DNA of 64,000 nucleotides from Leifsonia sp. 71-9 (GTDB lineage: Bacteria > Actinomycetota > Actinomycetes > Actinomycetales > Microbacteriaceae), in NCBI RefSeq assembly GCF_001898805.1, contig NZ_MKVJ01000018.1:142206-206205 (forward strand), in the 5' to 3' direction. Of the stretch, positions 1 to 64,000 are shown piece by piece; position 1 is the first letter of the stretch; each line of letters opens with the position of its first letter. The notes beneath the pieces are model-generated. The model saw only the letters and a program-made list of their open reading frames with translations. It was not told the origin of the DNA and did not search any database. The position numbers and the translations under genes were made by a program.

Positions 1-407
1 GCGGGCGCGCGGTCCTCCGGCGACGCTGTGCGCGAGCGGGCGCGCTTGTCGCGCTGCTCCGCCCAGGTCTGGGCGAACTCGGCCGTGCCTCCGGCTTCTC
101 CGACGCCTCCCGCCGACCACAGCAGGAGCAGCGCGATCGCGTGCTTGCACGGGAACTTGCGGCTCGGGCAGCTGCAGCGGTACGCGGGGGCGAGCAGATC
201 GACGCTCACCTGGTACGGCGTGCTCCCGCTGCCCTGGCAGCGGCCCCAGAGCAGCGAGTCGTTGACCCCGGTCTCCGACCACGGCCCGGGGGCTGCGAGC
301 TTGCGGCCCGCGGCGACGGAGGAGGCGTCAGGAGCGGCGTCGACGATCCGCTGATCGCTCCACGGCGTCACCGCCACGGTTCCCACCGCCGTCTGCGCAC
401 GTTCCAC
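1..407 (-). CDS. SWIM zinc-finger protein (3' end cut by window edge)
   Basis: Reading leftward from a GTG at 407, the frame stays open to base 1, so only the N-terminal ~135 residues are present. It contains CSCPSRKFPCKH, the CxCx(n)CxH signature of SWIM zinc fingers, followed by a Leu-rich helix. SWIM domains bind DNA or protein; actinobacterial relatives are often encoded beside MoxR/VWA or helicase genes, but that side lies outside the window. The start is uncertain: GTG codons at 371, 377, 386 and 407 are in frame, and the one at 407 follows a GAGGG box at about 5 nt. The gene is divergent from the symporter at 521. Function unknown beyond the zinc finger. Confidence 0.75.
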   Translation of the reverse strand, partial: MERAQTAVGTVAVTPWSDQRIVDAAPDASSVAAGRKLAAPGPWSETGVNDSLLWGRCQGSGSTPYQVSVDLLAPAYRCSCPSRKFPCKHAIALLLLWSAGGVGEAGGTAEFAQTWAEQRDKRARSRTASPEDRAP

Positions 408-508
408 CCCATCCCTCGATCCTTGCACGGGACCGATCGTGGCGGGGACGGATGACCGGGAGGTGAATCGCGCGACCGTCGCCGGCGGTCGTGAGGCCGC
501 GCATCCAA

Positions 509-514
509 TACGAT
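509..514 (+). promoter_or_regulatory. TACGAT -10 box for leaderless start
   Basis: TACGAT lies 6 nt before the ATG at 521 and no Shine-Dalgarno sequence is visible. This suggests a leaderless transcript for the symporter gene. Inference from spacing only. Confidence 0.45.
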
Positions 515-520
515 GCGGAC

Positions 521-1882
521 ATGATCGCAACGGAGCAGACGCTCACCCGGCCGACGGTCGCGCGCTACGCCATCGGTTCGCTCGGCACCGGCGGCTTCTC
601 CACGCTCCCGGGTCTCGTCCTCGTCTACTACCTGACGGACAGTCTCGGTGTGGCCGCGCTCGTGGCGGGCGTCGTCGTGACGGTGGCCAAGGTGTGGGAC
701 GTCGTCATCGACCCCGTGATCGGCGCCCGCAGCGACCGGATGCTCGCCGTGCGCGGATCCCGCCGGCCGATGATGGTGCTCGGAGCGGCCACGCTGCCCG
801 TCTTCTTCCTGCTGACCTTCGCCGTGCCGGCCGGCATGCCCGCGGCGGTCTCGGCGACGTGGGTGCTGATCGCCTTCGTGCTGACGGCCACGTCGTTCAG
901 TCTCTTCCAGGTGCCCTACATCGCGCTGCCCGCCGAGCTCGCCGGGGGGTACGACGAGCGGACACGGCTGCTGACCTGGCGCGTGGTGGTGCTGACGTTC
1001 GCGATCCTGCTCTTCGGCGCGGGCGGCCCGGCGCTGCGCTCCCTCGGCGGCTACCCGGTCATGGCGCTGATCGCGGGCGTCGCCATCGGCGGCGGGATGC
1101 TGATCTCGGCCTTCGTGGCGCCACGGCACGCTCCCGCCCCGATCGCCCCGCCGCGCGAGTCCGTGCTCGTGACGCTGCGCACGAACTACGCGGCCGGGGT
1201 GCGCGTCCTGCGGGACAGCCAGCCGTTCCGCGCGCTGCTGCTCACCTTCCTGCTGCAGGGGCTCGCCACCGGCCTCATGCTCGCTGGGGCGAACTACGTC
1301 GCGACCTGGGTGCTGCACTCCGAGGACGCGGTCACCTTCCTCTTCCTGGCCCTCATCGGTCCGGCCCTCGTCGTCACGCCGCTGTGGGGCATCGTCGCCC
1401 GGCGGGTCGGCAAGGAGCGCGGCTTCGTCGCGGCGAGCGTGCTCTTCGGGCTCGCGGCCCTGTCGATGGTCGTGCTGCTCTGGGCTCCGGGAGCCTGGGT
1501 CTACGTGCCCGTGGCGGTGGCCGGCGCGGCCTACGCCGGCATGCAGTCCCTGCCCATGGCGATGCTGCCCGACGTGATCTCGCACGACGCGCGCCGCAAC
1601 GGGCCGGGCCGCGCGGGGACCTTCGGCGGGATGTGGACCGCCGGCGAGACGACGGGGATGGCGCTGGGCGCGACCGTGCTCACCGTCGTGCTCGCGATCA
1701 CGGGCTACGTGGTGCGCTCGGCGGACCCGACCGTCGTCGTGGCCGGGGCGACGCAGCCCGCCGCGGCCGTCGCGGGCATCGTGCTCGCCTTCAGCGCGGT
1801 GCCCGCCGTGCTGCTCGCCCTCAGCCTCATCCCCCTCGGCCGCTACCGCCTCCGGAAGGACGACATCGATGGTCTCGTTTGA
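521..1882 (+). CDS. GPH-type MFS sugar/cation symporter
   Basis: 453 residues with about 12 hydrophobic segments. The early loop carries DPVIGARSDR followed by RGSRRP, the conserved cytoplasmic motif of the glycoside-pentoside-hexuronide (GPH, MFS_2) family, which imports glycosides with H+ or Na+. The ATG at 521 is preferred over a GTG at 491 because a TACGAT box sits 6 nt upstream, the pattern of leaderless genes here. The 3' end overlaps the next gene by 14 nt, so this gene and the PLP enzyme are co-transcribed. No sugar-catabolic enzyme is adjacent, so the substrate cannot be named and need not be a sugar. Confidence 0.82.
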   Translation: MIATEQTLTRPTVARYAIGSLGTGGFSTLPGLVLVYYLTDSLGVAALVAGVVVTVAKVWDVVIDPVIGARSDRMLAVRGSRRPMMVLGAATLPVFFLLTFAVPAGMPAAVSATWVLIAFVLTATSFSLFQVPYIALPAELAGGYDERTRLLTWRVVVLTFAILLFGAGGPALRSLGGYPVMALIAGVAIGGGMLISAFVAPRHAPAPIAPPRESVLVTLRTNYAAGVRVLRDSQPFRALLLTFLLQGLATGLMLAGANYVATWVLHSEDAVTFLFLALIGPALVVTPLWGIVARRVGKERGFVAASVLFGLAALSMVVLLWAPGAWVYVPVAVAGAAYAGMQSLPMAMLPDVISHDARRNGPGRAGTFGGMWTAGETTGMALGATVLTVVLAITGYVVRSADPTVVVAGATQPAAAVAGIVLAFSAVPAVLLALSLIPLGRYRLRKDDIDGLV

Positions 1883-3344
1883 CGCCAGGGCGGTCCTCGC
1901 CCGACTCGCCGCTCTGCGCTCGGCCGACGCGCCGACCCACGGCGGGCAGGTGCTCAGCTACGTGTACGACTCGGGTGTCGCCGAGATCGACGAGCTGGCC
2001 GCCGAGGCCATGCGGCTCGTGCAGCCGGTGAACGGCCTCGACCCGACGACCTTCACCTCCGTCGCCGTGATGGAGCGGGAGGTGATCGGCTTCGCCCGGG
2101 AGCTGCTCCACGGCGGCGACGATGTCGTCGGCTCCGTCACCTCCGGCGGCACCGAGTCGTGCCTCCTCGCGGTCAAGACGGCGCGCGAGGCCTGGCGTGC
2201 CGCCGGCGGGGAGGGCCGTGCGCGCCTCCTCGCTCCGGTGACCGTGCACGCGGCGTTCCAGAAGGCCGCCGGGTACTTCGACCTCGCGCTCGACCTCGTG
2301 CCCGTCGACCACGAGACGGGACGGATCGATCCCGACCGCCTCCTCGACCGGCTGGGGCCGGACGTCGCGCTCGTGGTCGTCTCCGCCCCCTCCTACCCGT
2401 TCGGCACGCTCGATCCGGTCGGGACGGTCGCGGCCGCCTGTGAGGACGCCGGGGTGGCCCTCCACGTCGACGGCTGCATCGGCGGCTGGATCCTCCCGTT
2501 CTGGCGCGACGCCGACGGGACCGCGCTGCCGCCGTGGGACTTCCGCGTGCCGGGCGTCACCAGCATCTCCGCCGACCTCCACAAGTTCGGCTACGCCCCC
2601 AAGGGGGCGAGCGTGCTCCTGCAGCGCGGCCGCGACCGCCAGCGCCTCCAGTACTTCGCCACCACCGGCTGGCCCGGCTACCCGGTGGTCAACCCGACGC
2701 TCCTCGGCTCCAAGTCGGCGGCCGCCCTCGCGGCGTCGTGGGCGATCATCCAGGCGCTCGGAGCGCGCGGACTGGCCGAGCTGGGCGAGTCCTGCCTCCG
2801 TTCGACCGCCGCGCTCGCGGACCTGATCGCAGACATCGAGGGGCTGCGGGTGTTCGGCTCGCCGACCGGTCCGCTGCTGGCCGTGACCAGCGACGACTCC
2901 CTGCCGGCCGCCCGCCGCGTCGACCCGCACCACTGGGCCGACCGGGCGCGCCTGCGCGGCTGGCACCTCCAGCTGCAGCCCGGCCTCACCCAGGAGGACG
3001 GCACCCGCCTCCCGCACACGACGCACCTCACGATCACGCCGGTCACCGGCAGCCGCCTCGACGAGCTGGAGGCGGCCCTGCGCGCCGCCGCGGACGAGGT
3101 GCGAGGGGTTCCGCCCGTCGACCCGGGTCCGCTGCTCGGCGCGCTCCCGCCGGGGCTCGCGGAGGGGCCGCTCGACTCGGAGACCGCCGCGGCCGTGCTG
3201 CAGGCCGTCGGCATCGGCGGGGGAGGCGACGGCCGGCTCCCCGACGAGCAGGCCCCGTTGCTCGCCCTCATCGAGGCGCTGCCGCGCCCGCTGACGGAAC
3301 GCCTGCTGGTCGAGCTGATCGCCCGCATCGTCGAGCCGGTCTAG
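1869..3344 (+). CDS. PLP-dependent sphingosine-1-phosphate-lyase-like enzyme
   Basis: 491 residues of the group II PLP decarboxylase / S1P lyase fold. TSGGTES is the phosphate-binding loop, HVDGCIGG holds the PLP-ring Asp, and SISADLHKFGYAPKG contains the Schiff-base Lys with the downstream KG typical of S1P lyases. Such enzymes cleave phosphorylated amino alcohols or decarboxylate amino acids. The ATG at 1869 lies inside the symporter gene with GGAAGGA 8 nt upstream. Translational coupling to a GPH symporter suggests uptake and breakdown of one amino-containing compound (inference). There is no N-terminal membrane anchor, unlike eukaryotic S1P lyase. Substrate unknown. Confidence 0.8.
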   Translation: MVSFDARAVLARLAALRSADAPTHGGQVLSYVYDSGVAEIDELAAEAMRLVQPVNGLDPTTFTSVAVMEREVIGFARELLHGGDDVVGSVTSGGTESCLLAVKTAREAWRAAGGEGRARLLAPVTVHAAFQKAAGYFDLALDLVPVDHETGRIDPDRLLDRLGPDVALVVVSAPSYPFGTLDPVGTVAAACEDAGVALHVDGCIGGWILPFWRDADGTALPPWDFRVPGVTSISADLHKFGYAPKGASVLLQRGRDRQRLQYFATTGWPGYPVVNPTLLGSKSAAALAASWAIIQALGARGLAELGESCLRSTAALADLIADIEGLRVFGSPTGPLLAVTSDDSLPAARRVDPHHWADRARLRGWHLQLQPGLTQEDGTRLPHTTHLTITPVTGSRLDELEAALRAAADEVRGVPPVDPGPLLGALPPGLAEGPLDSETAAAVLQAVGIGGGGDGRLPDEQAPLLALIEALPRPLTERLLVELIARIVEPV

Positions 3345-3356
3345 CGGCCGGACGGG

Positions 3357-3812
3357 TCAGGGGAGCGCGACGCCGACGGCGATCGCGAACAGCACGAAGG
3401 CGAGCACGGCCGCGGTCGAGCGCAGCACGTCGATCCGCTCCCAGCGCACGACGACCGCGCGCCAGTCCGCGGGCGGCCTTACGGGATCCCAGTCGTTCAC
3501 GCCGATGTTGATCGGCACGGTGCCGAGGAACGACGCGAGCACGAAGACCAGGAGGGCCGCGGCTCCCGCGATCCGCCAGGCCAGGCCCGCGGAGCCTCCC
3601 GCGACGACGAGGAGCGCGATCGACGCGAGCACCGTCGGCACCATCAGGATCGGGACCACGACCTTCAGCCGCTTCACCAGGGCGATCCGCGTCCGCACGT
3701 GGGCGTCGTCCGGCAGGGAGCGCAGCGCCGGCTGCACGCCCCAGCGCACGATCGTCTCCTCACCGGCGAGCAGCCCGGCGAGGACGAGCTGCACGACGAT
3801 CAGCACCGTCAC
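3357..3812 (-). CDS. DUF1772 family membrane protein
   Basis: 151 residues with four predicted membrane segments. It has the DUF1772 (anthrone-oxygenase-like) layout: an early VQPALRSLPDD segment and a late PINIGVNDWDP...PPADW...VVRWERIDVLRS segment. The family is small integral membrane proteins, some acting as oxygenase partners; the bacterial role is unknown. It starts with GTG only 2 nt after the mrp stop codon, so it is the last gene of the minus-strand operon running from 6795. It is tail-to-tail with the PLP-enzyme gene at a 12-nt gap with no obvious terminator. Confidence 0.75.
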   Translation of the reverse strand: MTVLIVVQLVLAGLLAGEETIVRWGVQPALRSLPDDAHVRTRIALVKRLKVVVPILMVPTVLASIALLVVAGGSAGLAWRIAGAAALLVFVLASFLGTVPINIGVNDWDPVRPPADWRAVVVRWERIDVLRSTAAVLAFVLFAIAVGVALP

Positions 3813-3814
3813 GG

Positions 3815-4960
3815 TCAGCTCCGCGGGGAGAGGCCGAGTTTGCGGCCGGCGAGACCGCGGGCACGGGTGGCGAGACGCTCGGCGACGGCGCGGATCGCGG
3901 CCGCGGCGGGATCGGCCGGGTCGGTCACGACGATCGGCGCGCCCGCGTCGCCACCGGCCCGCAGCGGGATGCTGAGCGGCACGGAGGCCAGCAGCGGCAC
4001 CTCCTCGTCCTGGCCGGCGGACAGGCGGCGGGCGACCTCGGCCCCACCGCCGCTGCCGAAGAGGTCGAGGATGCTGCCGTCCGGCTGCACGAGGCCCGCC
4101 ATGTTCTCGATCACGCCGACGACCTTCTGACCGGTCTGCCGGGCGACGACGCCGCTGCGCTCCGCGACGTCGGCGGCGGCGGGCTGCGGCGTCGTGACGA
4201 CCAGCACCTCCGCCTGGGGGAGCAGCTGCCCGACCGAGATGGCCACGTCGCCGGTGCCGGGCGGCAGGTCGAGGAGCAGGATGTCGAGATCGCCGAAGAA
4301 CACGTCGCCGAGGAACTGCTGGATGGTCCGGTGGAGCATCGGGCCGCGCCAGGCGACCGCCGCGGACGCGGAGTCGACGAACATCCCGATCGACACGACC
4401 TTCACGCCGTAGGCGACCGGCGGGAGGATCATGTCGTCCACCCGGGTCGGCCGCGGCGCGACGCCGTTCTCGTCGGTCATCCCGAGCACGCCGGGGATCG
4501 AGAAGCCGTGCACGTCGGCGTCGACGATGCCGACGCGCAGCCCGCGCTCGGCGAGAGCCACCGCCAGGTTAGCCGTGACCGTCGACTTGCCGACGCCGCC
4601 CTTGCCGCTCGTGACGGCGTAGACGCGGGTGAGGGAGTCCGGGCCGAACTGGGCGGTCCGCTCCGCCTTGCCGCCCCGCAGGCGCTCGGTGAGCGCGCGG
4701 CGCTCGGCCGGTGTCATCACCGAGACGTCGACGGTCACGTCGGTCACCCCGGGGACGCTCGCCGTGGCGGCGCGCACGTCCCGTTCGATCGCGTCGGCGG
4801 CCGGGCAGCCGACGATCGTCAGCTTGATGCCGACCGTCGCGTGCCCGTCGGGGGCCACCTCCACGCCGCCGACCATGTCGAGCTCGGTGATCGGCTTGCG
4901 GATCTCGGGGTCGAGCACGGCGGCCAGCGCACGCCCGACGGCGTCCGCCAGCTCAGGCAC
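3815..4960 (-). CDS. mrp: Mrp/ApbC-type P-loop Fe-S carrier ATPase
   Basis: 381 residues from the GTG at 4960. An N-terminal MIP18/DUF59-like domain (about 1-95; LDPEIRKPITELDMV) is followed by the Mrp P-loop NTPase with the deviant Walker A SGKGGVGKST and the LDLPPGTGD switch. Mrp proteins bind and transfer Fe-S clusters to apoproteins. The C-terminal CxxC that carries the cluster in many homologues is not visible; the only cysteine I see is in IVGCPAA of the DUF59 part, as in other actinobacterial members. The GTG overlaps the end of the DUF1003 gene by 8 nt with GAAGGCGAG upstream. A longer frame to 5026 lacks family similarity at its N-terminus. Confidence 0.88.
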   Translation of the reverse strand: MPELADAVGRALAAVLDPEIRKPITELDMVGGVEVAPDGHATVGIKLTIVGCPAADAIERDVRAATASVPGVTDVTVDVSVMTPAERRALTERLRGGKAERTAQFGPDSLTRVYAVTSGKGGVGKSTVTANLAVALAERGLRVGIVDADVHGFSIPGVLGMTDENGVAPRPTRVDDMILPPVAYGVKVVSIGMFVDSASAAVAWRGPMLHRTIQQFLGDVFFGDLDILLLDLPPGTGDVAISVGQLLPQAEVLVVTTPQPAAADVAERSGVVARQTGQKVVGVIENMAGLVQPDGSILDLFGSGGGAEVARRLSAGQDEEVPLLASVPLSIPLRAGGDAGAPIVVTDPADPAAAAIRAVAERLATRARGLAGRKLGLSPRS

Positions 4961-5486
4961 GGGAGTTCTCGCCTTCTTCCGCGTCCCGCTCCTCGAGGTC
5001 CTCGAGCAGGGCGCGCAGCTCGGCACGGATGAAGTCCTTCGTCGCCATGTCCTTCACCGCGAGCCGCAGTGCGACGACCTCGCGGGCGAGGTACTCGGTG
5101 TCGGCCAGGTTGCGCTCGGCGCGCTGGCGGTCCTGCTCGATCTGCACGCGGTCGCGGTCGTCCTGCCGGTTCTGGGCGAGCAGGATGAGCGGGGCGGCGT
5201 ACGACGCCTGCAGCGACAGCACCAGCGTCAGCGCGATGAAGCCGAGGGCCGCGGAGTCGAACCGCCACGAGGTCGGGAGAAGGGTGTTCCACGCCATCCA
5301 GGCGACCACGAAGACGGTGAGCCCGAGGATGAACCACGGGGTCCCCATGGCGCGCGCGATCCACTCGGTGAACCGGCCGAAGCGGTCGCTCTGCTCGGCC
5401 TGACCGCGCCGCGACGACGACCCCAGGACGGGCGTGCGCAGACCTTTCGGCGCATCGAGACGGGTGTCCTGCTTACCTCGTGCCAC
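4953..5486 (-). CDS. DUF1003 family membrane protein
   Basis: 177 residues. A cytoplasmic N-terminus with DRFGRFTEWIARAMGTPWF is followed by two closely spaced membrane helices (about 51-72 and 83-105) and a charged coiled-coil tail from NRQDDRDRVQIEQDRQRAE onward. This is the DUF1003 architecture, whose function is unknown. GTG start with GGAGGGG 5 nt upstream. It overlaps the MgtE-N/CBS gene by 14 nt and mrp by 8 nt. MgtE-N/CBS-DUF1003-Mrp gene order recurs in actinobacteria to my knowledge, which links the product loosely to magnesium or envelope homeostasis. Confidence 0.85.
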   Translation of the reverse strand: MARGKQDTRLDAPKGLRTPVLGSSSRRGQAEQSDRFGRFTEWIARAMGTPWFILGLTVFVVAWMAWNTLLPTSWRFDSAALGFIALTLVLSLQASYAAPLILLAQNRQDDRDRVQIEQDRQRAERNLADTEYLAREVVALRLAVKDMATKDFIRAELRALLEDLEERDAEEGENSRA

Positions 5487-6795
5487 TCGAACCCCTCCTT
5501 CCGTTCACGATCGGGATGCTGCCGGTCTCGTCGGACGGGGCCGTGCGTTTCACGGGCTCGTCCTCGTCTTGGCTCCGCCAGTCGTCGGGGAGCAGATAGT
5601 CGAGGATGTCGTCGATGGTCACCACCCCGACGAGTCGGTGCTTGTCGTCGACCACGGGGACCGAGACGAGGTTGTAGCTGGCCAGGATGCGGGACACCTC
5701 GGCCGCGGAGGTGTCGCCCGTGACGGGCTCCAGGCTGGGGTCGAGCAGCGTGCCGAGGCGCACGTGCGGCGGGTAGCGCAGCATCCGCTGGAAGTGCACG
5801 ATGCCGAGGAACCGCCCGGTCGGCGGCTCGTAGGGCGGGAGGGTCACGCAGACGGCCGCTCCCAGCGCGGGGGCGAGCTCGTGCCGGCGGATCAGCGCGA
5901 GGCCCTCGGCGACGGTGGCGTCGGCCGACACGATGATCGGCTCGGTGGTCATCAGACCGCCCGCGGTGTCGGGCGCGTAGCTGAGGAGCATGCGGACGTC
6001 CTCCGCCTCCTCCGGCTCCATCAGCTCCAGGAGGTGCTCGCCGCGCTCGTCGGAGAGCTGCGCGATGAGGTCGGCGGCGTCGTCCGGCTCCATCTGGTCG
6101 AGCACGTCGGCGGCGCGGTCGTCGTCGAGCTTGGCGAGGATCTGCACCTGCTCGCTCTCCGGCATCTCCTCGAGCACGTCGGCGAGGCGGTCGTCCGGCA
6201 GCTCCTCCGCCACCTCGAGCATGCGCTGGGGCGGGAGGTCGAGCAGCGTGTTCGCGAGGTCGGCCGGCTTCAGCTCGGAGTACGTCGCGATCAGCTGCTC
6301 CGCCGACTGCGCCTCCCCGCCGCGAAGACGCTCGCGCACCTCGTTCCACGACACGAACGTCGTCGGTCCCTTGCCGAACGGCGAGGAGCCGGTCTTGGGC
6401 CGGCGCACGAAGAGCTGGCCGACCGCCCACTCGCCGGTGGGGGACTCCTCGATGGCGACGTCCTCGATGGTGGCCTCTCCGGTGCCGTCGGCGAAGTCCA
6501 CCTTGCGGCCGAGCAGCTCCGCGATGACGCGCACCTCGCCGCCGCGCTGCTCGAAGCGCCGCACGTTGATGAGCCCGGTGGTGATGATCTGGCCGGGGGA
6601 GATGCTCGTCACGCGCCCGATCGACACGAACACGCGGCGCTTGCCGGGGATCTCCACGATCAGGCCGACGACGGTCGGCGGGTCCGATTTGCGGTAGACC
6701 ACCAGCACGTCGCGCACGCGGCCGACCCGGTCGCCGACCGGGTCGAAGACGCTGGTCCCGGCCAGGCGGGCGACGAAGATTCTGGTGGCACTCAC
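5473..6795 (-). CDS. PRC-barrel / MgtE-N / CBS domain protein without channel domain
   Basis: 440 residues. A PRC-barrel-like region (about 1-150; VFDPVGDRVGRVRDVLVVYR) precedes an MgtE intracellular N domain (about 180-290; repeated DRLADVLEEMPE / DRAADVLDQMEPDDAADL helices) and a CBS pair (about 300-425; TAGGLMTTEPIIVSADAT then VPVVDDKHRLVGVVTIDDIL). The membrane pore of MgtE is absent, so this should be a soluble Mg2+- or nucleotide-sensing regulator rather than a transporter (inference). The GTG at 6795 has TAGGTT 7 nt upstream and no SD, pointing to a leaderless start. The frame is open far upstream, but that extension is not family-like. First gene of a four-gene operon. Confidence 0.82.
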   Translation of the reverse strand: MSATRIFVARLAGTSVFDPVGDRVGRVRDVLVVYRKSDPPTVVGLIVEIPGKRRVFVSIGRVTSISPGQIITTGLINVRRFEQRGGEVRVIAELLGRKVDFADGTGEATIEDVAIEESPTGEWAVGQLFVRRPKTGSSPFGKGPTTFVSWNEVRERLRGGEAQSAEQLIATYSELKPADLANTLLDLPPQRMLEVAEELPDDRLADVLEEMPESEQVQILAKLDDDRAADVLDQMEPDDAADLIAQLSDERGEHLLELMEPEEAEDVRMLLSYAPDTAGGLMTTEPIIVSADATVAEGLALIRRHELAPALGAAVCVTLPPYEPPTGRFLGIVHFQRMLRYPPHVRLGTLLDPSLEPVTGDTSAAEVSRILASYNLVSVPVVDDKHRLVGVVTIDDILDYLLPDDWRSQDEDEPVKRTAPSDETGSIPIVNGRRGSSGTR

Positions 6796-6852
6796 GTGTA
6801 TAAACCTATGCCCTTCCCACCGCGGGGACCGTGAGAATGGGACAATGGGGCG

Positions 6853-7500
6853 ATGAGCTCCCCAAGCCCTCTCGGCGGCCGCAACCGGATCCTGTTCCCG
6901 ACCCTCCCGCGCGGCGAGGTCGTCGCAACGTTCGACAGCTACCCCGCGGCCCAGGAGGCGGTGGACGTGCTCGCCCGCGCCGACTTCCCGGTCGACAAGG
7001 TCTCCATCATCGGCAGCGACCTCAAGAGCGTCGAGCGCGTGACCGGCAAGCTCACCTGGGGGCGCGTCGCTCTCGCCGGCGCGGCCTCCGGCGCCTGGCT
7101 CGGCATCTTCTTCGGGCTGCTCCTCGTGATCTTCTCCCCGACGGTGAGCTTCGCCTTCGTGATCGCCGCCGTGCTCATCGGCGCCGGCTTCGGGATGCTG
7201 TTCGGCATCGTCTCCTACGCCATCAACCGGCGCCGCAAGGACTACACCTCGGTCATGCAGGTCATCGCGACCAGCTACTCCGTCCTGGTGGACGGCGACC
7301 TCGGCAACCGGGCGCGCAACCTGCTCGACGGCCGGCCGTCGGAGCAGCCCCAGGCCGCGGCCGCGCACCCGAGCGACCCGCCCGCTGCGCCGCACCCCAG
7401 CGACCCGCCGAGCGCGTGGCAGCCTCCCGCGCCGCAGCCTCCCGTGCCCCCGGCGGACGGCCCGGAGGACCCGGCGGCACCCCCGGCGCCGCGCGCCTGA
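6853..7500 (+). CDS. YflT-domain general stress family membrane protein
   Basis: 215 residues. The N-terminal EVVATFDSYPAAQEAVDVLA...VDKVSIIGSDL is the heat-induced stress protein YflT domain (about 19-75). A Gly/Ala-rich two-helix membrane hairpin (about 76-130) follows, then a Pro/Ala-rich tail with HPSDPP repeats (about 170-215). Actinobacterial copies are annotated as general stress proteins with unknown biochemical role. The ATG at 6853 has only weak upstream signals (GACAAT 6 nt before it). It is divergent from the MgtE-N/CBS gene with a 57-nt spacer. Confidence 0.75.
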   Translation: MSSPSPLGGRNRILFPTLPRGEVVATFDSYPAAQEAVDVLARADFPVDKVSIIGSDLKSVERVTGKLTWGRVALAGAASGAWLGIFFGLLLVIFSPTVSFAFVIAAVLIGAGFGMLFGIVSYAINRRRKDYTSVMQVIATSYSVLVDGDLGNRARNLLDGRPSEQPQAAAAHPSDPPAAPHPSDPPSAWQPPAPQPPVPPADGPEDPAAPPAPRA

Positions 7501-7524
7501 CCGGCGGGCGGTGGGCCGCTCGGC

Positions 7525-9048
7525 TCAGCGTGCGCCGAGCCGGCCCATCCACTCCTCGACGTCGTCCGCGGTGCGCGGGATGGCGAGCGACAGGTTCTCG
7601 GCGCCGTCGGCGGTGACGAGGATGTTGTCCTCGATCCGCACGCCGATGCCGCGGAACCGCTCGGGCACCGTCAGGTCGTCCGGCTGGAAGTACAGGCCGG
7701 GCTCGATCGTGAAGGTCATGCCGGGCTCCAGCACGCCGTCCAGGTAGAGCTCGCGCCGCGCCTGCGCGCAGTCGTGCACGTCGAGCCCCAGGTGGTGGCT
7801 CGTCCCGTGCACCATGTAGCGGCGGTGCTGCTGGTTCTCCGGCTCCAGGGCCTCCTCCGCGCTGACGGGCAGCAGGCCCCACTCGGCGGTGCGGCGGGCG
7901 ATGACCGCCATCGCGGTCGCGTGGATCTGGCGGAAGCGGATGCCGGGGCGGACGATCGCGAACGCGGCGTCCGCGGCCTCCCGCACCGTCTCGTAGACCA
8001 GGCGCTGCGTCTCGGTGAACGTGCCGCTGACCGGCAGGGTGCGCGTGATGTCCGCCGTGTAGTAGCTGTCCATCTCCACGCCCGCGTCGAGCAGGATGAG
8101 GTCGCCGGGGACCACCGGTCCGTCGTTGCGCGTCCAGTGCAGGATGCAGGCGTGCGGGCCGCTCGCGGCGATGGTGTCGTAGCCGACGGCGTTGCCGTCC
8201 GCCCGCGCGCGCCCGTTGAAGACGCCCTCGACGAGGCGCTCGCCGCGGGGGTGCGCCACGATGCGCGGGAGGTCGGCGATCACGTCGTCGAAGCCGCGCG
8301 CGGTGGCGGCGACGGCGGCGCGCAGCTCGCCGAGCTCGTACTCGTCCTTGACCAGGCGGAGCTCGGAGAGCTCGCGGGCCAGGCGGTCGTCCTCGGCGTG
8401 GTCCTCCGGGTCGGCGTCCTCGGTGAGCACCAGGCGCGCGGTGTCGACGCGGTCGGTGAGGTCGGGGTCCGCCTCACGCAGGATGAGGGTGGAGTCGTCG
8501 ACGGCGTCGAGCACGGCGGCGACGTCGGCGATCCCGCGCGTCGGGAGGTCGAGGTCGCTCGCGACCTGGCCGAGGGAGGGGCGCGGCCCGATCCAGAACT
8601 CGCCGATCTCGGGGTTGGCGTAGAACTCGTCGGAGTCGCGGCCGGCGCGCTCCCGGAAGTACAGGGTGGCCTCGTGCCCGGAGGCGGTGGGCTCCAGCAC
8701 CAGCACGCTGCCGGGCTCAGAGTCCGAGCCCCACCCGGTGAGGTGCGTGAACGCGGAGTGGGCGCGGAACGCGTAGTCGGTGTCGTTGGAGCGCTGCTTG
8801 AGGCGCCCGGCGGGGACGATCACGCGCTTGCCGCGGAAGAGCTCCGACACGCGGGCACGGCGCCGGGCGGCGAACGCGGCCTGCTCGCGGGCGCCCGGGA
8901 GCACCTCCGGCCGTTCCGCCCAGCCGCTGCCGATGAACTCCTTGAAGGCGGCGGAGCCCGGAGTGGTCGAGCGGTTCGCGGTGGCGCGCGGGGCCTCTTC
9001 GGTCTCGGCGGTGGACGGAGTGGACTGCTGGGACGACATGCCGACCAT
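7525..9048 (-). CDS. Xaa-Pro aminopeptidase (M24B)
   Basis: 507 residues. The N-terminal aminopeptidase-P domain (about 30-230) precedes a pita-bread M24 catalytic domain. Metal ligands are visible: Asp in LDAGVEMDSYYTADITRT (two), His in HGTSHHLGLDVHD, Glu in TIEPGLY and Glu in GVRIEDN. It removes N-terminal residues preceding proline from peptides, probably in the cytosol. The ATG at 9048 is preferred over the ATG at 9039 because AGGAG lies 7 nt upstream; the same bases read as TAGGAG, an imperfect leaderless -10. Divergent from the PHP gene. It converges on the stress-protein gene with a 24-nt gap. Confidence 0.92.
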   Translation of the reverse strand: MVGMSSQQSTPSTAETEEAPRATANRSTTPGSAAFKEFIGSGWAERPEVLPGAREQAAFAARRRARVSELFRGKRVIVPAGRLKQRSNDTDYAFRAHSAFTHLTGWGSDSEPGSVLVLEPTASGHEATLYFRERAGRDSDEFYANPEIGEFWIGPRPSLGQVASDLDLPTRGIADVAAVLDAVDDSTLILREADPDLTDRVDTARLVLTEDADPEDHAEDDRLARELSELRLVKDEYELGELRAAVAATARGFDDVIADLPRIVAHPRGERLVEGVFNGRARADGNAVGYDTIAASGPHACILHWTRNDGPVVPGDLILLDAGVEMDSYYTADITRTLPVSGTFTETQRLVYETVREAADAAFAIVRPGIRFRQIHATAMAVIARRTAEWGLLPVSAEEALEPENQQHRRYMVHGTSHHLGLDVHDCAQARRELYLDGVLEPGMTFTIEPGLYFQPDDLTVPERFRGIGVRIEDNILVTADGAENLSLAIPRTADDVEEWMGRLGAR

Positions 9049-9055
9049 TCTCCCA

Positions 9056-9065
9056 CTCCTAGGAT
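9056..9065. promoter_or_regulatory. Overlapping divergent -10 boxes centred on CCTAGG
   Basis: On the plus strand TAGGAT (9060-9065) ends 7 nt before the ATG at 9073. On the minus strand TAGGAG (9061-9056) ends 7 nt before the ATG at 9048. The two boxes share 9060-9061. Only one polymerase could occupy the site at a time if both are used. Confidence 0.5.
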
Positions 9066-9072
9066 GGAGTGC

Positions 9073-9945
9073 ATGGCTGATGAGCGACGGTTCCGCGGTC
9101 CCGTCGACCTCCACACGCACTCGAGCGTGTCGGACGGGACGGAGACCCCTGCGGAGCTCGTGCACGCCGCGGCGCGCGCCGGGCTCGGCACGGTCGCGCT
9201 CACCGACCACGACTCCACCGCGGGCTGGGCGGAGGCCGCCGTCGCGGGCGCCGAGGCCGGCATCACGGTCATCCCGGGCATGGAGCTGAGCACGCGGATC
9301 GAGTTCGCGAGCGTCCACATGCTCGGCTACCTCTTCGATCCCACGAACGCGGCGCTCGTGGCGGAGACCCAGCGCATCCGCGACGGCCGGATGCGGCGCG
9401 CGGAGGACATGGTGCGCCGGATCGGCGAGGACTACGACATCACCTGGGCCGACGTGATGGCCCAGGCCACGGAGGGCGCCACGGTCGGCCGCCCGCACAT
9501 CGCCGACGCGCTCGTCGCCCGCGGTCTCGCCGTCGACCGCAGCGCGGCCTTCGCCGGCATCCTGCACTGGCGCAGCGGCTACTTCCAGCCGCACTACGCG
9601 CCGGAACCGCTGACGGGGGTGCGGCTGATCCGGGAGGCCGGCGGCATCCCTGTGCTCGCGCATCCCGCGACGGGAGGCCGCGGCCGGGTGATCCCGGAGG
9701 ACCGCCTGCGCCGCCTGGTCGACGCCGGGCTCTTCGGCTTCGAGGTCGATCACCGCGAGAACACCGAGGACGGCAAGGCGCGGCTGCGCGAACTGGCCGC
9801 CCGCTACGGGCTCGCACTCACGGGCTCCAGCGACTACCACGGGGCGGGGAAACCGAACCGCCTGGGCGAGAACACGACCGATCCGGCGGTCCTCGATCGG
9901 ATGATCGAAGAAGCGACAGGCGCGGCGCCCTTCTTCGCTCCGTGA
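9073..9945 (+). CDS. PHP-domain phosphoesterase (RNase AM / nucleoside bisphosphate phosphatase type)
   Basis: 290 residues of the polymerase-and-histidinol-phosphatase fold. Metal-binding motifs: DLHTHSSVSDG near the start, TDHDS, PGMELS, and late SSDYHG. Closest known family is TrpH/RnaAM, which hydrolyses 3',5'-nucleoside bisphosphates and trims short RNA 5' ends; the substrate here is inferred. The ATG at 9073 is chosen because TAGGAT sits 7 nt upstream (leaderless); an in-frame ATG at 9064 lies inside that box and lacks any signal. Divergent from the aminopeptidase. Confidence 0.85.
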   Translation: MADERRFRGPVDLHTHSSVSDGTETPAELVHAAARAGLGTVALTDHDSTAGWAEAAVAGAEAGITVIPGMELSTRIEFASVHMLGYLFDPTNAALVAETQRIRDGRMRRAEDMVRRIGEDYDITWADVMAQATEGATVGRPHIADALVARGLAVDRSAAFAGILHWRSGYFQPHYAPEPLTGVRLIREAGGIPVLAHPATGGRGRVIPEDRLRRLVDAGLFGFEVDHRENTEDGKARLRELAARYGLALTGSSDYHGAGKPNRLGENTTDPAVLDRMIEEATGAAPFFAP

Positions 9946-9994
9946 CCAGGTGCGCTTAGCCTGGACCCCGGGGGACGAAAGGCGAGGTGCTCGG

Positions 9995-11125
9995 GTGAGA
10001 CGGATGTGGACGGCCTCCGCGTCGGCGGCGGCGCTGATCGGCGCGCTCGTTCTGGCGGGAGGCGCGGCACCGGCCGTCGCGGACACGTCGTACCCGTCGT
10101 GGGACGACGTGCAGGCCGCGAAGGCGAACGCGGCGGCGGCCCAGGCCGAGGTGGACAGCATCAACGCGCTGCTGGCCAACCTCCAGACGGCCGCGAACGC
10201 CGCCGGAGATCTCGCCGTGAAGCGCGCGGGAGAGTACGGGGCGGCCGAGGCGGCGCTGCAGGCGGCGACGCGCAAAGCCGACGACCTCTCGTCCCAGGCC
10301 ACCGCGGCCACCGCCCAGGCCGAGACCCTCCGCAAGCAGAGCGGCACCCTCGCCTCCCAGCTGGTGCGCGCCGGAGGCTCCAACGTCACCCTCCGCCTCT
10401 TCCTGGGCAGCAGCTCGACGAACCAGAAGTCGCTGCTCTACGAGCTCGGGGCGGTCTCGAAGCTCACCGAGCGCTCGACCGCGCTCCTCGCCGCGGCCGA
10501 CCAGCAGAAGAACGTCGCCGCCGCCCTCAGCACGCAGGCCGCCGCCGCCGAGACCGTGCGCACGCAGCTCGACGCCGACGCCAAGAAGGCCTACCAGGTC
10601 GCCAAGGACGCCGAGGCGGCGGCCGAGGCGCAGCTCGCCGACCAGAAGTCGCACGCGAACACGCTGTACGCGCAGCTCGCGACCCTGAAGAACACCGAAA
10701 CCTCCGTCGAGCAGAACTACGCGGCCGGGGAGGCGGCGAAGGCCGCCGCCGAAGCCGCCGCGAACCCGGGTGGAGGAGCCGACGGCGTCGCACCGCCTCC
10801 CGGCATGGTCGTCGACCCCGCCGGAGCGCAGGCGTACGCGTCGAGCCGCTTGGCGGCGTTCGGCTGGGGGCAGGACCAGATGGGCTGCCTCATCCAGCTG
10901 TGGAACCACGAGTCGGGCTGGCGCGCGGACGCGTACAACACGTCGAGCGGCGCCTACGGCATCCCGCAGGCGTGGCCGGCCAGCAAGATGTCGTCGGCCG
11001 GCGCCGACTGGATGACGAACCAGAACACCCAGGTGAACTGGGGCCTCGACTACATCAACCGGGCGTACGGCTCGCCCTGCGCCGCGTGGAACTTCGAGAT
11101 GAGTCACGACCCGAACTGGTACTGA
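9995..11125 (+). CDS. Secreted coiled-coil protein with C-terminal lytic-transglycosylase-like domain (copy 1)
   Basis: 376 residues. A signal peptide (about 1-30, ending APAVA-DTSYP) is followed by a long Ala-rich coiled coil (about 35-255) of the kind in peptidoglycan-hydrolase partners, a short PGGGADG linker, and a C-terminal domain with CLIQLWNHESGWRADAYN, SSGAYGIPQA and GSPCAAW. The Glu in HESGWR matches the catalytic Glu of lysozyme-like transglycosylases, and two Cys could form a disulfide. Likely acts on cell-wall glycan outside the membrane. GTG at 9995 has GAGG 7 nt upstream. The 11205 gene is a tandem paralogue. A TAGCCT box at 9957 is a candidate -10. Confidence 0.82.
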   Translation: MRRMWTASASAAALIGALVLAGGAAPAVADTSYPSWDDVQAAKANAAAAQAEVDSINALLANLQTAANAAGDLAVKRAGEYGAAEAALQAATRKADDLSSQATAATAQAETLRKQSGTLASQLVRAGGSNVTLRLFLGSSSTNQKSLLYELGAVSKLTERSTALLAAADQQKNVAAALSTQAAAAETVRTQLDADAKKAYQVAKDAEAAAEAQLADQKSHANTLYAQLATLKNTETSVEQNYAAGEAAKAAAEAAANPGGGADGVAPPPGMVVDPAGAQAYASSRLAAFGWGQDQMGCLIQLWNHESGWRADAYNTSSGAYGIPQAWPASKMSSAGADWMTNQNTQVNWGLDYINRAYGSPCAAWNFEMSHDPNWY

Positions 11126-11204
11126 CCGGCGGCCGCCCGGTTCGACGCCGGACGGCCCGGTCGCATAGCCTGGAGCCCGACGGAGGAATCGGGAGCGTGT
11201 GCGG

Positions 11205-12392
11205 GTGAGACGGGTCTTGGCGCGATCGGCGGCGGTCGCCGTGCTGGTCGCGGGGCTCGTGACCGCCGAAGCCGCCGGACCCGCGGCGGCCGAGACGAAC
11301 TACCCGAGCTGGGATGAGGTCGCCGCCGCGAAGGCGAACGCGTCCTCCGCTCAGGCCCAGGTCGACCGCATCAACGGGCTCCTCGCCGGACTCCAGAGCA
11401 GTGCGGACACCGCGGCCGACGCCGCCATCCAGCGTGCCGCCGAGTTCGGGGCCGCGCAGGCCGCCCTGCAGGCGGCGGCCCAGAAGGCGTCGGACCTCGC
11501 CGCGCAGGCCGAGGCGGCGCGATCCACGGCCGACACGCTGCGTCAGCAGAGCGGCACCCTGGCGGCCCAGCTCAGCCGGGGCGGCGGCTCGGACGTCTCC
11601 GTGCGGCTCTTCCTCAGCGACAGCACCGCGACGGCCGACACCCTGCTCTACCAGCTCGGCGCGGTGTCCAAGCTCGCCGAGCGGTCGAACACGCTCCTCC
11701 AGCAGGCCACGTCGCAGAAGAACCTGGCGTCGTCGCTCAGCGCGCAGGCCTCCGCCGCTCGGAGCATCCGGCAGCAGCGCGACGCCGACGCGAAGAAGGC
11801 GTACGACACCGCCGCCTCCGCCAAGGCCGCGGCCGACGCCGCGCTCGCCGACCAGCAGACGCGCGCCGACACCCTGTACGCCCAGCTCGCGTCGCTGAAG
11901 AACACGGAAGCCTCGGTCGAACGGCGGTACGCGGAGGGCGAGGCCGCCCGCAAGGCCGCGGAGCAGCCCGCCAACACCGGGGGAGGCGGCACCTCGGGTG
12001 GCGGTGGCTCGGGTGGCGGTGGCGGCAGCGGCGGCGGATCCGGGGGAGGAGCGGACGGCTCCGCGCCCCCGCCCGGAATCGTGGTCGACCCCGCCGCCGC
12101 GCAGGCGTACGCGGCCGGCCGCCTGCCGGCCTACGGCTGGGGCGGCGAGCAGCTGAGCTGCCTCATCAAGCTCTGGACCAAGGAGTCCAGCTGGCGCGCC
12201 GACGCCTACAACCGGTCGAGCGGCGCGTACGGCATCCCGCAAGCCCTGCCGGGCAGCAAGATGGCGAGCGCCGGCGGCGACTGGATGACCAACGCGAACA
12301 CGCAGATCAACTGGGGGCTCGGCTACATCTCGGGCCGCTACGGGAGCCCGTGCGCCGCCTGGTCGTTCCACCTCGGGCACGACTGGTACTGA
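11205..12392 (+). CDS. Secreted coiled-coil protein with C-terminal lytic-transglycosylase-like domain (copy 2)
   Basis: 395 residues, same architecture as the gene at 9995. Signal peptide (about 1-29, ending GPAAAETNYP), Ala-rich coiled coil to about 255, then a domain with CLIKLWTKESSWRADAYN and SSGAYGIPQA. It differs by a longer Gly/Ser linker (repeated GGGGS, about 260-290), which would give the catalytic head more reach. The GTG at 11205 aligns with the copy-1 start (both GGGTGAGACGG) and has GGGAG 9 nt upstream; a GTG at 11199 is less likely. Both copies carry TAGCCTGGA about 30 nt upstream, so the duplication included the promoter. Strong hairpin terminator follows. Confidence 0.82.
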   Translation: MRRVLARSAAVAVLVAGLVTAEAAGPAAAETNYPSWDEVAAAKANASSAQAQVDRINGLLAGLQSSADTAADAAIQRAAEFGAAQAALQAAAQKASDLAAQAEAARSTADTLRQQSGTLAAQLSRGGGSDVSVRLFLSDSTATADTLLYQLGAVSKLAERSNTLLQQATSQKNLASSLSAQASAARSIRQQRDADAKKAYDTAASAKAAADAALADQQTRADTLYAQLASLKNTEASVERRYAEGEAARKAAEQPANTGGGGTSGGGGSGGGGGSGGGSGGGADGSAPPPGIVVDPAAAQAYAAGRLPAYGWGGEQLSCLIKLWTKESSWRADAYNRSSGAYGIPQALPGSKMASAGGDWMTNANTQINWGLGYISGRYGSPCAAWSFHLGHDWY

Positions 12393-12393
12393 C

Positions 12394-12434
12394 GCAGAAG
12401 GCGGCGACCCCGTCGGGGCCGCCGCCTTCTCTGC
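12394..12434. terminator. Bidirectional hairpin terminator
   Basis: GCAGAAGGCGGCG pairs with CGCCGCCTTCTCTGC around a GC-rich loop, between the convergent paralogue 2 and helicase genes. It contains short A- and T-rich edges and can serve both strands. Confidence 0.75.
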
Positions 12435-12444
12435 GAATCGGAAC

Positions 12445-13968
12445 TCAGTTCGCGGGGGGAGTGCTGGGGGCGCTCGACGCTCCGCCGCGCGAACGGCGGC
12501 GACGGCGGCGCGGGGCGCTGTTGCCGTCGCGGTGCTGCGAGCCGCCTCCGTCGTGAGTGCCGGCGGCGACGTTCTGGTCGCCCTCGGCGGTGGCGGTGGC
12601 GGTGGTGCCGGCGTCGCCGCCGGCCGCCTCGGCCGAGCCCTCTCCGCCGCGGGTGCGGCGGCGGCTGCGGTTGCCCCCGGAGCGCTCGCCGTCGCGGGCG
12701 GCGCCGCCGGAACGCGAGCCCTCGGAACGCGAACCCTCGGAGCGCGAGCCGCCGGTGCGGGCGCCCTCGCTCTTGACGACCGGCGTGCTCTTCAGGCGGC
12801 CCTTGGAGCCGGCGGGGATGTTGAGGTCCTCGTAGAGGTGCGGGCTCGACGAGTAGGTCTCGACCGGCTCCGGCTGGCCCATCTCGAGCGCCCGGTTGAT
12901 CAGCGCCCACTTGTGCAGGTCGTCCCAGTCGACGAAGGTGACCGCGATGCCCGTCTTACCGGCGCGGCCGGTGCGACCGGCGCGGTGCAGGTAGGTGTCG
13001 TGGTCGTCCGGGACGGTGTGGTTGATCACGTGGGTCACGTCGTTGACGTCGATGCCGCGGGCCGCGACGTCGGTGGCGATCAGGATGTCCTTCTTGCCGG
13101 CCTTGAAGGCGGCCATCGCGCGCTCGCGCTGCTCCTGGTTCAGGTCGCCGTGCACGGCGGCGGCGTTGAAGCCGCGGTCGTTCAGCTCTTCGACCAGCTT
13201 CGCCGCAGCGCGCTTGGTGCGGGTGAAGACGACGGTCTTGCCGCGGCCCTCCGACTGCAGGATGCGGCCGATGACCTCGTCCTTGTCGAGCGAGTGGGCG
13301 CGGTAGACCACGTGCTTGATGTTGGCCTGGGTGAGGCCCTCGTCCGGGTCGGTCGCGCGGATGTGCACCGGGCGGGTCATGAAGCGACGCGCGAGGGCGA
13401 CGATCGGGCCCGGCATCGTCGCCGAGAAGAGCATGGTGTGGCGGGTCGCGGGGACCTGCTGGAAGATCTTCTCGATGTCGGCGAGGAAGCCGAGGTCGAG
13501 CATCTTGTCGGCCTCGTCGAGCACGACCTCCTGCACCTGCTTGAGATCGAGGAGGCGCTGGCCGGCGAGGTCCAGCAGGCGGCCGGGGGTGCCGACGACG
13601 ATCTGGGCGCCGGCCTTGAGCTGCTCGACCTGGCCCTCGTAGGCCTTGCCGCCGTAGATGCTGACGACCGTGGTCGAGCGGTTGGAGGTGGCGATCTCGA
13701 GGTCCTCGGCGACCTGGACGCACAGCTCGCGCGTCGGGACGACGACGAGCACCTTCACGCCGGGCGCGGGGTCGAGGCCGATGCGCTGGATGATCGGGAG
13801 GCCGAAGCCGAAGGTCTTGCCGGTGCCCGTCTTGGCCTGGCCGATGATGTCCTGGCCGCTGAGCGCCAGAGGGATGGTCTGCGCCTGGATCGGGAACGGT
13901 TCGACGATGCCCTTCGCGGCGAGGGCGTCCACCATGTCCTGGTCGATGTTGAGTTCGGAGAAAGTCAA
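12445..13968 (-). CDS. DEAD-box ATP-dependent RNA helicase
   Basis: 507 residues. Q motif FPIQAQ; motif I AKTGTGKT (45-52); DEADKMLDLGF; SAT; second RecA domain with ARGIDV and HRAGRTGR. The C-terminal 130 residues are low complexity: SEGSR repeats, then RSRRRTRGGEG and a final RRRRRSRGG, a basic RNA-binding tail like that of RhlE/CsdA-type helicases. It unwinds RNA duplexes in ribosome assembly, decay or cold response. No ATG or GTG is available; the TTG at 13968 has CAGG 8 nt upstream and begins at the family start FSELNIDQ. Terminates at the shared hairpin with the paralogue gene. Confidence 0.92.
   Translation of the reverse strand: MTFSELNIDQDMVDALAAKGIVEPFPIQAQTIPLALSGQDIIGQAKTGTGKTFGFGLPIIQRIGLDPAPGVKVLVVVPTRELCVQVAEDLEIATSNRSTTVVSIYGGKAYEGQVEQLKAGAQIVVGTPGRLLDLAGQRLLDLKQVQEVVLDEADKMLDLGFLADIEKIFQQVPATRHTMLFSATMPGPIVALARRFMTRPVHIRATDPDEGLTQANIKHVVYRAHSLDKDEVIGRILQSEGRGKTVVFTRTKRAAAKLVEELNDRGFNAAAVHGDLNQEQRERAMAAFKAGKKDILIATDVAARGIDVNDVTHVINHTVPDDHDTYLHRAGRTGRAGKTGIAVTFVDWDDLHKWALINRALEMGQPEPVETYSSSPHLYEDLNIPAGSKGRLKSTPVVKSEGARTGGSRSEGSRSEGSRSGGAARDGERSGGNRSRRRTRGGEGSAEAAGGDAGTTATATAEGDQNVAAGTHDGGGSQHRDGNSAPRRRRRRSRGGASSAPSTPPAN
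12708..12752 (-). repeat. 15-nt tandem repeat inside helicase tail (3 units)
   Basis: Three adjacent 15-nt units (cggaacgcgagccct and variants at 12708, 12723 and 12738) encode S-E-G-S-R on the minus strand. In-frame units allow copy-number change without frameshift. Confidence 0.7.
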
Positions 13969-14078
13969 AAGGTATGCCTGTCGTTCGTTGCGTAAGGTCT
14001 ACGCCCTGTTCGTGTCGCAGGCGTAGGAGCCGTCGATCCAACGCCGACGGACACGACAAGCCTACTGGACGACCCCGT

Positions 14079-14084
14079 TACACT
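14079..14084 (+). promoter_or_regulatory. TACACT -10 box, leaderless
   Basis: TACACT ends 7 nt before the GTG at 14092, with no SD. Fits the leaderless pattern of the window. Confidence 0.5.
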
Positions 14085-14091
14085 GCTGTAC

Positions 14092-14808
14092 GTGTCAACC
14101 TGGTTCACGCGCCGACGCTCCGCGGTCGAGCTCCCCCGTCTCGCCCCCCGCGCCGATCGGGCCCCGGCCGTGCGGGTGGACCTGCACGAGGTCATGCCCG
14201 ATCTGCTGCCCTATCTGGGCCAGGCCGCCTACCTGCAGCTGGACCAGTTCCAGACCCTTTCGCGGGTCGCGGCGGAGTGCGGTTCGCTGAGCGCCAAGGA
14301 GCCGGTGGCGGCCGCCGCCGGGCACGCGCTGTCGAAGCACCAGGGGATCGTGGCCGAGATCCGTCGCCGCGGCGACGATCCCGGCGAGGTGATGAAGCCG
14401 TTCGCCGACGAGATCGAGGGCTTCAGCGCCCTCATCGTCGGGGCGGACTGGCGCGAGACGCTGCTGTCGGCCCTGGTGACCGGCGGCCTGCTCGACGACT
14501 TCTTCATCCGGCTGGCGGCCGGACTCCCCGGCGACATCGGACCGCGCGTCGCCCAGCTCCTCGGCTCGGACTCCGGCCAGGAGGGCGTGCTGGAGGTGCT
14601 GCGCGCAGAGATCGCCGCCGACTCGCAGCTCGCGTCGCGGCTCGCCATGTGGGGGCGGCGCCTGGTCGGCGACACCCTGCTCGTGGCGCGCTCCGCGCTG
14701 CACCTCTCGGGCAACCGGGCGACCGACGAGGAGCGCATCGAGCCGATCTTCACCGAGCTGATCGCGGCGCACACGCGGCGCATGGATGCGCTGGGCCTCA
14801 CCGCCTGA
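14092..14808 (+). CDS. Ferritin-like (MiaE-type fold) protein
   Basis: 238 residues, mostly helical. YLQLDQFQTLSRVAAECG and AAAAGHALSKHQGIVAEIRRRG place Glu and H-x3-H-type residues as in ferritin-like di-iron proteins of the tRNA 2-methylthio-isopentenyl hydroxylase (MiaE-like) fold. It is annotated in actinobacteria as a ferritin-like fold protein; no activity is established. It lies head-to-head with the DEAD-box helicase, an arrangement also seen in mycobacteria as I recall. GTG start, leaderless by spacing (TACACT + 7 nt). Whether the di-iron site is complete cannot be judged by eye. Confidence 0.7.
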   Translation: MSTWFTRRRSAVELPRLAPRADRAPAVRVDLHEVMPDLLPYLGQAAYLQLDQFQTLSRVAAECGSLSAKEPVAAAAGHALSKHQGIVAEIRRRGDDPGEVMKPFADEIEGFSALIVGADWRETLLSALVTGGLLDDFFIRLAAGLPGDIGPRVAQLLGSDSGQEGVLEVLRAEIAADSQLASRLAMWGRRLVGDTLLVARSALHLSGNRATDEERIEPIFTELIAAHTRRMDALGLTA

Positions 14809-14846
14809 GCGGTGCCGCACCCGGGGTGTTCGGCACGCGAGCGGCG

Positions 14847-15149
14847 TCAGCGCGCGACGGCGCCCTTCGCCAGCGAGTGCAGCAGCTTCTCGTCGTGATC
14901 GGCGCGCACGCGGCCGACGACCAGGTCGACGATCGCGACGATCGCCGCCGTGCCGAGCAGCGTGATCCACCAGATCCAGCCGCCGTTCCACTTCAGGCCC
15001 GCCCAGGTGAGCGCGACCCACAGGGCGCTCGCGGCGATCACGCCGAGGGCCGGGATGAGGACGGCGCCGTGCGTGTGACGGCCGGGCAGCAGGTAGCGTG
15101 CGCCGAGTCCGAGCACGGCTCCGCCGAGTGCGACGAAGAGGAGTTCCAC
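14847..15149 (-). CDS. Small three-helix membrane protein, unknown function
   Basis: 100 residues. Three hydrophobic segments (about 1-22, 29-50, 58-80) end in a charged tail RVRADHDEKLLHSLAKGAVAR. The family is unnamed to me; it sits beside DUF3107 in related genomes. The GTG at 15149 follows TAGATT by 8 nt, so it is probably leaderless. The first three bases of that box are the stop codon of the DUF3107 gene. The same frame is open to 15644, but that part overlaps DUF3107 and encodes no family-like sequence. Confidence 0.65.
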   Translation of the reverse strand: MELLFVALGGAVLGLGARYLLPGRHTHGAVLIPALGVIAASALWVALTWAGLKWNGGWIWWITLLGTAAIVAIVDLVVGRVRADHDEKLLHSLAKGAVAR

Positions 15150-15157
15150 GAGACGGG

Positions 15158-15163
15158 AATCTA
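15158..15163 (-). promoter_or_regulatory. TAGATT -10 box sharing the DUF3107 stop codon
   Basis: TAGATT (15163 to 15158, minus strand) is 8 nt before the GTG at 15149. Its TAG is the stop codon of the upstream DUF3107 gene. Confidence 0.45.
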
Positions 15164-15385
15164 GCCGACGAAGCCGATGCGGCGCGACTCCTCGGCGCCG
15201 ATCTCGACGTAGGCGATGCCCGCGGTCGGCACCACGTAGATGCGGCCCTTGTCGTCGGTGATGCGCAGGACGCCGGTGCCGTTGTTCACGGCGGTCTCCA
15301 CCTGCTGGGCGATCTCGTCGGGCGACTGCGCCGACTCGAATCCCAGCTCGCGGGGGGCGTTGACGATTCCGATGCGGATCTCCAC
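15161..15385 (-). CDS. DUF3107 family small protein
   Basis: 74 residues, full length for DUF3107 (EIRIGIVNAPRELGFES...YVVPTAGIAYVEIGAEESRRIGFVG). A small cytosolic alpha/beta protein conserved across actinobacteria (TB9.4 of M. tuberculosis belongs here); its function is unknown. GTG start with AAAGG 6 nt upstream. A TAGTCT box (15447-15442) is a plausible -10 with a leader of about 50 nt. It is head-to-head with adnA. Confidence 0.9.
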   Translation of the reverse strand: MEIRIGIVNAPRELGFESAQSPDEIAQQVETAVNNGTGVLRITDDKGRIYVVPTAGIAYVEIGAEESRRIGFVG

Positions 15386-15510
15386 GACGTGCCTTTCCGG
15401 TGTTCTGGGCCATCTCGAAACCGACCGCCCGATGTGAGTTCAGACTACGGCACACGGCTCGCGGCGCCGGGTCACGTTCTCTGTCGGCGGACGCCGATAC
15501 CGTGAAGGAC

Positions 15511-18500
15511 ATGACGACCCGAGGTTTCCGCCCCCGCGCCGACCGGCGCTCCGGCAGCGGCGACCCCGCCCTCGACGAGACGCAGGAGGCCGTGCTGCGC
15601 CTGGCCGACGGAGCGTCCGCGGCCGTGCTGGGCGCCCCGGGCACCGGGAAGACGACGGTGCTCGTCGAGGCGCTCGCCGAGCGCGTGCTCGGCCGCGGCT
15701 ACGGGACCGACGAGGTCCTCGCGCTCAGCGCCTCGCGCGCGTCCGCGACCGCGCTGCGCGATCGGATCGCCCTGCGGCTGGGGGTGCCGACGAACGGTCC
15801 CCTCGCGCGCACCGCCACCTCCCTCGCCTTCCAGCTCGTCGGCGCGCGCGCCCGGCTCACGGGGGAGGAGCCTCCGCGCCTCCTGACCGGCGGCGAGCAG
15901 GACCAGATCATCGCCGAGCTGCTCGCGGGCCACATCGAGGACGGCGCCGGGCCCGTCTGGCCGGAGCCGCTCGTCGAGGAGGTGCGCTCGCTTCGCGGCT
16001 TCCGCACCGAGCTGCGCGAGCTGATGGCCCGCTGCGCCGAGCACGGTGTCACGCCGTCGCGCCTCTCCGAGCTCGGCGCGATCACCGGGCACGACGAGTG
16101 GCGGGCGGCCGCCCGGTTCCTCGCGGAGTACCAGGCCGTCGTCGACAGCTACCGCGGCGGGTTCGTCGACTCGGCCGAGCTCATCGCGTCCGCGGTCGCC
16201 GTGGTGCGCGACGGCAGCGCGCTCGACCGGCTGCGCGTCGTCTTCGTGGACGACCTGCAGGAGGCCACGGTCGCCACGGTCGCCCTGCTGCGCGCGCTGG
16301 CCGAGCGCGGTGTCGCGGTCGTCGCGTTCGGCGACCCCGACGTCGCCTCCACCACCTTCCGCGGCGCGGAGACCGGCGCCATCGGCCAGCTGGCCTCCCG
16401 CCTCGGCGTCCCCGTCGAGCGCCTCGTGCTGGGCTCCGCCCACCGGCAGACGCCGGCGCTGCGCGAGCTCACCGTGCGGGTGACCGAGCGCATCGGCACG
16501 GCCGCCGCCGGGGTGCAGCGGCTCGCGGTGTCCGCACGGCCGGCTCCCGCTCGGCCCGTCGCCGAGGACCGCGCGCAGACGGACGACGACGCCCCGCCGG
16601 AGGTCCTGCGCATCCTCGCCGCGTCCGCCCCGGCCGAGGCCGCACGGCTCGCCCGCCGGCTGCGCGAGCGGCACCTGCTCGACGGGGTGTCGTGGGACGA
16701 GATGGCGGTCGTGGTGCGCTCGGGGGCCCACGTGCCCGGCCTGGCGCGCGCGCTGGCCGTGGCGGAGGTCCCGACCAAGACGAGCATCGCCGGCCGCGCG
16801 CTCCGCGACGACTACGCGGCGCGCCAGCTGATCACGGTCGCCGGCGTCGAGGTGGGCGCCGTCGAGCCGACCCCGGCGGTCGCCACCGAGCTGCTCCTCG
16901 GACCGTTCGGCGGTCTGGACGCGGTCAGCCTGCGCCGGCTGCGCCTCGCCCTCCGCCAGGAGGAGCTCGCCGGCGAGGGCAACCGGTCGGGGGACGACCT
17001 GCTGGTGGAGGCGCTCGCCGACCCGGCGCACCTCGCCACGATCGACTCCTCGCCCGCACGCCGCGCGGGTCGCCTGGCCGAGACGCTGCGGGCGGGCCGC
17101 GAGAAGGGCGCCGCCGGGGCGACGATCGAGGAGCTCCTCTGGCACACGTGGGAGCGCAGCGGCCTCGCCGGGCGCTGGCTGGAGCAGTCCGAGCGCAGCG
17201 GGATCGTCGCCGACGAGGCCAATCGGCACCTGGACGGCGTCGTCGCCCTGTTCACGGCCGCCCGGCGCTTCGTCGAGCGCTACCCGGAACGTCCCGCCGC
17301 CGACTTCGTCGTCGAACTGCTGGGAGCGGAGGTCCCGGAGGACACCCTCGCCGCGCAGACCGCCGGGCCGGCCGTCCTGGTCTGCACGCCGAGCGCGACG
17401 GTGGGCCGCGAGTTCGAGGTCGTGGCCGTCTCCGGCCTGCAGGAGAGCGTCTGGCCGAACCTCCGGCTGCGCGGCTCGCTGCTGCACCCGCAGGAGCTCG
17501 GCGACGCGCTCGAGGGGCGCGAGACGGCCACGGAGGACCAGCGGGCGCAGGTGCTCGGGGACGAGCTCCGCATGTTCGCCCTCGCGGTCTCCCGCGCCCG
17601 CGGCCAGGTCATCCTCACGGCGACGGCGAACGACGACGAGCAGCCCTCTCCGTTCCTGCGCCTGCCCGGCGACCTGGCGGTCGACGACCGCGACGAGGGC
17701 ATCCACCCGCTCTCCCTGCGCGGGATGGTCGGCAGGCTGCGCCGCCGCCTCGCCACCACGGGGTCGCCCGACGCCGCCGAGGCCCTCGCGCGGCTCGCCG
17801 ACGCGGGCGTCGAGGGTGCGGACCCCGCCAGCTGGTACGGCCTCACCGAGCCGTCGACGACCGACCCGCTGGTCGACCTCGACGACGAGGAGGCCGTGGT
17901 CCGCGTGTCGCCGTCGCGACTCGAGACGTTCGAGAAGTCCCCGCTCGCCTGGTTCGTCGACGCCATGGCCTCGTCGCCGAGCGGCCTCGCCGCCGGCATC
18001 GGCACCGTGGTGCACGCCGTCATGGAGGAGGCGAGCACCAGCGATGACCGCGACCTGAGCGTCGAGCGGCTGTGGGGCGGCATCGAGCGCCGGTGGAGCG
18101 AGCTGAGCTTCGAGTCCCCGTGGCTGGAGGAGAAGGAGCGCCGCCGCACGAGGACGCTCGCCCAGGGGGTCTCCGAGTACCTGCGCGACTTCGAGCGCGC
18201 CGGTGGGGCGCTCCTCGGGTCGGAGGGCGAGTTCGAGCTGCGGATCGGCCGGGCGCTGGTGCGCGGCACGATCGACCGGGTGGAGCGCACGGCCGACGGC
18301 ACCGTCGTGATCGTCGACCTCAAGACCGGCAACCGCACGCCGACCGCGGCGGAGGCCGCCGAGCACGCCCAGCTCGGGGCGTACCAGCTCGCCCTGGAGC
18401 ACGGCGCGATCGAGGTGGCGGACGGCCTGCCCTCCGGCGGGGCGAAGCTGCTGTTCGTCGCGAAGGGCGTGCGCGGCAAGGGCTACCGGGAGGTCGCTCA

Positions 18501-18666
18501 GGACCGGGTGGATCCCGACGGCCTGGAGCGCCTGAAGCAGCGCGTCGCCGACGCGGCGACCGGGATGGCGGCAGCGACGTTCGCCGGGGTCGTGGATCTC
18601 GGCGACCGCGACCCGCATGCGAAGTACGAGTACCGCATCCACCTGGTGCCGGCGGTGAGCGCCTGA
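15511..18666 (+). CDS. adnA: AdnA-like helicase-nuclease subunit
   Basis: 1051 residues. N-terminal UvrD-like motor: Walker A GAPGTGKT (41-48), motif II FVDDLQEA (about 247) where active helicases have DExxD, and SAHRQTPALREL as motif IV. C-terminal RecB-like nuclease with IVDLKTGNR (about 935) and AQLGAYQLAL. This matches AdnA of the mycobacterial AdnAB end-resection motor-nuclease, the functional counterpart of RecBCD/AddAB. The changed motif II agrees with AdnA being the non-lead motor. No cysteine cage is visible around the nuclease, so no Fe-S cluster as in AddB. The ATG has TACCGT 7 nt upstream (leaderless). adnB starts 49 nt downstream. Confidence 0.82.
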   Translation: MTTRGFRPRADRRSGSGDPALDETQEAVLRLADGASAAVLGAPGTGKTTVLVEALAERVLGRGYGTDEVLALSASRASATALRDRIALRLGVPTNGPLARTATSLAFQLVGARARLTGEEPPRLLTGGEQDQIIAELLAGHIEDGAGPVWPEPLVEEVRSLRGFRTELRELMARCAEHGVTPSRLSELGAITGHDEWRAAARFLAEYQAVVDSYRGGFVDSAELIASAVAVVRDGSALDRLRVVFVDDLQEATVATVALLRALAERGVAVVAFGDPDVASTTFRGAETGAIGQLASRLGVPVERLVLGSAHRQTPALRELTVRVTERIGTAAAGVQRLAVSARPAPARPVAEDRAQTDDDAPPEVLRILAASAPAEAARLARRLRERHLLDGVSWDEMAVVVRSGAHVPGLARALAVAEVPTKTSIAGRALRDDYAARQLITVAGVEVGAVEPTPAVATELLLGPFGGLDAVSLRRLRLALRQEELAGEGNRSGDDLLVEALADPAHLATIDSSPARRAGRLAETLRAGREKGAAGATIEELLWHTWERSGLAGRWLEQSERSGIVADEANRHLDGVVALFTAARRFVERYPERPAADFVVELLGAEVPEDTLAAQTAGPAVLVCTPSATVGREFEVVAVSGLQESVWPNLRLRGSLLHPQELGDALEGRETATEDQRAQVLGDELRMFALAVSRARGQVILTATANDDEQPSPFLRLPGDLAVDDRDEGIHPLSLRGMVGRLRRRLATTGSPDAAEALARLADAGVEGADPASWYGLTEPSTTDPLVDLDDEEAVVRVSPSRLETFEKSPLAWFVDAMASSPSGLAAGIGTVVHAVMEEASTSDDRDLSVERLWGGIERRWSELSFESPWLEEKERRRTRTLAQGVSEYLRDFERAGGALLGSEGEFELRIGRALVRGTIDRVERTADGTVVIVDLKTGNRTPTAAEAAEHAQLGAYQLALEHGAIEVADGLPSGGAKLLFVAKGVRGKGYREVAQDRVDPDGLERLKQRVADAATGMAAATFAGVVDLGDRDPHAKYEYRIHLVPAVSA

Positions 18667-18715
18667 TGCGCGGCACGACGACGAGCCCCGGTGCGACGAC
18701 GGGGGAGGGACGACC

Positions 18716-21700
18716 GTGAACGACGAGAACGTGCTGGAGTGGGCCGCGGCGGACGCCGACCTCGACCTGGTCGAGCAGGCGCTCACCCTCGACGAGCCGG
18801 ACGCCGACGCCGAGCGCGCTGAACGGGCGGTGCGCCCCGTCAGCGCCGTGGAGATCGCCAGGGCCCTCGGCCTGCCCGAGCCGACGCTCCAGCAGCAGGC
18901 GGTGATCGAGGCGCCGGTGCGTCCGGCCATCGTGGTCGCCGGAGCCGGCAGCGGCAAGACCGAGACGATGGCCAACCGGGTGGTCTGGCTGCTCGCCAAC
19001 GGGCACGCCCGCGTCCCCGAGATCCTCGGCCTCACCTTCACGCGCAAGGCGGCGGGCGAGCTCGCCGCGCGCATCCGCACCCGGATCGAGCAGCTCGTCG
19101 CGTCCGGACTGACCGAGATCGCCTTCGACCCGTTCGAGTCGCCCGAGGTGGCGACCTACAACGCGTTCGCGAACGCGATCTTCCGCGAGAACGCCCTGCT
19201 GATCGGGCGTGAGCCGGAGTCGGCCGTCCTGAGCGAGGCGTCGGCGTGGCAGCTCGCCCGCCGGCTCGTCGTCGGGAGCACCGACGAGCGCCTCGTCGAC
19301 CTCGAGCGCGGGGTCGACGCGGTCACCAGCGCCGTGCTCACCCTCAGCCGGGCGCTCAGCGAGAACGTCGCCGAGGCCGCCGACGTCGAGCGCATGGTGG
19401 AGGGGTTCTCCCGCGTCGTCGAGCTCCCCACGGGCAACGGGCGCGTGAAGGACGTCTACGCCTCCGTCCGCTCCGCCGTCGCCGCGGTGGGCTCGCTTCC
19501 GCCGCTGCTCACGCTCGCGGAGGCGTTCGCCGAGGAGAAGCGGCGTCGCGGCTTCGTCGAGTACTCCGATCAGGTGGCGCTCGCCCTGACCATCGCGGAG
19601 CGCCTGCCCGCGGTGGTGGACGACTACCGCCGCCGCTTCCGGGTCGTCCTCCTCGACGAGTACCAGGACACCTCCGTCGTCCAGACGCGGCTGCTCTCGA
19701 GACTCTTCGCCGGGCAGGCCGTGATGGCCGTCGGCGACCCGCACCAGTCCATCTACGGCTGGCGCGGCGCGAGCGCCGCGAACCTCGGCCGGTTCTCCGT
19801 CGACTTCACCGGGCAGCGGCCGGGGGCCGCGCACGGTGGCGCCGACGAGTACGCGCTGAGTACGAGCTGGCGCAACCCCACCCGCGTGCTCGACGCCGCG
19901 AACACCCTCGTCGCGCCGCTCTCGGCGGCCTCGCCGGTGCACGTCGAGCTGCTGCAGCCGCGGCCCGGGGCCGCGGCCGGCGAGCTGACGGCGGAGTTCG
20001 GTCAGACCGTGGCGGACGAGGCCGAGGCGGTCGCGGCGTGGCTGGGGGAGCGGATCGCCGATCGCGACGCCGACGGCGTGCCCCCGAGCGCCGCGATGCT
20101 GTGCCGCTCCCTCAAGAAGATCGACGTCTTCACGGCGGCCCTCGCGCGCCGCGGCATCCCGTACCACGTGCTCGGGCTCGGCGGTCTGCTGGAACAGCCG
20201 GCCATCGCCGACCTCGTGAGCGCCCTGCGGGTGATGCACGACCCGACGGCCGGGTCCGAGCTCATCCGCCTCCTCACGGGCGCACGGTGGCGCGTGGGGC
20301 CCAGGGACATCGCGGGGCTCCGCCGGGTCGCCTCCTGGCTCTCGACGCGCGACCACCGGTTCCAGGAGCTCGACCCCGAGGTGCGGGACCGGCTGCGGCG
20401 GTCCGTCGCCGGGGAGGAGTCGGCCTCGCTCGTCGACGCCCTCGACTTCGTCGTGGAGGCGCCCGAGGGTCACTCCAAGCTCGAGGACATCAGCGCGGTC
20501 GGACTGGAGCGGATGCGCGACGCCGGCCGCCTGCTCGACCGCCTGCGGTCGCGGGTCGGCCTCGACCTGCTCGATCTGGTCACCCTCGTGCAGCAGGAGC
20601 TCCTGCTCGACGTCGAGGTCGCCGCGAACGAGTCGGCGCAGCTCGGCCAGGCGAGCCTCGACGCCTTCGCCGAGCAGGTCGCCTCCTACCTCGCCGCGGA
20701 CGACCGGGCGACGCTCGGCTCGTTCCTGGCGTGGCTCGCCGAGGCCGAGCAGCGCGACAACCTCGCGCCGCGCAGCGAGGACCCGGAGCCGGGGACGGTC
20801 CAGATCCTCACCATCCACGGCGCCAAGGGGCTCGAATGGGATGTCGTCGCCGTCCCGCGCCTGGTGGACGGCGAGCTCCCCGGCCCGCCGCAGAGCCGCA
20901 AGGGCTGGCTCTCGTTCGGGCAGCTGCCCAACGAGTTCCGCGGGGACTCCGCCGAGCTCCCCGTGCTCGCCTGGCGCAACGCCGAAGACCAGAAGCAGAT
21001 CGACGAGTCCATCGACGCGTTCGAGGCGGAGAACCTGCGGCGGCACCTGGAGGAGCAGCGGAGGCTCATCTACGTCGCCGTCACGCGTGCCCGGGAGCGG
21101 CTGCTCCTGACCGGCTCCTACTGGTCGACGCAGACCCGGCCGCGCGGGCCCGGGGCGTACTTGCTCGAGCTGCAGGCCGCCGGGCTCCTCCCCGCCGACG
21201 CCTTCCCGGAGTGCGACGAGCCGGACGAGAACCCGCTCTCCCTGACCGCGCAGACCCTCACCTGGCCGCTGGACCCGCTCGGGACACGTCGCGACCGGGT
21301 GCAGGCGGCGGCCGACGCGGTGCGGGAGCGGCGTGAACGCGGTGCCGCGACGGGAGGGGTCTACGCCCGCGACCTCGATCTGCTGCTCGCCGAGCGCGCC
21401 CGGCGCGCCGAGGACGCCGGGCTCGTGGAGCTGCCGACCCGCATCCCGGCGTCGCGCTTCAAGGACTACATCTCCGATCCCGCGACCGTGGCCGCGACGC
21501 TGCGCCGGCCGATGCCGGAGCGGCCGTACCGGCAGACGCGGCTGGGCACGCTCTTCCACCGGTGGGTGGAGGAGCGATTCGGCGCCCCAGCGGGCGGGGC
21601 GGACGAGCTCGACGCCGCCGCGACCGAGCTCGACGACCCCGCCGGCGAGCTGCTGGAGGCCGAGCGGCTCGCGGAGCTCCAGGCCACGTTCGCCGCGAGC

Positions 21701-22069
21701 ACCTGGGCGGGCCGGCGGCCGGAGGAGGTCGAGCTCGAGATCCACGTGACCCTCGCAGGCCAGGTGGTGGTGTGCAAGCTCGACGCCGTGTACCGGAGCG
21801 ACGACGGCGAGCACGAGTACCAGATCGTGGACTGGAAGACCGGCAAGGCCCCGCGCGACGCCGAGGACCTGGAGCGCAAGCAGTTGCAGCTGGCGCTCTA
21901 CCGGCTCGCGTTCGCCCGGTATTCCGGCGTCGACCCGGCGCTCATCGACGCGGTGTTCTACTTCGTCGCCGACGACCAGGTGGTGCGGCCGGAACGGCTC
22001 TACGAGGAGGAGGAGCTGCGCTCGCTCTGGTCCTCCGCGACCGGCTTCATCCCGCCCGAGCGGCCGTAG
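18716..22069 (+). CDS. adnB: AdnB-like lead helicase-nuclease subunit
   Basis: 1117 residues. Complete SF1A motor: GAGSGKTET (about 76-84), LTFTRKAAGEL, LLDEYQDTS (about 312-320), GDPHQSIYGWRGA, HGAKGLEWDVV, YVAVTRARERLLL. C-terminal RecB-family nuclease with IVDWKTGKAP (about 1038) and QLQLALYRLAF. With AdnA it should form the heterodimer that unwinds and resects double-strand breaks for RecA. GTG start with GGAGGG 6 nt upstream. It shares an operon with adnA. Its last 70 nt overlap the convergent phosphotransferase gene. An N-terminal acidic tail (about 1-50) precedes the motor. Confidence 0.85.
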   Translation: MNDENVLEWAAADADLDLVEQALTLDEPDADAERAERAVRPVSAVEIARALGLPEPTLQQQAVIEAPVRPAIVVAGAGSGKTETMANRVVWLLANGHARVPEILGLTFTRKAAGELAARIRTRIEQLVASGLTEIAFDPFESPEVATYNAFANAIFRENALLIGREPESAVLSEASAWQLARRLVVGSTDERLVDLERGVDAVTSAVLTLSRALSENVAEAADVERMVEGFSRVVELPTGNGRVKDVYASVRSAVAAVGSLPPLLTLAEAFAEEKRRRGFVEYSDQVALALTIAERLPAVVDDYRRRFRVVLLDEYQDTSVVQTRLLSRLFAGQAVMAVGDPHQSIYGWRGASAANLGRFSVDFTGQRPGAAHGGADEYALSTSWRNPTRVLDAANTLVAPLSAASPVHVELLQPRPGAAAGELTAEFGQTVADEAEAVAAWLGERIADRDADGVPPSAAMLCRSLKKIDVFTAALARRGIPYHVLGLGGLLEQPAIADLVSALRVMHDPTAGSELIRLLTGARWRVGPRDIAGLRRVASWLSTRDHRFQELDPEVRDRLRRSVAGEESASLVDALDFVVEAPEGHSKLEDISAVGLERMRDAGRLLDRLRSRVGLDLLDLVTLVQQELLLDVEVAANESAQLGQASLDAFAEQVASYLAADDRATLGSFLAWLAEAEQRDNLAPRSEDPEPGTVQILTIHGAKGLEWDVVAVPRLVDGELPGPPQSRKGWLSFGQLPNEFRGDSAELPVLAWRNAEDQKQIDESIDAFEAENLRRHLEEQRRLIYVAVTRARERLLLTGSYWSTQTRPRGPGAYLLELQAAGLLPADAFPECDEPDENPLSLTAQTLTWPLDPLGTRRDRVQAAADAVRERRERGAATGGVYARDLDLLLAERARRAEDAGLVELPTRIPASRFKDYISDPATVAATLRRPMPERPYRQTRLGTLFHRWVEERFGAPAGGADELDAAATELDDPAGELLEAERLAELQATFAASTWAGRRPEEVELEIHVTLAGQVVVCKLDAVYRSDDGEHEYQIVDWKTGKAPRDAEDLERKQLQLALYRLAFARYSGVDPALIDAVFYFVADDQVVRPERLYEEEELRSLWSSATGFIPPERP

Positions 22070-23073
22070 CCGTCCGCCCGGTCGCCGGGGGTGCGGTCGA
22101 GCATCGCCTCGACGTCGTCGATCGCCATGATCGGGCCGGTGGCGTTCGAGAGCGGGTTGACCGCGTTGCTGTGGACCCGGTCCACCAGGCCGTCGAGCAT
22201 GGTCACGGCATCGTCGACGATCTCCTGGTCGCGCACCTCGCGGCCGTGCAGCAGCCAGCGGGCGACCTCGAGCTCGGCGTACAGCATCGCGCGCTGCGTG
22301 AACTGACGGTCGGTGGCGACCTGACGCGCGGAGGCGTAGGCCGTGAGCGCGCCGTCGGTCGCCTCGGCGTTCATGGCGAGCAGCCAGTGCAGGTCGCGCG
22401 CCGGGTCGCCGACGCGGAGCGCCGACCAGCCGAGGACCGCCGTCACCGAGTCGCCGTCGACGAGGAACGAGTCCGCGGTGAGGGCGCCGTTGATCACGGT
22501 GGGCTGGAACTGCCACAGCGAGTGGTCCGCCGTGGCGTCGCGCCAGCGGTCGCGGAGCGCGGTCGGCAGCAGGCCGGTGGCGGCGGCCGCCTCGATGAGC
22601 GAGGTCGCGGAGCCGAGGGAGTCGGCGGCGGAGAGCACGGGCAGTCCGGCCTCGCCGACGAAGCTCGTCGGCAGGGTGTGGATGGCCGCGATGGCGTGTC
22701 CGATGGAGCCGGCCAGGCCGTCGCCCGGCGGGATCTCCTCGACCGCGACGTGCTCGCCGGGGAGGAAGTCGTAGACGAGGGCGCGAGTGCTGCCCACCGG
22801 CGCCTGGCCGAGGAACTGCGGCACGTCGAACGGCAGCCGGCTGCGGATCCCGGTGGTCAAGGCGCGGAGCGCGACGAGGTCGGCGCTCTGCTCCGATTCG
22901 GCGGACTGCGAGAGCGGGACGCGGACGATGCAGACGCGGCCGTCGCGCTCGTCGAGCAGCGCGGCGTCGAACTCGCCTGCGCCGTCGCGGGAGTAGCTGC
23001 GGGCGCCGGAGACGGCGAGGTCGGGCACGGCCGAAGCGGCCAGCGCGGCTAGAGTGAGGTGGGATCTGGCCAT
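22000..23073 (-). CDS. Aminoglycoside-phosphotransferase-like kinase (APH family)
   Basis: 357 residues with APH-like order: ALVYDFLPGEHV hinge, IAAIHTLP, VINGALTADSFLVDGDSVTAVLGWSALRVGDPARDLHWLL. The catalytic loop reads INGALTADSF where typical kinases have HGDLxxxN, and ends GWSALRVGDP instead of DWExxxxGDP, so the catalytic Asp and a metal Asp are replaced; it may be a pseudokinase. The ATG at 23073 has TAGCCT 7 nt upstream (leaderless). Its last 70 nt overlap adnB antiparallel, and the Ser-rich C-terminus (ERSSSSS) is a by-product of that. Neighbour of nudC and uvrD2, so a housekeeping rather than resistance role is likely. Confidence 0.7.
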   Translation of the reverse strand: MARSHLTLAALAASAVPDLAVSGARSYSRDGAGEFDAALLDERDGRVCIVRVPLSQSAESEQSADLVALRALTTGIRSRLPFDVPQFLGQAPVGSTRALVYDFLPGEHVAVEEIPPGDGLAGSIGHAIAAIHTLPTSFVGEAGLPVLSAADSLGSATSLIEAAAATGLLPTALRDRWRDATADHSLWQFQPTVINGALTADSFLVDGDSVTAVLGWSALRVGDPARDLHWLLAMNAEATDGALTAYASARQVATDRQFTQRAMLYAELEVARWLLHGREVRDQEIVDDAVTMLDGLVDRVHSNAVNPLSNATGPIMAIDDVEAMLDRTPGDRADGYGRSGGMKPVAEDQSERSSSSS

Positions 23074-23077
23074 GGTT

Positions 23078-23086
23078 CCTAGGCTA
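23078..23086. promoter_or_regulatory. Overlapping divergent -10 boxes around CCTAGG
   Basis: Plus strand TAGGCT (23080-23085) points at nudC (about 45-nt leader). Minus strand TAGCCT (23086-23081) ends 7 nt before the kinase ATG at 23073. The boxes overlap by five bases. Confidence 0.5.
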
Positions 23087-23136
23087 AATGGACATCCGCG
23101 CGTGGGCTCTGATCGCCACGCCTTGAAAGGTTCTCG

Positions 23137-24156
23137 ATGTCGTCCGCACCCCTCTCCGCCTCGCTGAGCGCCCTCCCGCTCTCCCGTCACGCCGTCGACC
23201 GCGACCATGCCGCTCGGTCGCGCCCCGCGCTGTTCGACGAGCTGTGGGAGGAGCAGGGCACCCGGGTCCTCGCGCTCTGGAAGGGGAGAGCGCTCCTGAC
23301 GCCGGAGAGCGTCCCGGCCGCGACGCCGTCCGGCGACGGGTGGAGTGCGCCCGATGCCGGCGAGGCCGCCCTGGAGCTGCTTCCCGTCGAACGCGTCACC
23401 TCCGCCCTGCTGCGCGTCTACCTGGGCCGGACCCTCGTCGCCACCTCGACCGAGCCGGTGGGCACCGCCGTCGTGCTCGAGGTGCTGACGGACGCCGCGG
23501 CGCAGGAGCTGGAGCCGGACGAGGCGCGCTGGGGCAACCTGCGCACGGTCGCCACGGCGCTCAGCGACCGCGACGCCGGTCTCTTCACCGAGGCGCTCGC
23601 CATCGCGAACTGGCACGCCTCCCACACCCACTGCCCGCGCTGCGGCACCCCGACGGTCGTCCAGCAGGCCGGCTGGGTGCGGCACTGCTTCGAGGACGGC
23701 TCCGAGGTCTTCCCGCGCACGGATCCCGCCGTGATCGTCACCGTGCTCGACGCCGACGACCGCCTCCTGCTCGGCTCGAACGCCATGTGGGAGCACACCC
23801 GCTACTCGCTCCTGGCGGGCTTCGTCGAGCCGGGGGAGTCGTTCGAGTCCGCCGTCGAGCGCGAGATCTTCGAGGAGGCCGGCATCCGCGTCGTCGACGC
23901 CCGCTACAAGGGCTCGCAGCCATGGCCGTTCCCGGCCTCGGTGATGGTCGGGATGACGGCGCGGCTCGCCGACGACCAGGCCGCGTCCGCGCTCGCCCCG
24001 GACGGCGAGGAGATCCTCGACCTGCGCTGGTTCAGCCGGCACGAGCTGTGGGAGGCCCGCGAGCAGGTCATCCTGCCCGGCCGCTCCTCGATCGCGCGCG
24101 CCCTCATCGAGGACTGGTACGGCGGATCCCTCGACGAGCCCCCGGCGGCGCCGTGA
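23137..24156 (+). CDS. nudC: NAD(+)/NADH diphosphatase
   Basis: 339 residues. A zinc ribbon starts CPRCG (about 168) with a third Cys in WVRHCFEDG; the fourth ligand position is Asp rather than Cys, as in mycobacterial NudC to my recollection. The Nudix box GFVEPGESFESAVEREIFEEAGI fits Gx5Ex7REUxEExGU, and SQPWPFP is the NADH-specific motif. It hydrolyses NADH/NAD+ to NMN(H) and AMP and can remove NAD caps from RNA. ATG with GAAAGG upstream. The last 4 nt (GTGA) overlap uvrD2. Confidence 0.93.
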   Translation: MSSAPLSASLSALPLSRHAVDRDHAARSRPALFDELWEEQGTRVLALWKGRALLTPESVPAATPSGDGWSAPDAGEAALELLPVERVTSALLRVYLGRTLVATSTEPVGTAVVLEVLTDAAAQELEPDEARWGNLRTVATALSDRDAGLFTEALAIANWHASHTHCPRCGTPTVVQQAGWVRHCFEDGSEVFPRTDPAVIVTVLDADDRLLLGSNAMWEHTRYSLLAGFVEPGESFESAVEREIFEEAGIRVVDARYKGSQPWPFPASVMVGMTARLADDQAASALAPDGEEILDLRWFSRHELWEAREQVILPGRSSIARALIEDWYGGSLDEPPAAP

Positions 24157-25925
24157 CCGAGGGACCCGCCACTCCGGCGGCCCTGCTCGCGGGGCTGGAC
24201 GCCCAGCAGCGGGTGGCCGCGGAGGCGCTGTTCGGTCCCGTGTGCATCCTCGCGGGTGCGGGCACCGGCAAGACCCGCGCGATCACGCACCGGATCGCGT
24301 ACGGGGTGGCCTCGGGCGCATTCACGCCCAATCGCGTGATGGCGCTCACCTTCACCAACCGCTCGGCCGCGGAACTGCGCGGCCGCCTGCGCCAGCTCGG
24401 CGCCGGAGGCGTCGCCGCCCGCACCTTCCACGCGGCGGCCCTGGCCCAGTTGAACTACTTCTGGCCGCAGGTCACCGGCGGCCAGCTCCCGAGCGTGCTC
24501 GACGGCAAGGGGCGGGTGCTCGGTCACGCGGCCGAGAAGCTGTCGCTGCGCGTCGACACCGCCATGCTCCGCGACATCGCGGCCGAGATCGAGTGGCGCA
24601 AGGTCTCGGGCCTGACCCTCGACCAGTACGCCGACGCGCTCACGACCCGCCCCCTCCCCGGCACCCTCACCGCCGAGCAGCTCATCGACCTGCACCGGAC
24701 CTACGAGGAGCTCAAGGACGAGCGCAAGCAGATCGACTTCGAGGATGTGCTGCTCGTCTGCGCCGGGATGATCGAGATGGAGCCCTCCGTCGCGATGCAG
24801 GTGCGCGAGCAGTACCGCTACTTCGTCGTCGACGAGTACCAGGACGTCTCGCCGCTGCAGCACCAGCTGCTCGGGCTGTGGCTCGGGAGCCGGCGCGACC
24901 TCTGCGTGGTCGGCGACGCCAGCCAGACCATCTACTCCTTCGCCGGCGCGCGCAGCGAGTACCTTCTCGGGTTCGAGCGCGAGCACCCCGGCGCGACCGT
25001 GGTGCGCCTGGAGCAGAACTACCGCTCCACCCCCGGCGTGATCGCCACCGCGAACCGGCTCATGCGCGGACGCTCCGGGGCGCTCACCCTGCACGCCGCG
25101 GCGACCCAGCGCGCGACCGACGGCGCGCGAGACGTGGCGGACGTCGTGGCGCCCGCCGCCTTCGCGGACGACCGGGCCGAGGCACGCGCCGTCGCCGAGC
25201 AGATCGCGGCCGAGCTCGCGGCCGGCGCCCGCCCCGAGAGCATCGCCGTGCTCTATCGCGTCAACGTGCAGGCGGCCGTGCTCGAGCAGGCCCTGGGCGA
25301 CCTCGGCATCAGCTACCAGATCCGCGGGTCGAAGCGCTTCTTCGACCTGCCGGAGGTGCGTCAGGCGATCATGACGCTGCGCGCGGCGAGTGTCGCGGCG
25401 ACGGACGAACCGCTCTTCAAGTCGGTCAGCGACGTGCTGCGCACCCTCGGGTGGTCGGTCCAGCCTCCCGCCGGGAGGGGCGCGGTGCGGGAGCGCTGGG
25501 AGTCGCTGAACGCGATCATGGGACTCGTCGACGGGATGCCGGCCGACGCGACCTTCCGCCGGTTCACGGACGAGCTGCTGGCGCGGCAGGCCGGCCAGCA
25601 CGAACCCACCCTCTCCGCCGTGACCCTCGCGACTCTCCACGCCGCGAAGGGTCTGGAGTGGGAGTCGGTCTACCTGATCGGTCTCAGCGAGGGACTGGTG
25701 CCGATCAGCTACGCGACCGGCTTCGAGCAGATCGACGAGGAGCGGCGCCTCCTGTACGTGGGCATCACCCGGGCACGCCGCCGGCTGCGGCTCAGCTGGG
25801 CGCATCGTGGCTCCAACCCCGGTCGGCCGGTGTCGCGTCAGCCCTCGCGCTTCCTGGCGGAACTCGCCCAGCCGGCCCGTCCGGCGCGCGCGATGGCGGT
25901 GCCGGAGTCGTCTCCTCAGGAGTGA
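24153..25925 (+). CDS. uvrD2: UvrD2-like SF1 DNA helicase
   Basis: 590 residues. SF1A motifs: GAGTGKT (about 34), LTFTNRSAAELRGR, VVDEYQDVSPLQ (about 228), GDASQTIYSFAGA, RGSKRFFDLPEVRQ, LHAAKGLEWESVYLIG, YVGITRARRRL. DNA 3'-5' helicase for repair or replication. M. tuberculosis UvrD2 is about 100 residues longer with an HRDC and tetracysteine C-terminus; both are absent, so it stops soon after motif VI. Starts with GTG in a 4-nt overlap with nudC, as in the mycobacterial locus. Its last 134 nt overlap the convergent gene. Confidence 0.87.
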   Translation: MTEGPATPAALLAGLDAQQRVAAEALFGPVCILAGAGTGKTRAITHRIAYGVASGAFTPNRVMALTFTNRSAAELRGRLRQLGAGGVAARTFHAAALAQLNYFWPQVTGGQLPSVLDGKGRVLGHAAEKLSLRVDTAMLRDIAAEIEWRKVSGLTLDQYADALTTRPLPGTLTAEQLIDLHRTYEELKDERKQIDFEDVLLVCAGMIEMEPSVAMQVREQYRYFVVDEYQDVSPLQHQLLGLWLGSRRDLCVVGDASQTIYSFAGARSEYLLGFEREHPGATVVRLEQNYRSTPGVIATANRLMRGRSGALTLHAAATQRATDGARDVADVVAPAAFADDRAEARAVAEQIAAELAAGARPESIAVLYRVNVQAAVLEQALGDLGISYQIRGSKRFFDLPEVRQAIMTLRAASVAATDEPLFKSVSDVLRTLGWSVQPPAGRGAVRERWESLNAIMGLVDGMPADATFRRFTDELLARQAGQHEPTLSAVTLATLHAAKGLEWESVYLIGLSEGLVPISYATGFEQIDEERRLLYVGITRARRRLRLSWAHRGSNPGRPVSRQPSRFLAELAQPARPARAMAVPESSPQE

Positions 25926-26739
25926 CGGGCAGACCGAGGCACCCGCATTCCGGATGGGGCATATGCTCCCGCGCGACCCAGCCGCCGGCCTCGGGCACGA
26001 AGCGGCTGCTCCGTGCCCTGCCGTGCCGATCCGGTGCCGCGGCGACGTCGCCGCCGCGCACCACTGCATCCACCAGCGCAGCGGTGACGGTGGCGACCGC
26101 GTCGGACACGAGCTCCGTCTCGCCCGGCCTGTCCCGGGAGTGGAGCTGCGCGGCCATCGCGGGCCACGCGGGGTCGGCATCGGCGCGGTGCAGGTCGACG
26201 CAGCGCACGCAGGCCCCGCGGCCCGGACGCACGAGCGGGCCGACCTCCACGCCGCCGTCGCTGAAGACGACCGGCAGGTGAGGGACGTCCCGGCGCAGCC
26301 ATCGGCCGTGCCGCGACGGCTCGATCGCGTACGAGGCGACGATGACGGCGAGCGTCGCGGTCTCGACCAGGGGGTCGCTCCAGGAGAGGCCGCTCCGCAC
26401 GTCGACACCCGCTGACCGCAGCAGGCCGACGATGCGCCCCGCCGTCCGGCCCTCGCCGTCCACGACGACGAGGGAGGGGACGGCCGGAGCCTCCGCCGAT
26501 CGCTCCAGGACGGAGGACACGGTGCCGAGCAGCCGGTCCACCGTGTCGGGAGAGGCCCGGGCGCGCTTGGCGATCATCCGCAGCCCGGCGACGGACACGC
26601 CGTCGGCGAGGGCCGCGATCATGCGCTCCTCGGCCACGCTCACCGGATGCAGCACCAGCCGGGGCGCATCGACGCCGAACTGGAGGGTGTCCGGCGTGCG
26701 CCAGACCCGGGGGATGCGGGGATCGAGTGCGAGGACCAT
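25792..26739 (-). CDS. Stand-alone cyclodehydratase-domain (TOMM leader-binding/ThiF-like) protein
   Basis: 315 residues. The N-terminal VLALDPRIPRVWRTPDTLQFGVD and the core VRPGRGACVRCVDLHR match the bacteriocin-biosynthesis cyclodehydratase / precursor-leader-binding family. Cysteines in ACVRC and a late HPECGCLG form the family's four-Cys zinc site. No precursor peptide, YcaO or dehydrogenase gene is nearby, so this is an orphan actinobacterial copy of unknown role. ATG with AGGA 7 nt upstream. The last ~45 residues (Pro/Ala-rich) come from the antisense overlap with uvrD2 and are unlikely to be structured. A metalloprotease gene lies 101 nt upstream on the same strand. Confidence 0.72.
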   Translation of the reverse strand: MVLALDPRIPRVWRTPDTLQFGVDAPRLVLHPVSVAEERMIAALADGVSVAGLRMIAKRARASPDTVDRLLGTVSSVLERSAEAPAVPSLVVVDGEGRTAGRIVGLLRSAGVDVRSGLSWSDPLVETATLAVIVASYAIEPSRHGRWLRRDVPHLPVVFSDGGVEVGPLVRPGRGACVRCVDLHRADADPAWPAMAAQLHSRDRPGETELVSDAVATVTAALVDAVVRGGDVAAAPDRHGRARSSRFVPEAGGWVAREHMPHPECGCLGLPVTPEETTPAPPSRAPDGPAGRVPPGSARADATPADRGWSHDAPS

Positions 26740-26840
26740 CCCGTCATCCTGCCCGGGCGCCGGTGCCGTCCGGCCGTTATCCACAGGCCGACCGGGGCTC
26801 GGGTGGTCATCCCCAGCTGAGGTGCCCGAGGCGCCGCGGG

Positions 26841-28184
26841 TCAGTCCTCGGTGGGTCGCCCGGTGTCGTCGCGGAGGAGGTCCTCGATCGCCTGGTCGAG
26901 CGCATCCCGCTCCGGCTCGGTGCCGGTGGCAGCCGCCGTGAGCCGCGCCACCAGGGCCGACGGGTCGTCCAGGTCGCCCGCCTGGGGAAGGAGGTCGGGG
27001 TGCGACCACAGGCCGTCGCGCGCGTCCTGGCCGACGGCGTCGGTCACGGCCTGCCACATGGCCGCCGCCTCGCGCAGCCGGCGCGGCCGCAGCTCGAGAC
27101 CGACGAGGGTCGAGAACGCGGACTCGGCCGGTCCGCCCGACGCGCGCCGGCGGCGCACCGTCTCGGCGATCGCGTCGGCGCGGGGGAGGAGGCGGGTCGC
27201 GCTCGCGGTGACGACGTCGACCCAGCCCTCGACGAGGGCGAGCACCGTCTCGAGCCGGGCGAGCGCCTCCTGCTGCTCCTCGGTCTTCGGCGGGATGAGC
27301 GCGCCGCTGACCATGGCCTCGCGCAGCTCCTCCGGGTTGGCCGGATCGAAGCTCTCGGCGAGCGACTCGAGCCGGTCGGTGTCGATGGTGATGCCCTTGG
27401 CGAACGCCGTGATCTGCGTGATCAGCTGCAGCCGCAGCCACTTGGCGTGCCGGAACAGGCTGGCGTGGGCGAGCTCGCGCACCGCGAGGTAGAGCTGCAC
27501 CTGGTCCTCGGGGATGTCGAGCCCGGCGCCGAACTCCGCGACGTTCTGGGGGATGAGGGCGGCCGTGCCGTCGGCGAGCAGCGGGATGCCGATGTCGCCG
27601 CCCGACACGACCTCCTTGGCCAGCTGGCCGACCACCTGGCCGAGCTGCATGGCGAAGAGCGCGCCGCCGATGGAGCGCATCAGCTGCCCGGCGTTCTGGA
27701 GCATGCCCTGCATCTCCTCCGGGGCCTGCTCGGCGAGCACGCGGGTCAGCGCGTCCGAGATGCTGAGCGCGACCGGCTCGGCCAGCTGCGTCCACAGGGG
27801 CATCGTCTGGCGCGCCCACTCGGCACGGCCGATGAGCTCCGGCGTGCCGGAGAGGCCCGCGACGCTCGTCGCCTGGTCGAGCCAGAGCCCGGCCACGTTG
27901 AAGGCCTGGTCGAGCGTGGCCCGCTCGGCCGGGGTGACGGTGTGCGCCCCGTCGCCGGCCAGGGTGCGGGCCTGCTGCTCGGCGATGTCCCAGTTGATGC
28001 CGCCGCCGGGGTTCGCCAGGGCGTTCTGCAGCTGCCCGAGCAGCTTCTGGATGCTCGCCGGGTCGTTCGGCAACCCGGCGGCGCCGGCCAGCTGGCTCGG
28101 GTCGATCGACGAGTCTCCGGAGAGGAACTCGCGCAACATGTCCCGGAACTCGTCGTCCGGCTCCTTGTTCGGCTCGTCGGCCAT
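26841..28184 (-). CDS. Zinc-dependent metalloprotease family protein (DUF2342 / TIGR03624)
   Basis: 447 residues. The N-terminal DEFRDMLREFLSG and the central LYLAVRELAHASLFRHAKWLRLQL are the family's hallmark. The expected HExxH is not present as such: the sequence reads REL-AHASLFRH, with E, H and H available as ligands, as is usual for this family. Annotated as an actinobacterial zinc-dependent metalloprotease or F420-biosynthesis-associated protein; no substrate is known. ATG at 28184 with GAGGGG 8 nt upstream. Divergent from the PDZ-Lon protease (159-nt spacer), which may pair the two in protein quality control. Confidence 0.8.
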   Translation of the reverse strand: MADEPNKEPDDEFRDMLREFLSGDSSIDPSQLAGAAGLPNDPASIQKLLGQLQNALANPGGGINWDIAEQQARTLAGDGAHTVTPAERATLDQAFNVAGLWLDQATSVAGLSGTPELIGRAEWARQTMPLWTQLAEPVALSISDALTRVLAEQAPEEMQGMLQNAGQLMRSIGGALFAMQLGQVVGQLAKEVVSGGDIGIPLLADGTAALIPQNVAEFGAGLDIPEDQVQLYLAVRELAHASLFRHAKWLRLQLITQITAFAKGITIDTDRLESLAESFDPANPEELREAMVSGALIPPKTEEQQEALARLETVLALVEGWVDVVTASATRLLPRADAIAETVRRRRASGGPAESAFSTLVGLELRPRRLREAAAMWQAVTDAVGQDARDGLWSHPDLLPQAGDLDDPSALVARLTAAATGTEPERDALDQAIEDLLRDDTGRPTED

Positions 28185-28343
28185 CGTGGGCGCCCCTCGT
28201 CTCGAAGTGATGCCGCTGCGGTGTGCGGCTTTCAGGCTTGCCATCTACGCTAGCTCCTGATCTCCAAGAGCCGGGTGGGAATCCGCCCCGGTTGCCCGGC
28301 GCGCGGTGCGCCCGTGGCGAACACGACCGAAGGGACCTGCCGC

Positions 28344-29480
28344 GTGAGCCTGTTCACCGACGACGAGCACGCCGTGGCGGAGCCGCAGCCTTCGATCCGG
28401 CCGTCGCGCCGGGTCGTCATCGGGTGGGTCTCGGTGCTCGTCGCGTTCGCGCTGACGCTGGTGCTCGCGCTGGCCCCTGCACCGTTCGTGATCGAGATCC
28501 CCGGACCGGTCTTCAACACGCTGGGCACGGATCAGCAGGTGGGCGCGGCGAAGAGCGGCGACGCCAAGGAGCTCATCTCGATCCCGGGCCAGAAGACCTA
28601 CGACACGGCCGGCTCCCTCGACCTGCTCACCGTCTCCGTCGTCGGCAACCCGGACTCGCGGCCCAGCTGGTTCGAGATCGTCTCGTCGTGGTTCCAGCCG
28701 AGCCGCGCGGTGCTGCCGATCGACTCCGTCTTCCCTCCCGGCACGACCACCGAGCAGTCCAACGCCGAGAACGCCGCCCTGATGGTCGACTCGCAGCAGG
28801 ATGCCGTCGCCGCCGCCCTCAACGAGCTCGGCTACGACTTCCCGCAGGCCGTGGTCGTCAAGCAGCTGATCACGGACACCCCCGCTTCGAAAACCCTCAA
28901 GGAGGGCGACGAGATCACGAGCGTCGACGGGGCGCAGGTGAAGAGCGTCCAGGCCCTGCGCGACGCGATCGCGAAGAACGGCACGGACACGGCGGCGCAG
29001 ATCGGCATCCTCCGCGACGGGGCCGCCCAGACCGTCGCCATCACGCCGGTCGAGTCGTCGGGACGCGCCGTGCTGGGCATCGGCGCCGGGATGGATTACA
29101 CCTTCCCGTTCGAGGTGAAGATCCAGCTCGACAACGTGGGCGGCCCGAGCGCCGGCCAGATGTTCGCGCTCGGGATCATCGACAAGCTGACGCCGGGCGA
29201 GCTGAACGGCGGCAAGCGGGTCGCGGGCACCGGGACGATCGACAACGCGGGCAACATCGGCGCGATCGGCGGGATCCGGCAGAAGATGTACGCCGCGCGC
29301 GACGACGGCAAGGCGGAGTACTTCCTCGCGCCGGCGTCGAACTGCAACGAGGTGACCGGCCACATCCCGTCCGGCCTGAAGGTCTTCGCCGTCAAGACGC
29401 TCTCCGACTCGCTCGCGGTGCTCAAAGCGGTGAGCACGGGAGGCAGCACCTCCGGCCTGCCGACCTGCCCGGCCTCCTGA
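28344..29480 (+). CDS. PDZ-domain Lon-type membrane-anchored serine protease (YlbL/Rv3194c type)
   Basis: 378 residues. One N-terminal membrane helix (about 24-45), PDZ domain (about 190-275; LKEGDEITSVDGAQV), then a Lon-like proteolytic domain with the Ser of GGPSAGQMFALGI and the Lys of GGIRQKMYAARDDGKAEYFLAP, the Ser-Lys dyad. Probably degrades membrane or secreted substrates outside the membrane. The GTG at 28344 has AAGGGA 8 nt upstream. It is followed after 125 nt by the UPF0182 gene, the same order as M. tuberculosis Rv3194c-Rv3193c. Confidence 0.9.
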   Translation: MSLFTDDEHAVAEPQPSIRPSRRVVIGWVSVLVAFALTLVLALAPAPFVIEIPGPVFNTLGTDQQVGAAKSGDAKELISIPGQKTYDTAGSLDLLTVSVVGNPDSRPSWFEIVSSWFQPSRAVLPIDSVFPPGTTTEQSNAENAALMVDSQQDAVAAALNELGYDFPQAVVVKQLITDTPASKTLKEGDEITSVDGAQVKSVQALRDAIAKNGTDTAAQIGILRDGAAQTVAITPVESSGRAVLGIGAGMDYTFPFEVKIQLDNVGGPSAGQMFALGIIDKLTPGELNGGKRVAGTGTIDNAGNIGAIGGIRQKMYAARDDGKAEYFLAPASNCNEVTGHIPSGLKVFAVKTLSDSLAVLKAVSTGGSTSGLPTCPAS

Positions 29481-29558
29481 CGCGCTCCGACCCGGCCTGA
29501 CACTCCCGGGCGGGCATGGCCCAGCGCCGGGCACGGCGTTCTCCAAGCGATGCGCGCC

Positions 29559-29564
29559 TAGGAT
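29559..29564 (+). promoter_or_regulatory. TAGGAT -10 box upstream of UPF0182
   Basis: TAGGAT, again within CCTAGG, lies 41 nt before the GTG at 29606. A separate promoter for the UPF0182 gene is likely. Confidence 0.4.
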
Positions 29565-29605
29565 GGACCCGATCTGCACATCACGCGAGAGCAAGAGGGC
29601 CGCAC

Positions 29606-32530
29606 GTGAGTTCTACTACCGCCGCACGACCAGCAGGACGCCGCCGTGCGGCCGTCTGGATCACTCTCGGGGTGATCGTCGCCCTGGTGATCCTGTTCTT
29701 CGTCTTCGCCGGACTCTATGCGGACATCCTGTGGTACCAGCAGGTCGGGTTCCTGAATGTGCTGACAACGCAGTGGTTCGGCGCGATCTCGATGTTCTTC
29801 GTCGGGTTCCTGGCGATGGCGCTGCCGCTGTGGGCCTGCATCCAGCTCGCCTACCGGCTGCGCCCGGTCTACGCCAAGCTGAACAGCCAGCTCGACCGCT
29901 ACCAGCAGGTCATCGAGCCGCTGCGCCGGCTGGCGATGTACGGCATCCCGATCGTGTTCGGCATCTTCGCCGGCGTCTCGGCGTCGAGCCGCTGGCAGCT
30001 GGCCGCCGCCTGGATCAACGGGACGCCGTTCGGCAAGACCGACCCGCTGTTCAAGATCGACATCGGCTTCTACGTCTTCGCGCTGCCCTTCTACCGCAGC
30101 GCGGTCGGCTTCGCGTCGGCGGTCGTGCTGATCGCCCTGATCGCGACCCTGGCGACCTGCTACCTCTACGGCTCCATCCGCGCCTCCGGACGCGAGGTGC
30201 GCATCAGCAAGGCCGCCCGCGTGCAGATCTCGGTCGTCGCGGCGCTCTACCTGCTCCTGCAGGGCGTGAGCATCTGGCTCGACCGCTACGCCACGGTGAC
30301 CGACTCCAACGTCGGCGACTCGATCAACGGCGCCGCGTACACCGACGTCAACGCGACCATCCCGGGCCGCGCGATCCTGGCCGGAGCGGCCGTGTTCGTC
30401 GCGATCCTCTTCATCGTGACGGCGTTCGTCGGCCGGTGGCGGTTCCCGCTGGTCGGCACGGCGCTGCTCATCGTGGCCGCCCTCGTCGTCGGCGCGATCT
30501 TCCCGTGGGTGATCCAGCGCTTCCAGGTCGAGCCCAGCCAGAAGACGCTGGAGACGCCATACATCCAGGACTCCATCGACGCCACCAGGGACGCATACGG
30601 GCTCAGCGACATCGAGACCATCCCGTACGACGCCAAGACCGACGCCGAGGCGGGCGCGCTCCGTCAGGACGCGCAGACCACCGCGCAGATCCGCATCATC
30701 GACCCGGCGATCGTCAGCCCGTCGTTCCGGCAGCTGCAGCAGTTCCGCCAGTACTACGCCTTCCCGAACACCCTCAACGTCGACCGCTACACGGTCAACG
30801 GCAGCGAGCAGGACGCCGTGGTCTCGGTCCGCGAGCTGCAGCAGTCGGGTCTGACGAGCGCCAGCAACTGGTACAACAACACCCTCGTGTACACGCACGG
30901 CTACGGCATGGTCGCCGCCTACGGCAACCAGCGCTCGTCGGACGGCCAGCCCGTGTTCATGGAGTACGGCATCCCGACGCAGGGCACGCTCGGCCAGTAC
31001 GAGCCGCGCATCTACTTCGGCCAGCAGTCGCCGACGTACTCGATCGTGGGCGCCCCGAAGGGATCGAAGTCGGTCGAGCTCGACTACCCGGGCGGCGCCG
31101 ACGGTGCGCAGCAGACCTACACGACGTTCGACGGCAACGGCGGCCCGAAGCTCGACAACATCTTCAAGCGGCTGGTCTACGCGCTGAAGTTCCAGGACGA
31201 GCAGATCGTCCTCTCGGACGCCGTGAACAACAACTCGCAGATCCTGTACGACCGCGACCCGATCAAGCGCGTGCAGAAGGTCGCCCCGTACCTCACGCTC
31301 GACTCGCAGGCGTACCCCGCCGTGGTCGACGGCCGGGTCAAGTGGATCATCGACGGCTACACCACGAGCGACCAGTACCCGTACTCGCACGTCGGCAGCC
31401 TGAGCGACGCCACCGCGGACACCGAGACGCCGAAGCCGGCCTACGCCTTCGACGACATCAACTACATCCGCAACTCGGTGAAGGCCACGGTCGACGCCTA
31501 CGACGGCTCGGTCACGCTCTACGCCTGGGACGCCAAGGACCCGGTGCTGAAGACGTGGGAGAAGGTCTACCCGTCGACGGTCAAGCCCATCAGCGACATG
31601 AGCGCCCAGCTGCTCAGCCACGTGCGCTACCCGGCCGACCTGTTCAAGGTGCAGCGCTCGGTGCTCGGGCAGTACCACGTGACCGACGCGGGCTCGTTCT
31701 ACTCCCGCGAGGACGCGTGGACGACGCCGCCGGACCCGACGTCCTCGTCGTCCGACCCCACGCTGCAGCCGCCGTACTACCTGACGCTGCAGATGCCGGG
31801 CCAGAGCGCGCCGAGCTTCTCGCTCTACACGACCTTCATACCCCAGGCATCCAGCGAGGCCAGTAGATCGGTGCTGAAGGGCTATCTGGCGGTCGATGCG
31901 GATGCCGGCTCGACCAAGGGGAAGGTCGCCGCCGGTTACGGCAAGTTGAGACTTTTGTCCCTGCCCTCCAGCGACACCATACCGGGGCCGGGTCAGGTAC
32001 AGAACACGTTCAACTCCGACCCCACGGTGTCGCAGGAGCTCAATCTGCTGCGCCAGGGCAAGACGGATGTGATCAACGGCAACCTGCTGACGCTGCCGGT
32101 GGGCGGTGGTCTGCTCTACGTGCAACCGGTCTACGTGAAATCGACCGGTGAGACCAGCTACCCCTTGCTGCAGAAGGTGCTCGTCGCCTTCGGTGACAAG
32201 ATCGCCTTCGAGGACACCCTCGATCAAGCGCTCGACTCGCTGTTCGGCGGTGACTCCGGAGCCACGGCCGGTGACAACAACGTGCCGGGCACCGACGCGG
32301 GCGGAGGCGGCAGCGGGGGAGGCACCGGCTCCGGCACCGGATCGGGGACCGGAACCGGCACCGGGACGACCACCAACGCGGCACTGCAGGCGGCCCTCCA
32401 GCAGGCCAAGCAGGCGCTCGCGGACCGCGAGACGGCCCTCAAGGCCGGTGACTGGACGGCCTACGGCCAGGCGGACGCCCGCCTCCAGCAGGCCCTGCAG
32501 GACGCTCTCGCGGCGGAGGGCGGCAAGTAG
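29606..32530 (+). CDS. UPF0182 family large membrane protein
   Basis: 974 residues, typical for UPF0182 (COG1615). About seven membrane helices lie within residues 15-320 (with WYQQVGF in the first loop). A large extracellular domain of about 550 residues follows (ETPYIQDSIDATRDAYGL, YTHGYGMVAAYGN), then a Gly/Thr/Ser-rich linker (about 900-930) and a short coiled coil (ALQAALQQAKQALADRETALKAGDW). Function unknown; it is conserved across actinobacteria. GTG start with GAGGG 6 nt upstream. A tandem Gly-Thr/Gly-Ser run in the linker shows DNA-level repetition (GGCACCGG variants). Perfect hairpin terminator follows. Confidence 0.92.
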   Translation: MSSTTAARPAGRRRAAVWITLGVIVALVILFFVFAGLYADILWYQQVGFLNVLTTQWFGAISMFFVGFLAMALPLWACIQLAYRLRPVYAKLNSQLDRYQQVIEPLRRLAMYGIPIVFGIFAGVSASSRWQLAAAWINGTPFGKTDPLFKIDIGFYVFALPFYRSAVGFASAVVLIALIATLATCYLYGSIRASGREVRISKAARVQISVVAALYLLLQGVSIWLDRYATVTDSNVGDSINGAAYTDVNATIPGRAILAGAAVFVAILFIVTAFVGRWRFPLVGTALLIVAALVVGAIFPWVIQRFQVEPSQKTLETPYIQDSIDATRDAYGLSDIETIPYDAKTDAEAGALRQDAQTTAQIRIIDPAIVSPSFRQLQQFRQYYAFPNTLNVDRYTVNGSEQDAVVSVRELQQSGLTSASNWYNNTLVYTHGYGMVAAYGNQRSSDGQPVFMEYGIPTQGTLGQYEPRIYFGQQSPTYSIVGAPKGSKSVELDYPGGADGAQQTYTTFDGNGGPKLDNIFKRLVYALKFQDEQIVLSDAVNNNSQILYDRDPIKRVQKVAPYLTLDSQAYPAVVDGRVKWIIDGYTTSDQYPYSHVGSLSDATADTETPKPAYAFDDINYIRNSVKATVDAYDGSVTLYAWDAKDPVLKTWEKVYPSTVKPISDMSAQLLSHVRYPADLFKVQRSVLGQYHVTDAGSFYSREDAWTTPPDPTSSSSDPTLQPPYYLTLQMPGQSAPSFSLYTTFIPQASSEASRSVLKGYLAVDADAGSTKGKVAAGYGKLRLLSLPSSDTIPGPGQVQNTFNSDPTVSQELNLLRQGKTDVINGNLLTLPVGGGLLYVQPVYVKSTGETSYPLLQKVLVAFGDKIAFEDTLDQALDSLFGGDSGATAGDNNVPGTDAGGGGSGGGTGSGTGSGTGTGTGTTTNAALQAALQQAKQALADRETALKAGDWTAYGQADARLQQALQDALAAEGGK
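32310..32371 (+). repeat. Gly-Thr/Ser linker repeat in UPF0182 gene
   Basis: Degenerate 6-nt units (ggcacc / ggatcg / ggaacc) encode alternating GT and GS pairs. Candidate for length variation between strains. Confidence 0.55.
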
Positions 32531-32553
32531 CCACCGCTCCATTCCTGCCACAC

Positions 32554-32590
32554 CGACGGCGGCCCGTGCGACTCGCACGGGCCGCCGTCG
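32554..32590 (+). terminator. Perfect 17-bp hairpin terminator after UPF0182
   Basis: CGACGGCGGCCCGTGCG and its exact complement CGCACGGGCCGCCGTCG flank a 3-nt loop (ACT). The U-tract is weak (cgttgt), as is common at high GC. Confidence 0.8.
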
Positions 32591-32716
32591 CGTTGTGCGG
32601 CCCCTGTGCGCGGACACTATGCTCGGACGCCGCTGTAAGCCGTTCCGTGTGCGATCGCGGGCGGGAGCGCTCCCCATGGATCGGCTGTCAATCCTGCGCG
32701 ATCCTGGGGATTCCGC

Positions 32717-32745
32717 TTGCCAGAACTTTGATTGTCCACTTTACT
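32717..32745 (+). promoter_or_regulatory. Sigma-70-like promoter TTGCCA-17-TTTACT, leaderless ROK gene
   Basis: TTGCCA (32717-32722) and TTTACT (32740-32745) are 17 nt apart, and the ATG at 32753 follows 7 nt later. This is the best complete -35/-10 pair I found, in an unusually AT-rich patch that could also hold an operator. Confidence 0.6.
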
Positions 32746-32752
32746 AACAAAC

Positions 32753-33949
32753 ATGCTTCTCGATGATGTCCGCCGCCCGGCCGCGTTCGATCCGATCCCG
32801 CCGGCGTTCGACGGGCCCATGATCCCGGGGCGCGCCCTCCGGCCGCGCACCAAGGTGCTCCCCGAGCACGCACGCAACCACAACCGGTCGCTCGTGCTGC
32901 AGTCGCTGTACCGCGACGGCCGTGCCAGCCGTGCCGACCTCGCGCGGGGGACGGGCCTCACCCGCGTGACGATCTCGGACCTCGTCGGGGAGCTCATCGC
33001 CGAGGGCCTCGTGGTCGAGCTCGGCCAGCGCGACGATGCGCGCCCGGGCAAGCCGGCGGTGCTGCTCGACATGGACAGGGGAGCGACCCAGATCATCGGC
33101 GTCGACCTCAGCGAGCACGCCGTCTTCCGCGGGGCCGTGCTGGACATCGACGGCCACGTGCTCCACAGCGCGGAGATCGCGCTGGCCGGCAGCAGGGGAG
33201 ACGAGGCGGTCGCCAAGGCCCTGGTGCTCATCGAGCGACTCGTCGAACTGGCCGCGGTGCCCGTGCTGGGCATCGGCATCGGCTCGCCCGGCGTCGTGGA
33301 CGCGTCCGGGACGGTGGTCGCCGCCCCGAACCTCGGCTGGACCGACGTCCCCCTCCAACGGCTGGTGGCCGAGCAGACGGGGCGCGCGGTGTTCGTCGCC
33401 AACGACGCGAACGCCGCGGTCCTCGCCGAGCACGGCTTCGGGGCCGCCCGCGGCGACATGATGCTCGTGAAGGTCGGCCACGGTGTCGGCTCCGGGCTGC
33501 TCGTGGCCGGGGCGATGGTCGTGGGGAGCCGTTTCGCGGCCGGTGAGATCGGTCAGGTCATGGTCGGGACCGACGACGGCGCCGAGGCGCCGTACGATCG
33601 CGACCGCGTGCTGGAGGCGTGGCTGGCCGTTCCCCGGCTCGAGTCGCGCGTCGCCGCCGCGGCCATCGCGGGCGAGCCGATCGAGCCGGTGCTCCGGGAG
33701 GCCGGGCAGCGGCTCGGCGTGGCTCTCGCCCCCATCGTCGGCGCGCTCGACCTGGCAGAGGTGGTCCTCAGCGGACCGGAGGAGCTGCTGGAGGGCACCC
33801 TGCTCGGCGCCGTCCGCACCACGCTGGACAACCGGACGATGGCGGGGTTCCACTCCGCCACGACGGTCCGGATGACGAGCCAGGGTCGCGACATCGTCCT
33901 GCGCGGCTGCGTGATCATGGTCATGTCGGCGCAGCTCGGCGTCTCCTGA
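32753..33949 (+). CDS. ROK family transcriptional regulator (no Cys zinc motif)
   Basis: 398 residues. A winged-helix DNA-binding domain (about 42-95; HNRSLVLQSLYRDGRASRADLARGTGLTRVTISDLV) precedes a ROK sugar-kinase-like domain with GIGIGSPGVVD, NDANAAVLAEHGFG and VGHGVGSGLLVAG. The usual CxCGxxGCxE zinc loop is missing (it reads GTDDGAEAPYDRDR), so the effector domain is diverged and probably not a kinase. No sugar operon is adjacent; its target is unknown. Convergent with a second ROK regulator at a 12-nt gap. ATG at 32753, leaderless by spacing; a TTG at 32732 would begin inside the promoter. Confidence 0.85.
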   Translation: MLLDDVRRPAAFDPIPPAFDGPMIPGRALRPRTKVLPEHARNHNRSLVLQSLYRDGRASRADLARGTGLTRVTISDLVGELIAEGLVVELGQRDDARPGKPAVLLDMDRGATQIIGVDLSEHAVFRGAVLDIDGHVLHSAEIALAGSRGDEAVAKALVLIERLVELAAVPVLGIGIGSPGVVDASGTVVAAPNLGWTDVPLQRLVAEQTGRAVFVANDANAAVLAEHGFGAARGDMMLVKVGHGVGSGLLVAGAMVVGSRFAAGEIGQVMVGTDDGAEAPYDRDRVLEAWLAVPRLESRVAAAAIAGEPIEPVLREAGQRLGVALAPIVGALDLAEVVLSGPEELLEGTLLGAVRTTLDNRTMAGFHSATTVRMTSQGRDIVLRGCVIMVMSAQLGVS

Positions 33950-33961
33950 CGCGGTGGGCGG

Positions 33962-35101
33962 TCAGCGCGCCCAGCTGACCCCGAACGTCGATTGCAGCGC
34001 GTGCTGCGCGGCTCCGCGGAATGGCTCGTCCAGCGCCGAGCGCGCGTAGCGGAAGCTGAGCGGCATCGCCGCGCGCACCGGGTGGCGTGCCGCCTCCGCA
34101 CGCAGGTGTCCGATGAACTCCGGGCCGAGCTCGGCCGACGCTCCGCCCAGCACCACGTTGGGCACGTCGAGCGCCGCGCTGACGAGGAGCAGGGCGCGGG
34201 CCAGGATGCGCGCGCCCGAGGCGATGCGGGCCCGCGCCTCCGGCGTCGATGCGAGCTCCGCGATGTCGACCGCCTCGAGGTCGGCGCCGTGAGGGAGCCC
34301 GAGCAAGCTCGTGACCGAGACCATCTCCTCGAGGCAGCCGCGGTTGCCGCACGCGCAGACGGGTGCGTCGTCGCCGAAGAGCACCGGGACGTGCCCGATC
34401 TCCCCGGCCCGATGGGCGGCGCCGGCCACGACCACGCCGTCGACCATGACGGCCGCGCCGACCCCGGTGCTGAGCGAGACGAAGAGCCGGTTGGCGCCGA
34501 AGCCGTCGTCCGCGGAGGTGTCGGCGATGGCCTCCGCGTCGGCGTCGTTGACGAGATGGATGGGAGCGTCCACGACACCGGAGAGGGCGCCCGCCAGATC
34601 GAGGTCGCTCCAGCCCAGCTGGACGCTCTCGCGGATGAGCGGTCCGTCGGCGATCCCCGGGACCTGCACGCCGATCGCCGCGACCCGGGCGTCCGTGGAA
34701 GCGGCGAGCCGGCGGATCACCGCACGGATGTCGTCGATCGACCCGACCTGCGTCGGCCGGTGGGAGAGCCGGTGCAGCTCGTCGCCGAGCATGCTCAGGA
34801 CGGCGCCGCGGATCAGTCCCGGCTGGACCAGGACCGAGAGCAGCACCTGCCGCTCCGTGTCCACCCGGAGCGTGGTGGCGCGCTTGCCGCCGGTGCTCTC
34901 GGCGAGCTGCCCTTCGGAGACGAGGCCGTCGGCGATGAGCCCCGCGAGCAGCGACGAGACGGTCGCCGAGGTCAGCCCCGTGCGGCGCGCGATGCTCGCC
35001 CGCGTCGCGGTGCCGTTGCCCGAGAGCACCAGCTGCAGCGCGGTCGTCAGGTTCTTCTCGCGCACGGCGGCCTGCGTCGCCTTGCCGTGATCGTCTGCCA
35101 C
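33962..35101 (-). CDS. ROK family transcriptional regulator (with zinc motif)
   Basis: 379 residues. N-terminal winged helix (about 15-65; TRASIARRTGLTSATVSSLL) and a ROK domain with VSLSTGVGAAVMVDG, HRAGEIGHVPV and CACGNRGCLEEM, the intact C-x-C-x4-C zinc motif. Typical NagC/XylR-type repressors respond to a sugar; none can be named here. GTG at 35101 has AGGAG only 2 nt away; a GTG at 35065 is an alternative that would still keep the helix-turn-helix. Divergent from the isochorismatase gene (81-nt gap), a possible target. Confidence 0.85.
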   Translation of the reverse strand: MADDHGKATQAAVREKNLTTALQLVLSGNGTATRASIARRTGLTSATVSSLLAGLIADGLVSEGQLAESTGGKRATTLRVDTERQVLLSVLVQPGLIRGAVLSMLGDELHRLSHRPTQVGSIDDIRAVIRRLAASTDARVAAIGVQVPGIADGPLIRESVQLGWSDLDLAGALSGVVDAPIHLVNDADAEAIADTSADDGFGANRLFVSLSTGVGAAVMVDGVVVAGAAHRAGEIGHVPVLFGDDAPVCACGNRGCLEEMVSVTSLLGLPHGADLEAVDIAELASTPEARARIASGARILARALLLVSAALDVPNVVLGGASAELGPEFIGHLRAEAARHPVRAAMPLSFRYARSALDEPFRGAAQHALQSTFGVSWAR

Positions 35102-35182
35102 TGCTCCTGCCGTCCTCGCCGTGCGCCGATCGCGGCGCGTCCTGCCCTTACGACCCTAGCGAATGGGGCGCAAGATGGGGTC

Positions 35183-35701
35183 ATGGGGAACGGACTGATG
35201 CTGCTGGACGTGCAGCGCGACATGCTGGAGGGCGAGACCGCGATCGCGGGGGCCGAGGAGTTCCGGCGCGTCATGGGCGAGCTGCTGGAGGCGGCGCGCG
35301 ACGCGGGCGTCCCCATCGTCCACGTCCAGAACGACGGCGGCCCCGGCGACCCGGACGAGCCGGGCACCCGGGGGTGGGAGCTGGTGTTCCCGCCGGCGCC
35401 GGGCGAACCCGTGGTGCGCAAGGACGACCCCGACACCTTCCTCTCGAACCCGGCCCTCGCGGACGTGCTGCACGCCATGGGCGTCGACACGCTGATCGTC
35501 GCCGGGTTGCAGAGCGAGCTCTGCGTGCAGGCCACCGCCCTCGGAGCGCTGGAGCGGGGCTTCGCGGTCGTGGTCCCGTCCGGCGCCCACGCCACCTACG
35601 ACGGGGAGCTGACGGCGGACGGGATCGCGGAACGGGTGTCCCTCGAACTCGACGCGGCCGGCGTGGAGATCGTCGAACTCGACGACGTGACGTTCGGCTG
35701 A
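35183..35701 (+). CDS. Isochorismatase-family cysteine hydrolase
   Basis: 172 residues, full length for the family. The catalytic triad is visible: Asp in LLDVQRDM (about 9), Lys in VVRKDDPDTF and Cys in GLQSELCVQATA. Such enzymes hydrolyse isochorismate, nicotinamide or ureidoacrylate-type amides; the substrate cannot be assigned. ATG at 35183 without a clear SD. Convergent with jetC (21-nt gap), so it closes off the end of the jet operon. Confidence 0.85.
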   Translation: MGNGLMLLDVQRDMLEGETAIAGAEEFRRVMGELLEAARDAGVPIVHVQNDGGPGDPDEPGTRGWELVFPPAPGEPVVRKDDPDTFLSNPALADVLHAMGVDTLIVAGLQSELCVQATALGALERGFAVVVPSGAHATYDGELTADGIAERVSLELDAAGVEIVELDDVTFG

Positions 35702-35722
35702 GCGCGGGGCGCCGGGGCGGGG

Positions 35723-38700
35723 TCAGCCCGCGTCGCGCTCCAGTTCCACCGCCTCCCGGATGCTAAGGGCGTAGATCCGCGAACGGCCGGGGCGGGCCGG
35801 GTCGCCGGTGACGTACGCGACGCTCTCCACATGCTGCTCGAACGCGTTCACCTTGTCGCGCGGGGCGCCGACGATCAGCTGGAAGCCGAGTCCGCGCAGC
35901 GCGGAGAGCGCCCGTCCGGTGTACTCGTTGTCCGCCTTGACGAAGCCCTCGTCGAGCACGATGGGGGCGTAGACGGGCACGCGGTCGGTGCCGTCGCCGA
36001 GGCGGTAGCGCAGGGCGGCGCCGAGGACGAAGGCGATCAGCTCCTGCCCCTCGCCGCCGGACTTGCCCGCCACGCCCTCGTGCACGATCTGCGCGCCGTC
36101 GCGTCGCGTCTCGATCGCGCGGAACTGGAAGTGCTCGCGCGCGTCGAGCACGCGGCGGCGCCAGGCCTCGCCGATGCGGGAGCGCTCCTCCAGTCGGCCG
36201 AGATCGGCGCGCAGCGAGAGGAAGTCCCGCTCCACCCGAGCCGGGTCGCGCGTCTCGCCCGGCTCGCCCGCGGTGTGCTTGCGGAGGGTGCGCTTGAACT
36301 CGGCCAGGTCGGTGTTGGTGGTGGGGCGCGGGTCGATGTCGAGGGTGGAGCCCTCGCGGAACTCGATGCCGTGCAGCGCCGACGAGATCGGCCGGACACC
36401 CCGCCGGATCGCGCGACCGTCCTCCTCGATCTGGGTCAGCAGCGCGCGCAGGCTGTCGCCCATGCTCGCGCCCGCCTTGGCGAGCCAGTCGGACTTCGCC
36501 CGCGGGAGGTCGTCCTCGACGAGCGAGCGCTGGATGGCGAGCGCGGCCGGGAGGCTGTCGATCGTGGCGTCGAGCTCGGCCGACGGATCCAGCTCCCGGT
36601 AGCGCTCGAAGGCGTTCAGCAGCAGGGTCTCCGACTGCTCGACGGTGCGCTCGTGCACCTCGATCTGGTCGCGCACCAGCCGCTCCGCGTCGGCGTAGCG
36701 GCGCCGGACGTCGGCCGCCTCCCGCGGGGCCGCGAACGGCAGGGAACCGAGCAGCGCGCGCTCGGCGTCGTCGAGCCCCGTCGCGTCGAGGTGGTCGGCG
36801 ACCTCGTCCTCGATGTCGGCGAGAGCGGCGTGCTCGGCGTCGAGCTGGTCGATGACGCGCTGGATGCCCGCGCCGCGTCGTGCTGCGGCGAGCCGGGCCT
36901 CGTCCTCGCGGTCGGCCGTGGCGGTGAGCTCGGCGACCTCGGGCCGCTCGACGGCGACCCGCTCGAGGCGCGCGGCGAGTTCGGCGACGCGCTCGGCGGC
37001 CGGCGTCACGTCGATCGACGCCCAGTCGAGGTCGGCGACGGAGGCGAGGGCCTCGCGCCGGTGGCGCTCGCCGGCCGAGCGCGACTCGGCGGAGTCGGAG
37101 GCCGCGCGGGCCTCGTCGAGCTCCGACTCGAGCCGCGCGATCTCGGCGGTGAGCTCGACGACGCGGGGCGCGTTGTCGAGGCCGATCCAGGAGTCGACGG
37201 CCCGGTCGTCCTTGATGACGCGGTCGCGGGAGCCGGTGCGCAGGCCCGCGCGGGTCACGGCGCCCTTGACGCCGATCGGGAGGGACGCATCCAGGTCGTC
37301 CGCCGACTCCACGCACAGGATGCTGCGGTCGGCCACGATCTCGTCGTGCAGCCAGCCGTGGAACGGGCTCTGCTCGTCGAAGGACAGCATCGCCGGGACG
37401 GTGCCGTCGATCGCCGTGCGCTCGGCCGGGGCGCCGACCTCGGCCGGCACCAGCACGACGCGGCCGCGCATGTCGTTGTCGTTCACGAAGCGGCGCGCGT
37501 CGGCGAACCGGCGCTCGTCCACCACGAGGTTCGTGGCGAGGTCGCCGAGGACGCGCTCGACGGCGCGCGACCAGTCGCGGCGGCCGGGAGCGACCTCGAA
37601 CAGCTCGCCCGCGTAGGGGAGGGCCTCTGGCGCGACACCGATGCCGTCGGCGATCCGCCGTCGACGCGCGTCGGCCTCGGGCGGCACGTTGCTGCGGCGC
37701 CGCTCGTACGACGCCTTCTGCGCGGTCTTCTCGGCCAGCGTGCGCTTGACGGTCTCCACCCGAGCGGCCAGCTCCCAGCGCTCGGAGCGGTCGTCCGCCG
37801 CCTCGGCGGAGGCGCTGAGCAGGGCGACGGCGCGCTCCTGGGACGCGGCGAGCTCGTCCGCCGTGAGCGGCAGGTCGAGCCCGGCGCTGGTCAGGACCCG
37901 CGCCGCGCGATCGCGCTCGCGCTCGAGCTGCGCGAGCATCAGGCCGGCGACCTCCTGCTCGCGGCGGATCGCCTCGGCGGGGTCGCCGCCGAGCGCGGCC
38001 AGCTGGTCGAGGGCGTCCTTGTGCGCCCGGTGCGCGGCGGCCTCCTCGTCGGCGGCGGCACGGCGGAGCGCCTCCTGCTCGCGCTTGGCGTCGCGCACGC
38101 GGTCGACCTCGCCGCGCACCCAGTCCGCGACCTTCGCCGACAGCCAGACCCAGACGCGGCTGCTCTCCTCGCCGTCGAGCGGCGCGAGCAGCCGGCGCTT
38201 GCCGGTCGCGTCCTCCAGGGCCGCGCGGTACTGCTCGGCGCGCACGGGCACGTCGGCGAGCACGTCGAGCTTGCGCCGCGTGGTCTCGAACACGTCGTAG
38301 AGGGCCGACGCCTCGCGGTAGCTGCTGAGCGTCGTCTCCCAGCGGGAGAGGGCGCGCGGCTCGGTGAGCACGAACTGCTTGAACAGCTCGTCGATCGAGA
38401 AGACGCCCTTCGACGCCTGGGCGCGGCGCAGCAGGGTGAGCGCCTTCAGCTGGGATTCGTCGCTTCCACCGATCCCGAGCTCCTCGCACAGCCGCACGCG
38501 GAACTCCGGCTGGGATCCCGTGACCAGGTCGCGCACCGGGTCGACGAGCCGACCGAGCGAGCCTCGCGTCAGCGGTGACGAGCTGCCGGGCTCGGGGCGC
38601 AGCTCCGCAAGGCGGGTGAGCGGGAACTCCCCGTGCACGAACACGTAGACGGTCGAGGAAGTCACCTCGTCCTGCGTGGCGGTGTCGCGGCCGAGCCAGG

Positions 38701-39151
38701 CGAGCCGGGCGGCGGTGATGGTCTCGCCGAGCTCGGTGCGCCAGGTGATCGCCGCGCCCGACGCGAACGCCGTCCCGAGCGGCCGGAGGAAGTGCGTGGT
38801 CGTGATGTCGGAGCCGGCTTCGCGCACCTCGTCCGTCTTGCCGCGGGCGTAGCTGTAGACCGTGCGCTCGGAGCGCTGGCGCGTGTCGTCGCGCGCGGCG
38901 CGGTTGAACTCCTGCGGGTTGGGCATGATGACCGCGGCCATGGCGTCGAGCACCGTCGACTTGCCGCGGCCCGTCGGCCCGAGGATGGCGAGACCGCCGC
39001 GTCCGACCGGCATGGTGTGGAGGTCGTCGTAGCTGCCCCAGTTGAGGAGCTGCACCTGCTCGATGCGGAACTGCCCGCTGTGGATCAGTCCGTCGGCGAG
39101 CGGGAGGTCGTCGTCCAGCTCCTCGTGCTCGGCGGTCATCAGGTCGGTCAC
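35723..39151 (-). CDS. jetC: SMC-like ATPase JetC/MksB of a Wadjet-type complex
   Basis: 1142 residues. N-terminal head with Walker A GPTGRGKST (58-66); long coiled coil (about 290-960) split by a hinge-like globular region (about 520-640); C-terminal head with signature KSGGEGQELIAFVLGAALRYRLG and Walker B VLDEGFVKAD. The SGGEGQ signature and domain order are MukB/MksB-like. With JetA and JetB it should form a loop-extruding complex that, in Wadjet, recognises small circular plasmids. GTG start overlaps jetB by 4 nt. The partner nuclease gene jetD is absent; the next gene is a convergent isochorismatase. Confidence 0.88.
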   Translation of the reverse strand: MTDLMTAEHEELDDDLPLADGLIHSGQFRIEQVQLLNWGSYDDLHTMPVGRGGLAILGPTGRGKSTVLDAMAAVIMPNPQEFNRAARDDTRQRSERTVYSYARGKTDEVREAGSDITTTHFLRPLGTAFASGAAITWRTELGETITAARLAWLGRDTATQDEVTSSTVYVFVHGEFPLTRLAELRPEPGSSSPLTRGSLGRLVDPVRDLVTGSQPEFRVRLCEELGIGGSDESQLKALTLLRRAQASKGVFSIDELFKQFVLTEPRALSRWETTLSSYREASALYDVFETTRRKLDVLADVPVRAEQYRAALEDATGKRRLLAPLDGEESSRVWVWLSAKVADWVRGEVDRVRDAKREQEALRRAAADEEAAAHRAHKDALDQLAALGGDPAEAIRREQEVAGLMLAQLERERDRAARVLTSAGLDLPLTADELAASQERAVALLSASAEAADDRSERWELAARVETVKRTLAEKTAQKASYERRRSNVPPEADARRRRIADGIGVAPEALPYAGELFEVAPGRRDWSRAVERVLGDLATNLVVDERRFADARRFVNDNDMRGRVVLVPAEVGAPAERTAIDGTVPAMLSFDEQSPFHGWLHDEIVADRSILCVESADDLDASLPIGVKGAVTRAGLRTGSRDRVIKDDRAVDSWIGLDNAPRVVELTAEIARLESELDEARAASDSAESRSAGERHRREALASVADLDWASIDVTPAAERVAELAARLERVAVERPEVAELTATADREDEARLAAARRGAGIQRVIDQLDAEHAALADIEDEVADHLDATGLDDAERALLGSLPFAAPREAADVRRRYADAERLVRDQIEVHERTVEQSETLLLNAFERYRELDPSAELDATIDSLPAALAIQRSLVEDDLPRAKSDWLAKAGASMGDSLRALLTQIEEDGRAIRRGVRPISSALHGIEFREGSTLDIDPRPTTNTDLAEFKRTLRKHTAGEPGETRDPARVERDFLSLRADLGRLEERSRIGEAWRRRVLDAREHFQFRAIETRRDGAQIVHEGVAGKSGGEGQELIAFVLGAALRYRLGDGTDRVPVYAPIVLDEGFVKADNEYTGRALSALRGLGFQLIVGAPRDKVNAFEQHVESVAYVTGDPARPGRSRIYALSIREAVELERDAG

Positions 39152-39849
39152 TCGTCCACCTCCGGGGCGTCGACGTGGGCGTGGGCAGCGGCCGGGGCGG
39201 CGTCGTCGCGGAGCTCGGCCCCGCTCGCCTCCTGGAACAGCCGCGTCAGGTGGGCCAGCTCGGTCGTGGTGACGAGGGGCACCACGGCGGGGGAGACCAC
39301 GTAGAGATCGGGGTCGTCGGTCTCGGGCACGAGCAGCCCGATGCGCTCCATCGCGGCGATCGCGGCGCGGATGCGCCGGTCGACGCGCACCTCGTCGTGC
39401 GACGCGTCGGTCTGGAAGCGCCCCAGGAACTCGGCGATGTGGTCGCGGCTGACCGTCACGGCCTCGTCAGCGGCATCGGTGTACGCGTGCTCCTGGCGCA
39501 GCAGGATGAGCAGCAGGGACGCGTCGCGGGACAGCGGCTTCTCGCGGCGGAGGAGCACGGGGGCGCCGTCCTCGGCGCTCTGGCGCTTGAAGGCGACCTC
39601 GTGGTCGCGGTCGATGGTCAGGGTGAGGAACAGCTCCTCCAGGCGGGCGCGCACGTCGTCCTCGTAGTCGACGAGCCCGCTCCACGCCTCGGGGTGCGTG
39701 GCGCGCGTGATGAACCTGCTCGTCAGGAGGGTGACGAGGGCGCGGCGCGCGGCCAGCGGGAGCCGCTCGTCGGCGGCGTCGCCGAACGCGTCGGCGGTCA
39801 CGGCCTCCACCTCGTCGAGATCCGTGTCGTCCGCGATCGTGTCGGTCAT
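39148..39849 (-). CDS. jetB: DUF4194 protein JetB/MksE
   Basis: 233 residues. LPLAARRALVTLLTSRFITRATHPEAWSGL, KRQSAEDGAPVLLRREKPLSRDASLLLILLRQ and RRIRAAIAAMERIGLL are the tandem winged-helix features of DUF4194 (MksE/JetB, kite-like subunit). It bridges the kleisin JetA and the JetC heads. ATG in an ATGA overlap with jetA; its stop overlaps the jetC GTG. An acidic N-terminus (about 1-30) and an Ala/His/Asp-rich tail are peripheral. Confidence 0.87.
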   Translation of the reverse strand: MTDTIADDTDLDEVEAVTADAFGDAADERLPLAARRALVTLLTSRFITRATHPEAWSGLVDYEDDVRARLEELFLTLTIDRDHEVAFKRQSAEDGAPVLLRREKPLSRDASLLLILLRQEHAYTDAADEAVTVSRDHIAEFLGRFQTDASHDEVRVDRRIRAAIAAMERIGLLVPETDDPDLYVVSPAVVPLVTTTELAHLTRLFQEASGAELRDDAAPAAAHAHVDAPEVDE

Positions 39850-41393
39850 CGCTCCGTCCTCCCGCCGCGTGCCGCGGCCGTCTCGTCGTCCGCGCCGCCG
39901 AAGCGGGTGCGCGGGAAGGTCACGTCGCGCGCGGTCTCGCCGGCCACGGCGATGCGCACGGTGTCGTCGCCGTCGAGGACCGTGTCCCGTTCGGCGGCGG
40001 CGTCGAGCAGGCTCACCAGCAGGCCGAGGCGCCGGAACTCCGGCGGCGTCGCCGCGTAGACCTCCGCGCCCGTGACCTCCGCGCGTTCGGCGAGCAGGCG
40101 CTCGATGGTCTCCTGCACCGCGTCGGGGCTGGTCCCGACCGCGAGGCGCAGGGCGGCGCGCTCCGACGCGGGCAACGCGTCCCGGCTCTCGGTCACGGCC
40201 ACCGCGATGTCGGGCCGCTCGCCGCCGCGCCAGACCTGCGTCTGCGTGACGTCGGTGAGCGCCCACGGGCCGAGCCCCAGCACGTCCTCCGGCACCGTGA
40301 CCGGCCCCGGCCGCACTTGGGCCCAGTGGGCGCCGGCCGCGAGGGCCTGGTCGGCCAGCGACAGGAGGCGCTGGTGCTTCTCCGCCCCCGAACGGCTGAG
40401 GAACCGGCGCAGCGACGACATCCACCGCACGTAGGTCTCCTGCACGGTCTGCTCCTCGGCGAGCAGCGAACCGATCAGGGTCTCCAGCTGCAGGCGCTGG
40501 CGCTCGGTCATCTCGGCGACGGCGAGCGGCTGGGCGAGCACGCGCTCGAGGTCGGCGCGCATCCCGTCGAGCCCGTGGGAGGACAGCATGGAGGCGAAGC
40601 CGCGGTAGGCGCGTCCCTCCGGCGTCTGCTCCAGGAGGTCGTTGTCGCGCAGGTACTGCTCGACCAGCGCGCCCTTGCCCACCTGGTCCTCGGTCGCGCG
40701 GCGGGCGACCTCCCGGTGCCGCTGCTCGACCATGGCGCTCAGGCGGCGGAAGTCCTCGGGGAGCGACGCGGTGAGGCGCAGCACCTCGCGCAGCTGGCGG
40801 CGCACGGCCTCCCCGGCGGCCGGCTCGACCCCGCCCGCCGCGATGCGCGCGCGGCGCGCCTGCAGCTGGGCGATCTGCTCGTCGATGCGCGAGAGCTGCG
40901 CGTCGGGATCGGGATCGGTCATGTCGGCCAGCTGGTGGACGGCATGGGCGATGCTGCCGAACCGGGCCTCCGAGACGACGGAGTCGGCGTCCACGAGCTC
41001 GCGGACGATGCGGAGCGCCTGGAGCGAGTACTGCGAGAGGCGGTACTCCGCGCGGCCCTCGCGGTCGTGCGGGCGCGAGCGGACCAGCCAGCGGTTGTCG
41101 ACCCAGCCGCGGCAGTAGTCGGCGGGCGCGGAACGGCGGGGGAGCCCCGGATCCTCCGCGGCGTCGTCCGCGACATCGGCGGACGCCGGAACCGCGTCGC
41201 CCTCGGAGACGGCGCTCAGCGCCTCGGCCACCTTCTGGTGGAACCAGTCGGCGGAGACGGGTCCGTCGGCGAACTCCAGATGCCGCGAGAACAGGGGGAG
41301 GATCCATCGTCCGTTGTGGCTGCGCAGCAGCGCCCAGGTGGGATGTTCTTCCCAGGCATCCGCGACCGGGTCGGCGGCGAGGGCCTCGTCCAT
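39846..41393 (-). CDS. jetA: DUF3375 kleisin-like protein JetA/MksF
   Basis: 515 residues of DUF3375. The N-terminal HPTWALLRSHNGRWILPLFSRHLE and YRLSQYSLQALRIV are a winged helix, followed by coiled coil (about 160-250) and a C-terminal winged helix (VYAATPPEFRRLGLLVSLLD). This is the kleisin of Wadjet/MksBEF complexes. ATG at 41393 with GGAGG only 3 nt away. The gene starts 26 nt after the tRNA-fMet terminator, leaving almost no room for a promoter of its own. First gene of jetABC with 4-nt overlaps throughout. Confidence 0.88.
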   Translation of the reverse strand: MDEALAADPVADAWEEHPTWALLRSHNGRWILPLFSRHLEFADGPVSADWFHQKVAEALSAVSEGDAVPASADVADDAAEDPGLPRRSAPADYCRGWVDNRWLVRSRPHDREGRAEYRLSQYSLQALRIVRELVDADSVVSEARFGSIAHAVHQLADMTDPDPDAQLSRIDEQIAQLQARRARIAAGGVEPAAGEAVRRQLREVLRLTASLPEDFRRLSAMVEQRHREVARRATEDQVGKGALVEQYLRDNDLLEQTPEGRAYRGFASMLSSHGLDGMRADLERVLAQPLAVAEMTERQRLQLETLIGSLLAEEQTVQETYVRWMSSLRRFLSRSGAEKHQRLLSLADQALAAGAHWAQVRPGPVTVPEDVLGLGPWALTDVTQTQVWRGGERPDIAVAVTESRDALPASERAALRLAVGTSPDAVQETIERLLAERAEVTGAEVYAATPPEFRRLGLLVSLLDAAAERDTVLDGDDTVRIAVAGETARDVTFPRTRFGGADDETAAARGGRTER

Positions 41394-41419
41394 ATTCCTC
41401 CGCGCTGGGGTTCGGGATC

Positions 41420-41461
41420 AAAAAAAGGCCCGGACCGGGGATTTCTCCTCGAGTCCGGGCC
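41420..41461 (-). terminator. Rho-independent terminator of tRNA-fMet, abutting jetA
   Basis: On the minus strand GGCCCGGAC and GTCCGGGCC form a 9-bp stem followed by seven T (41426-41420). It is the only terminator here with a proper U-tract. It lies between the tRNA and the jetA start. Confidence 0.85.
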
Positions 41462-41468
41462 TGTCCGG

Positions 41469-41542
41469 TTGCGGGGGCAGGATTTGAACCTACGACCTCT
41501 GGGTTATGAGCCCAGCGAGCTACCGAGCTGCTCCACCCCGCG
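41469..41542 (-). tRNA. Initiator tRNA-fMet (CAU)
   Basis: 74 nt, folds as a standard cloverleaf with anticodon CAU in CTCATAA. The 5' C1 faces A72 (CGCGGGG ... CCCCGCA), an unpaired end diagnostic of bacterial initiator tRNA. The anticodon stem has GGG/CCC next to the loop, also initiator-specific. The D-loop and TTCAAAT T-loop are normal. The 3' CCA is not encoded (A73 is followed by CCG). Promoter TAGAGT lies 12 nt upstream. Confidence 0.95.
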
Positions 41543-41554
41543 GCACAAGAAATG

Positions 41555-41583
41555 ACTCTAGCACGGGTCTGAGGGGCTGGGAA
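41555..41583 (-). promoter_or_regulatory. Promoter of tRNA-fMet
   Basis: TAGAGT (41560-41555, minus strand) 12 nt before the mature 5' end, with TTCCCA (41583-41578) 17 nt upstream as a weak -35. Confidence 0.5.
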
Positions 41584-41645
41584 ATCGAACCCGTATCCCG
41601 GGCGCGTCCGGCGCGCTCTTCGCGGCGGTAGACCGCCCGTCCCAC

Positions 41646-41651
41646 TAAAGT
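41646..41651 (+). promoter_or_regulatory. TAAAGT -10 box of the seven-gene operon
   Basis: TAAAGT lies 26 nt before the ATG at 41678, which also has an AGGGGA SD. The leader would be about 20 nt. Confidence 0.45.
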
Positions 41652-41677
41652 CGGGTGCAAGACGTAGGGGACAGCGC

Positions 41678-42742
41678 ATGGCGAGTAGCACTCAGAAGTA
41701 CCGGGTGGTCGTGATCGAGGACGACCCGGATGTGGCCTTCTTCATGAAGACCGTGCTCGAGAAGCGGGCGGACGCGGTGGTGACGGCGATCACCGACCCC
41801 TCGCGGGCGCTCTCCACCATCGCCGAATTCGAGCCCGACCTCGTCCTGACCGACATCGAGATGCCGGGCATCTCGGGCCTCGACCTGCTCAAGGAGCTGC
41901 GCTCGCAGTATCCCGGCATGCCGGTCGTGGTCATGACCGCCCACGTCTCGGTCGACTACGCCGTCGCAGCGTTGCGGAGCCAGGCCGACGAGTTCCTCAC
42001 CAAGCCGGTCGCCTCGGCCGACCTCGTCTCGATCGTCACCCGGCTGGCGGAGGAGGGGCGGACCAAGCGCGCCGCCGGCCGTCAGCAGGTGGTGCTCGCC
42101 ATCGGCGCCCACCCCGACGACGTGGAGATCGGTGTCGGCGGCATCCTCGCCGCGCACCGGGACGCCGGCAACCAGGTCGTGATCCTGACCCTGTCGCGCG
42201 GTGCGCGCGGCGGCGACGCGGACGACCGCCAGCACGAGTCGCTCGCCGCGGCGGAGCTGCTCGGCGCCCGCCTGTTCCTGGAGGACCTCGAGGACACCCA
42301 CATCTCCGCGGCCGATCCGACCGTGTCGATCATCGAGCGGGTGGTGCGGGAGGTCGAGCCCGACATCGTCTACACGCACTCCGCCCACGACCGCCACCAG
42401 GATCACCGCGCGGTGCACGCCGCCGTCAACGTGGCGACCCGCAACGTGCGGACCGTCTGCTGCTTCCAGAGCCCGAGCGCGACCATCGACTTCCGCCCCA
42501 CGCGGTTCGTCCCGATCGACGGCTTCACGGATGCCAAGCTGGCCCTCATCGACTGCTTCCGCTCGCAGGACCTGCGCGCCTACCTCGAGCACGACTTCGT
42601 GCTCGCGACCGCGCGCTACTGGTCCCGCTTCGGCGGCGGCACGATGTGCGAGCCGCTCGAAGTCATGCGGGACACCGCCGACATCTCCATCCCCGCCTCG
42701 ACGATCTCGACCGAGGCCCGACTCCGAAGGACCGCCGAATGA
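41678..42742 (+). CDS. Response-regulator receiver fused to PIG-L deacetylase
   Basis: 354 residues. A CheY-like receiver (1-125) has acidic pocket E14/D15/D16, phospho-acceptor D59 (LVLTDIEMPG), T87 and K109. It is fused to a PIG-L/LmbE zinc deacetylase (about 136-345) with AHPDD (144-148) and the ligand cluster HSAHDRHQDH (234-243). PIG-L enzymes remove acetyl groups from GlcNAc-like or related substrates; here phosphorylation would directly gate the hydrolase (inference). First gene of a seven-gene operon with AGGGGA 6 nt before the ATG. The ATGA overlap joins it to the ATP-grasp gene. Confidence 0.88.
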   Translation: MASSTQKYRVVVIEDDPDVAFFMKTVLEKRADAVVTAITDPSRALSTIAEFEPDLVLTDIEMPGISGLDLLKELRSQYPGMPVVVMTAHVSVDYAVAALRSQADEFLTKPVASADLVSIVTRLAEEGRTKRAAGRQQVVLAIGAHPDDVEIGVGGILAAHRDAGNQVVILTLSRGARGGDADDRQHESLAAAELLGARLFLEDLEDTHISAADPTVSIIERVVREVEPDIVYTHSAHDRHQDHRAVHAAVNVATRNVRTVCCFQSPSATIDFRPTRFVPIDGFTDAKLALIDCFRSQDLRAYLEHDFVLATARYWSRFGGGTMCEPLEVMRDTADISIPASTISTEARLRRTAE

Positions 42743-43737
42743 CCAGAGTTCTCGTGACAGGCGCGGGCGGCCCCGCGGGCGTCGCCGTGATCCGCTCGCT
42801 GCTCGCGAGGGACGACGTCGACGTGCTCGCCGCCGACATGGACGGCTGGGCGAGCGGCCTCTACCTGGTGCCGGCGGCGAACCGCCGGATCGTGCCGGCC
42901 GGCCGCTCGGAGACGTTCGTCGACGAGCTCATCGCGATGTGCGGCGCCGACGGCGTGGACGTGCTGTTCTCGACCGTCGACGTCGAGCTCCCCGGGCTCG
43001 CCGCCCGCCGTGACGAGCTGCAGGCCGTCGGAACGGCGCTGGCCGCCCCGAGCCACGAGACCCTCGTCACCTGCCTGGACAAGTTCCGGCTGGCCGAGCG
43101 GGTGGAGGGCTCCGCCCGCATCCCGCGCACCCGGCTGCTGACCGCCGAGGGCGTGGCGGAGGACTGGGACTTCCCCGTCATCATCAAGCCCCGCAGCGGT
43201 GCGGGCTCGCGCGGCGTCCGGCTCATCCCCGACCGCGCGGCGCTCGAGGCCGTGCCACTGGACGACAGCATCCTGATCCAGGAGAACCTGCCGGGGGAGG
43301 AGTTCTCCGTCGACGTGCTGGCCGGCCTGGACGGCTCCGTCATCGCCGCGGTGCCGCGGTCGCGCGAGCGGGTCGACTCCGGCGTCTCGATCGCCGGTCG
43401 CACCGTGAAGCGGGACGAGCTCTCCGACACGGCCGCCGCGGTCGCGCGGTCGATCGGCCTCACCGGCGTCGCGAACGTGCAGCTGCGCTACAGCGTGGAG
43501 GGCACCCCCGCCCTGCTCGAGGTGAACCCCCGCTTCCCGGGCGCCATGCCGCTCACGATCGCGGCCGGCGTCGACATGCCGTCGCTCCTGCTCGACCTCG
43601 TGCTCGGCCGCCCGGTGCCCGCGACCGTCGACTTCCGCGAGCTCGCCAACGTGCGGTTCCTCGAGGACGTCTTCCTCGACCCGGCCGACGTGCTGGTCTC
43701 GGAGAACGCGGCGCACGCCGACGAGCTCGACGAGTGA
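42739..43737 (+). CDS. ATP-grasp domain ligase
   Basis: 332 residues. An N-terminal Rossmann-like pre-ATP-grasp domain (VLVTGAGGPAGVAVIRSL) is followed by an ATP-grasp fold: PVIIKPRSGAGSRGV binds ATP, ILIQENLPGEEFSVDVL follows, and LLEVNPRFPGAMPLTIAAGV carries the Glu/Asn metal ligands. Related to carbamoyl-phosphate-synthase-like single ATP-grasp proteins, which join a carboxylate to an amine via an acyl phosphate. The substrate is unknown; the amine could be the product of the preceding deacetylase (inference). ATGA overlap upstream and GTGA overlap downstream. Confidence 0.83.
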   Translation: MTRVLVTGAGGPAGVAVIRSLLARDDVDVLAADMDGWASGLYLVPAANRRIVPAGRSETFVDELIAMCGADGVDVLFSTVDVELPGLAARRDELQAVGTALAAPSHETLVTCLDKFRLAERVEGSARIPRTRLLTAEGVAEDWDFPVIIKPRSGAGSRGVRLIPDRAALEAVPLDDSILIQENLPGEEFSVDVLAGLDGSVIAAVPRSRERVDSGVSIAGRTVKRDELSDTAAAVARSIGLTGVANVQLRYSVEGTPALLEVNPRFPGAMPLTIAAGVDMPSLLLDLVLGRPVPATVDFRELANVRFLEDVFLDPADVLVSENAAHADELDE

Positions 43738-44510
43738 CCGCCGGGCGTCCCGTGATCGACGTCGCCGAGCTGCTCCGCGGCGACTTCCACGTGCACTCCG
43801 CCTTCTCCGACGACGCGGTCAGCACGCTCGCCGAGAACATCGCCGCGGCCGACGCCGCCGGACTCGACCGTCTGCGGTTGAACGACCACGTGCGCGCGTC
43901 GACGACCTGGGTGCCGGAGTTCGTCGCGGCCGTCGCGGCCGAGCGGATCCCCTCGGGTCTCACCGTGTTCACGGGCGTCGAGACCAAGCTGCTCGACGTG
44001 ACCGGAGCGGTGGATGTGCCGGCCGACCTCGTCGTCGGGGCGGGCGGCGTCGACACGATCGTGATCGGCGACCACCAGTTCCCGGGCACGGACGGCCCCT
44101 GGTCCCCTCAGGCCACGCGCGACCGCCTCGCCGCGGGCCTCTCGGAGGCGGACGCCCTCGACCTGCTCGTCACGGCCAGCATCCGGGCGATGGAGCGCAC
44201 CCCGCAGGCGCAGCTCGCCCACTGGTTCTCCATCCTGCCCAAGGTCGGCCTCGACGAGGCGCAGCTCGGAGCCGACCGGCTGACGGCGTGGGCCCAGGCG
44301 GCGGCCGCCACCGGCACCGTCGTCGAGGTGAACGAGAAATGGGCGTGCCCCGGCGTGGAGGCGATCGTCGCCCTCCAGCGGGCCGGAGCGCGTATCGTTG
44401 CCTCCACCGACAGTCACATCGCGAGCGACGTCGGCCGGTACGACCGGGCGACCGCGCTCCTCACGGAGGCGGCCCGCCGGCTCGCGCCCGAGGGTGAGGA
44501 CGACCGATGA
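43734..44510 (+). CDS. PHP-domain metal-dependent hydrolase
   Basis: 258 residues. FHVHSAFSDDAVST (HxH), LNDHVR, FTGVETKLLD, DHQFPG, EVNEKW and STDSHIASDVG mark the PHP trinuclear-metal site, resembling YcdX/histidinol-phosphatase-like members rather than the RNase AM type at 9073. It likely hydrolyses a phosphoester or related bond. Linked by 4-nt overlaps to the ATP-grasp gene and the small membrane protein. Role in the pathway unknown. Confidence 0.82.
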   Translation: MTAGRPVIDVAELLRGDFHVHSAFSDDAVSTLAENIAAADAAGLDRLRLNDHVRASTTWVPEFVAAVAAERIPSGLTVFTGVETKLLDVTGAVDVPADLVVGAGGVDTIVIGDHQFPGTDGPWSPQATRDRLAAGLSEADALDLLVTASIRAMERTPQAQLAHWFSILPKVGLDEAQLGADRLTAWAQAAAATGTVVEVNEKWACPGVEAIVALQRAGARIVASTDSHIASDVGRYDRATALLTEAARRLAPEGEDDR

Positions 44511-44662
44511 GCCCCATCGAGCTGAACCGTGCGCAGCGGACCGAGATGCAGCGCGAGATCGACCAGAACCGTCGCTGGGAGCGACGACTGCCGGTGTACG
44601 CGGCGATCTCCCTGCTCGTGCTCGCGGCGATCGTCGTGGTCCGGGTAGTGTTCTTCTCGTGA
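44507..44662 (+). CDS. 51-residue single-pass membrane protein
   Basis: Begins MSPIELNRAQRTEMQREIDQ: a charged amphipathic N-terminus (about 1-28), then one membrane helix (about 29-49, VYAAISLLVLAAIVVV) and a short FFS end. Too small for most gene finders but firmly supported: its ATG overlaps the PHP stop (ATGA) and its TGA overlaps the receiver GTG (GTGA), so it sits exactly in register in the coupled operon. Candidate membrane anchor or sensor partner for the histidine kinase (inference). No family recognised. Confidence 0.8.
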   Translation: MSPIELNRAQRTEMQREIDQNRRWERRLPVYAAISLLVLAAIVVVRVVFFS

Positions 44663-45045
44663 CCGGACGCGTCCCGCGCATCGTCATCGCCGATGACGAC
44701 GACGACATCCGCGGCCTCATGGTGATCGCCGCGAAGCGTGCCGGCGTCGAGGTCGTGGCCGCCGTGGACAACGGCCGCTCCGCCCTCGAGACGCTCCTGT
44801 CCGACGACATCGACCTCGCCGTGCTCGACATCTCCATGCCCGGCCTCAACGGAGTGGAGGTCGCCGAAGCCGTCCGCGCGCAGCGACCGGACACCCTCAT
44901 CCTGATGGTCTCCGCCTCCGTGCAGCTGCTCACGGACCACGGGGTGGTCGCCGAGCGCTCCGACGGGTTCATCATCAAGCCGTTCAGCCCCCGGGTGCTG
45001 ACGGAGCGCATCCGCGCGATGCTCGGCATCGAGGTGAGCGCATGA
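44659..45045 (+). CDS. Stand-alone response-regulator receiver
   Basis: 128 residues, receiver only. Acidic patch ADDDDD (11-16), phospho-acceptor D57 (AVLDISMPG), S85 in place of the common Thr, K107 (IIKPF). It has no output domain, so it works as a CheY-like partner or phospho-relay intermediate. Between the small membrane protein and the histidine kinase, with 4-nt overlaps on both sides. Confidence 0.9.
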   Translation: MTGRVPRIVIADDDDDIRGLMVIAAKRAGVEVVAAVDNGRSALETLLSDDIDLAVLDISMPGLNGVEVAEAVRAQRPDTLILMVSASVQLLTDHGVVAERSDGFIIKPFSPRVLTERIRAMLGIEVSA

Positions 45046-46850
45046 CGCTCGACCGGCTGCTCGGCCGCCTCCCCATCGATTCGCCGTCGGTCATCATGAA
45101 GCAGCTCCCGACGCTGGCCGGTTTCGTCCTGGCGCTCGCCGTGGTGCTCATCCCCGACTTCGTGCCGGTCGACCACCCCGGGTACGTGTGGGCGTCCATC
45201 GCCGCGATCGCCGTCGCCACCCTCCTCGCGGGCGTGCTGCCGTGGCACCGGATCCACGACGGCTGGATCACCGTCGTGCCGCTGGTCTCGCTGCTCGCGA
45301 TCGGCCTGCTGCGTCTCGGCACGGGCGGGTCGACCTCGCCGATCGCGGTCATCCTCCTCCTGCCGTTCATCTGGATCGCCACCGAGGAGGGGCGCCGCAA
45401 CATCCTCATCGCCACGGCCGGGATGTTCGTCGTGCTCCTGGCGCCGCTGTACGCGACGGGCGTTCCCGGCACCCCCGTCGATCTCGTGCGGGCCCTGTTC
45501 TCGCCGGTCATCTACTTCATCGTCGCCACGGTCATCAACGAGATCGCGCACCGGCTCCGCTCCCAGCTGGCCGCCACGAAGGCCGCGGCCGAGCAGCGGG
45601 CCGAGCTGCTCGCGCAGGCGGTCACGGCGCAGGACGAGCTGGTGCTCAACGAGGCCCGCCTGAAGACCGCCAACCGGCTCATCCAGAGCATCTGGAACGC
45701 GGTGACCGAGCAGTCCGTCATCGGCACCGACCTCGACGGCCTCATCGACGTGTGGAACCCCGGCGCGGAGAAGATGTTCGGGCTCACCGAGAAGCAGGTC
45801 GTCGACGGCGATCGGCACATCGTCGAGTTCCATCTGGCGTCCGAACTGGAGGAGCGCCTGCGCGATATGGACGCGCGCTTCACGACGGTCGCCAGTGCGG
45901 ACGACTTCTCCGCGCTCGTCGACACCGTGCGGGCCGGGTACGCCGACGTGCGGGACTGGACCTACGTGCGCCCCGACGGCAAGCGCGTCCCCGTGCAGGT
46001 GGCGGCGACGCCCCGCATCGACGAGAACGGCCACCGCGTCGGCTTCATCTTCGTGGCCACCGACATGACCCAGGCGCGGGAGTTCGCGCGTCTGAAGGAC
46101 GAGTTCGTCGGCCTGATCTCGCACGAGCTGCGCACACCGCTCAGCTCGATCCTGGGCTACCTCGAACTGATGCGCGACGACGACGAGTCGCCGCTCTCGG
46201 ACGAGCAGCTGCAGTACCTCGCCGTCGCGGAACGCAACGCGCACCGGCTGCTGCGCCTGGTCGGCGACCTGCTCTTCACCGCCCAGGTCGAGTCGGGGCG
46301 GTTCCCGCTCGACATCAAGGACGTCGAGCTCGGCTCCGTCGTCGCGGCCTCGGTCGAGACGGCGCGACCCATCGCGGCCGCGGCCGGCGTCACGCTCGTC
46401 AGCGAGGTGCCGGAGGGGCAGGTGGAGGTCCGCGGCGACGCGGTGCGCCTCGGCCAGGCCGTCGACAACCTCATCTCCAACGCAGTCAAGTTCACGCCGT
46501 CCGGCGGCACCGTCACCGTCGCGCTGCAGCCGGCCGCGGAGGAGGCGGTGATCGCGGTCACCGACACCGGCATCGGGATCCCCGCCGTCGAGCTGAGCCA
46601 GCTCTCGCAGCGCTTCTTCCGCGCCTCCACCGCCACGCGCAACGCCGTCCCCGGCGTCGGCCTCGGCCTCACGATCACCAAGGCGATCGTGACGGCTCAC
46701 GGCGGCCGGCTCGACATCGCGAGCGAGGAGGGCGTCGGCACCTCCATCAGCATCGCCCTGCCGGTGGAGACGCCGCAGCCGGTGGTGGATGCGCTGCCCG
46801 GCGCCGACTCCGTGCCCGCGGCCGGATCCGTGCGCGGAGCGACGTCGTGA
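45042..46850 (+). CDS. Membrane PAS-domain sensor histidine kinase
   Basis: 602 residues. Five to six membrane helices (about 22-165), a coiled coil (170-215), PAS (about 215-345, with WNPGAEKMFGLTE and PDGKRVPV), HisKA with phospho-acceptor H361 (LISHELRTPL) and HATPase with N box DNLISNAVKF, G1 DTGIGI and G2 GVGLGL. It autophosphorylates and should pass phosphate to the receivers at 44659 and in the PIG-L fusion. There is no DNA-binding regulator in the operon. The membrane region is sensor-like (DUF or MASE-type not assigned), so the signal is unknown. Confidence 0.9.
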   Translation: MTLDRLLGRLPIDSPSVIMKQLPTLAGFVLALAVVLIPDFVPVDHPGYVWASIAAIAVATLLAGVLPWHRIHDGWITVVPLVSLLAIGLLRLGTGGSTSPIAVILLLPFIWIATEEGRRNILIATAGMFVVLLAPLYATGVPGTPVDLVRALFSPVIYFIVATVINEIAHRLRSQLAATKAAAEQRAELLAQAVTAQDELVLNEARLKTANRLIQSIWNAVTEQSVIGTDLDGLIDVWNPGAEKMFGLTEKQVVDGDRHIVEFHLASELEERLRDMDARFTTVASADDFSALVDTVRAGYADVRDWTYVRPDGKRVPVQVAATPRIDENGHRVGFIFVATDMTQAREFARLKDEFVGLISHELRTPLSSILGYLELMRDDDESPLSDEQLQYLAVAERNAHRLLRLVGDLLFTAQVESGRFPLDIKDVELGSVVAASVETARPIAAAAGVTLVSEVPEGQVEVRGDAVRLGQAVDNLISNAVKFTPSGGTVTVALQPAAEEAVIAVTDTGIGIPAVELSQLSQRFFRASTATRNAVPGVGLGLTITKAIVTAHGGRLDIASEEGVGTSISIALPVETPQPVVDALPGADSVPAAGSVRGATS

Positions 46851-47653
46851 CCTCGGTCGCCGTCGCCGTCGCGCAGTTCACCCCGCGCGACGATCGGGCG
46901 CACAACCGGGAGGTCGTCGCCGGGCTGATCGCGGTCGCCGCCGAGCGCGGCGCGCGGCTGGTCGTGTTCCCGGAGTACTCCTCCTACTTCACCGACCCGC
47001 TCGGCCCGTCGTTCGCGCACAACGCGGAACCGCTCGACGGGGAGTTCGTGGACGCCCTCGCGGGCGCGGCGCGCGACCACGGCGTGCACGTGGTCGCCGG
47101 GCTGGTCGAACGCACGGACGAGCGGCACCGCTTCGCGAACGCCCTGGTGGCGGTGGCGCCCAGCGGCGACGTGGTCGCCGTCTACCGCAAGCAGCATCTC
47201 TACGACGCCTTCGGCTCCCGCGAGTCCGACTGGGTCGTGCCCGGCGAGCTCGGCGAGCCGCAGCTGTTCGAGGTCGACGGGCTGCGGGTCGGCCTGCAGA
47301 CCTGCTACGACCTCCGCTTCCCCGAGGTCACCCGGCTCCTCGCCGACGCGGGAGCGGATCTCGTCGCCATCCCGGCCGAGTGGGTGCGCGGCCCGCTCAA
47401 GGAGCACCACTGGACGACGCTCCTGCAGGCGCGCGCGATCGAGAACACCCTCTACGTCGCGGCCGCCGACCACACCCCGCCCATCGGCGTGGGCGCGAGC
47501 GCGATCGTCGACCCGATGGGGGTGACCGTCGCCGCCCTCGCCGAGACCACCGGTGTCGCCGTGGCCGAGGCGTCGCGCGAGCGGGTCGATCAGGTCAGGG
47601 AGGTCAACCCGGCCCTGGCCCTGCGGCGGTACCGGGTCGTCCCTCGCGACTGA
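46847..47653 (+). CDS. Nitrilase-superfamily carbon-nitrogen hydrolase
   Basis: 268 residues. The Glu-Lys-Cys triad is visible: E in VVFPEYSSYF, K in VYRKQHLYDAF, C in LQTCYDLRFPE, with a further Glu in the EHHW region. Resembles omega-amidase/deaminated-glutathione-amidase-like members. It hydrolyses amide C-N bonds. As the last gene of the coupled operon it may cleave or repair the amide product of the ATP-grasp enzyme (inference). GTG start in a 4-nt overlap with the kinase gene. Confidence 0.87.
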   Translation: MTSVAVAVAQFTPRDDRAHNREVVAGLIAVAAERGARLVVFPEYSSYFTDPLGPSFAHNAEPLDGEFVDALAGAARDHGVHVVAGLVERTDERHRFANALVAVAPSGDVVAVYRKQHLYDAFGSRESDWVVPGELGEPQLFEVDGLRVGLQTCYDLRFPEVTRLLADAGADLVAIPAEWVRGPLKEHHWTTLLQARAIENTLYVAAADHTPPIGVGASAIVDPMGVTVAALAETTGVAVAEASRERVDQVREVNPALALRRYRVVPRD

Positions 47654-47662
47654 GCCCGCGGA

Positions 47663-48859
47663 TCAGGCGCTGAGACCGGCGAGCCGGCCGGCCGCCTCCT
47701 CCAGCACGCCGATCCGCTTGCAGAAGGCGAAACGCACCAGCGACGCCGTGCGCTCCGCGTACTCGTCGCGGCAGAAGGCGGCCAGCGGCACCGCCACGAC
47801 CCCGGCGAGGTCGGGGAGCGCGCGGCAGAAGGCGACCGCATCCCGATGGCCGAGGGGAGCGGCGTCGGCGACGACGAAATACGTGCCGTCGGTGGGGAGC
47901 ACCCCGAAGCCCGCCGCGCGCAGGCCGGCGGACAGGACGTCCCGCTTGTGCGCGAGGTCGGCGGCGATCCCGGTGAAGTACGAGTCGGGAAGAGCGAGGC
48001 CGGCCGCGATCGCGGGCTGGAACGGCGCCGCGTTCACATAGGTCAGGAACTGCTTGACGGCGAGGACGGCCGTCACGAGCTCCGGCGGCGCGGTGAGCCA
48101 GCCGACCTTCCACCCGGTCGTGTTGAAGGTCTTGCCTCCCGACGAGATGGTGACGGTGCGCTCGCGCGCCCCCGGGAGCGTCGCGATCGGGATGTGCGCG
48201 GGGCCGAACGTGAGGTGCTCGTAGACCTCGTCGGTCACGATGATCGCGTCGTGCCGCTCGGCGAGCTCGACGATCGTCTGGAGCAGCTCCCGGTCGAACA
48301 CCGTCCCGGTGGGGTTGTGCGGCGTGTTCACGAGGATCACGCGGGTGCGGTCGGTGACGGCGGCACGCAGCCGCTCGGGATCGGGCAGGAACGCGGGTGG
48401 CTCCAGCGGGACGGTGACGTGCCGCCCGCCGGCCAGGGCGATGACGGCGCCGTATTCGTCGTAGAAGGGCTCGAAGGTCACGACCTCGTCGCCGGGTTCG
48501 AGCAGGGCGAGCAGGGTCGCGGCGATCGCCTCCGTGGCGCCCGCCGTGACCAGCACCTCGCGATCGGGCTCGAGCTCGATCCCGTAGAACCGCCGCTGGT
48601 GCTCGGCGACGGCGTGACGCAGCACCGGGGTGCCCGGCCCGGGCGGGTACTGGTTCGCCCCGCTCCTGATCGCCTCGACCGCGGCGTCGAGCACCGCGGC
48701 GGGGCCGTCCTCGTCGGGGAAGCCCTGCCCCAGATTGATCGCGCCCGTGCGCGCGGCGAGGGCGCTCATCTCCGCGAAGATCGTCGGGCGGACCGTTCCG
48801 TCCGCTCCGAGCAGGCCTGCTCCGTCCGCCGCGCGCCGCCAGGCTCCCGAGACCGTCAT
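47663..48859 (-). CDS. Class I/II PLP-dependent aminotransferase
   Basis: 398 residues. NLGQGFPDEDGP, NQYPPGPGTP, VNTPHNPTG and ISSGGKTFNTTGWKVGW (Schiff-base Lys) are the fold I aminotransferase motifs, with the kynurenine/glutamine-aminotransferase-like GFPD. YbdL/DapC-type subfamily; if it uses glutamine or methionine, its oxo-acid product would be an omega-amidase substrate, and the convergent neighbour at 46847 is omega-amidase-like. ATG at 48859 has AGAGG 5 nt upstream; a GTG at 48865 is the alternative. Convergent with the nitrilase gene at a 9-nt gap. Confidence 0.87.
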   Translation of the reverse strand: MTVSGAWRRAADGAGLLGADGTVRPTIFAEMSALAARTGAINLGQGFPDEDGPAAVLDAAVEAIRSGANQYPPGPGTPVLRHAVAEHQRRFYGIELEPDREVLVTAGATEAIAATLLALLEPGDEVVTFEPFYDEYGAVIALAGGRHVTVPLEPPAFLPDPERLRAAVTDRTRVILVNTPHNPTGTVFDRELLQTIVELAERHDAIIVTDEVYEHLTFGPAHIPIATLPGARERTVTISSGGKTFNTTGWKVGWLTAPPELVTAVLAVKQFLTYVNAAPFQPAIAAGLALPDSYFTGIAADLAHKRDVLSAGLRAAGFGVLPTDGTYFVVADAAPLGHRDAVAFCRALPDLAGVVAVPLAAFCRDEYAERTASLVRFAFCKRIGVLEEAAGRLAGLSA

Positions 48860-48920
48860 CTCCACCTCTTCCTCGTGTGCGCCTCCAACCTACGGCCTGG
48901 GCCGCCGGGGAGTCGTCGAC

Positions 48921-48926
48921 TACGTT
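48921..48926 (+). promoter_or_regulatory. TACGTT -10 box upstream of HtrA gene
   Basis: TACGTT fits TANNNT about 100 nt before the ATG at 49026, giving a 90-nt leader. No clear -35. Confidence 0.35.
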
Positions 48927-48992
48927 AAGGAGAGTCATCGACAGGCGGAAGGCAGCCCACAGGGGGCGCAAATAGAACACCCAGGTTCGCGT

Positions 48993-49017
48993 CCCAAGCT
49001 GTTCCTGCTTGGAAGGA
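48993..49017 (+). promoter_or_regulatory. Hairpin adjoining the HtrA Shine-Dalgarno
   Basis: CCAAGC and GCTTGG form a 6-bp stem (loop TGTTCCT) directly before AAGGAG. The loop TTCCT is complementary to AGGA of the SD, so an alternative pairing could hide the SD. Structure by eye only. Confidence 0.35.
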
Positions 49018-49025
49018 GCAACACC

Positions 49026-50813
<1,788 letters not shown>

Positions 50814-50830
50814 CCCGCCCCGCGGACCTG

Positions 50831-50862
50831 AAGGCCGTCCCGTGCTCGCACGGGGCGGCCTT
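50831..50862 (+). terminator. Hairpin terminator after HtrA
   Basis: AAGGCCGTCCCGTGC pairs with GCACGGGGCGGCCTT (one G-T wobble) around a 2-nt loop, followed by a weak T-rich stretch. Confidence 0.75.
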
Positions 50863-50932
50863 CCGTCGCGTGCCGGGGGCGTCCAGCCACCGGCTGGTAG
50901 GCTCGGGCGGACCCGAAAGACGAATGGAACAC

Positions 50933-51976
50933 ATGCCGGACGACACCCCGAACACCCTTCCCGGTGTCTCGTATGTGATGCCCGTGCTGAACGAGGCGAC
51001 GCACGTGCGCGCCGCGGTCGACAGCCTGCTCGACCAGGACTACGCCGGCCCGATCGAGGTCACCGTCGCCCTGGGCCCGAGCATCGACGGCACCACGGAG
51101 CTGGTGGCGGAGCTCGCCGCCGTCGACTCCCGCATCCGGATCGTCGACAACGTCGTGGGTTCCACGCCAGCCGGGCTGAACCTCGCCATCCGGGAGTCCC
51201 GCTACCCGATCGTCGTCCGCGTCGACGCGCACAGCGTGCTGCCGTCCGACTACACCCGCATCGCGGTCGAGACGATCCTCGAGACCGGCGCCGACAACGT
51301 CGGCGGCCTGATGGACGCCCAGGGCACCACCGATTTCGAGCGCGCGGTCGCCCGCGCCTACGGCAGCAGGGTCGGTCTCGGCGGCACGAAGCTCCACGTC
51401 GGCGGTGACGCCGGCCCGGCCGAGACGGTCTACCTCGGCGTGTTCCGCCGCGACCGCCTCCTGGAGGTCGGCCTGTTCGACGAGGAGATCAAGCGCGGCC
51501 AGGACTGGGAGCTCAACCGCCGGATCCGCGCCGCCGGCGGCACCGTCTGGTTCACGCCGCGGCTCACGGTCACCTACCGTCCGCGCCCCAATCTCTACCG
51601 GCTCGGGCGGCAGTTCTTCTCGACCGGCATCTGGCGGGGCGAGCTCGCCCGCCGCTACCCGGCCTCGAACGGTCTGCGCTACTTCGCACCGCCGGTCATG
51701 GTGCTCGGCGTCGCCATCGGCACCCTGCTCGGGATCGCCGGCATCGTCCAGGCGGTGCTGGGCGCCACCCCGTGGCTGCTCTGGGGATTCGCCGCCCCGG
51801 TCTTCTACGTGCTGATCGACGTCGTCTCGGCGCTGCTCTGGGGGAGGCGCGACGGTTTTCGCCCGTTCCTCTGGTTTCTCGTAGTCTTGCCGTGCATCCA
51901 TTTCTGCTGGGGGATCGGATTCGTTCTCGGATACCTCTCCCTCACGCGCAACATCACGGCCCACACGGGAAGGTAG
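50933..51976 (+). CDS. Family 2 glycosyltransferase with C-terminal membrane helices
   Basis: 347 residues. GT-A fold: VSYVMPVLNEATHVRAAVDSLLDQDY, VRVDAHSVLP (the DxH/DxD-type metal motif is DAH), GGTKLHVGGDAG, EEIKRGQDWELNRRIR (EDxELxxR-like catalytic region is QDWELNRR). Three membrane helices near the C-terminus (about 255-340). Likely adds sugar to a lipid-linked envelope glycan. Start uncertain: ATG 50924 and ATG 50933 are both in frame and neither has a strong SD. First of a three-gene cluster; the CDP-alcohol transferase starts 2 nt after its stop. Confidence 0.83.
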   Translation: MPDDTPNTLPGVSYVMPVLNEATHVRAAVDSLLDQDYAGPIEVTVALGPSIDGTTELVAELAAVDSRIRIVDNVVGSTPAGLNLAIRESRYPIVVRVDAHSVLPSDYTRIAVETILETGADNVGGLMDAQGTTDFERAVARAYGSRVGLGGTKLHVGGDAGPAETVYLGVFRRDRLLEVGLFDEEIKRGQDWELNRRIRAAGGTVWFTPRLTVTYRPRPNLYRLGRQFFSTGIWRGELARRYPASNGLRYFAPPVMVLGVAIGTLLGIAGIVQAVLGATPWLLWGFAAPVFYVLIDVVSALLWGRRDGFRPFLWFLVVLPCIHFCWGIGFVLGYLSLTRNITAHTGR

Positions 51977-51978
51977 GC

Positions 51979-52797
51979 ATGTCAGCACAGGGAAGCGGGG
52001 CGCGGACCACGCGGCCGGCCTCGATCGCCGAGCTGAAAGCCGTCGCGCAGCCGCCGGAGGTCCGCGGCCGACGCAACGCCGAGCACTGGACGGCGTCGCT
52101 GTACCTGCGCAATCTGTCCCCGTACCTCACGTGGATCCTGCTCAAGACGTCGATCTCCGCCAACGGCGTGACCGGGCTGATGATCCTCACGGGCTGGGCC
52201 ACGGCCGCGAGCCTGCTGATCCCCGGGATCGGCGGAGCCGCCCTCGCTCTCATCCTCGGGCAGCTGCAGATGCTGGTCGACTGCTGCGACGGGGAGGTCG
52301 CGCGCTGGCGCAAGACCTCGTCGCCGGCCGGGATCTTCCTCGACAACGTCGGCCATTACACGACCGAGACCCTCATCGCGATCGCCCTCGGCGTCCGGGC
52401 GGCGGGCTTCCCGTTCGAGGCGCCGCAGGACTTCCTCTGGACGAACCTCGGCACGCTGCTCGCCCTCCTCATCGTGCTCAACAAGGCCCTGAACGACATG
52501 GTGCGCGTCGCGCGTGCCAACGCCGGGCTGCCGAAGCTCGCGGACACGCAGGCCGCCTACGCGCCGACCAACGGCGTGATCGCCCGGCTGCGCCGCGCCG
52601 CGCGGTTCCTGCCGTTCCACCGCCTGTACCACTCCGTCGAGCTGACGATCATGATCTTCGTCTTCGCCATCGTCGGACTCTTCATCGGCTCCGTGCTCGC
52701 CGACCGCATCCTCCTCTCCGTGCTCGTGCCGCTCGCGCTCCTCGCGGTCGTCGGGCACTTCGTGGCGATCATGGCCTCCCGGCGCGTCCGTGGCTGA
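51979..52797 (+). CDS. CDP-alcohol phosphatidyltransferase family membrane protein
   Basis: 272 residues, about six membrane helices. The CDP-OH-P signature DCCDGEVARWRKTSSPAG-IFLDNVGH fits DGx2ARx8Gx3Dx3D except that the last Asp, the proposed catalytic base, is His. Canonical members join a CDP-activated lipid or polyol to an alcohol. The His is seen in some glycan-associated paralogues to my knowledge, so the product may be a polyol-phosphate rather than a phospholipid (inference). ATG with GGAAGGTAGG upstream. Overlaps the next glycosyltransferase gene by 8 nt. Confidence 0.8.
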   Translation: MSAQGSGARTTRPASIAELKAVAQPPEVRGRRNAEHWTASLYLRNLSPYLTWILLKTSISANGVTGLMILTGWATAASLLIPGIGGAALALILGQLQMLVDCCDGEVARWRKTSSPAGIFLDNVGHYTTETLIAIALGVRAAGFPFEAPQDFLWTNLGTLLALLIVLNKALNDMVRVARANAGLPKLADTQAAYAPTNGVIARLRRAARFLPFHRLYHSVELTIMIFVFAIVGLFIGSVLADRILLSVLVPLALLAVVGHFVAIMASRRVRG

Positions 52798-53674
52798 GCT
52801 GCCCACGGTCGGCGTCGTGGTGCTCACTCAGGGCACCCGGCCCGTCGAGCTCCGGAACGGGCTCGACTCGGTCGCGGCGCAGCAGGGCGTCCGCACCGAC
52901 ATCGTCGTGGTCGGCAACGGCTGGGACCCGGCCGGCGCCGACCCGGCTCTGCCCGCCGGGGTCGCGACGCTCGCTCTGCCCGAGAACCTCGGCATCCCGG
53001 CCGGCCGCAACAAGGGGGTGCCGCTGGTCGAGGGGGAGTGGCTGTTCTTCCTCGACGACGACGCCAGCATCCCCTCGCCGCACTTCCTCGCCGACGCGAT
53101 CCGGAAGCTCACCGACGATCCGTCGATCGGGATGCTGCAGCCCCGGCTCGCCGACCCCGAGGGAGGGGAGTCGCCGCGCCGGTGGATCCCGCGCATCCGC
53201 AAGGGCGACCCCGCGTCGTCGAGCAACGTGTTCTCGGTGCTCGAGGCCGCGATCGTGCTGCCCCGCGCGGTGTTCGAGCGCGCGGGGGGATGGGCGGATC
53301 CGTTCTTCTACGCCCACGAGGGCATCGATCTCGCCTGGAAGGTGTGGGATCAGGACCGCCGCGTCTGGTACGCCGGCGACCTGCTCGCCGAGCACCCCTC
53401 CGTGTCGCCCACGCGTCACGCCTACTACTACCGCCTCAACGCGCGCAACCGTGTCTGGCTGGCGCGCAGGAACCTCCCCGCCGTCCTCGTGCCGTTCTAC
53501 GTGGGGTCGTGGACGGGCATCCAGCTGCTGCGCTGGTTCCGCAAACCCGCCGTGCTCCGCGCGTGGTTCGCGGGCTGGTGGGAAGGGTGGCGCACGGATC
53601 CCGGGGAGCGGCGCCCGATCCGCTGGCGCACCGTGTGGCGCATGACGCTCGCCGGGCGGCCGCCGATCGTCTGA
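52790..53674 (+). CDS. Family 2 glycosyltransferase
   Basis: 294 residues. VGVVVLTQGTRPVELRNGLDSV, PAGRNKGVPLVEGEWLFFLDDD (DDD metal motif), FYAHEGIDLAWKVWD. GT-A fold with a C-terminal amphipathic or membrane-associated helix (AVLVPFYVGSWTGIQLLRWF). Related to rhamnosyl/galactofuranosyl-type transferases, but the donor cannot be told. GTG start inside the CDP-alcohol transferase gene (8-nt overlap). The three genes from 50933 are one operon for an envelope glycan or glycolipid. Confidence 0.83.
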   Translation: MAELPTVGVVVLTQGTRPVELRNGLDSVAAQQGVRTDIVVVGNGWDPAGADPALPAGVATLALPENLGIPAGRNKGVPLVEGEWLFFLDDDASIPSPHFLADAIRKLTDDPSIGMLQPRLADPEGGESPRRWIPRIRKGDPASSSNVFSVLEAAIVLPRAVFERAGGWADPFFYAHEGIDLAWKVWDQDRRVWYAGDLLAEHPSVSPTRHAYYYRLNARNRVWLARRNLPAVLVPFYVGSWTGIQLLRWFRKPAVLRAWFAGWWEGWRTDPGERRPIRWRTVWRMTLAGRPPIV

Positions 53675-53681
53675 GCGCCGG

Positions 53682-54590
53682 TCAGGGCGTGTCCGGTCGA
53701 TCCACCCCGTCGGCGGCTTCGAGCTCCGGTCGCGACGGCTGGCCGTCTTTCGCGCCGCGTCGGCGGGGGAGCGCACCGCGGACGACGGTGCCGACGCGCA
53801 TGACCCGGGCACCGGTGGCGCGCCCCAGGCGCAGAGTGGCCCCCGGACCGTCCGTCGGCTGCAGCGCGTCGGGAACGACGAGGGGCGCGGCGCCGAAGGC
53901 GAGCCGCGAGTTCTGCACGACCCGGCGCCCCAGGATGTTGTTGCCGGCGCCGCCGATGACGGCACCCACGCCGAACGGGATGGCGCGCGCGAGCATCCCG
54001 GCGCCGCCGCGGACGGCGAACTGCCGCAGGAAGACGCTCTTGAGCCGATCGACCAGCGGCCCGACGACCATCGACGGCAGCGTCGACGTGACGAGCTCGC
54101 CCCAGTACGCCGTGCGCGTCACGCTCGCGCCGCCCACCTGCCCGGCGAGCTGACGGACCAGGTCCGAACCCTCGCGGCCGAGCATCATGGTGAGCACGAG
54201 CGCCCGCGCGCGCTGAGGGTCGTAGACCGCGATCCCGTGGAGCTCGCTGAGCGACTGCGCGTAGAGGGCGGTGGCCTCCAGGAATCCGGCCGTCTCGAGG
54301 CCGGAGAGGGCGAGGGTGATGCCGGTTCCGATGGCGGGGATCACGGCGGTCGCACCGACGGCCGCGCCTCCCGTGGTCACGGCGGCCAGATACCGTCGCT
54401 CGAGGATCGCGGCCAGCTCCGGTCCTGTCGCGTCGGGATGGCGGCGGCGCAGGGTGCGGAGGTGCGCCACGACGGCCGGGCGCTGGATGCCCAGGAAGCG
54501 GTCGAGGGTGGCGTCGACGAGGCGCGGCGTGTCACCGCCGCGCGGGGGGCCGCCGGTCACGGACACGTACGGTTGCTGCTTCTTGGCCAT
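53682..54590 (-). CDS. Conserved hypothetical Gly/Ala-rich membrane-associated protein
   Basis: 302 residues. AAVTTGGAAVGATAVIPAIGTGITLALSGLETAGFLEATALYAQSLSELHG is a glycine-rich membrane hairpin resembling EcsC-like proteins; later GGAGMLARAIPFGVGAVIGGAGN is a second such hairpin. The C-terminal 70 residues are basic and disordered. The family is unnamed to me. ATG at 54590 has TACACT 8 nt upstream (leaderless). Convergent with the glycosyltransferase gene at a 7-nt gap and divergent from the XRE gene. Confidence 0.65.
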   Translation of the reverse strand: MAKKQQPYVSVTGGPPRGGDTPRLVDATLDRFLGIQRPAVVAHLRTLRRRHPDATGPELAAILERRYLAAVTTGGAAVGATAVIPAIGTGITLALSGLETAGFLEATALYAQSLSELHGIAVYDPQRARALVLTMMLGREGSDLVRQLAGQVGGASVTRTAYWGELVTSTLPSMVVGPLVDRLKSVFLRQFAVRGGAGMLARAIPFGVGAVIGGAGNNILGRRVVQNSRLAFGAAPLVVPDALQPTDGPGATLRLGRATGARVMRVGTVVRGALPRRRGAKDGQPSRPELEAADGVDRPDTP

Positions 54591-54604
54591 CGGTACCGAG
54601 TGTA

Positions 54605-54732
54605 GGCGTTGGACCTGGAGCGTTCGCACCCCTTGTCAATACTTGTGTTTTATGCACTTACATCCTGAGGCCGGTGCGCGGGAGGCGCTCGTGCTCTGGC
54701 CCGCCGGCCGCCGCGTGATTAGTAATAGGTGG
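54605..54732. promoter_or_regulatory. Divergent intergenic region with AT-rich patch
   Basis: 128-nt spacer between the hypothetical gene and the XRE regulator. The stretch 54633-54658 (ttgtcaatacttgtg and following) is AT-rich for this genome. It holds TTGTCA on the plus strand and TTGACA on the minus strand in the same bases. A possible operator for the XRE protein. Confidence 0.35.
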
Positions 54733-55035
54733 ATGATCGAACCACTCTCGCCGGCCGCACGCATCTTCGGAGAACGGATCCGTAGAGCACGGCTGGAGCT
54801 CGGCCTCAGCCAGGAGGCCGTTGCCGAGCTCGCCCAGATGCACGTCACCAACTTCGGCAAGATCGAGCGCGGCACGGCCAATCCCAGCTTCCTCACCGTC
54901 CTCCGCATCGCGAGCGTGCTCGGCCAGGAACTTGCCACCCTGACGGACGGCATCACCGCCGAGCACCTGCCGGACGAGCTCGGGGTCCTCACCGCCGCCG
55001 ACTTCATCCGGGCCCGGGATCGCGCCACCGGCTGA
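54733..55035 (+). CDS. XRE-family HTH transcriptional regulator
   Basis: 100 residues. Helix-turn-helix (about 15-70; IRRARLELGLSQEAVAELAQMHVTNFGKIERGTANPSFLTVLRIASVL) with a short helical tail. Lacks an effector domain. The ATG at 54733 has TAGTAA 7 nt upstream (leaderless-like) and AGG 3-5 nt upstream. An in-frame ATG at 54651 would add 27 residues not seen in the family. Target unknown; the divergent gene is the obvious candidate. Confidence 0.85.
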   Translation: MIEPLSPAARIFGERIRRARLELGLSQEAVAELAQMHVTNFGKIERGTANPSFLTVLRIASVLGQELATLTDGITAEHLPDELGVLTAADFIRARDRATG

Positions 55036-55094
55036 GCAGGCGCACTCCGCGCGGCACGGAAGCGGCCCCGCCGCCACCGCGCCGCGCGAGCGCA

Positions 55095-55403
55095 TCAGAA
55101 CGCGATCTGCCAGAGGTACTCCCGGCCGTCGGGCGGGAACCAGCGGACGACGAGGAGCGTGTCGCGCGCCGGGTCGCGGCCGGACAGGCTCGCCCGGACC
55201 GCCTCGCCCGGGCGGACGGAGGCGGGCGCGCTGACCTGGAGCCGGGAGCTCCCGGCGACGCTGACGCTGACGCCGTTGAGCACCTCCCGGCTCGTGTTGA
55301 CGATCCGGTAGTGCGGGGCCGTGCTGCGGTCGACGCGCCACGGAACCCGATAGGCGAACCGGCGGAGACGAAGGGCGGGACGAGGGCTGCGAAGGTTTCT
55401 CAT
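55095..55403 (-). CDS. Small hypothetical beta-rich protein
   Basis: 102 residues, basic N-terminus (MRNLRSPRPALRLRRFAYRV), then alternating beta-strand pattern (HYRIVNTSREVLNGVSVSVAGSS..., VRASLSGRDPARDTLLVVRWFPPDG). Looks like a small Ig-like or CARDB-like fold; no signal peptide. The ATG at 55403 has TAACGT 7 nt upstream (leaderless). No family recognised, and no link to its neighbours. Confidence 0.55.
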   Translation of the reverse strand: MRNLRSPRPALRLRRFAYRVPWRVDRSTAPHYRIVNTSREVLNGVSVSVAGSSRLQVSAPASVRPGEAVRASLSGRDPARDTLLVVRWFPPDGREYLWQIAF

Positions 55404-55542
55404 GCCGCCGACGTTAGCCACCCCGTCCGACGCTCCCGGCCCCGAATCGGGCAGATAAGCCACATCGGGGGATAACTCGACGGAATTCTTTCTGTGGAGG
55501 GTTTCATGCCTCCCTGGAAAAGCGCCCTGATCGGGGAATTCG

Positions 55543-56277
55543 TCAGCTTCCGTAGTCCTGGTTGTAAAGGTCGAGGACGTCCGAGATCGGCCCGTCCAGC
55601 ACGAGCCGGCCCTTGTCCAGGTAGAGCCCCCTGGCGCAGAACCGGCGGAGGTCCTTCTCGTTGTGGGAGACGAAGAAGAGCGTCCGGCCCCCGGCGAGGA
55701 GCTCGTCGATCCGCCGGTAGCACTTCTCCCGGAAGCCGCGGTCGCCGACGGCCAGCACCTCGTCGACGAGGAGCATGGGCTCTTCGAGCTGCGAGATCAC
55801 GGAGAACGCGATGCGGACCTTCATCCCGCTGGACAGGTGCTTGTACGGGGTGTCGACGAAGTCGCCGATCTCGGCGAAGTCGATGATCTCGCCGAACCGC
55901 GCGTCGATCTGCGCCCGCGTCATGCCGTGCAGCCCCGCGGTGAGGTACACGTTGTCGCGAACGGTGAGGTCGTCCACGAACCCGCCGGTGATCTCGATGA
56001 GGGGAGCGACGCCCTCGTGGACGCGCACCGAGCCCTCGTCGGGCAGCAGCACGCCGGCCACCAGCTTCAGGAGGGTGGACTTGCCCTGACCGTTGCGGCC
56101 CACCACGCCGATGGCCTCTCCGGACTCGACCTGGAACGACACATCGCGCAGCGGCCAGAAGTCGTCCGGGCGGGTGCGGCGCTCGCGCGACGCGAAGAGG
56201 TCCTTGAACGACCGGCGCGCACCGCGGTTGCGGCGGAACCGCACGCCGAGACCACGGACATCGATGACGGCGGCCAC
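55543..56277 (-). CDS. Polysaccharide ABC exporter ATPase (Wzt/TagH type)
   Basis: 244 residues. Walker A GRNGQGKST (about 60-68), signature HLSSGMKVRIAFS, Walker B MLLVDEVLAVGD, switch FVSHN. These are the marks of the Wzt/RfbE/TagH subfamily that exports lipid-linked glycans or teichoic acids. It lacks a C-terminal carbohydrate-binding domain, so no cargo cap recognition is built in. GTG immediately follows the permease stop codon, with AAGGAG 6 nt upstream. Partner of 56278. Confidence 0.9.
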   Translation of the reverse strand: MAAVIDVRGLGVRFRRNRGARRSFKDLFASRERRTRPDDFWPLRDVSFQVESGEAIGVVGRNGQGKSTLLKLVAGVLLPDEGSVRVHEGVAPLIEITGGFVDDLTVRDNVYLTAGLHGMTRAQIDARFGEIIDFAEIGDFVDTPYKHLSSGMKVRIAFSVISQLEEPMLLVDEVLAVGDRGFREKCYRRIDELLAGGRTLFFVSHNEKDLRRFCARGLYLDKGRLVLDGPISDVLDLYNQDYGS

Positions 56278-57165
56278 TCAGATCTCCTTCAGCACATCGC
56301 GCTCGAAGCGCTTGAACACGAGCCAGCCGACGAGCAGGATCAGCAGCGACATCCCGGCGCTCACCCCGACGAGGAACCAGTCCAGCTCCTGGGCGAAGAA
56401 CGTGGCGCGGTACAGGCTGAAGATGCCCGTCAGTGGATTGAACGCGGACCAGAAGTGCACCGAGAACAGGGTGTCCGCCTGGGCGCCGGGATGCGAGGCC
56501 ACGTAGGCCGCGCAGTGCTTGGCCGCGACGGTCGCGCCGCCGCAGCCGCCCGGCAGGTCGCGGGCGCTGTAGATGATGGGGGACGCGTAGAACAGGAACC
56601 GGAGCCCGAGCTTGACCACGCGCTCCAGGTCGCGGAACAGCACGACGAGGGGCGCGATCAGGAGCCCGATGCCCACGGTGAGGATCGTCTGGATGACGAC
56701 CGCGAGCGGGAACAGCAGGATGTCGACGTTGACCTTCGCCCCGGTGGCGATCGCGAACACGGCGAGCACCGGCAGCGACAACAGGAACTCGATGCCCTTC
56801 GACGCGACGATCCGGTTGACCCAGATGGTGCGCGGGATCATCGTCGAGCGGATCAGCTTCGCCTCGCGCAGGAACGCCCGCGTGCTGTCCGAGACGGCGC
56901 CGTTGAACCACATCCACGGCAGCAGGGCCGTCAGCAGGAACACGATGTACGGCTCCTCGCCGACGCCGCGATGGAAGACGACCGTGAAGACGAACCAGTA
57001 GATGCCGCTCATCACGAGCGGATCCAGGATCGACCACAGGTAGCCGAGGGCGCTGGTCGAGTAGCGGACGCGCAGATCGCGCTTCGTCAGCAGCCAGAGC
57101 GAGTGCCGGTAGCGCGTGAAGCGCGTCCGCTGCGCAGGGCGCACCTCAAGCGAAGAACTGGTCAC
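56278..57165 (-). CDS. Polysaccharide ABC exporter permease (Wzm/TagG type)
   Basis: 295 residues, six membrane helices (ABC-2 family): TKRDLRVRYSTSALGYLWSILDPL, LLPWMWFNGAVSDSTRAFL, LFYASPIIYSARDLP. An extracellular loop contains three Cys (about 215-235; GGCGGATVAAKHC). GTG at 57165 has TACGAT 8 nt upstream (leaderless), so exporter transcription starts here. Exports envelope glycan with 55543. Upstream is the nucleotidyltransferase gene with a small hairpin between. Confidence 0.9.
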   Translation of the reverse strand: MTSSSLEVRPAQRTRFTRYRHSLWLLTKRDLRVRYSTSALGYLWSILDPLVMSGIYWFVFTVVFHRGVGEEPYIVFLLTALLPWMWFNGAVSDSTRAFLREAKLIRSTMIPRTIWVNRIVASKGIEFLLSLPVLAVFAIATGAKVNVDILLFPLAVVIQTILTVGIGLLIAPLVVLFRDLERVVKLGLRFLFYASPIIYSARDLPGGCGGATVAAKHCAAYVASHPGAQADTLFSVHFWSAFNPLTGIFSLYRATFFAQELDWFLVGVSAGMSLLILLVGWLVFKRFERDVLKEI

Positions 57166-57188
57166 GAGTACCCATCGTATTGATCGAA

Positions 57189-57211
57189 GCTGCGTGAGAC
57201 GTTCACGCAGC
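57189..57211 (-). terminator. Hairpin between nucleotidyltransferase and exporter
   Basis: GCTGCGTGA and TCACGCAGC form a 9-bp stem with a 5-nt loop downstream of the minus-strand nucleotidyltransferase stop; no strong U-tract. Confidence 0.5.
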
Positions 57212-57216
57212 GACGA

Positions 57217-57909
57217 CTACACGAAAAGATTCGCGCGCTCGAGGTCCTCCTGGAAGTCGACCTCGACGGCGTACAGGTCGGAGATGTCGACCGGCTCGAC
57301 CAGCAGGCGGTCCTGCTCGATCGCGAGCTCGATGCCGCGCTCGAAGTAGTCCTGGTCGGCGACGCGCTGCAGCTGGCGCAGCAGGGCGGCCTTGTCGGTG
57401 CTCGAGATGTAGTTGATGCCGACGGCCTCGCCGAGCCCGCCCTTGACGGTCTTGGAGAGCTCGTTGATGTAGCCCTCGGGACCGGTCGTGTACTTGACCT
57501 CCTCGTCGGCGACCGACGAGGTGTTGACGGTCACGAAGGTCTGGTCGCGGTTCACCATCGCCGCGCCGCGGACGAGGACGGCCGGGTCGAAGACGACGTC
57601 GCCGTTCATCCAGAGCACGCCGCCCGGGGCCGAGGCCTGCAGGGCGCGCATGAGGCTCTTGGAGGTGTTCGTCTGGTCGTACTGCTCGTTGTAGACGAAC
57701 TCGGCGTCGGGGAACGCCTCGATGATGTGCTCGAGCTTGTAGCCGACGACGATCGTGACCTTGGCGTCCTTGCCGAAGGCGGCGTGGATGTTGTCGAACT
57801 GCTGCTGCATGATGGTGCGGCCGTCGTTCAGCTCGGTCAGCGGCTTCGGAAGGCTGCGGCCGAGTCGGCTGCCCATACCGGCCGCGAGGATCACTACCTG
57901 GGTCGTCAC
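57217..57909 (-). CDS. LicC-like sugar/choline-phosphate nucleotidyltransferase
   Basis: 230 residues. N-terminal VVILAAGMGSRLG and PKPLTEL are the nucleotidyltransferase signature, VLWMNGDVVF holds the metal Asp, and NTSKSLMRAL resembles phosphocholine cytidylyltransferase (LicC) members. It likely makes a CDP- or NDP-activated alcohol or sugar for envelope decoration, perhaps feeding the exporter or the CDP-alcohol transferase at 51979 (inference). The GTG at 57909 has AAGGAG 6 nt upstream; the ATG at 57915 would touch the SD, so GTG is chosen. Confidence 0.83.
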   Translation of the reverse strand: MTTQVVILAAGMGSRLGRSLPKPLTELNDGRTIMQQQFDNIHAAFGKDAKVTIVVGYKLEHIIEAFPDAEFVYNEQYDQTNTSKSLMRALQASAPGGVLWMNGDVVFDPAVLVRGAAMVNRDQTFVTVNTSSVADEEVKYTTGPEGYINELSKTVKGGLGEAVGINYISSTDKAALLRQLQRVADQDYFERGIELAIEQDRLLVEPVDISDLYAVEVDFQEDLERANLFV

Positions 57910-58182
57910 AATCATCTCCTTGGAATCAGCACGGGCGGGCGATGCGGCCTCGTAGCCGTTCGCCGGGACTGGGACGCTTTCACCCAGGGTTCATCCGCGC
58001 TTACGCGTATCGACACCCCTTCATGCCTCGACCAGAATACCGACGGCCCCTTTCCGGGGGCAGGGGTTGACGGATGTCGTTGTGGGGTCGTTATGTACCT
58101 CACAGGTGTTTCAGAGGTGCCCGGCCGCGCCGGAATCGCCCAGAGGGGTCCCGAGGGCCGAGCGTCTTGGTACGTTAGCGGA
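57910..58182. promoter_or_regulatory. Divergent intergenic region
   Basis: 273 nt between the nucleotidyltransferase (minus) and the ABC exporter ATPase (plus). On the plus strand TTGACG (58067) and TTATGT (58091) are 18 nt apart, and TACGTT (58171) lies 6 nt before the GTG at 58183. Two start sites are possible for the exporter gene. Nothing else is recognised. Confidence 0.4.
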
Positions 58183-59232
58183 GTGAGTTTCGAGCGTGCG
58201 CGACAGGACGACGCCGAGCCCGTCGAGGGCGCGGTCGTCCCCGTCGAGCGCATGAGCGACCAGGGGGACACGGGGGACGGGATGACGGAGAGCAGCACGG
58301 ACGGGGCCGACGCCCCGGCGAAGCCGCGGTCCACGACCAGGCGCACGCCGGCGAAGACCGCCGCGGCCGCCACGGGCACGAGCACGCGGGCGCCGCGCAA
58401 GCGGAGCACGGCCGCGAAGCCGCGCACCTCGGCCGCGAGCGCGCCGAAGAGCGAGCCCGCGCCGGACCCGCGCCCCACGGTGCTGGCCGTCGCGGGTCTG
58501 CGCAAGCGCTTCGGCGACACGGTGGCCGTCGACGACGTCAGCCTCGACGTCCGCGAGGGCTCCTTCTACGGCATCGTCGGACCGAACGGCGCAGGCAAGA
58601 CCACGACCCTCTCGATGATCACCGGCCTCCTGCGCCCCGACGCGGGCTCGGTCGTCGTGCACGGCGTCGACGCCTGGGCGGAGCCCGTGCGCGCCAAGCA
58701 CGTGATCGGCGTGCTCCCCGATCGGCTGCGACTGTTCGACCGCCTCACGGGCGCCCAGTTCCTGCAGTACGCGGGCACGTTGCGCGGTCTCAGCGCGAAG
58801 ACGGTGCGCGCGCGCTCGACCGACCTCGCCGCCGCCTTCGGCATCGAGGACGCGCTCGACCGCCTCGTGACGGACTACTCGGCCGGAATGACCAAGAAGA
58901 TCGCGCTGGCCGCCGCGATGATCCACTCGCCGCGGCTCCTGGTGCTCGACGAGCCCTTCGAATCCGTCGATCCCGTCTCCGCGGCGAACGTGGTGGACAT
59001 CCTCCAGCGCTACACCGCCGCGGGAGGCACGGTCGTGCTCTCCAGCCACGGCATGGACATGATCCAGCGCGTCTGCGACAGCGTCGCGATCATCGTGCGC
59101 GGCCAGGTCCTCGCATCCGGGACCATCGACGAGGTGCGCGGCGAGCAGACCCTCGAGGAGCGGTTCGTCGACCTCGCCGGGGGACGCAAGGCAGCGGAGG
59201 GCATGGAGTGGTTGCACAGTTTCTCGGACTGA
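58183..59232 (+). CDS. ABC exporter ATPase with basic N-terminal extension
   Basis: 349 residues. An unusual N-terminal extension (about 1-100) rich in Lys/Arg/Ala/Thr (RTPAKTAAAATGTSTRAPRKR), histone-like, precedes the ATPase: Walker A GPNGAGKTT (about 130-138), signature DYSAGMTKKIALAA, Walker B LLVLDEPFESVDP, switch LSSHGMD. CcmA-type domain. The extension resembles the low-complexity tails of actinobacterial nucleoid proteins and has no obvious role. GTG 6 nt after TACGTT. Overlaps the permease gene by 25 nt. Confidence 0.87.
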   Translation: MSFERARQDDAEPVEGAVVPVERMSDQGDTGDGMTESSTDGADAPAKPRSTTRRTPAKTAAAATGTSTRAPRKRSTAAKPRTSAASAPKSEPAPDPRPTVLAVAGLRKRFGDTVAVDDVSLDVREGSFYGIVGPNGAGKTTTLSMITGLLRPDAGSVVVHGVDAWAEPVRAKHVIGVLPDRLRLFDRLTGAQFLQYAGTLRGLSAKTVRARSTDLAAAFGIEDALDRLVTDYSAGMTKKIALAAAMIHSPRLLVLDEPFESVDPVSAANVVDILQRYTAAGGTVVLSSHGMDMIQRVCDSVAIIVRGQVLASGTIDEVRGEQTLEERFVDLAGGRKAAEGMEWLHSFSD

Positions 59233-60785
59233 AGCTCCGGCTGATGGTCAACGCCTTCCGGCGGAGCCCATGGCAGGTGTTCGGACTGGTGCTCGGCGTC
59301 GTCTACGGCGGCGTCATCACCGTGCTCGCGGTCGGCGCACTGATCGCGGCGCGGCTGGTGCCCGATGTGGGCGCGGTGCGCGACGTTCTCGTGGTCCTGG
59401 GCGCGATCGTGGTGGTCGGCTTCCTCCTGCTCCCGCTGATGTTCGGCGTGGACGACTCGCTCGATCCCCGCAAGTTCGCGCTGTTCGGCATCCCGAACCG
59501 GGTGCTGTCGACCGGGCTCCTGCTGGCGGGGCTGATCGGCATCCCGTCGTTCGTCCTGATCATCTGCAGCGCGGCCACGGTGGTCACCTGGTCGCGTGAC
59601 CCGGGGACGACGCTGATGGCCGTCGTCTGCGCGGCTCTCGTCGTGCTCACCTGCGTCCTGGCGTCGCGCGTCTCGACCGCGCTCGCCTCCTTCCTGCTCG
59701 CGACGCGCCGCTCCCGGGAGGCGAGCGGTGTCATCGCCGCCCTGCTGCTCGTCCTGCTGGCGCCCGCGATCCTGCTGCTCGTGACCGTCGACTGGGGTCG
59801 TGACGGACTCGCCGCGCTCTCGAACACCGCCTCGTGGCTCGCCTGGACGCCGCTCGGCGCCGTCTGGGGCGCACCGGGAGCCGCCGCGGCCGGGGACTGG
59901 GGCACCGCGCTGCTGCAGCTGCTCGTGGCCGCGGCCACGGTCGGTGCGCTCTGGCTGGTCTGGGACCTGCTGGTCCGGACCGTCCTGGTGAGCCCGCCGC
60001 GCCAGTCCCGGGTGAAGTCGTACCACGGCACCGGCTGGTTCGGTCGGCTGAACGGCGGCCCGACCGCCGCCATCGCCGCCCGGTCGATGACGTACTGGGG
60101 ACGCGACCCGCGCTACTGGGTGTCGCTGGTGATGATCCCCGTCATCCCGGTGTTCGTGCTCGTCGCGCTCCTGCTCGCCGGCCTGCCGGCTCACTACGTC
60201 TCGCTCGTGCCGCTCCCGCTCGTGTGCCTGTTCCTCGGATGGAGCGTCCACAACGACATCGCGTTCGACGGCACCGCCATCTGGTTGCACGTCGTCTCCG
60301 GGACCAAGGGCATCGCGGACCGCGTGGGGCGCCTGTTCCCGCCCGTCGTGGTCGGCATCCCGGTCATCGCCGTCGGCTCGATCGCGACGGCGATCGCCTA
60401 CGGCGACTGGGCGATCCTGCCGACGGTCGCGGCGCTCAGCGGCGCGATCCTGGTGATCGGCCTCGGCCTCTCGTCGATCTCGTCGGTGCTGTTCCCCTAC
60501 CCGGCGACGAAGCCGGGGGACAGCGCGTTCACCCAGCCGCAGACGTCCGGTGCGTCGGCGGCCCTCGTCCAGTCGCTCAGCTTCTTCGCCATCCTGATCC
60601 TGGCGTCGCCCGTGATCGTGTTCCTGGTGCTGGGGCTGACCGTCAGCCCGTTCTGGCTCGGGATCGCCCCCGTCGTCGCCGTCGTCATCGGCTTCGGCTC
60701 GCTCTTCGCGGGACTGTGGGCGGGCGCCCGGCTGTTCGACCGCCGTGGTCCGGAGCTGATGGCCTTCGCCACGCGCAACGGCTGA
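59208..60785 (+). CDS. ABC exporter permease, multi-spanning
   Basis: 525 residues with about 12 membrane helices in two halves (about 20-245 and 285-515). Positively charged loops and a ...TYWGRDPRYWVSL segment are typical of large ABC-2-like exporters paired with a single ATPase. GTG start within the ATPase gene with GGAGG 7 nt upstream. Substrate unknown; candidates are a lipid or a peptide. The DUF3039 gene follows at 22 nt with its own leaderless signal. Confidence 0.82.
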   Translation: MVAQFLGLKLRLMVNAFRRSPWQVFGLVLGVVYGGVITVLAVGALIAARLVPDVGAVRDVLVVLGAIVVVGFLLLPLMFGVDDSLDPRKFALFGIPNRVLSTGLLLAGLIGIPSFVLIICSAATVVTWSRDPGTTLMAVVCAALVVLTCVLASRVSTALASFLLATRRSREASGVIAALLLVLLAPAILLLVTVDWGRDGLAALSNTASWLAWTPLGAVWGAPGAAAAGDWGTALLQLLVAAATVGALWLVWDLLVRTVLVSPPRQSRVKSYHGTGWFGRLNGGPTAAIAARSMTYWGRDPRYWVSLVMIPVIPVFVLVALLLAGLPAHYVSLVPLPLVCLFLGWSVHNDIAFDGTAIWLHVVSGTKGIADRVGRLFPPVVVGIPVIAVGSIATAIAYGDWAILPTVAALSGAILVIGLGLSSISSVLFPYPATKPGDSAFTQPQTSGASAALVQSLSFFAILILASPVIVFLVLGLTVSPFWLGIAPVVAVVIGFGSLFAGLWAGARLFDRRGPELMAFATRNG

Positions 60786-60795
60786 AGCGCGCGTC

Positions 60796-60801
60796 TAGAC
60801 T
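60796..60801 (+). promoter_or_regulatory. TAGACT -10 box, leaderless DUF3039
   Basis: TAGACT ends 6 nt before the ATG at 60808 and no SD is visible. Confidence 0.45.
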
Positions 60802-60807
60802 GGAACG

Positions 60808-61086
60808 ATGAACGAGGCGAGCATCTCCGAACCAGGCGGCCTGCCCTCGGGCGGCGGCGCGGCGACGCTGGACCGCGAGCTCGAGGAGCTCCTCCAGAAC
60901 GTCGAGCCGGGCGACCACGAGCGCTTCTCGCACTACGTGAAGAAGGAGCAGATCCTCGAGTCGGCGATCACCGGCAAGCCGGTGAAGGCTCTCTGCGGCA
61001 AGATGTGGACGCCGGGACGCGACCCGGAGAAGTTCCCGGTCTGCCCCACCTGCAAAGAGATCTACGCCAAGCTCCGCGACGAGTAG
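60808..61086 (+). CDS. DUF3039 family small zinc-ribbon-like protein
   Basis: 92 residues: LDRELEELLQNVEPGDHERFSHYVKKEQILESAITGKPVKALCGKMWTPGRDPEKFPVCPTCKEIY. The Cys triple C-x(n)-CPTC and His give a likely zinc site. DUF3039 is an actinobacterial family of unknown function. Full length. Leaderless by TAGACT spacing. Divergent arrangement is not present; the next gene is convergent. Confidence 0.9.
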   Translation: MNEASISEPGGLPSGGGAATLDRELEELLQNVEPGDHERFSHYVKKEQILESAITGKPVKALCGKMWTPGRDPEKFPVCPTCKEIYAKLRDE

Positions 61087-61087
61087 G

Positions 61088-61132
61088 CCGGCGCGCCGCG
61101 ACCCGGCGCGCAGCGGTCCGGCGCGCAGCCGA
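61088..61132. repeat. GC-rich near-repeat CCGGCGCGC in intergenic space
   Basis: Three copies of a CCGGCGCGC core (at 61089, 61103 and 61118 approximately) fill the 52-nt gap between DUF3039 and pncB. May form hairpins acting as a terminator for both strands. Confidence 0.45.
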
Positions 61133-61138
61133 CGCCGC

Positions 61139-62449
61139 TCACGCGAAGATCGTGGGAAGCACCGGGTCGCCGCGGCTCACCCGGAACGCCTGCTCCGGCA
61201 GCTCCCGCATCGCGAGCTCGCGATGCTCCCGCGCCCGGCGCGTCCCCTCGGCGCCGAGATGCTCGGTGTGCACCTTGCCGTCGGTGACCAGCGGGACGAG
61301 GAGGTCGCGCCCGGTGTCGTCGGGACGGTCTCCGCTCTCGACGATGTGCACGACCTCGGCCACCGCGGTGCCGCGGTCGTCGAGTCGTCGTACCGGGTGC
61401 TTGCGCCCTCCGACGCTCGCCTTGCCGTCCGACTTCTTCGCCACCGGCACCCAGTCGCCCGTGCCGTCGGCCGAGCGATGCGCGACCAGCTTGTAGACCA
61501 TCCCGGAGGCGGGGGAGCCGGATCCCGTGACGACGGACGTGCCGACCCCGTACGAGTCGACCGGTGACGCCGCCAGCGCGGCGATGGTGAACTCGTCGAG
61601 GTCGTTCGTGACCGTGATGCGCGTCTTCGTCGCGCCGAGGCCGTCCAGCTTGTCGCGCACGCGGCGGACGAGCTTGGGCAGGTCGCCCGAGTCGAGCCGG
61701 ACGGCGCCGAGCTCCGGTCCCGCGACCCTCACGGCCGTCTCGATCGCCTGATCGACGTCGTAGGTGTCGACGAGCAGGGTGGTGCCGGGGCCGAGCGCGT
61801 CGACCTGCGCCCGGAAGGCGTCCTCCTCGCTGTCGTGGAGGAGGGTGAAGGCGTGTGCCGCGGTGCCCATCGTCGGGACGCCCCAGGTGCGGCCGGCCTC
61901 GAGGTTCGAGGTGGCTCCGAAGCCGGCGATGTACGCCGCCCGGGCTGCGGCCACGGCGCTGCGCTCGTTGGCGCGCCGGGAGCCCATCTCGGCGAGCGGG
62001 CGCCCGCCGGCGGCCGAGACCATCCGGGCGGCGGCGGAGGCCACGGCCGAGTCGTAGTTGAAGACACTGAGGATGAGCGTCTCGAGCACCACGCCCTCGG
62101 CGAACGGCGCGTCGACGATCAGGAACGGGGAGCCCGGGAAGAACAGCTCGCCCTCTCGGTAGCCGCGGATCGTGCCGGAGAAGCGGTAGCCGGCGAGCCA
62201 GTCCAGCGTCTCGCTGCGGACGACCGCGTTCTCGCGCAGGTAGTCGAGCTCCTCGTCGCGGAACCGGAACTCCTGGAGCAGTTCAAGAAGGCGGCCGGTG
62301 CCCGCCAGGACGCCGTACCGGCGGCCGGCCGGCAGGCGGCGGGTGAAGGCCTCGAAGACGCACTCCCGGTCGTGCGTGCCCTTCAGCAGGGCCGCATCGA
62401 TCATGGTGAGCTCGTAGCGGTCGGTCAGGAGCGCGGATGACTCGGTCAC
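61139..62449 (-). CDS. pncB: Nicotinate phosphoribosyltransferase
   Basis: 436 residues. LLTDRYELTMIDAAL at the start, then GSRRANERSAVAAARAAYIAGFGATSN, MGTAAHAFTLLHDSEEDAF (phosphorylated-His region) and GAVRLDSGDLPKLVRRVRD. Converts nicotinate and PRPP to nicotinate mononucleotide with ATP. GTG at 62449 with TAGGCT 6 nt upstream (leaderless). Divergent from murI. No cofactor-regulator gene nearby. Confidence 0.93.
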   Translation of the reverse strand: MTESSALLTDRYELTMIDAALLKGTHDRECVFEAFTRRLPAGRRYGVLAGTGRLLELLQEFRFRDEELDYLRENAVVRSETLDWLAGYRFSGTIRGYREGELFFPGSPFLIVDAPFAEGVVLETLILSVFNYDSAVASAAARMVSAAGGRPLAEMGSRRANERSAVAAARAAYIAGFGATSNLEAGRTWGVPTMGTAAHAFTLLHDSEEDAFRAQVDALGPGTTLLVDTYDVDQAIETAVRVAGPELGAVRLDSGDLPKLVRRVRDKLDGLGATKTRITVTNDLDEFTIAALAASPVDSYGVGTSVVTGSGSPASGMVYKLVAHRSADGTGDWVPVAKKSDGKASVGGRKHPVRRLDDRGTAVAEVVHIVESGDRPDDTGRDLLVPLVTDGKVHTEHLGAEGTRRAREHRELAMRELPEQAFRVSRGDPVLPTIFA

Positions 62450-62455
62450 GCGATC

Positions 62456-62493
62456 AGCCTAGCGGCGTGCCGTCGTGGGCGGCGGGGTAGGCT
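62456..62493. promoter_or_regulatory. Divergent TAGGCT boxes of pncB and murI
   Basis: TAGGCT on the minus strand (62461-62456) is 6 nt before the pncB GTG. TAGGCT on the plus strand (62488-62493) is 8 nt before the murI GTG. Both genes look leaderless. Confidence 0.5.
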
Positions 62494-62501
62494 GGATCGC
62501 T

Positions 62502-63320
62502 GTGACGGATGCGCCGATTGGGATCTTCGACTCGGGAGTCGGCGGGCTCACGGTCGCGCGCGCGATCCGCGACCAGCTCCCCAACGAATCCGTCCTGTAC
62601 ATCGGCGACACCGCCCACTCGCCCTACGGCCCGAAGCCGATCGCCGAGGTGCGCCGCTACTCCCTGGAGGTCCTCGACCTCCTGGTCGAGCAGGGCGTCA
62701 AGCTGCTGGTGATCGCGTGCAACACCGCGTCCTCCGCGATGCTGCGCGACGCGCGCGAGCGCTACTCGGTCCCGGTGATCGAGGTCATCCAGCCCGCCGT
62801 CCGCCGCGCCGTGGCCGCCACGCGCACCGGACGCGTCGGTGTCATCGGAACGGTGGGGACCATCGCCTCCCGGGCCTACGAGGACGCGTTCGCCGCCGCG
62901 CCGACCCTCCAGCTGTTCACGCAGGCGTGCCCGCGGTTCGTGGAGTTCGTGGAGGCGGGGATCACCAGCGGCGACGAGGTCCTGCGCGTCACCGCCGAGT
63001 ACCTCGAGCCGCTGCGCGAGGCCGACGTGGACACGCTCGTCCTCGGCTGCACCCACTACCCGTTCCTGAAGGGCGCCATCTCGTACGTCATGGGCGAGGG
63101 CGTCTCGCTCGTCTCCAGTGACACCGAGACCGCCAAAGACGTGTACCGCACGCTCGTCGGCGGCGGGCTGGAGCGGCGCTCGGCCGAGCCACCCACCATC
63201 CACTACGAGGCCACCGGCCTCGACGCCGACAACTTCCTGCGTCTGGCGCACCGCTTCATCGGCCCGGAGGTCTCCCGGGTCGACCTGGTGCAGACCGGCG
63301 TGATCGACCTTCCGCTCTGA
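62502..63320 (+). CDS. murI: Glutamate racemase
   Basis: 272 residues, full length. [23 protein letters not shown] (first catalytic Cys), GVIGTVGTI, and [10 protein letters not shown] (second catalytic Cys) are the hallmarks. Makes D-glutamate for peptidoglycan. GTG start, leaderless by TAGGCT spacing. RNase PH follows 28 nt later, the usual actinobacterial murI-rph order, so they are likely co-transcribed. Confidence 0.96.
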
Positions 63321-63348
63321 TCCACCCACACCACACGAGGAGATCCAC

Positions 63349-64000
63349 GTGACCGACATCATCCGCGCCGACGGGCGCACCGCCGACCAGCTCCGCCCGG
63401 TCACCATCGAGCGGGGCTGGAGCAAGCAGGCGGAGGGATCGGCCCTGATCTCCTTCGGCGAGACCCGCGTGCTCTGCACTGCCTCCTTCACCAACGGCGT
63501 GCCGCGTTGGATGGCGGGCAAGGGCCGCGGCTGGGTCACCGCCGAGTACGCGATGCTCCCGCGCTCGACCAACGACCGGATGGACCGCGAGGCCGTCAAG
63601 GGCAAGGTCGGCGGCCGCACCCACGAGATCAGCCGCCTGATCGGCCGGAGCCTGCGGGCGGTCGTCGACATGAAGGCCCTGGGGGAGAACACCATCGTGC
63701 TCGACTGCGACGTGCTGCAGGCCGACGGCGGGACGCGCACGGCCGCGATCACCGGCGCGTACGTCGCCCTCGCCGACGCGCTGGAGTGGGGGCGCGAGCA
63801 CCGCTTCATCGGCCAGAAGGCGACCCCGTTGATCGACTCCGTCTCGGCGGTGTCGGTCGGCATCATCGACGGCACCCCGATGCTCGACCTCGCCTACGTG
63901 GAGGACGTCCGCGCCGAGACCGACATGAACGTCGTCGTCACCGGCCGCGGCCTGTTCGTCGAGGTGCAGGGCACCGCCGAGGGCGCGCCGTTCGACCGCG
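63349..64000 (+). CDS. rph: Ribonuclease PH (3' end cut by window edge)
   Basis: The first 217 residues are present: [100 protein letters not shown] phosphorolytic 3'-5' exoribonuclease that trims tRNA 3' ends. GTG at 63349 with GAGGAG 7 nt upstream. The last ~30 residues lie beyond 64000; the rdgB gene normally follows. Confidence 0.96.

Follow-up and report, generated by a model that had tools for sequence, protein, structure and literature searches.

The locus at positions 41678-47653 of the window, a 64,000-nucleotide stretch of the Leifsonia sp. 71-9 genome, raises the question of why a receiver domain should be fused to a PIG-L deacetylase, and which of the genes encoded around that fusion take part in the same process. 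A sequence-only reading had described the locus as a seven-gene phospho-relay acting through PIG-L, ATP-grasp, PHP, and nitrilase chemistry, possibly on a glycan or a thiol-like amino compound. We examined the operon, its relatives in other genomes, and the predicted structures of its key products, and propose a model in which the enzymes belong with a membrane-bound glycosyltransferase that is encoded elsewhere in this genome.

Results

Organization of the operon

The region contains seven open reading frames, and each of the six junctions between them is a 4-nt ATGA/GTGA overlap; locating the frames and checking every junction bore out the layout that had been read from the sequence. Such an overlap is found at 3/23 of the other same-strand junctions in the window, a background that is perhaps too low because our own codon-score gene caller misplaces some starts and may undercount. 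Judged against it, the overlaps of the operon are above chance. The in-frame start that creates the 4-nt overlap is kept at the fusion/ATP-grasp junction in 15/17 genomes, at the ATP-grasp/PHP junction in 14/17, at the junction of PHP and glycosyltransferase in 11/13, and at that of glycosyltransferase and small membrane protein in 13/13. This conservation makes translational coupling within the set likely, in keeping with the fixed ratio of products that had been proposed as probable. Gene calls at the relatives' loci come from the same caller, and the starts and gaps in those calls are approximate. The term phospho-relay fits less well, since a Pfam scan found an HPt domain in none of the seven proteins. 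The sole gathering-score match to an RNA element between 38000 and 52000 is a tRNA at 41469-41542.

The receiver-PIG-L fusion

The first gene (41678..42742, + strand) encodes a 354-residue protein, in which Pfam places a receiver at residues 10-120 and a PIG-L/LmbE de-N-acetylase at residues 140-253, both above cut-off (Response_reg, 101.9 bits; PIG-L, PF02585, 86.8 bits with a cut-off of 28.2). The receiver has the acidic pocket, phosphoacceptor aspartate, Thr/Ser, and lysine of its kind (key residues D15, D59, T87, and K109), and the catalytic domain on the same chain has an intact active site, with the predicted Zn/catalytic set H145, D147, D148, H240, and H243 all present. D59 is invariant in our fusion alignment (A2), and D15, T87, and K109 are nearly so. 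In a Foldseek search with the predicted model, the PIG-L part resembled BshB and diacetylchitobiose deacetylases, with MshB also matched, and CheB appeared at rank 31 among the matches. How the two domains are placed relative to each other is predicted with little certainty (pTM 0.66).

The receiver is not uniformly preserved. Occultella and Serinicoccus have lost it or retain a degenerate version while PIG-L is intact, four loci from Rhodospirillales/Alphaproteobacteria have substitutions at key receiver positions (K109 replaced in 3/4, D59 kept) next to an intact PIG-L domain, and in both Legionella loci D15 is substituted and PIG-L again intact. The pattern in these lineages suggests that the PIG-L domain can probably work ungated.

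The kinase and the stand-alone receiver

The operon also encodes a stand-alone receiver of 128 residues (44659..45045, + strand; Response_reg, 77.9 bits) and a histidine kinase of 602 residues (45042..46850, + strand) with Pfam HisKA, HATPase_c, and PAS domains above cut-off. The kinase consists of a hydrophobic membrane region at about residues 25-169, followed by PAS (226-344), HisKA (352-419, with H361), and HATPase_c (465-576). The aspartates that had been named as phosphoacceptors, D59 of the fusion and D57 of the stand-alone receiver, are both at the expected positions. It had further been argued that the signal output is enzyme activity, given that no DNA-binding regulator is present. 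The first part is strengthened by the intact receiver and PIG-L active site, and the second holds for the operon but is not general, since an OmpR-type regulator is found near the fusion in some relatives (loci L125, L155, and L169).

A conserved enzyme set

Downstream of the fusion lie an ATP-grasp ligase of 332 residues (42739..43737, + strand; PF15632/ATP-grasp_3, PRK12767-like) and a PHP-family phosphoesterase of 258 residues (43734..44510, + strand; Pfam PHP, 30.4 bits with a cut-off of 26.4). The ligase matches ATPgrasp_Ter (PF15632) with 110.2 bits against a cut-off of 29.1, and its residues K150, E261, N263, and R265 are invariant across 17 aligned rows. No Ter genes were seen among the part of the window neighbors that was scanned. 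In the phosphoesterase, H19, H21, D26, H52, E83, H114, H163, D226, and H228 are invariant across 12 aligned rows. A histidine phosphatase adjoins the ATP-grasp gene in two proteobacterial loci.

Among 199 genomes of the family, a glycosyltransferase of family 2 (GT2; E<=1e-60) was found in 17 and the ATP-grasp ligase in the same 17, with one further weak ATP-grasp match (G049, E 9.5e-24); the genome searches scored only the leading candidates of each genome (at most 10, 7, 5, or 3, depending on the search), and weak relatives may have been missed. The full-length fusion is present in 31/199, including all 17 with GT2 and ATP-grasp. The association that had been read from this one locus, of PIG-L with the ATP-grasp and PHP genes, is real and strong across genomes. 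A sample of the class contained GT2 in 8/394 genomes. When the 7 other GT2 genomes of this sample are taken with G568, PIG-L and ATP-grasp are each present in 8/8, the PIG-L protein having a receiver in 7 and consisting of the PIG-L part only in G714. The fusion also occurs in Proteobacteria and in a Myxococcales MAG, beyond the actinobacteria to which the initial expectation had been limited. The nearest named relatives (L122 and L147, at 85-86% identity) agree with an origin from Leifsonia. At the thresholds used, and within the stretch examined, 7/48 fusion loci of the named scan contained no ATP-grasp, GT2, or PHP gene. We are highly confident that the fusion, ATP-grasp, PHP, GT2, and the small membrane protein constitute one functional set.

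Two other origins were considered. A defense system was rejected, as the PADLOC matches of the seven proteins are weak. With regard to mobility, 0/2 matching plasmid records cover 80% of the fusion, and 1/17 matching records of a phage collection does so, this being an unannotated fecal contig.

The GT2 synthase and its small partner

In 13 of the 17 family genomes with GT2, its gene is flanked by those for PHP and the small membrane protein. In the 4/4 genomes of the window's genus in the sample, the operon is without GT2 and a GT2 of the subfamily is encoded elsewhere (in the window's genome at G000:C21:265493-266941); the tree indicates that this unlinked gene is probably not the displaced operon copy. 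The enzyme belongs to the cellulose/hyaluronan-synthase superfamily, and QxxRW, D149/D151, and E243/D244 are invariant in an alignment of 18 rows. Together with its hydrophobic C-terminal helices, the QxxRW motif fits a synthase-dependent polysaccharide system whose synthase is in the same genome, outside the operon. A predicted model (pLDDT 88) resembles cellulose and hyaluronan synthases over its full length (TMq 0.45-0.56), although these matches are loose (rmsd about 12-16 across the full chain), and PcManGT, a mannosyltransferase, gives the lowest E-value. For the GT2 of a relative (P0008), the best NCBIfam model is PgaC/IcaA, with 114 of 422 bits and thus far under the equivalog cut-off.

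The small membrane protein (44507..44662, + strand) has 51 residues, one hydrophobic helix, and zero Pfam matches. Its relatives come after the GT2 gene, and the GT2 C-terminus of two Legionella species is formed by a segment with weak similarity to it, from which we infer that it is a small subunit of the GT2 synthase. A free thiol-like metabolite is thus not the picture that emerges, as the constant partner of the set is a membrane synthase, unlinked here, with which the 51-residue protein belongs. In five proteobacterial loci (L153, L154, L157, L159, and L163), a protein with TPR domains above cut-off adjoins GT2, and its C-terminus appears barrel-like when judged by eye from the sequence. 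Beside an Occultella GT2, the product of L166:14280-15746 matches no family, and no PDB entry with an E value below 0.08. Separately, a GH81 enzyme in L. drozanskii offers a possible beta-glucan lead.

Decay of the PIG-L domain in genomes lacking GT2

The PIG-L catalytic set is intact in 17/17 genomes with GT2 versus 6/14 without it (Fisher P 0.0004), a P value that, like the Mann-Whitney values, ignores shared ancestry, the absence of GT2 amounting to only 2 changes on the tree; locus L068 (G191), whose fusion is seen only as a piece of ~157 residues, was left out of this count. The identity of the PIG-L domain to the Blastococcus outgroup is 0.58 without and 0.75 with GT2, while that of the receiver is 0.51 and 0.52, respectively. 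This comparison is based on 15 versus 15 hand-listed rows, the side with GT2 being without the window and L049, and the other side being without L067 and including the named loci L136 and L141, whose assignment to this side was made solely on the locus. For the fusion tree, 13/92 rows (duplicates and non-fusions) were left out. In Microbacteriaceae lacking GT2, the key residues of the receiver are kept in 13/14 while the enzyme decays, which implies that the fusion has a use without catalysis.

Discussion

Proposed mechanism

On balance, we lean towards viewing the operon as one half of a synthase-dependent system for a surface glycan, the half that regulates and that modifies precursors; its cytosolic deacetylase would be under the control of the kinase by way of the receiver on the same chain. 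The kinase would sense a cue and phosphorylate D59 of the receiver within the PIG-L enzyme, and the phosphorylation would alter access to the Zn site in the manner of CheB, so that a GlcNAc-type residue is either de-N-acetylated or not. The target could be a sugar precursor, a lipid-linked unit, or the nascent chain at the cytosolic face. ATP-grasp would then acylate the freed amine with a carboxylate, PHP would take phosphate off an intermediate (a step for which the histidine phosphatase may substitute in the two proteobacterial loci), and GT2 with its small subunit would polymerize and export the glycan. We consider it probable that the product is a secreted polymer, and reasonably likely that PIG-L activity is gated through D59; that ATP-grasp forms an amide is a more tentative proposal, with the odds slightly against it. 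To our knowledge, there is no precedent for a cytosolic PIG-L enzyme acting on an exported polymer, which counts against the model; PIG-L enzymes are known to act on substrates that are small or lipid-linked.

The best-surviving alternative, which we nevertheless regard as improbable, follows the logic of mycothiol biosynthesis and so adds a glycosyltransferase to the earlier idea of deacetylation and ligation: GT2 would put GlcNAc on a membrane lipid or small acceptor, PHP would dephosphorylate, PIG-L deacetylate, and ATP-grasp acylate, giving a glycolipid or small conjugate of finite size instead of a polymer. The activities have their counterparts in MshA, the MshA2 phosphatase step, MshB, and MshC, and both the BshB and MshB matches of PIG-L and the PcManGT match of GT2 are in keeping with this. 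Against it, GT2 has QxxRW and resembles cellulose and hyaluronan synthases along the chain, MshA and BshA belong to family GT4 and are soluble, and the TPR proteins with a barrel-like end adjoin GT2 in the five Gram-negative loci.

It is also rather unlikely that the receiver serves for docking or as a scaffold, or acts as a phosphate sink, with PIG-L constitutively active and the kinase signaling via the stand-alone receiver or another protein. Such a role would suit both the persistence of the receiver beside a decaying enzyme in Microbacteriaceae lacking GT2 and the lineages that retain PIG-L with an altered or missing receiver. Family genomes that keep GT2, however, hold receiver and active site together on one chain (3/17 rows are gapped at D15, one of them also at D59, reflecting short gene starts or ORF pieces and not substitutions), and receiver gating of enzymes, as in CheB, is an established principle (PMC12471899).

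The weakest alternative, a seven-gene pathway ending in hydrolysis by the nitrilase-superfamily amidase (46847..47653, + strand; 268 residues; CN_hydrolase, 167.4 bits), draws on the co-directional 4-nt overlap that joins this gene to the operon and on the many Microbacteriaceae loci where it adjoins the fusion or the kinase, but can be dismissed as very improbable, because the nitrilase is present in 22/22 genomes tested, including 16/16 without the fusion, is adjacent to the aminotransferase in 18/22 (13/16 of those without the fusion), and in 5/6 fusion genomes of that set is encoded at a distance from the fusion or on a different contig. We judge it to be a separate housekeeping gene, co-transcribed by position, whose partner is the convergent PLP aminotransferase outside the system (47663..48865, - strand; NF005855/PRK07777, above cut-off). 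The pair at 46847-48865 recalls omega-amidase (Nit2) and glutamine transaminase, although the amidase does not reach the equivalog cut-off (its nearest NCBIfam model, deaminated glutathione amidase, gives 239 of 355 bits) and the pair stands outside the signaling set.

Relation to known systems

The proposed surface-glycan system resembles the PNAG/PIA systems (PgaABCD, IcaADBC) in having a GT2 synthase with PgaC_IcaA as its best NCBIfam model, an adjoining small membrane partner, an N-deacetylase, and, in some Gram-negatives, a TPR protein of putative outer-membrane type. It differs in that its GT2 scores far below the PgaC cut-off, in its additional ATP-grasp and phosphatase, and in its deacetylase, which is a predicted cytosolic PIG-L enzyme with a receiver, whereas PgaB and IcaB are extracytoplasmic CE4 enzymes. 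With the mycothiol and bacillithiol pathways (MshA-MshB-MshC and BshA-BshB-BshC), it shares the order of glycosylation, de-N-acetylation by PIG-L, and acylation of the amine, but the linked glycosyltransferase is a GT2 membrane synthase and not a soluble GT4 enzyme, the ligase is ATP-grasp and not MshC or BshC, and receiver control is added. CheB and other fusions, including the known REC-GT2 fusions of Methanobacteriaceae (PMC5847659), likewise join a receiver and a metabolic enzyme in a single polypeptide; here, in contrast, the same set of enzymes accompanies the fusion in different phyla. The term PIG-L is absent from the main text of both PMC12471899 and PMC5847659, and no title or abstract describing the receiver/PIG-L fusion or the PIG-L/ATP-grasp/GT2 set was found in the literature searched, whose coverage of subscription journals and preprints is thin, in agreement with the earlier impression that this is not a described system.

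Biological implications

The switching of exopolysaccharide synthases is commonly attributed to transcription or to c-di-GMP. Our findings suggest that these cells adjust what their secreted coat is made of through direct phosphorylation of a protein and not by gene control. A bolder and rather doubtful extension is that there are glycan synthases for which a kinase sets what the polymer carries and not its amount: the phosphorylated receiver would let PIG-L unmask amines, ATP-grasp would re-cap them with acyl or amino-acyl groups, and the synthase would export the edited glycan, while lineages without the synthase would keep a decaying pseudo-enzyme as a response regulator. If true, this would provide fast post-translational tuning of coat chemistry. 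The retention of a receiver-bearing deacetylase with a synthase, ATP-grasp, and a phosphatase in both Actinobacteria and Proteobacteria makes kinase control over glycan chemistry testable, and the set predicts an undescribed N-substituted surface glycan. The lineages lacking GT2, in which the receiver outlives the enzyme, may serve as a natural test of how receiver-enzyme fusions turn into pure signaling proteins.

Gene content and conserved overlaps of the operon

The seven genes and six 4-nt overlaps described in the sequence-only reading are all present exactly at 41678-47653 on the forward strand, and Pfam gives the same domains for six of the proteins. Their order is a receiver fused to a PIG-L de-N-acetylase (the fusion), ATP-grasp, PHP, a 51-aa membrane protein with no Pfam match, a lone receiver, a PAS-HisKA-HATPase kinase, and a CN_hydrolase (nitrilase). 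A 4-nt overlap occurs at 3 of the 23 remaining same-strand junctions of the window, as called by the gene caller of this analysis. In relatives, an in-frame start giving this overlap is found at the fusion/ATP-grasp junction in 15 of 17 genomes, at the ATP-grasp/PHP junction in 14 of 17, and at the PHP/small protein junction in all four genomes without a GT2 glycosyltransferase at that place; where GT2 intervenes, the figures are 11/13 (PHP/GT2) and 13/13 (GT2/small membrane protein). This conservation favours translational coupling of the operon genes, but says nothing of product ratios. Upstream lies a tRNA-Met on the opposite strand, followed by the divergent, reverse-strand Wadjet genes JetA (39846-41393), JetB (39148-39849), and JetC (35723-39151); JetD was not identified among the neighbor genes scanned, and a ROK-family protein is encoded beside the Wadjet genes at 33962-35101.

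The nitrilase had been read as a step of the seven-gene chemistry, which we reject because it is universal in the genomes tested (22/22, 16 of them without the fusion) and has an aminotransferase partner of its own. This convergent PRK07777 gene (pair at 46847-48865 in the window) adjoins it in 18 of the 22 Microbacteriaceae genomes, including 13 of the 16 without the fusion. The pair, which we take to resemble omega-amidase and glutamine transaminase, is accounted for independently of the operon.

A glycosyltransferase missing from the operon

Relatives carry a gene of ~496 aa that the window operon lacks; it stands between the PHP and small-protein genes, and a domain search identifies it as a GT2 glycosyltransferase. 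The top NCBIfam model for a relative's protein is the PNAG synthase PgaC/IcaA, at 114 bits against a cut-off of 422. The gene is operon-borne in 13 of the 17 GT2-bearing family genomes; the other four belong to the window's genus. The window's genome has its own copy elsewhere (G000:C21:265493-266941), 72% identical to that of locus L043 and flanked by genes that seem unrelated by eye. Its structural model (pLDDT 88, pTM 0.87) matches cellulose and hyaluronan synthases over the full length but loosely (TMq 0.45-0.56, rmsd ~12-16), and the best E-value in the fold search went to the mannosyltransferase PcManGT. In the GT2 tree, the four window-genus copies group with a second, distal copy of genome G025, near operon copies of other genera and apart from the operon copy of their nearest relatives (G028 and G103). 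From this position, the operon GT2 has probably been lost in the genus, with another member of the subfamily serving instead.

Co-occurrence of the fusion, ATP-grasp, and GT2

The fusion query matches 36 of 199 Microbacteriaceae genomes at 1e-30, 31 over the full length and 5 in part or in one domain only. Seventeen genomes have GT2 and 18 have ATP-grasp, one of these by a weak match; the other 17 are the GT2 genomes, all within the 31. GT2 is present in 8 of 394 genomes of the class sample, and the seven others, together with G568, all have PIG-L and ATP-grasp, G714 matching the PIG-L part only. The phylum sample yields the fusion in 3 of 396 genomes at 1e-40, the window's genome counted. A scan of named genomes gave at least 80 loci. 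Among the 80 listed, 48 have a fusion HMM score of at least 250, with ATP-grasp (>150 bits) in 40, PHP (>150) in 30, and GT2 (>500) in 32 in the locus DNA examined; all three accompany 26 fusions and none accompanies 7. Some of these 48 loci share contigs with the sampled genomes, and some contigs end early. Two Leifsonia loci (L122, L147) lack GT2, like the window.

Outside Actinobacteria, the fusion, ATP-grasp, and GT2 occur together in six loci: two from Legionella species (L. rowbothamii and L. drozanskii), one each from a Marinicella and a Burkholderiales MAG, and two from Rhodospirillales records. No PHP was seen in the DNA examined at these loci; PHP does occur in a proteobacterial (L198) and a Myxococcales (L158) MAG. 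A histidine phosphatase (PF00300) adjoins ATP-grasp in loci L157 and L163, ORFs of similar size occupy its place in L159, L160 (with an RHGE motif by eye), L162, and L164, and none was recognized in L153 or L154. L157 additionally has an HPt protein and a hybrid kinase. TPR proteins adjoin GT2 in L153, L154, L157, L159, and L163; their top NCBIfam matches are general TPR families, with PgaA and BcsC on the list, and their C-terminal sequences read as ending in a putative barrel. Both Legionella GT2s have a C-terminal extension weakly resembling the small membrane protein (HMM ~10-11 bits), which suggests that the latter may be a synthase subunit. In L. drozanskii, a GH81 beta-1,3-glucanase adjoins GT2 (L160:1229-3364), a possible hint at the polymer.

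Several related arrangements were observed. L074:5350-9088, with similar loci in L069 and L075, is a second receiver-linked polysaccharide synthase locus, comprising a cellulose-synthase-like GT2, STAS, HATPase_c_2, and a REC-SpoIIE phosphatase; the receiver of this phosphatase shares 50-55% identity with the fusion's. In L071, L072, L170-L172, L174-L178, and L183, an apparently receiver-less PIG-L has ATP-grasp and a GT2 of another branch nearby, followed in L177 and L183 by a kinase-like and a receiver-bearing gene. A Microbacteriaceae MAG (L142:9038-17392, contig shared with L062) has four kinase-like genes past the fusion, and a Frankiaceae MAG fusion (L165:10028-11491) apparently has two receivers ahead of PIG-L, judged by eye. 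In Arthrobacter phage records H5 and H6, an annotated glucosaminyl deacetylase (PIG-L like) adjoins a glycosyltransferase.

PIG-L catalytic residues follow the synthase set

In alignment, the fusion keeps D15, D59, T87, and K109 of the receiver and H145, D147, D148, H240, and H243 of the PIG-L part, whose catalytic roles we assume from MshB. Nine candidate metal ligands of PHP are invariant in 12 aligned rows, and the presumed ATP and Mg residues of ATP-grasp are kept in 17. In the fold search, the fusion's AlphaFold model (pLDDT 89), whose inter-domain arrangement is uncertain (pTM 0.66), hits deacetylases of the BshB and diacetylchitobiose types, and CheB comes in at rank 31.

We compared 14 full-length fusions whose family genomes have neither GT2 nor ATP-grasp with the 17 accompanied by GT2. 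All five PIG-L residues are intact in 6/14 versus 17/17 (Fisher P 0.0004); GT2 absence represents 2 changes on the tree, counting two named loci judged by their own stretch alone, so P-values overstate independence. Differing catalytic breaks are spread across several sub-branches. Of the 14 fusions without GT2, 13 retain all key receiver residues. Against a Blastococcus outgroup, PIG-L identity is 0.75 with GT2 and 0.58 without, and receiver identity 0.52 and 0.51 (15 rows per group); the corresponding values against a Cellulomonas outgroup are 0.62 and 0.52 for PIG-L and 0.54 and 0.51 for the receiver. Conversely, PIG-L is intact in four Rhodospirillales/Alphaproteobacteria fusions with substituted key receiver positions (D59 kept, K109 replaced in 3/4), in both Legionella fusions, which lack D15, and in those of Occultella and Serinicoccus, where the receiver is mostly gone. 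Judged from these residues, PIG-L catalysis is tied to the synthase set, and the receiver appears to be a losable control that can outlast the enzyme. The main rival for the receiver's role is that it docks and does not gate.

Proposed mechanism

With the receiver as a gate, the kinase would phosphorylate it, PIG-L would then free the amino group of a GlcNAc-type unit for acylation by ATP-grasp, a phosphatase would take phosphate off an intermediate, and GT2 with the small protein would polymerize and export the glycan; step order, substrate, and direction are all conjectural. As to the product, the main rival to a polymer is a finite glycolipid or conjugate.

The operon had not been recognized as a described system, and the title and abstract listings searched likewise contain no account of the fusion/ATP-grasp/GT2 set. 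CheB is a known receiver-enzyme fusion (PMC12471899), and REC-GT2 fusions are known in Methanobacteriaceae (PMC5847659); the term PIG-L is absent from the main text of both papers. On the most likely reading of the sequences, what is new would be a receiver switch built into the cytosolic deacetylase of a synthase-dependent glycan system.
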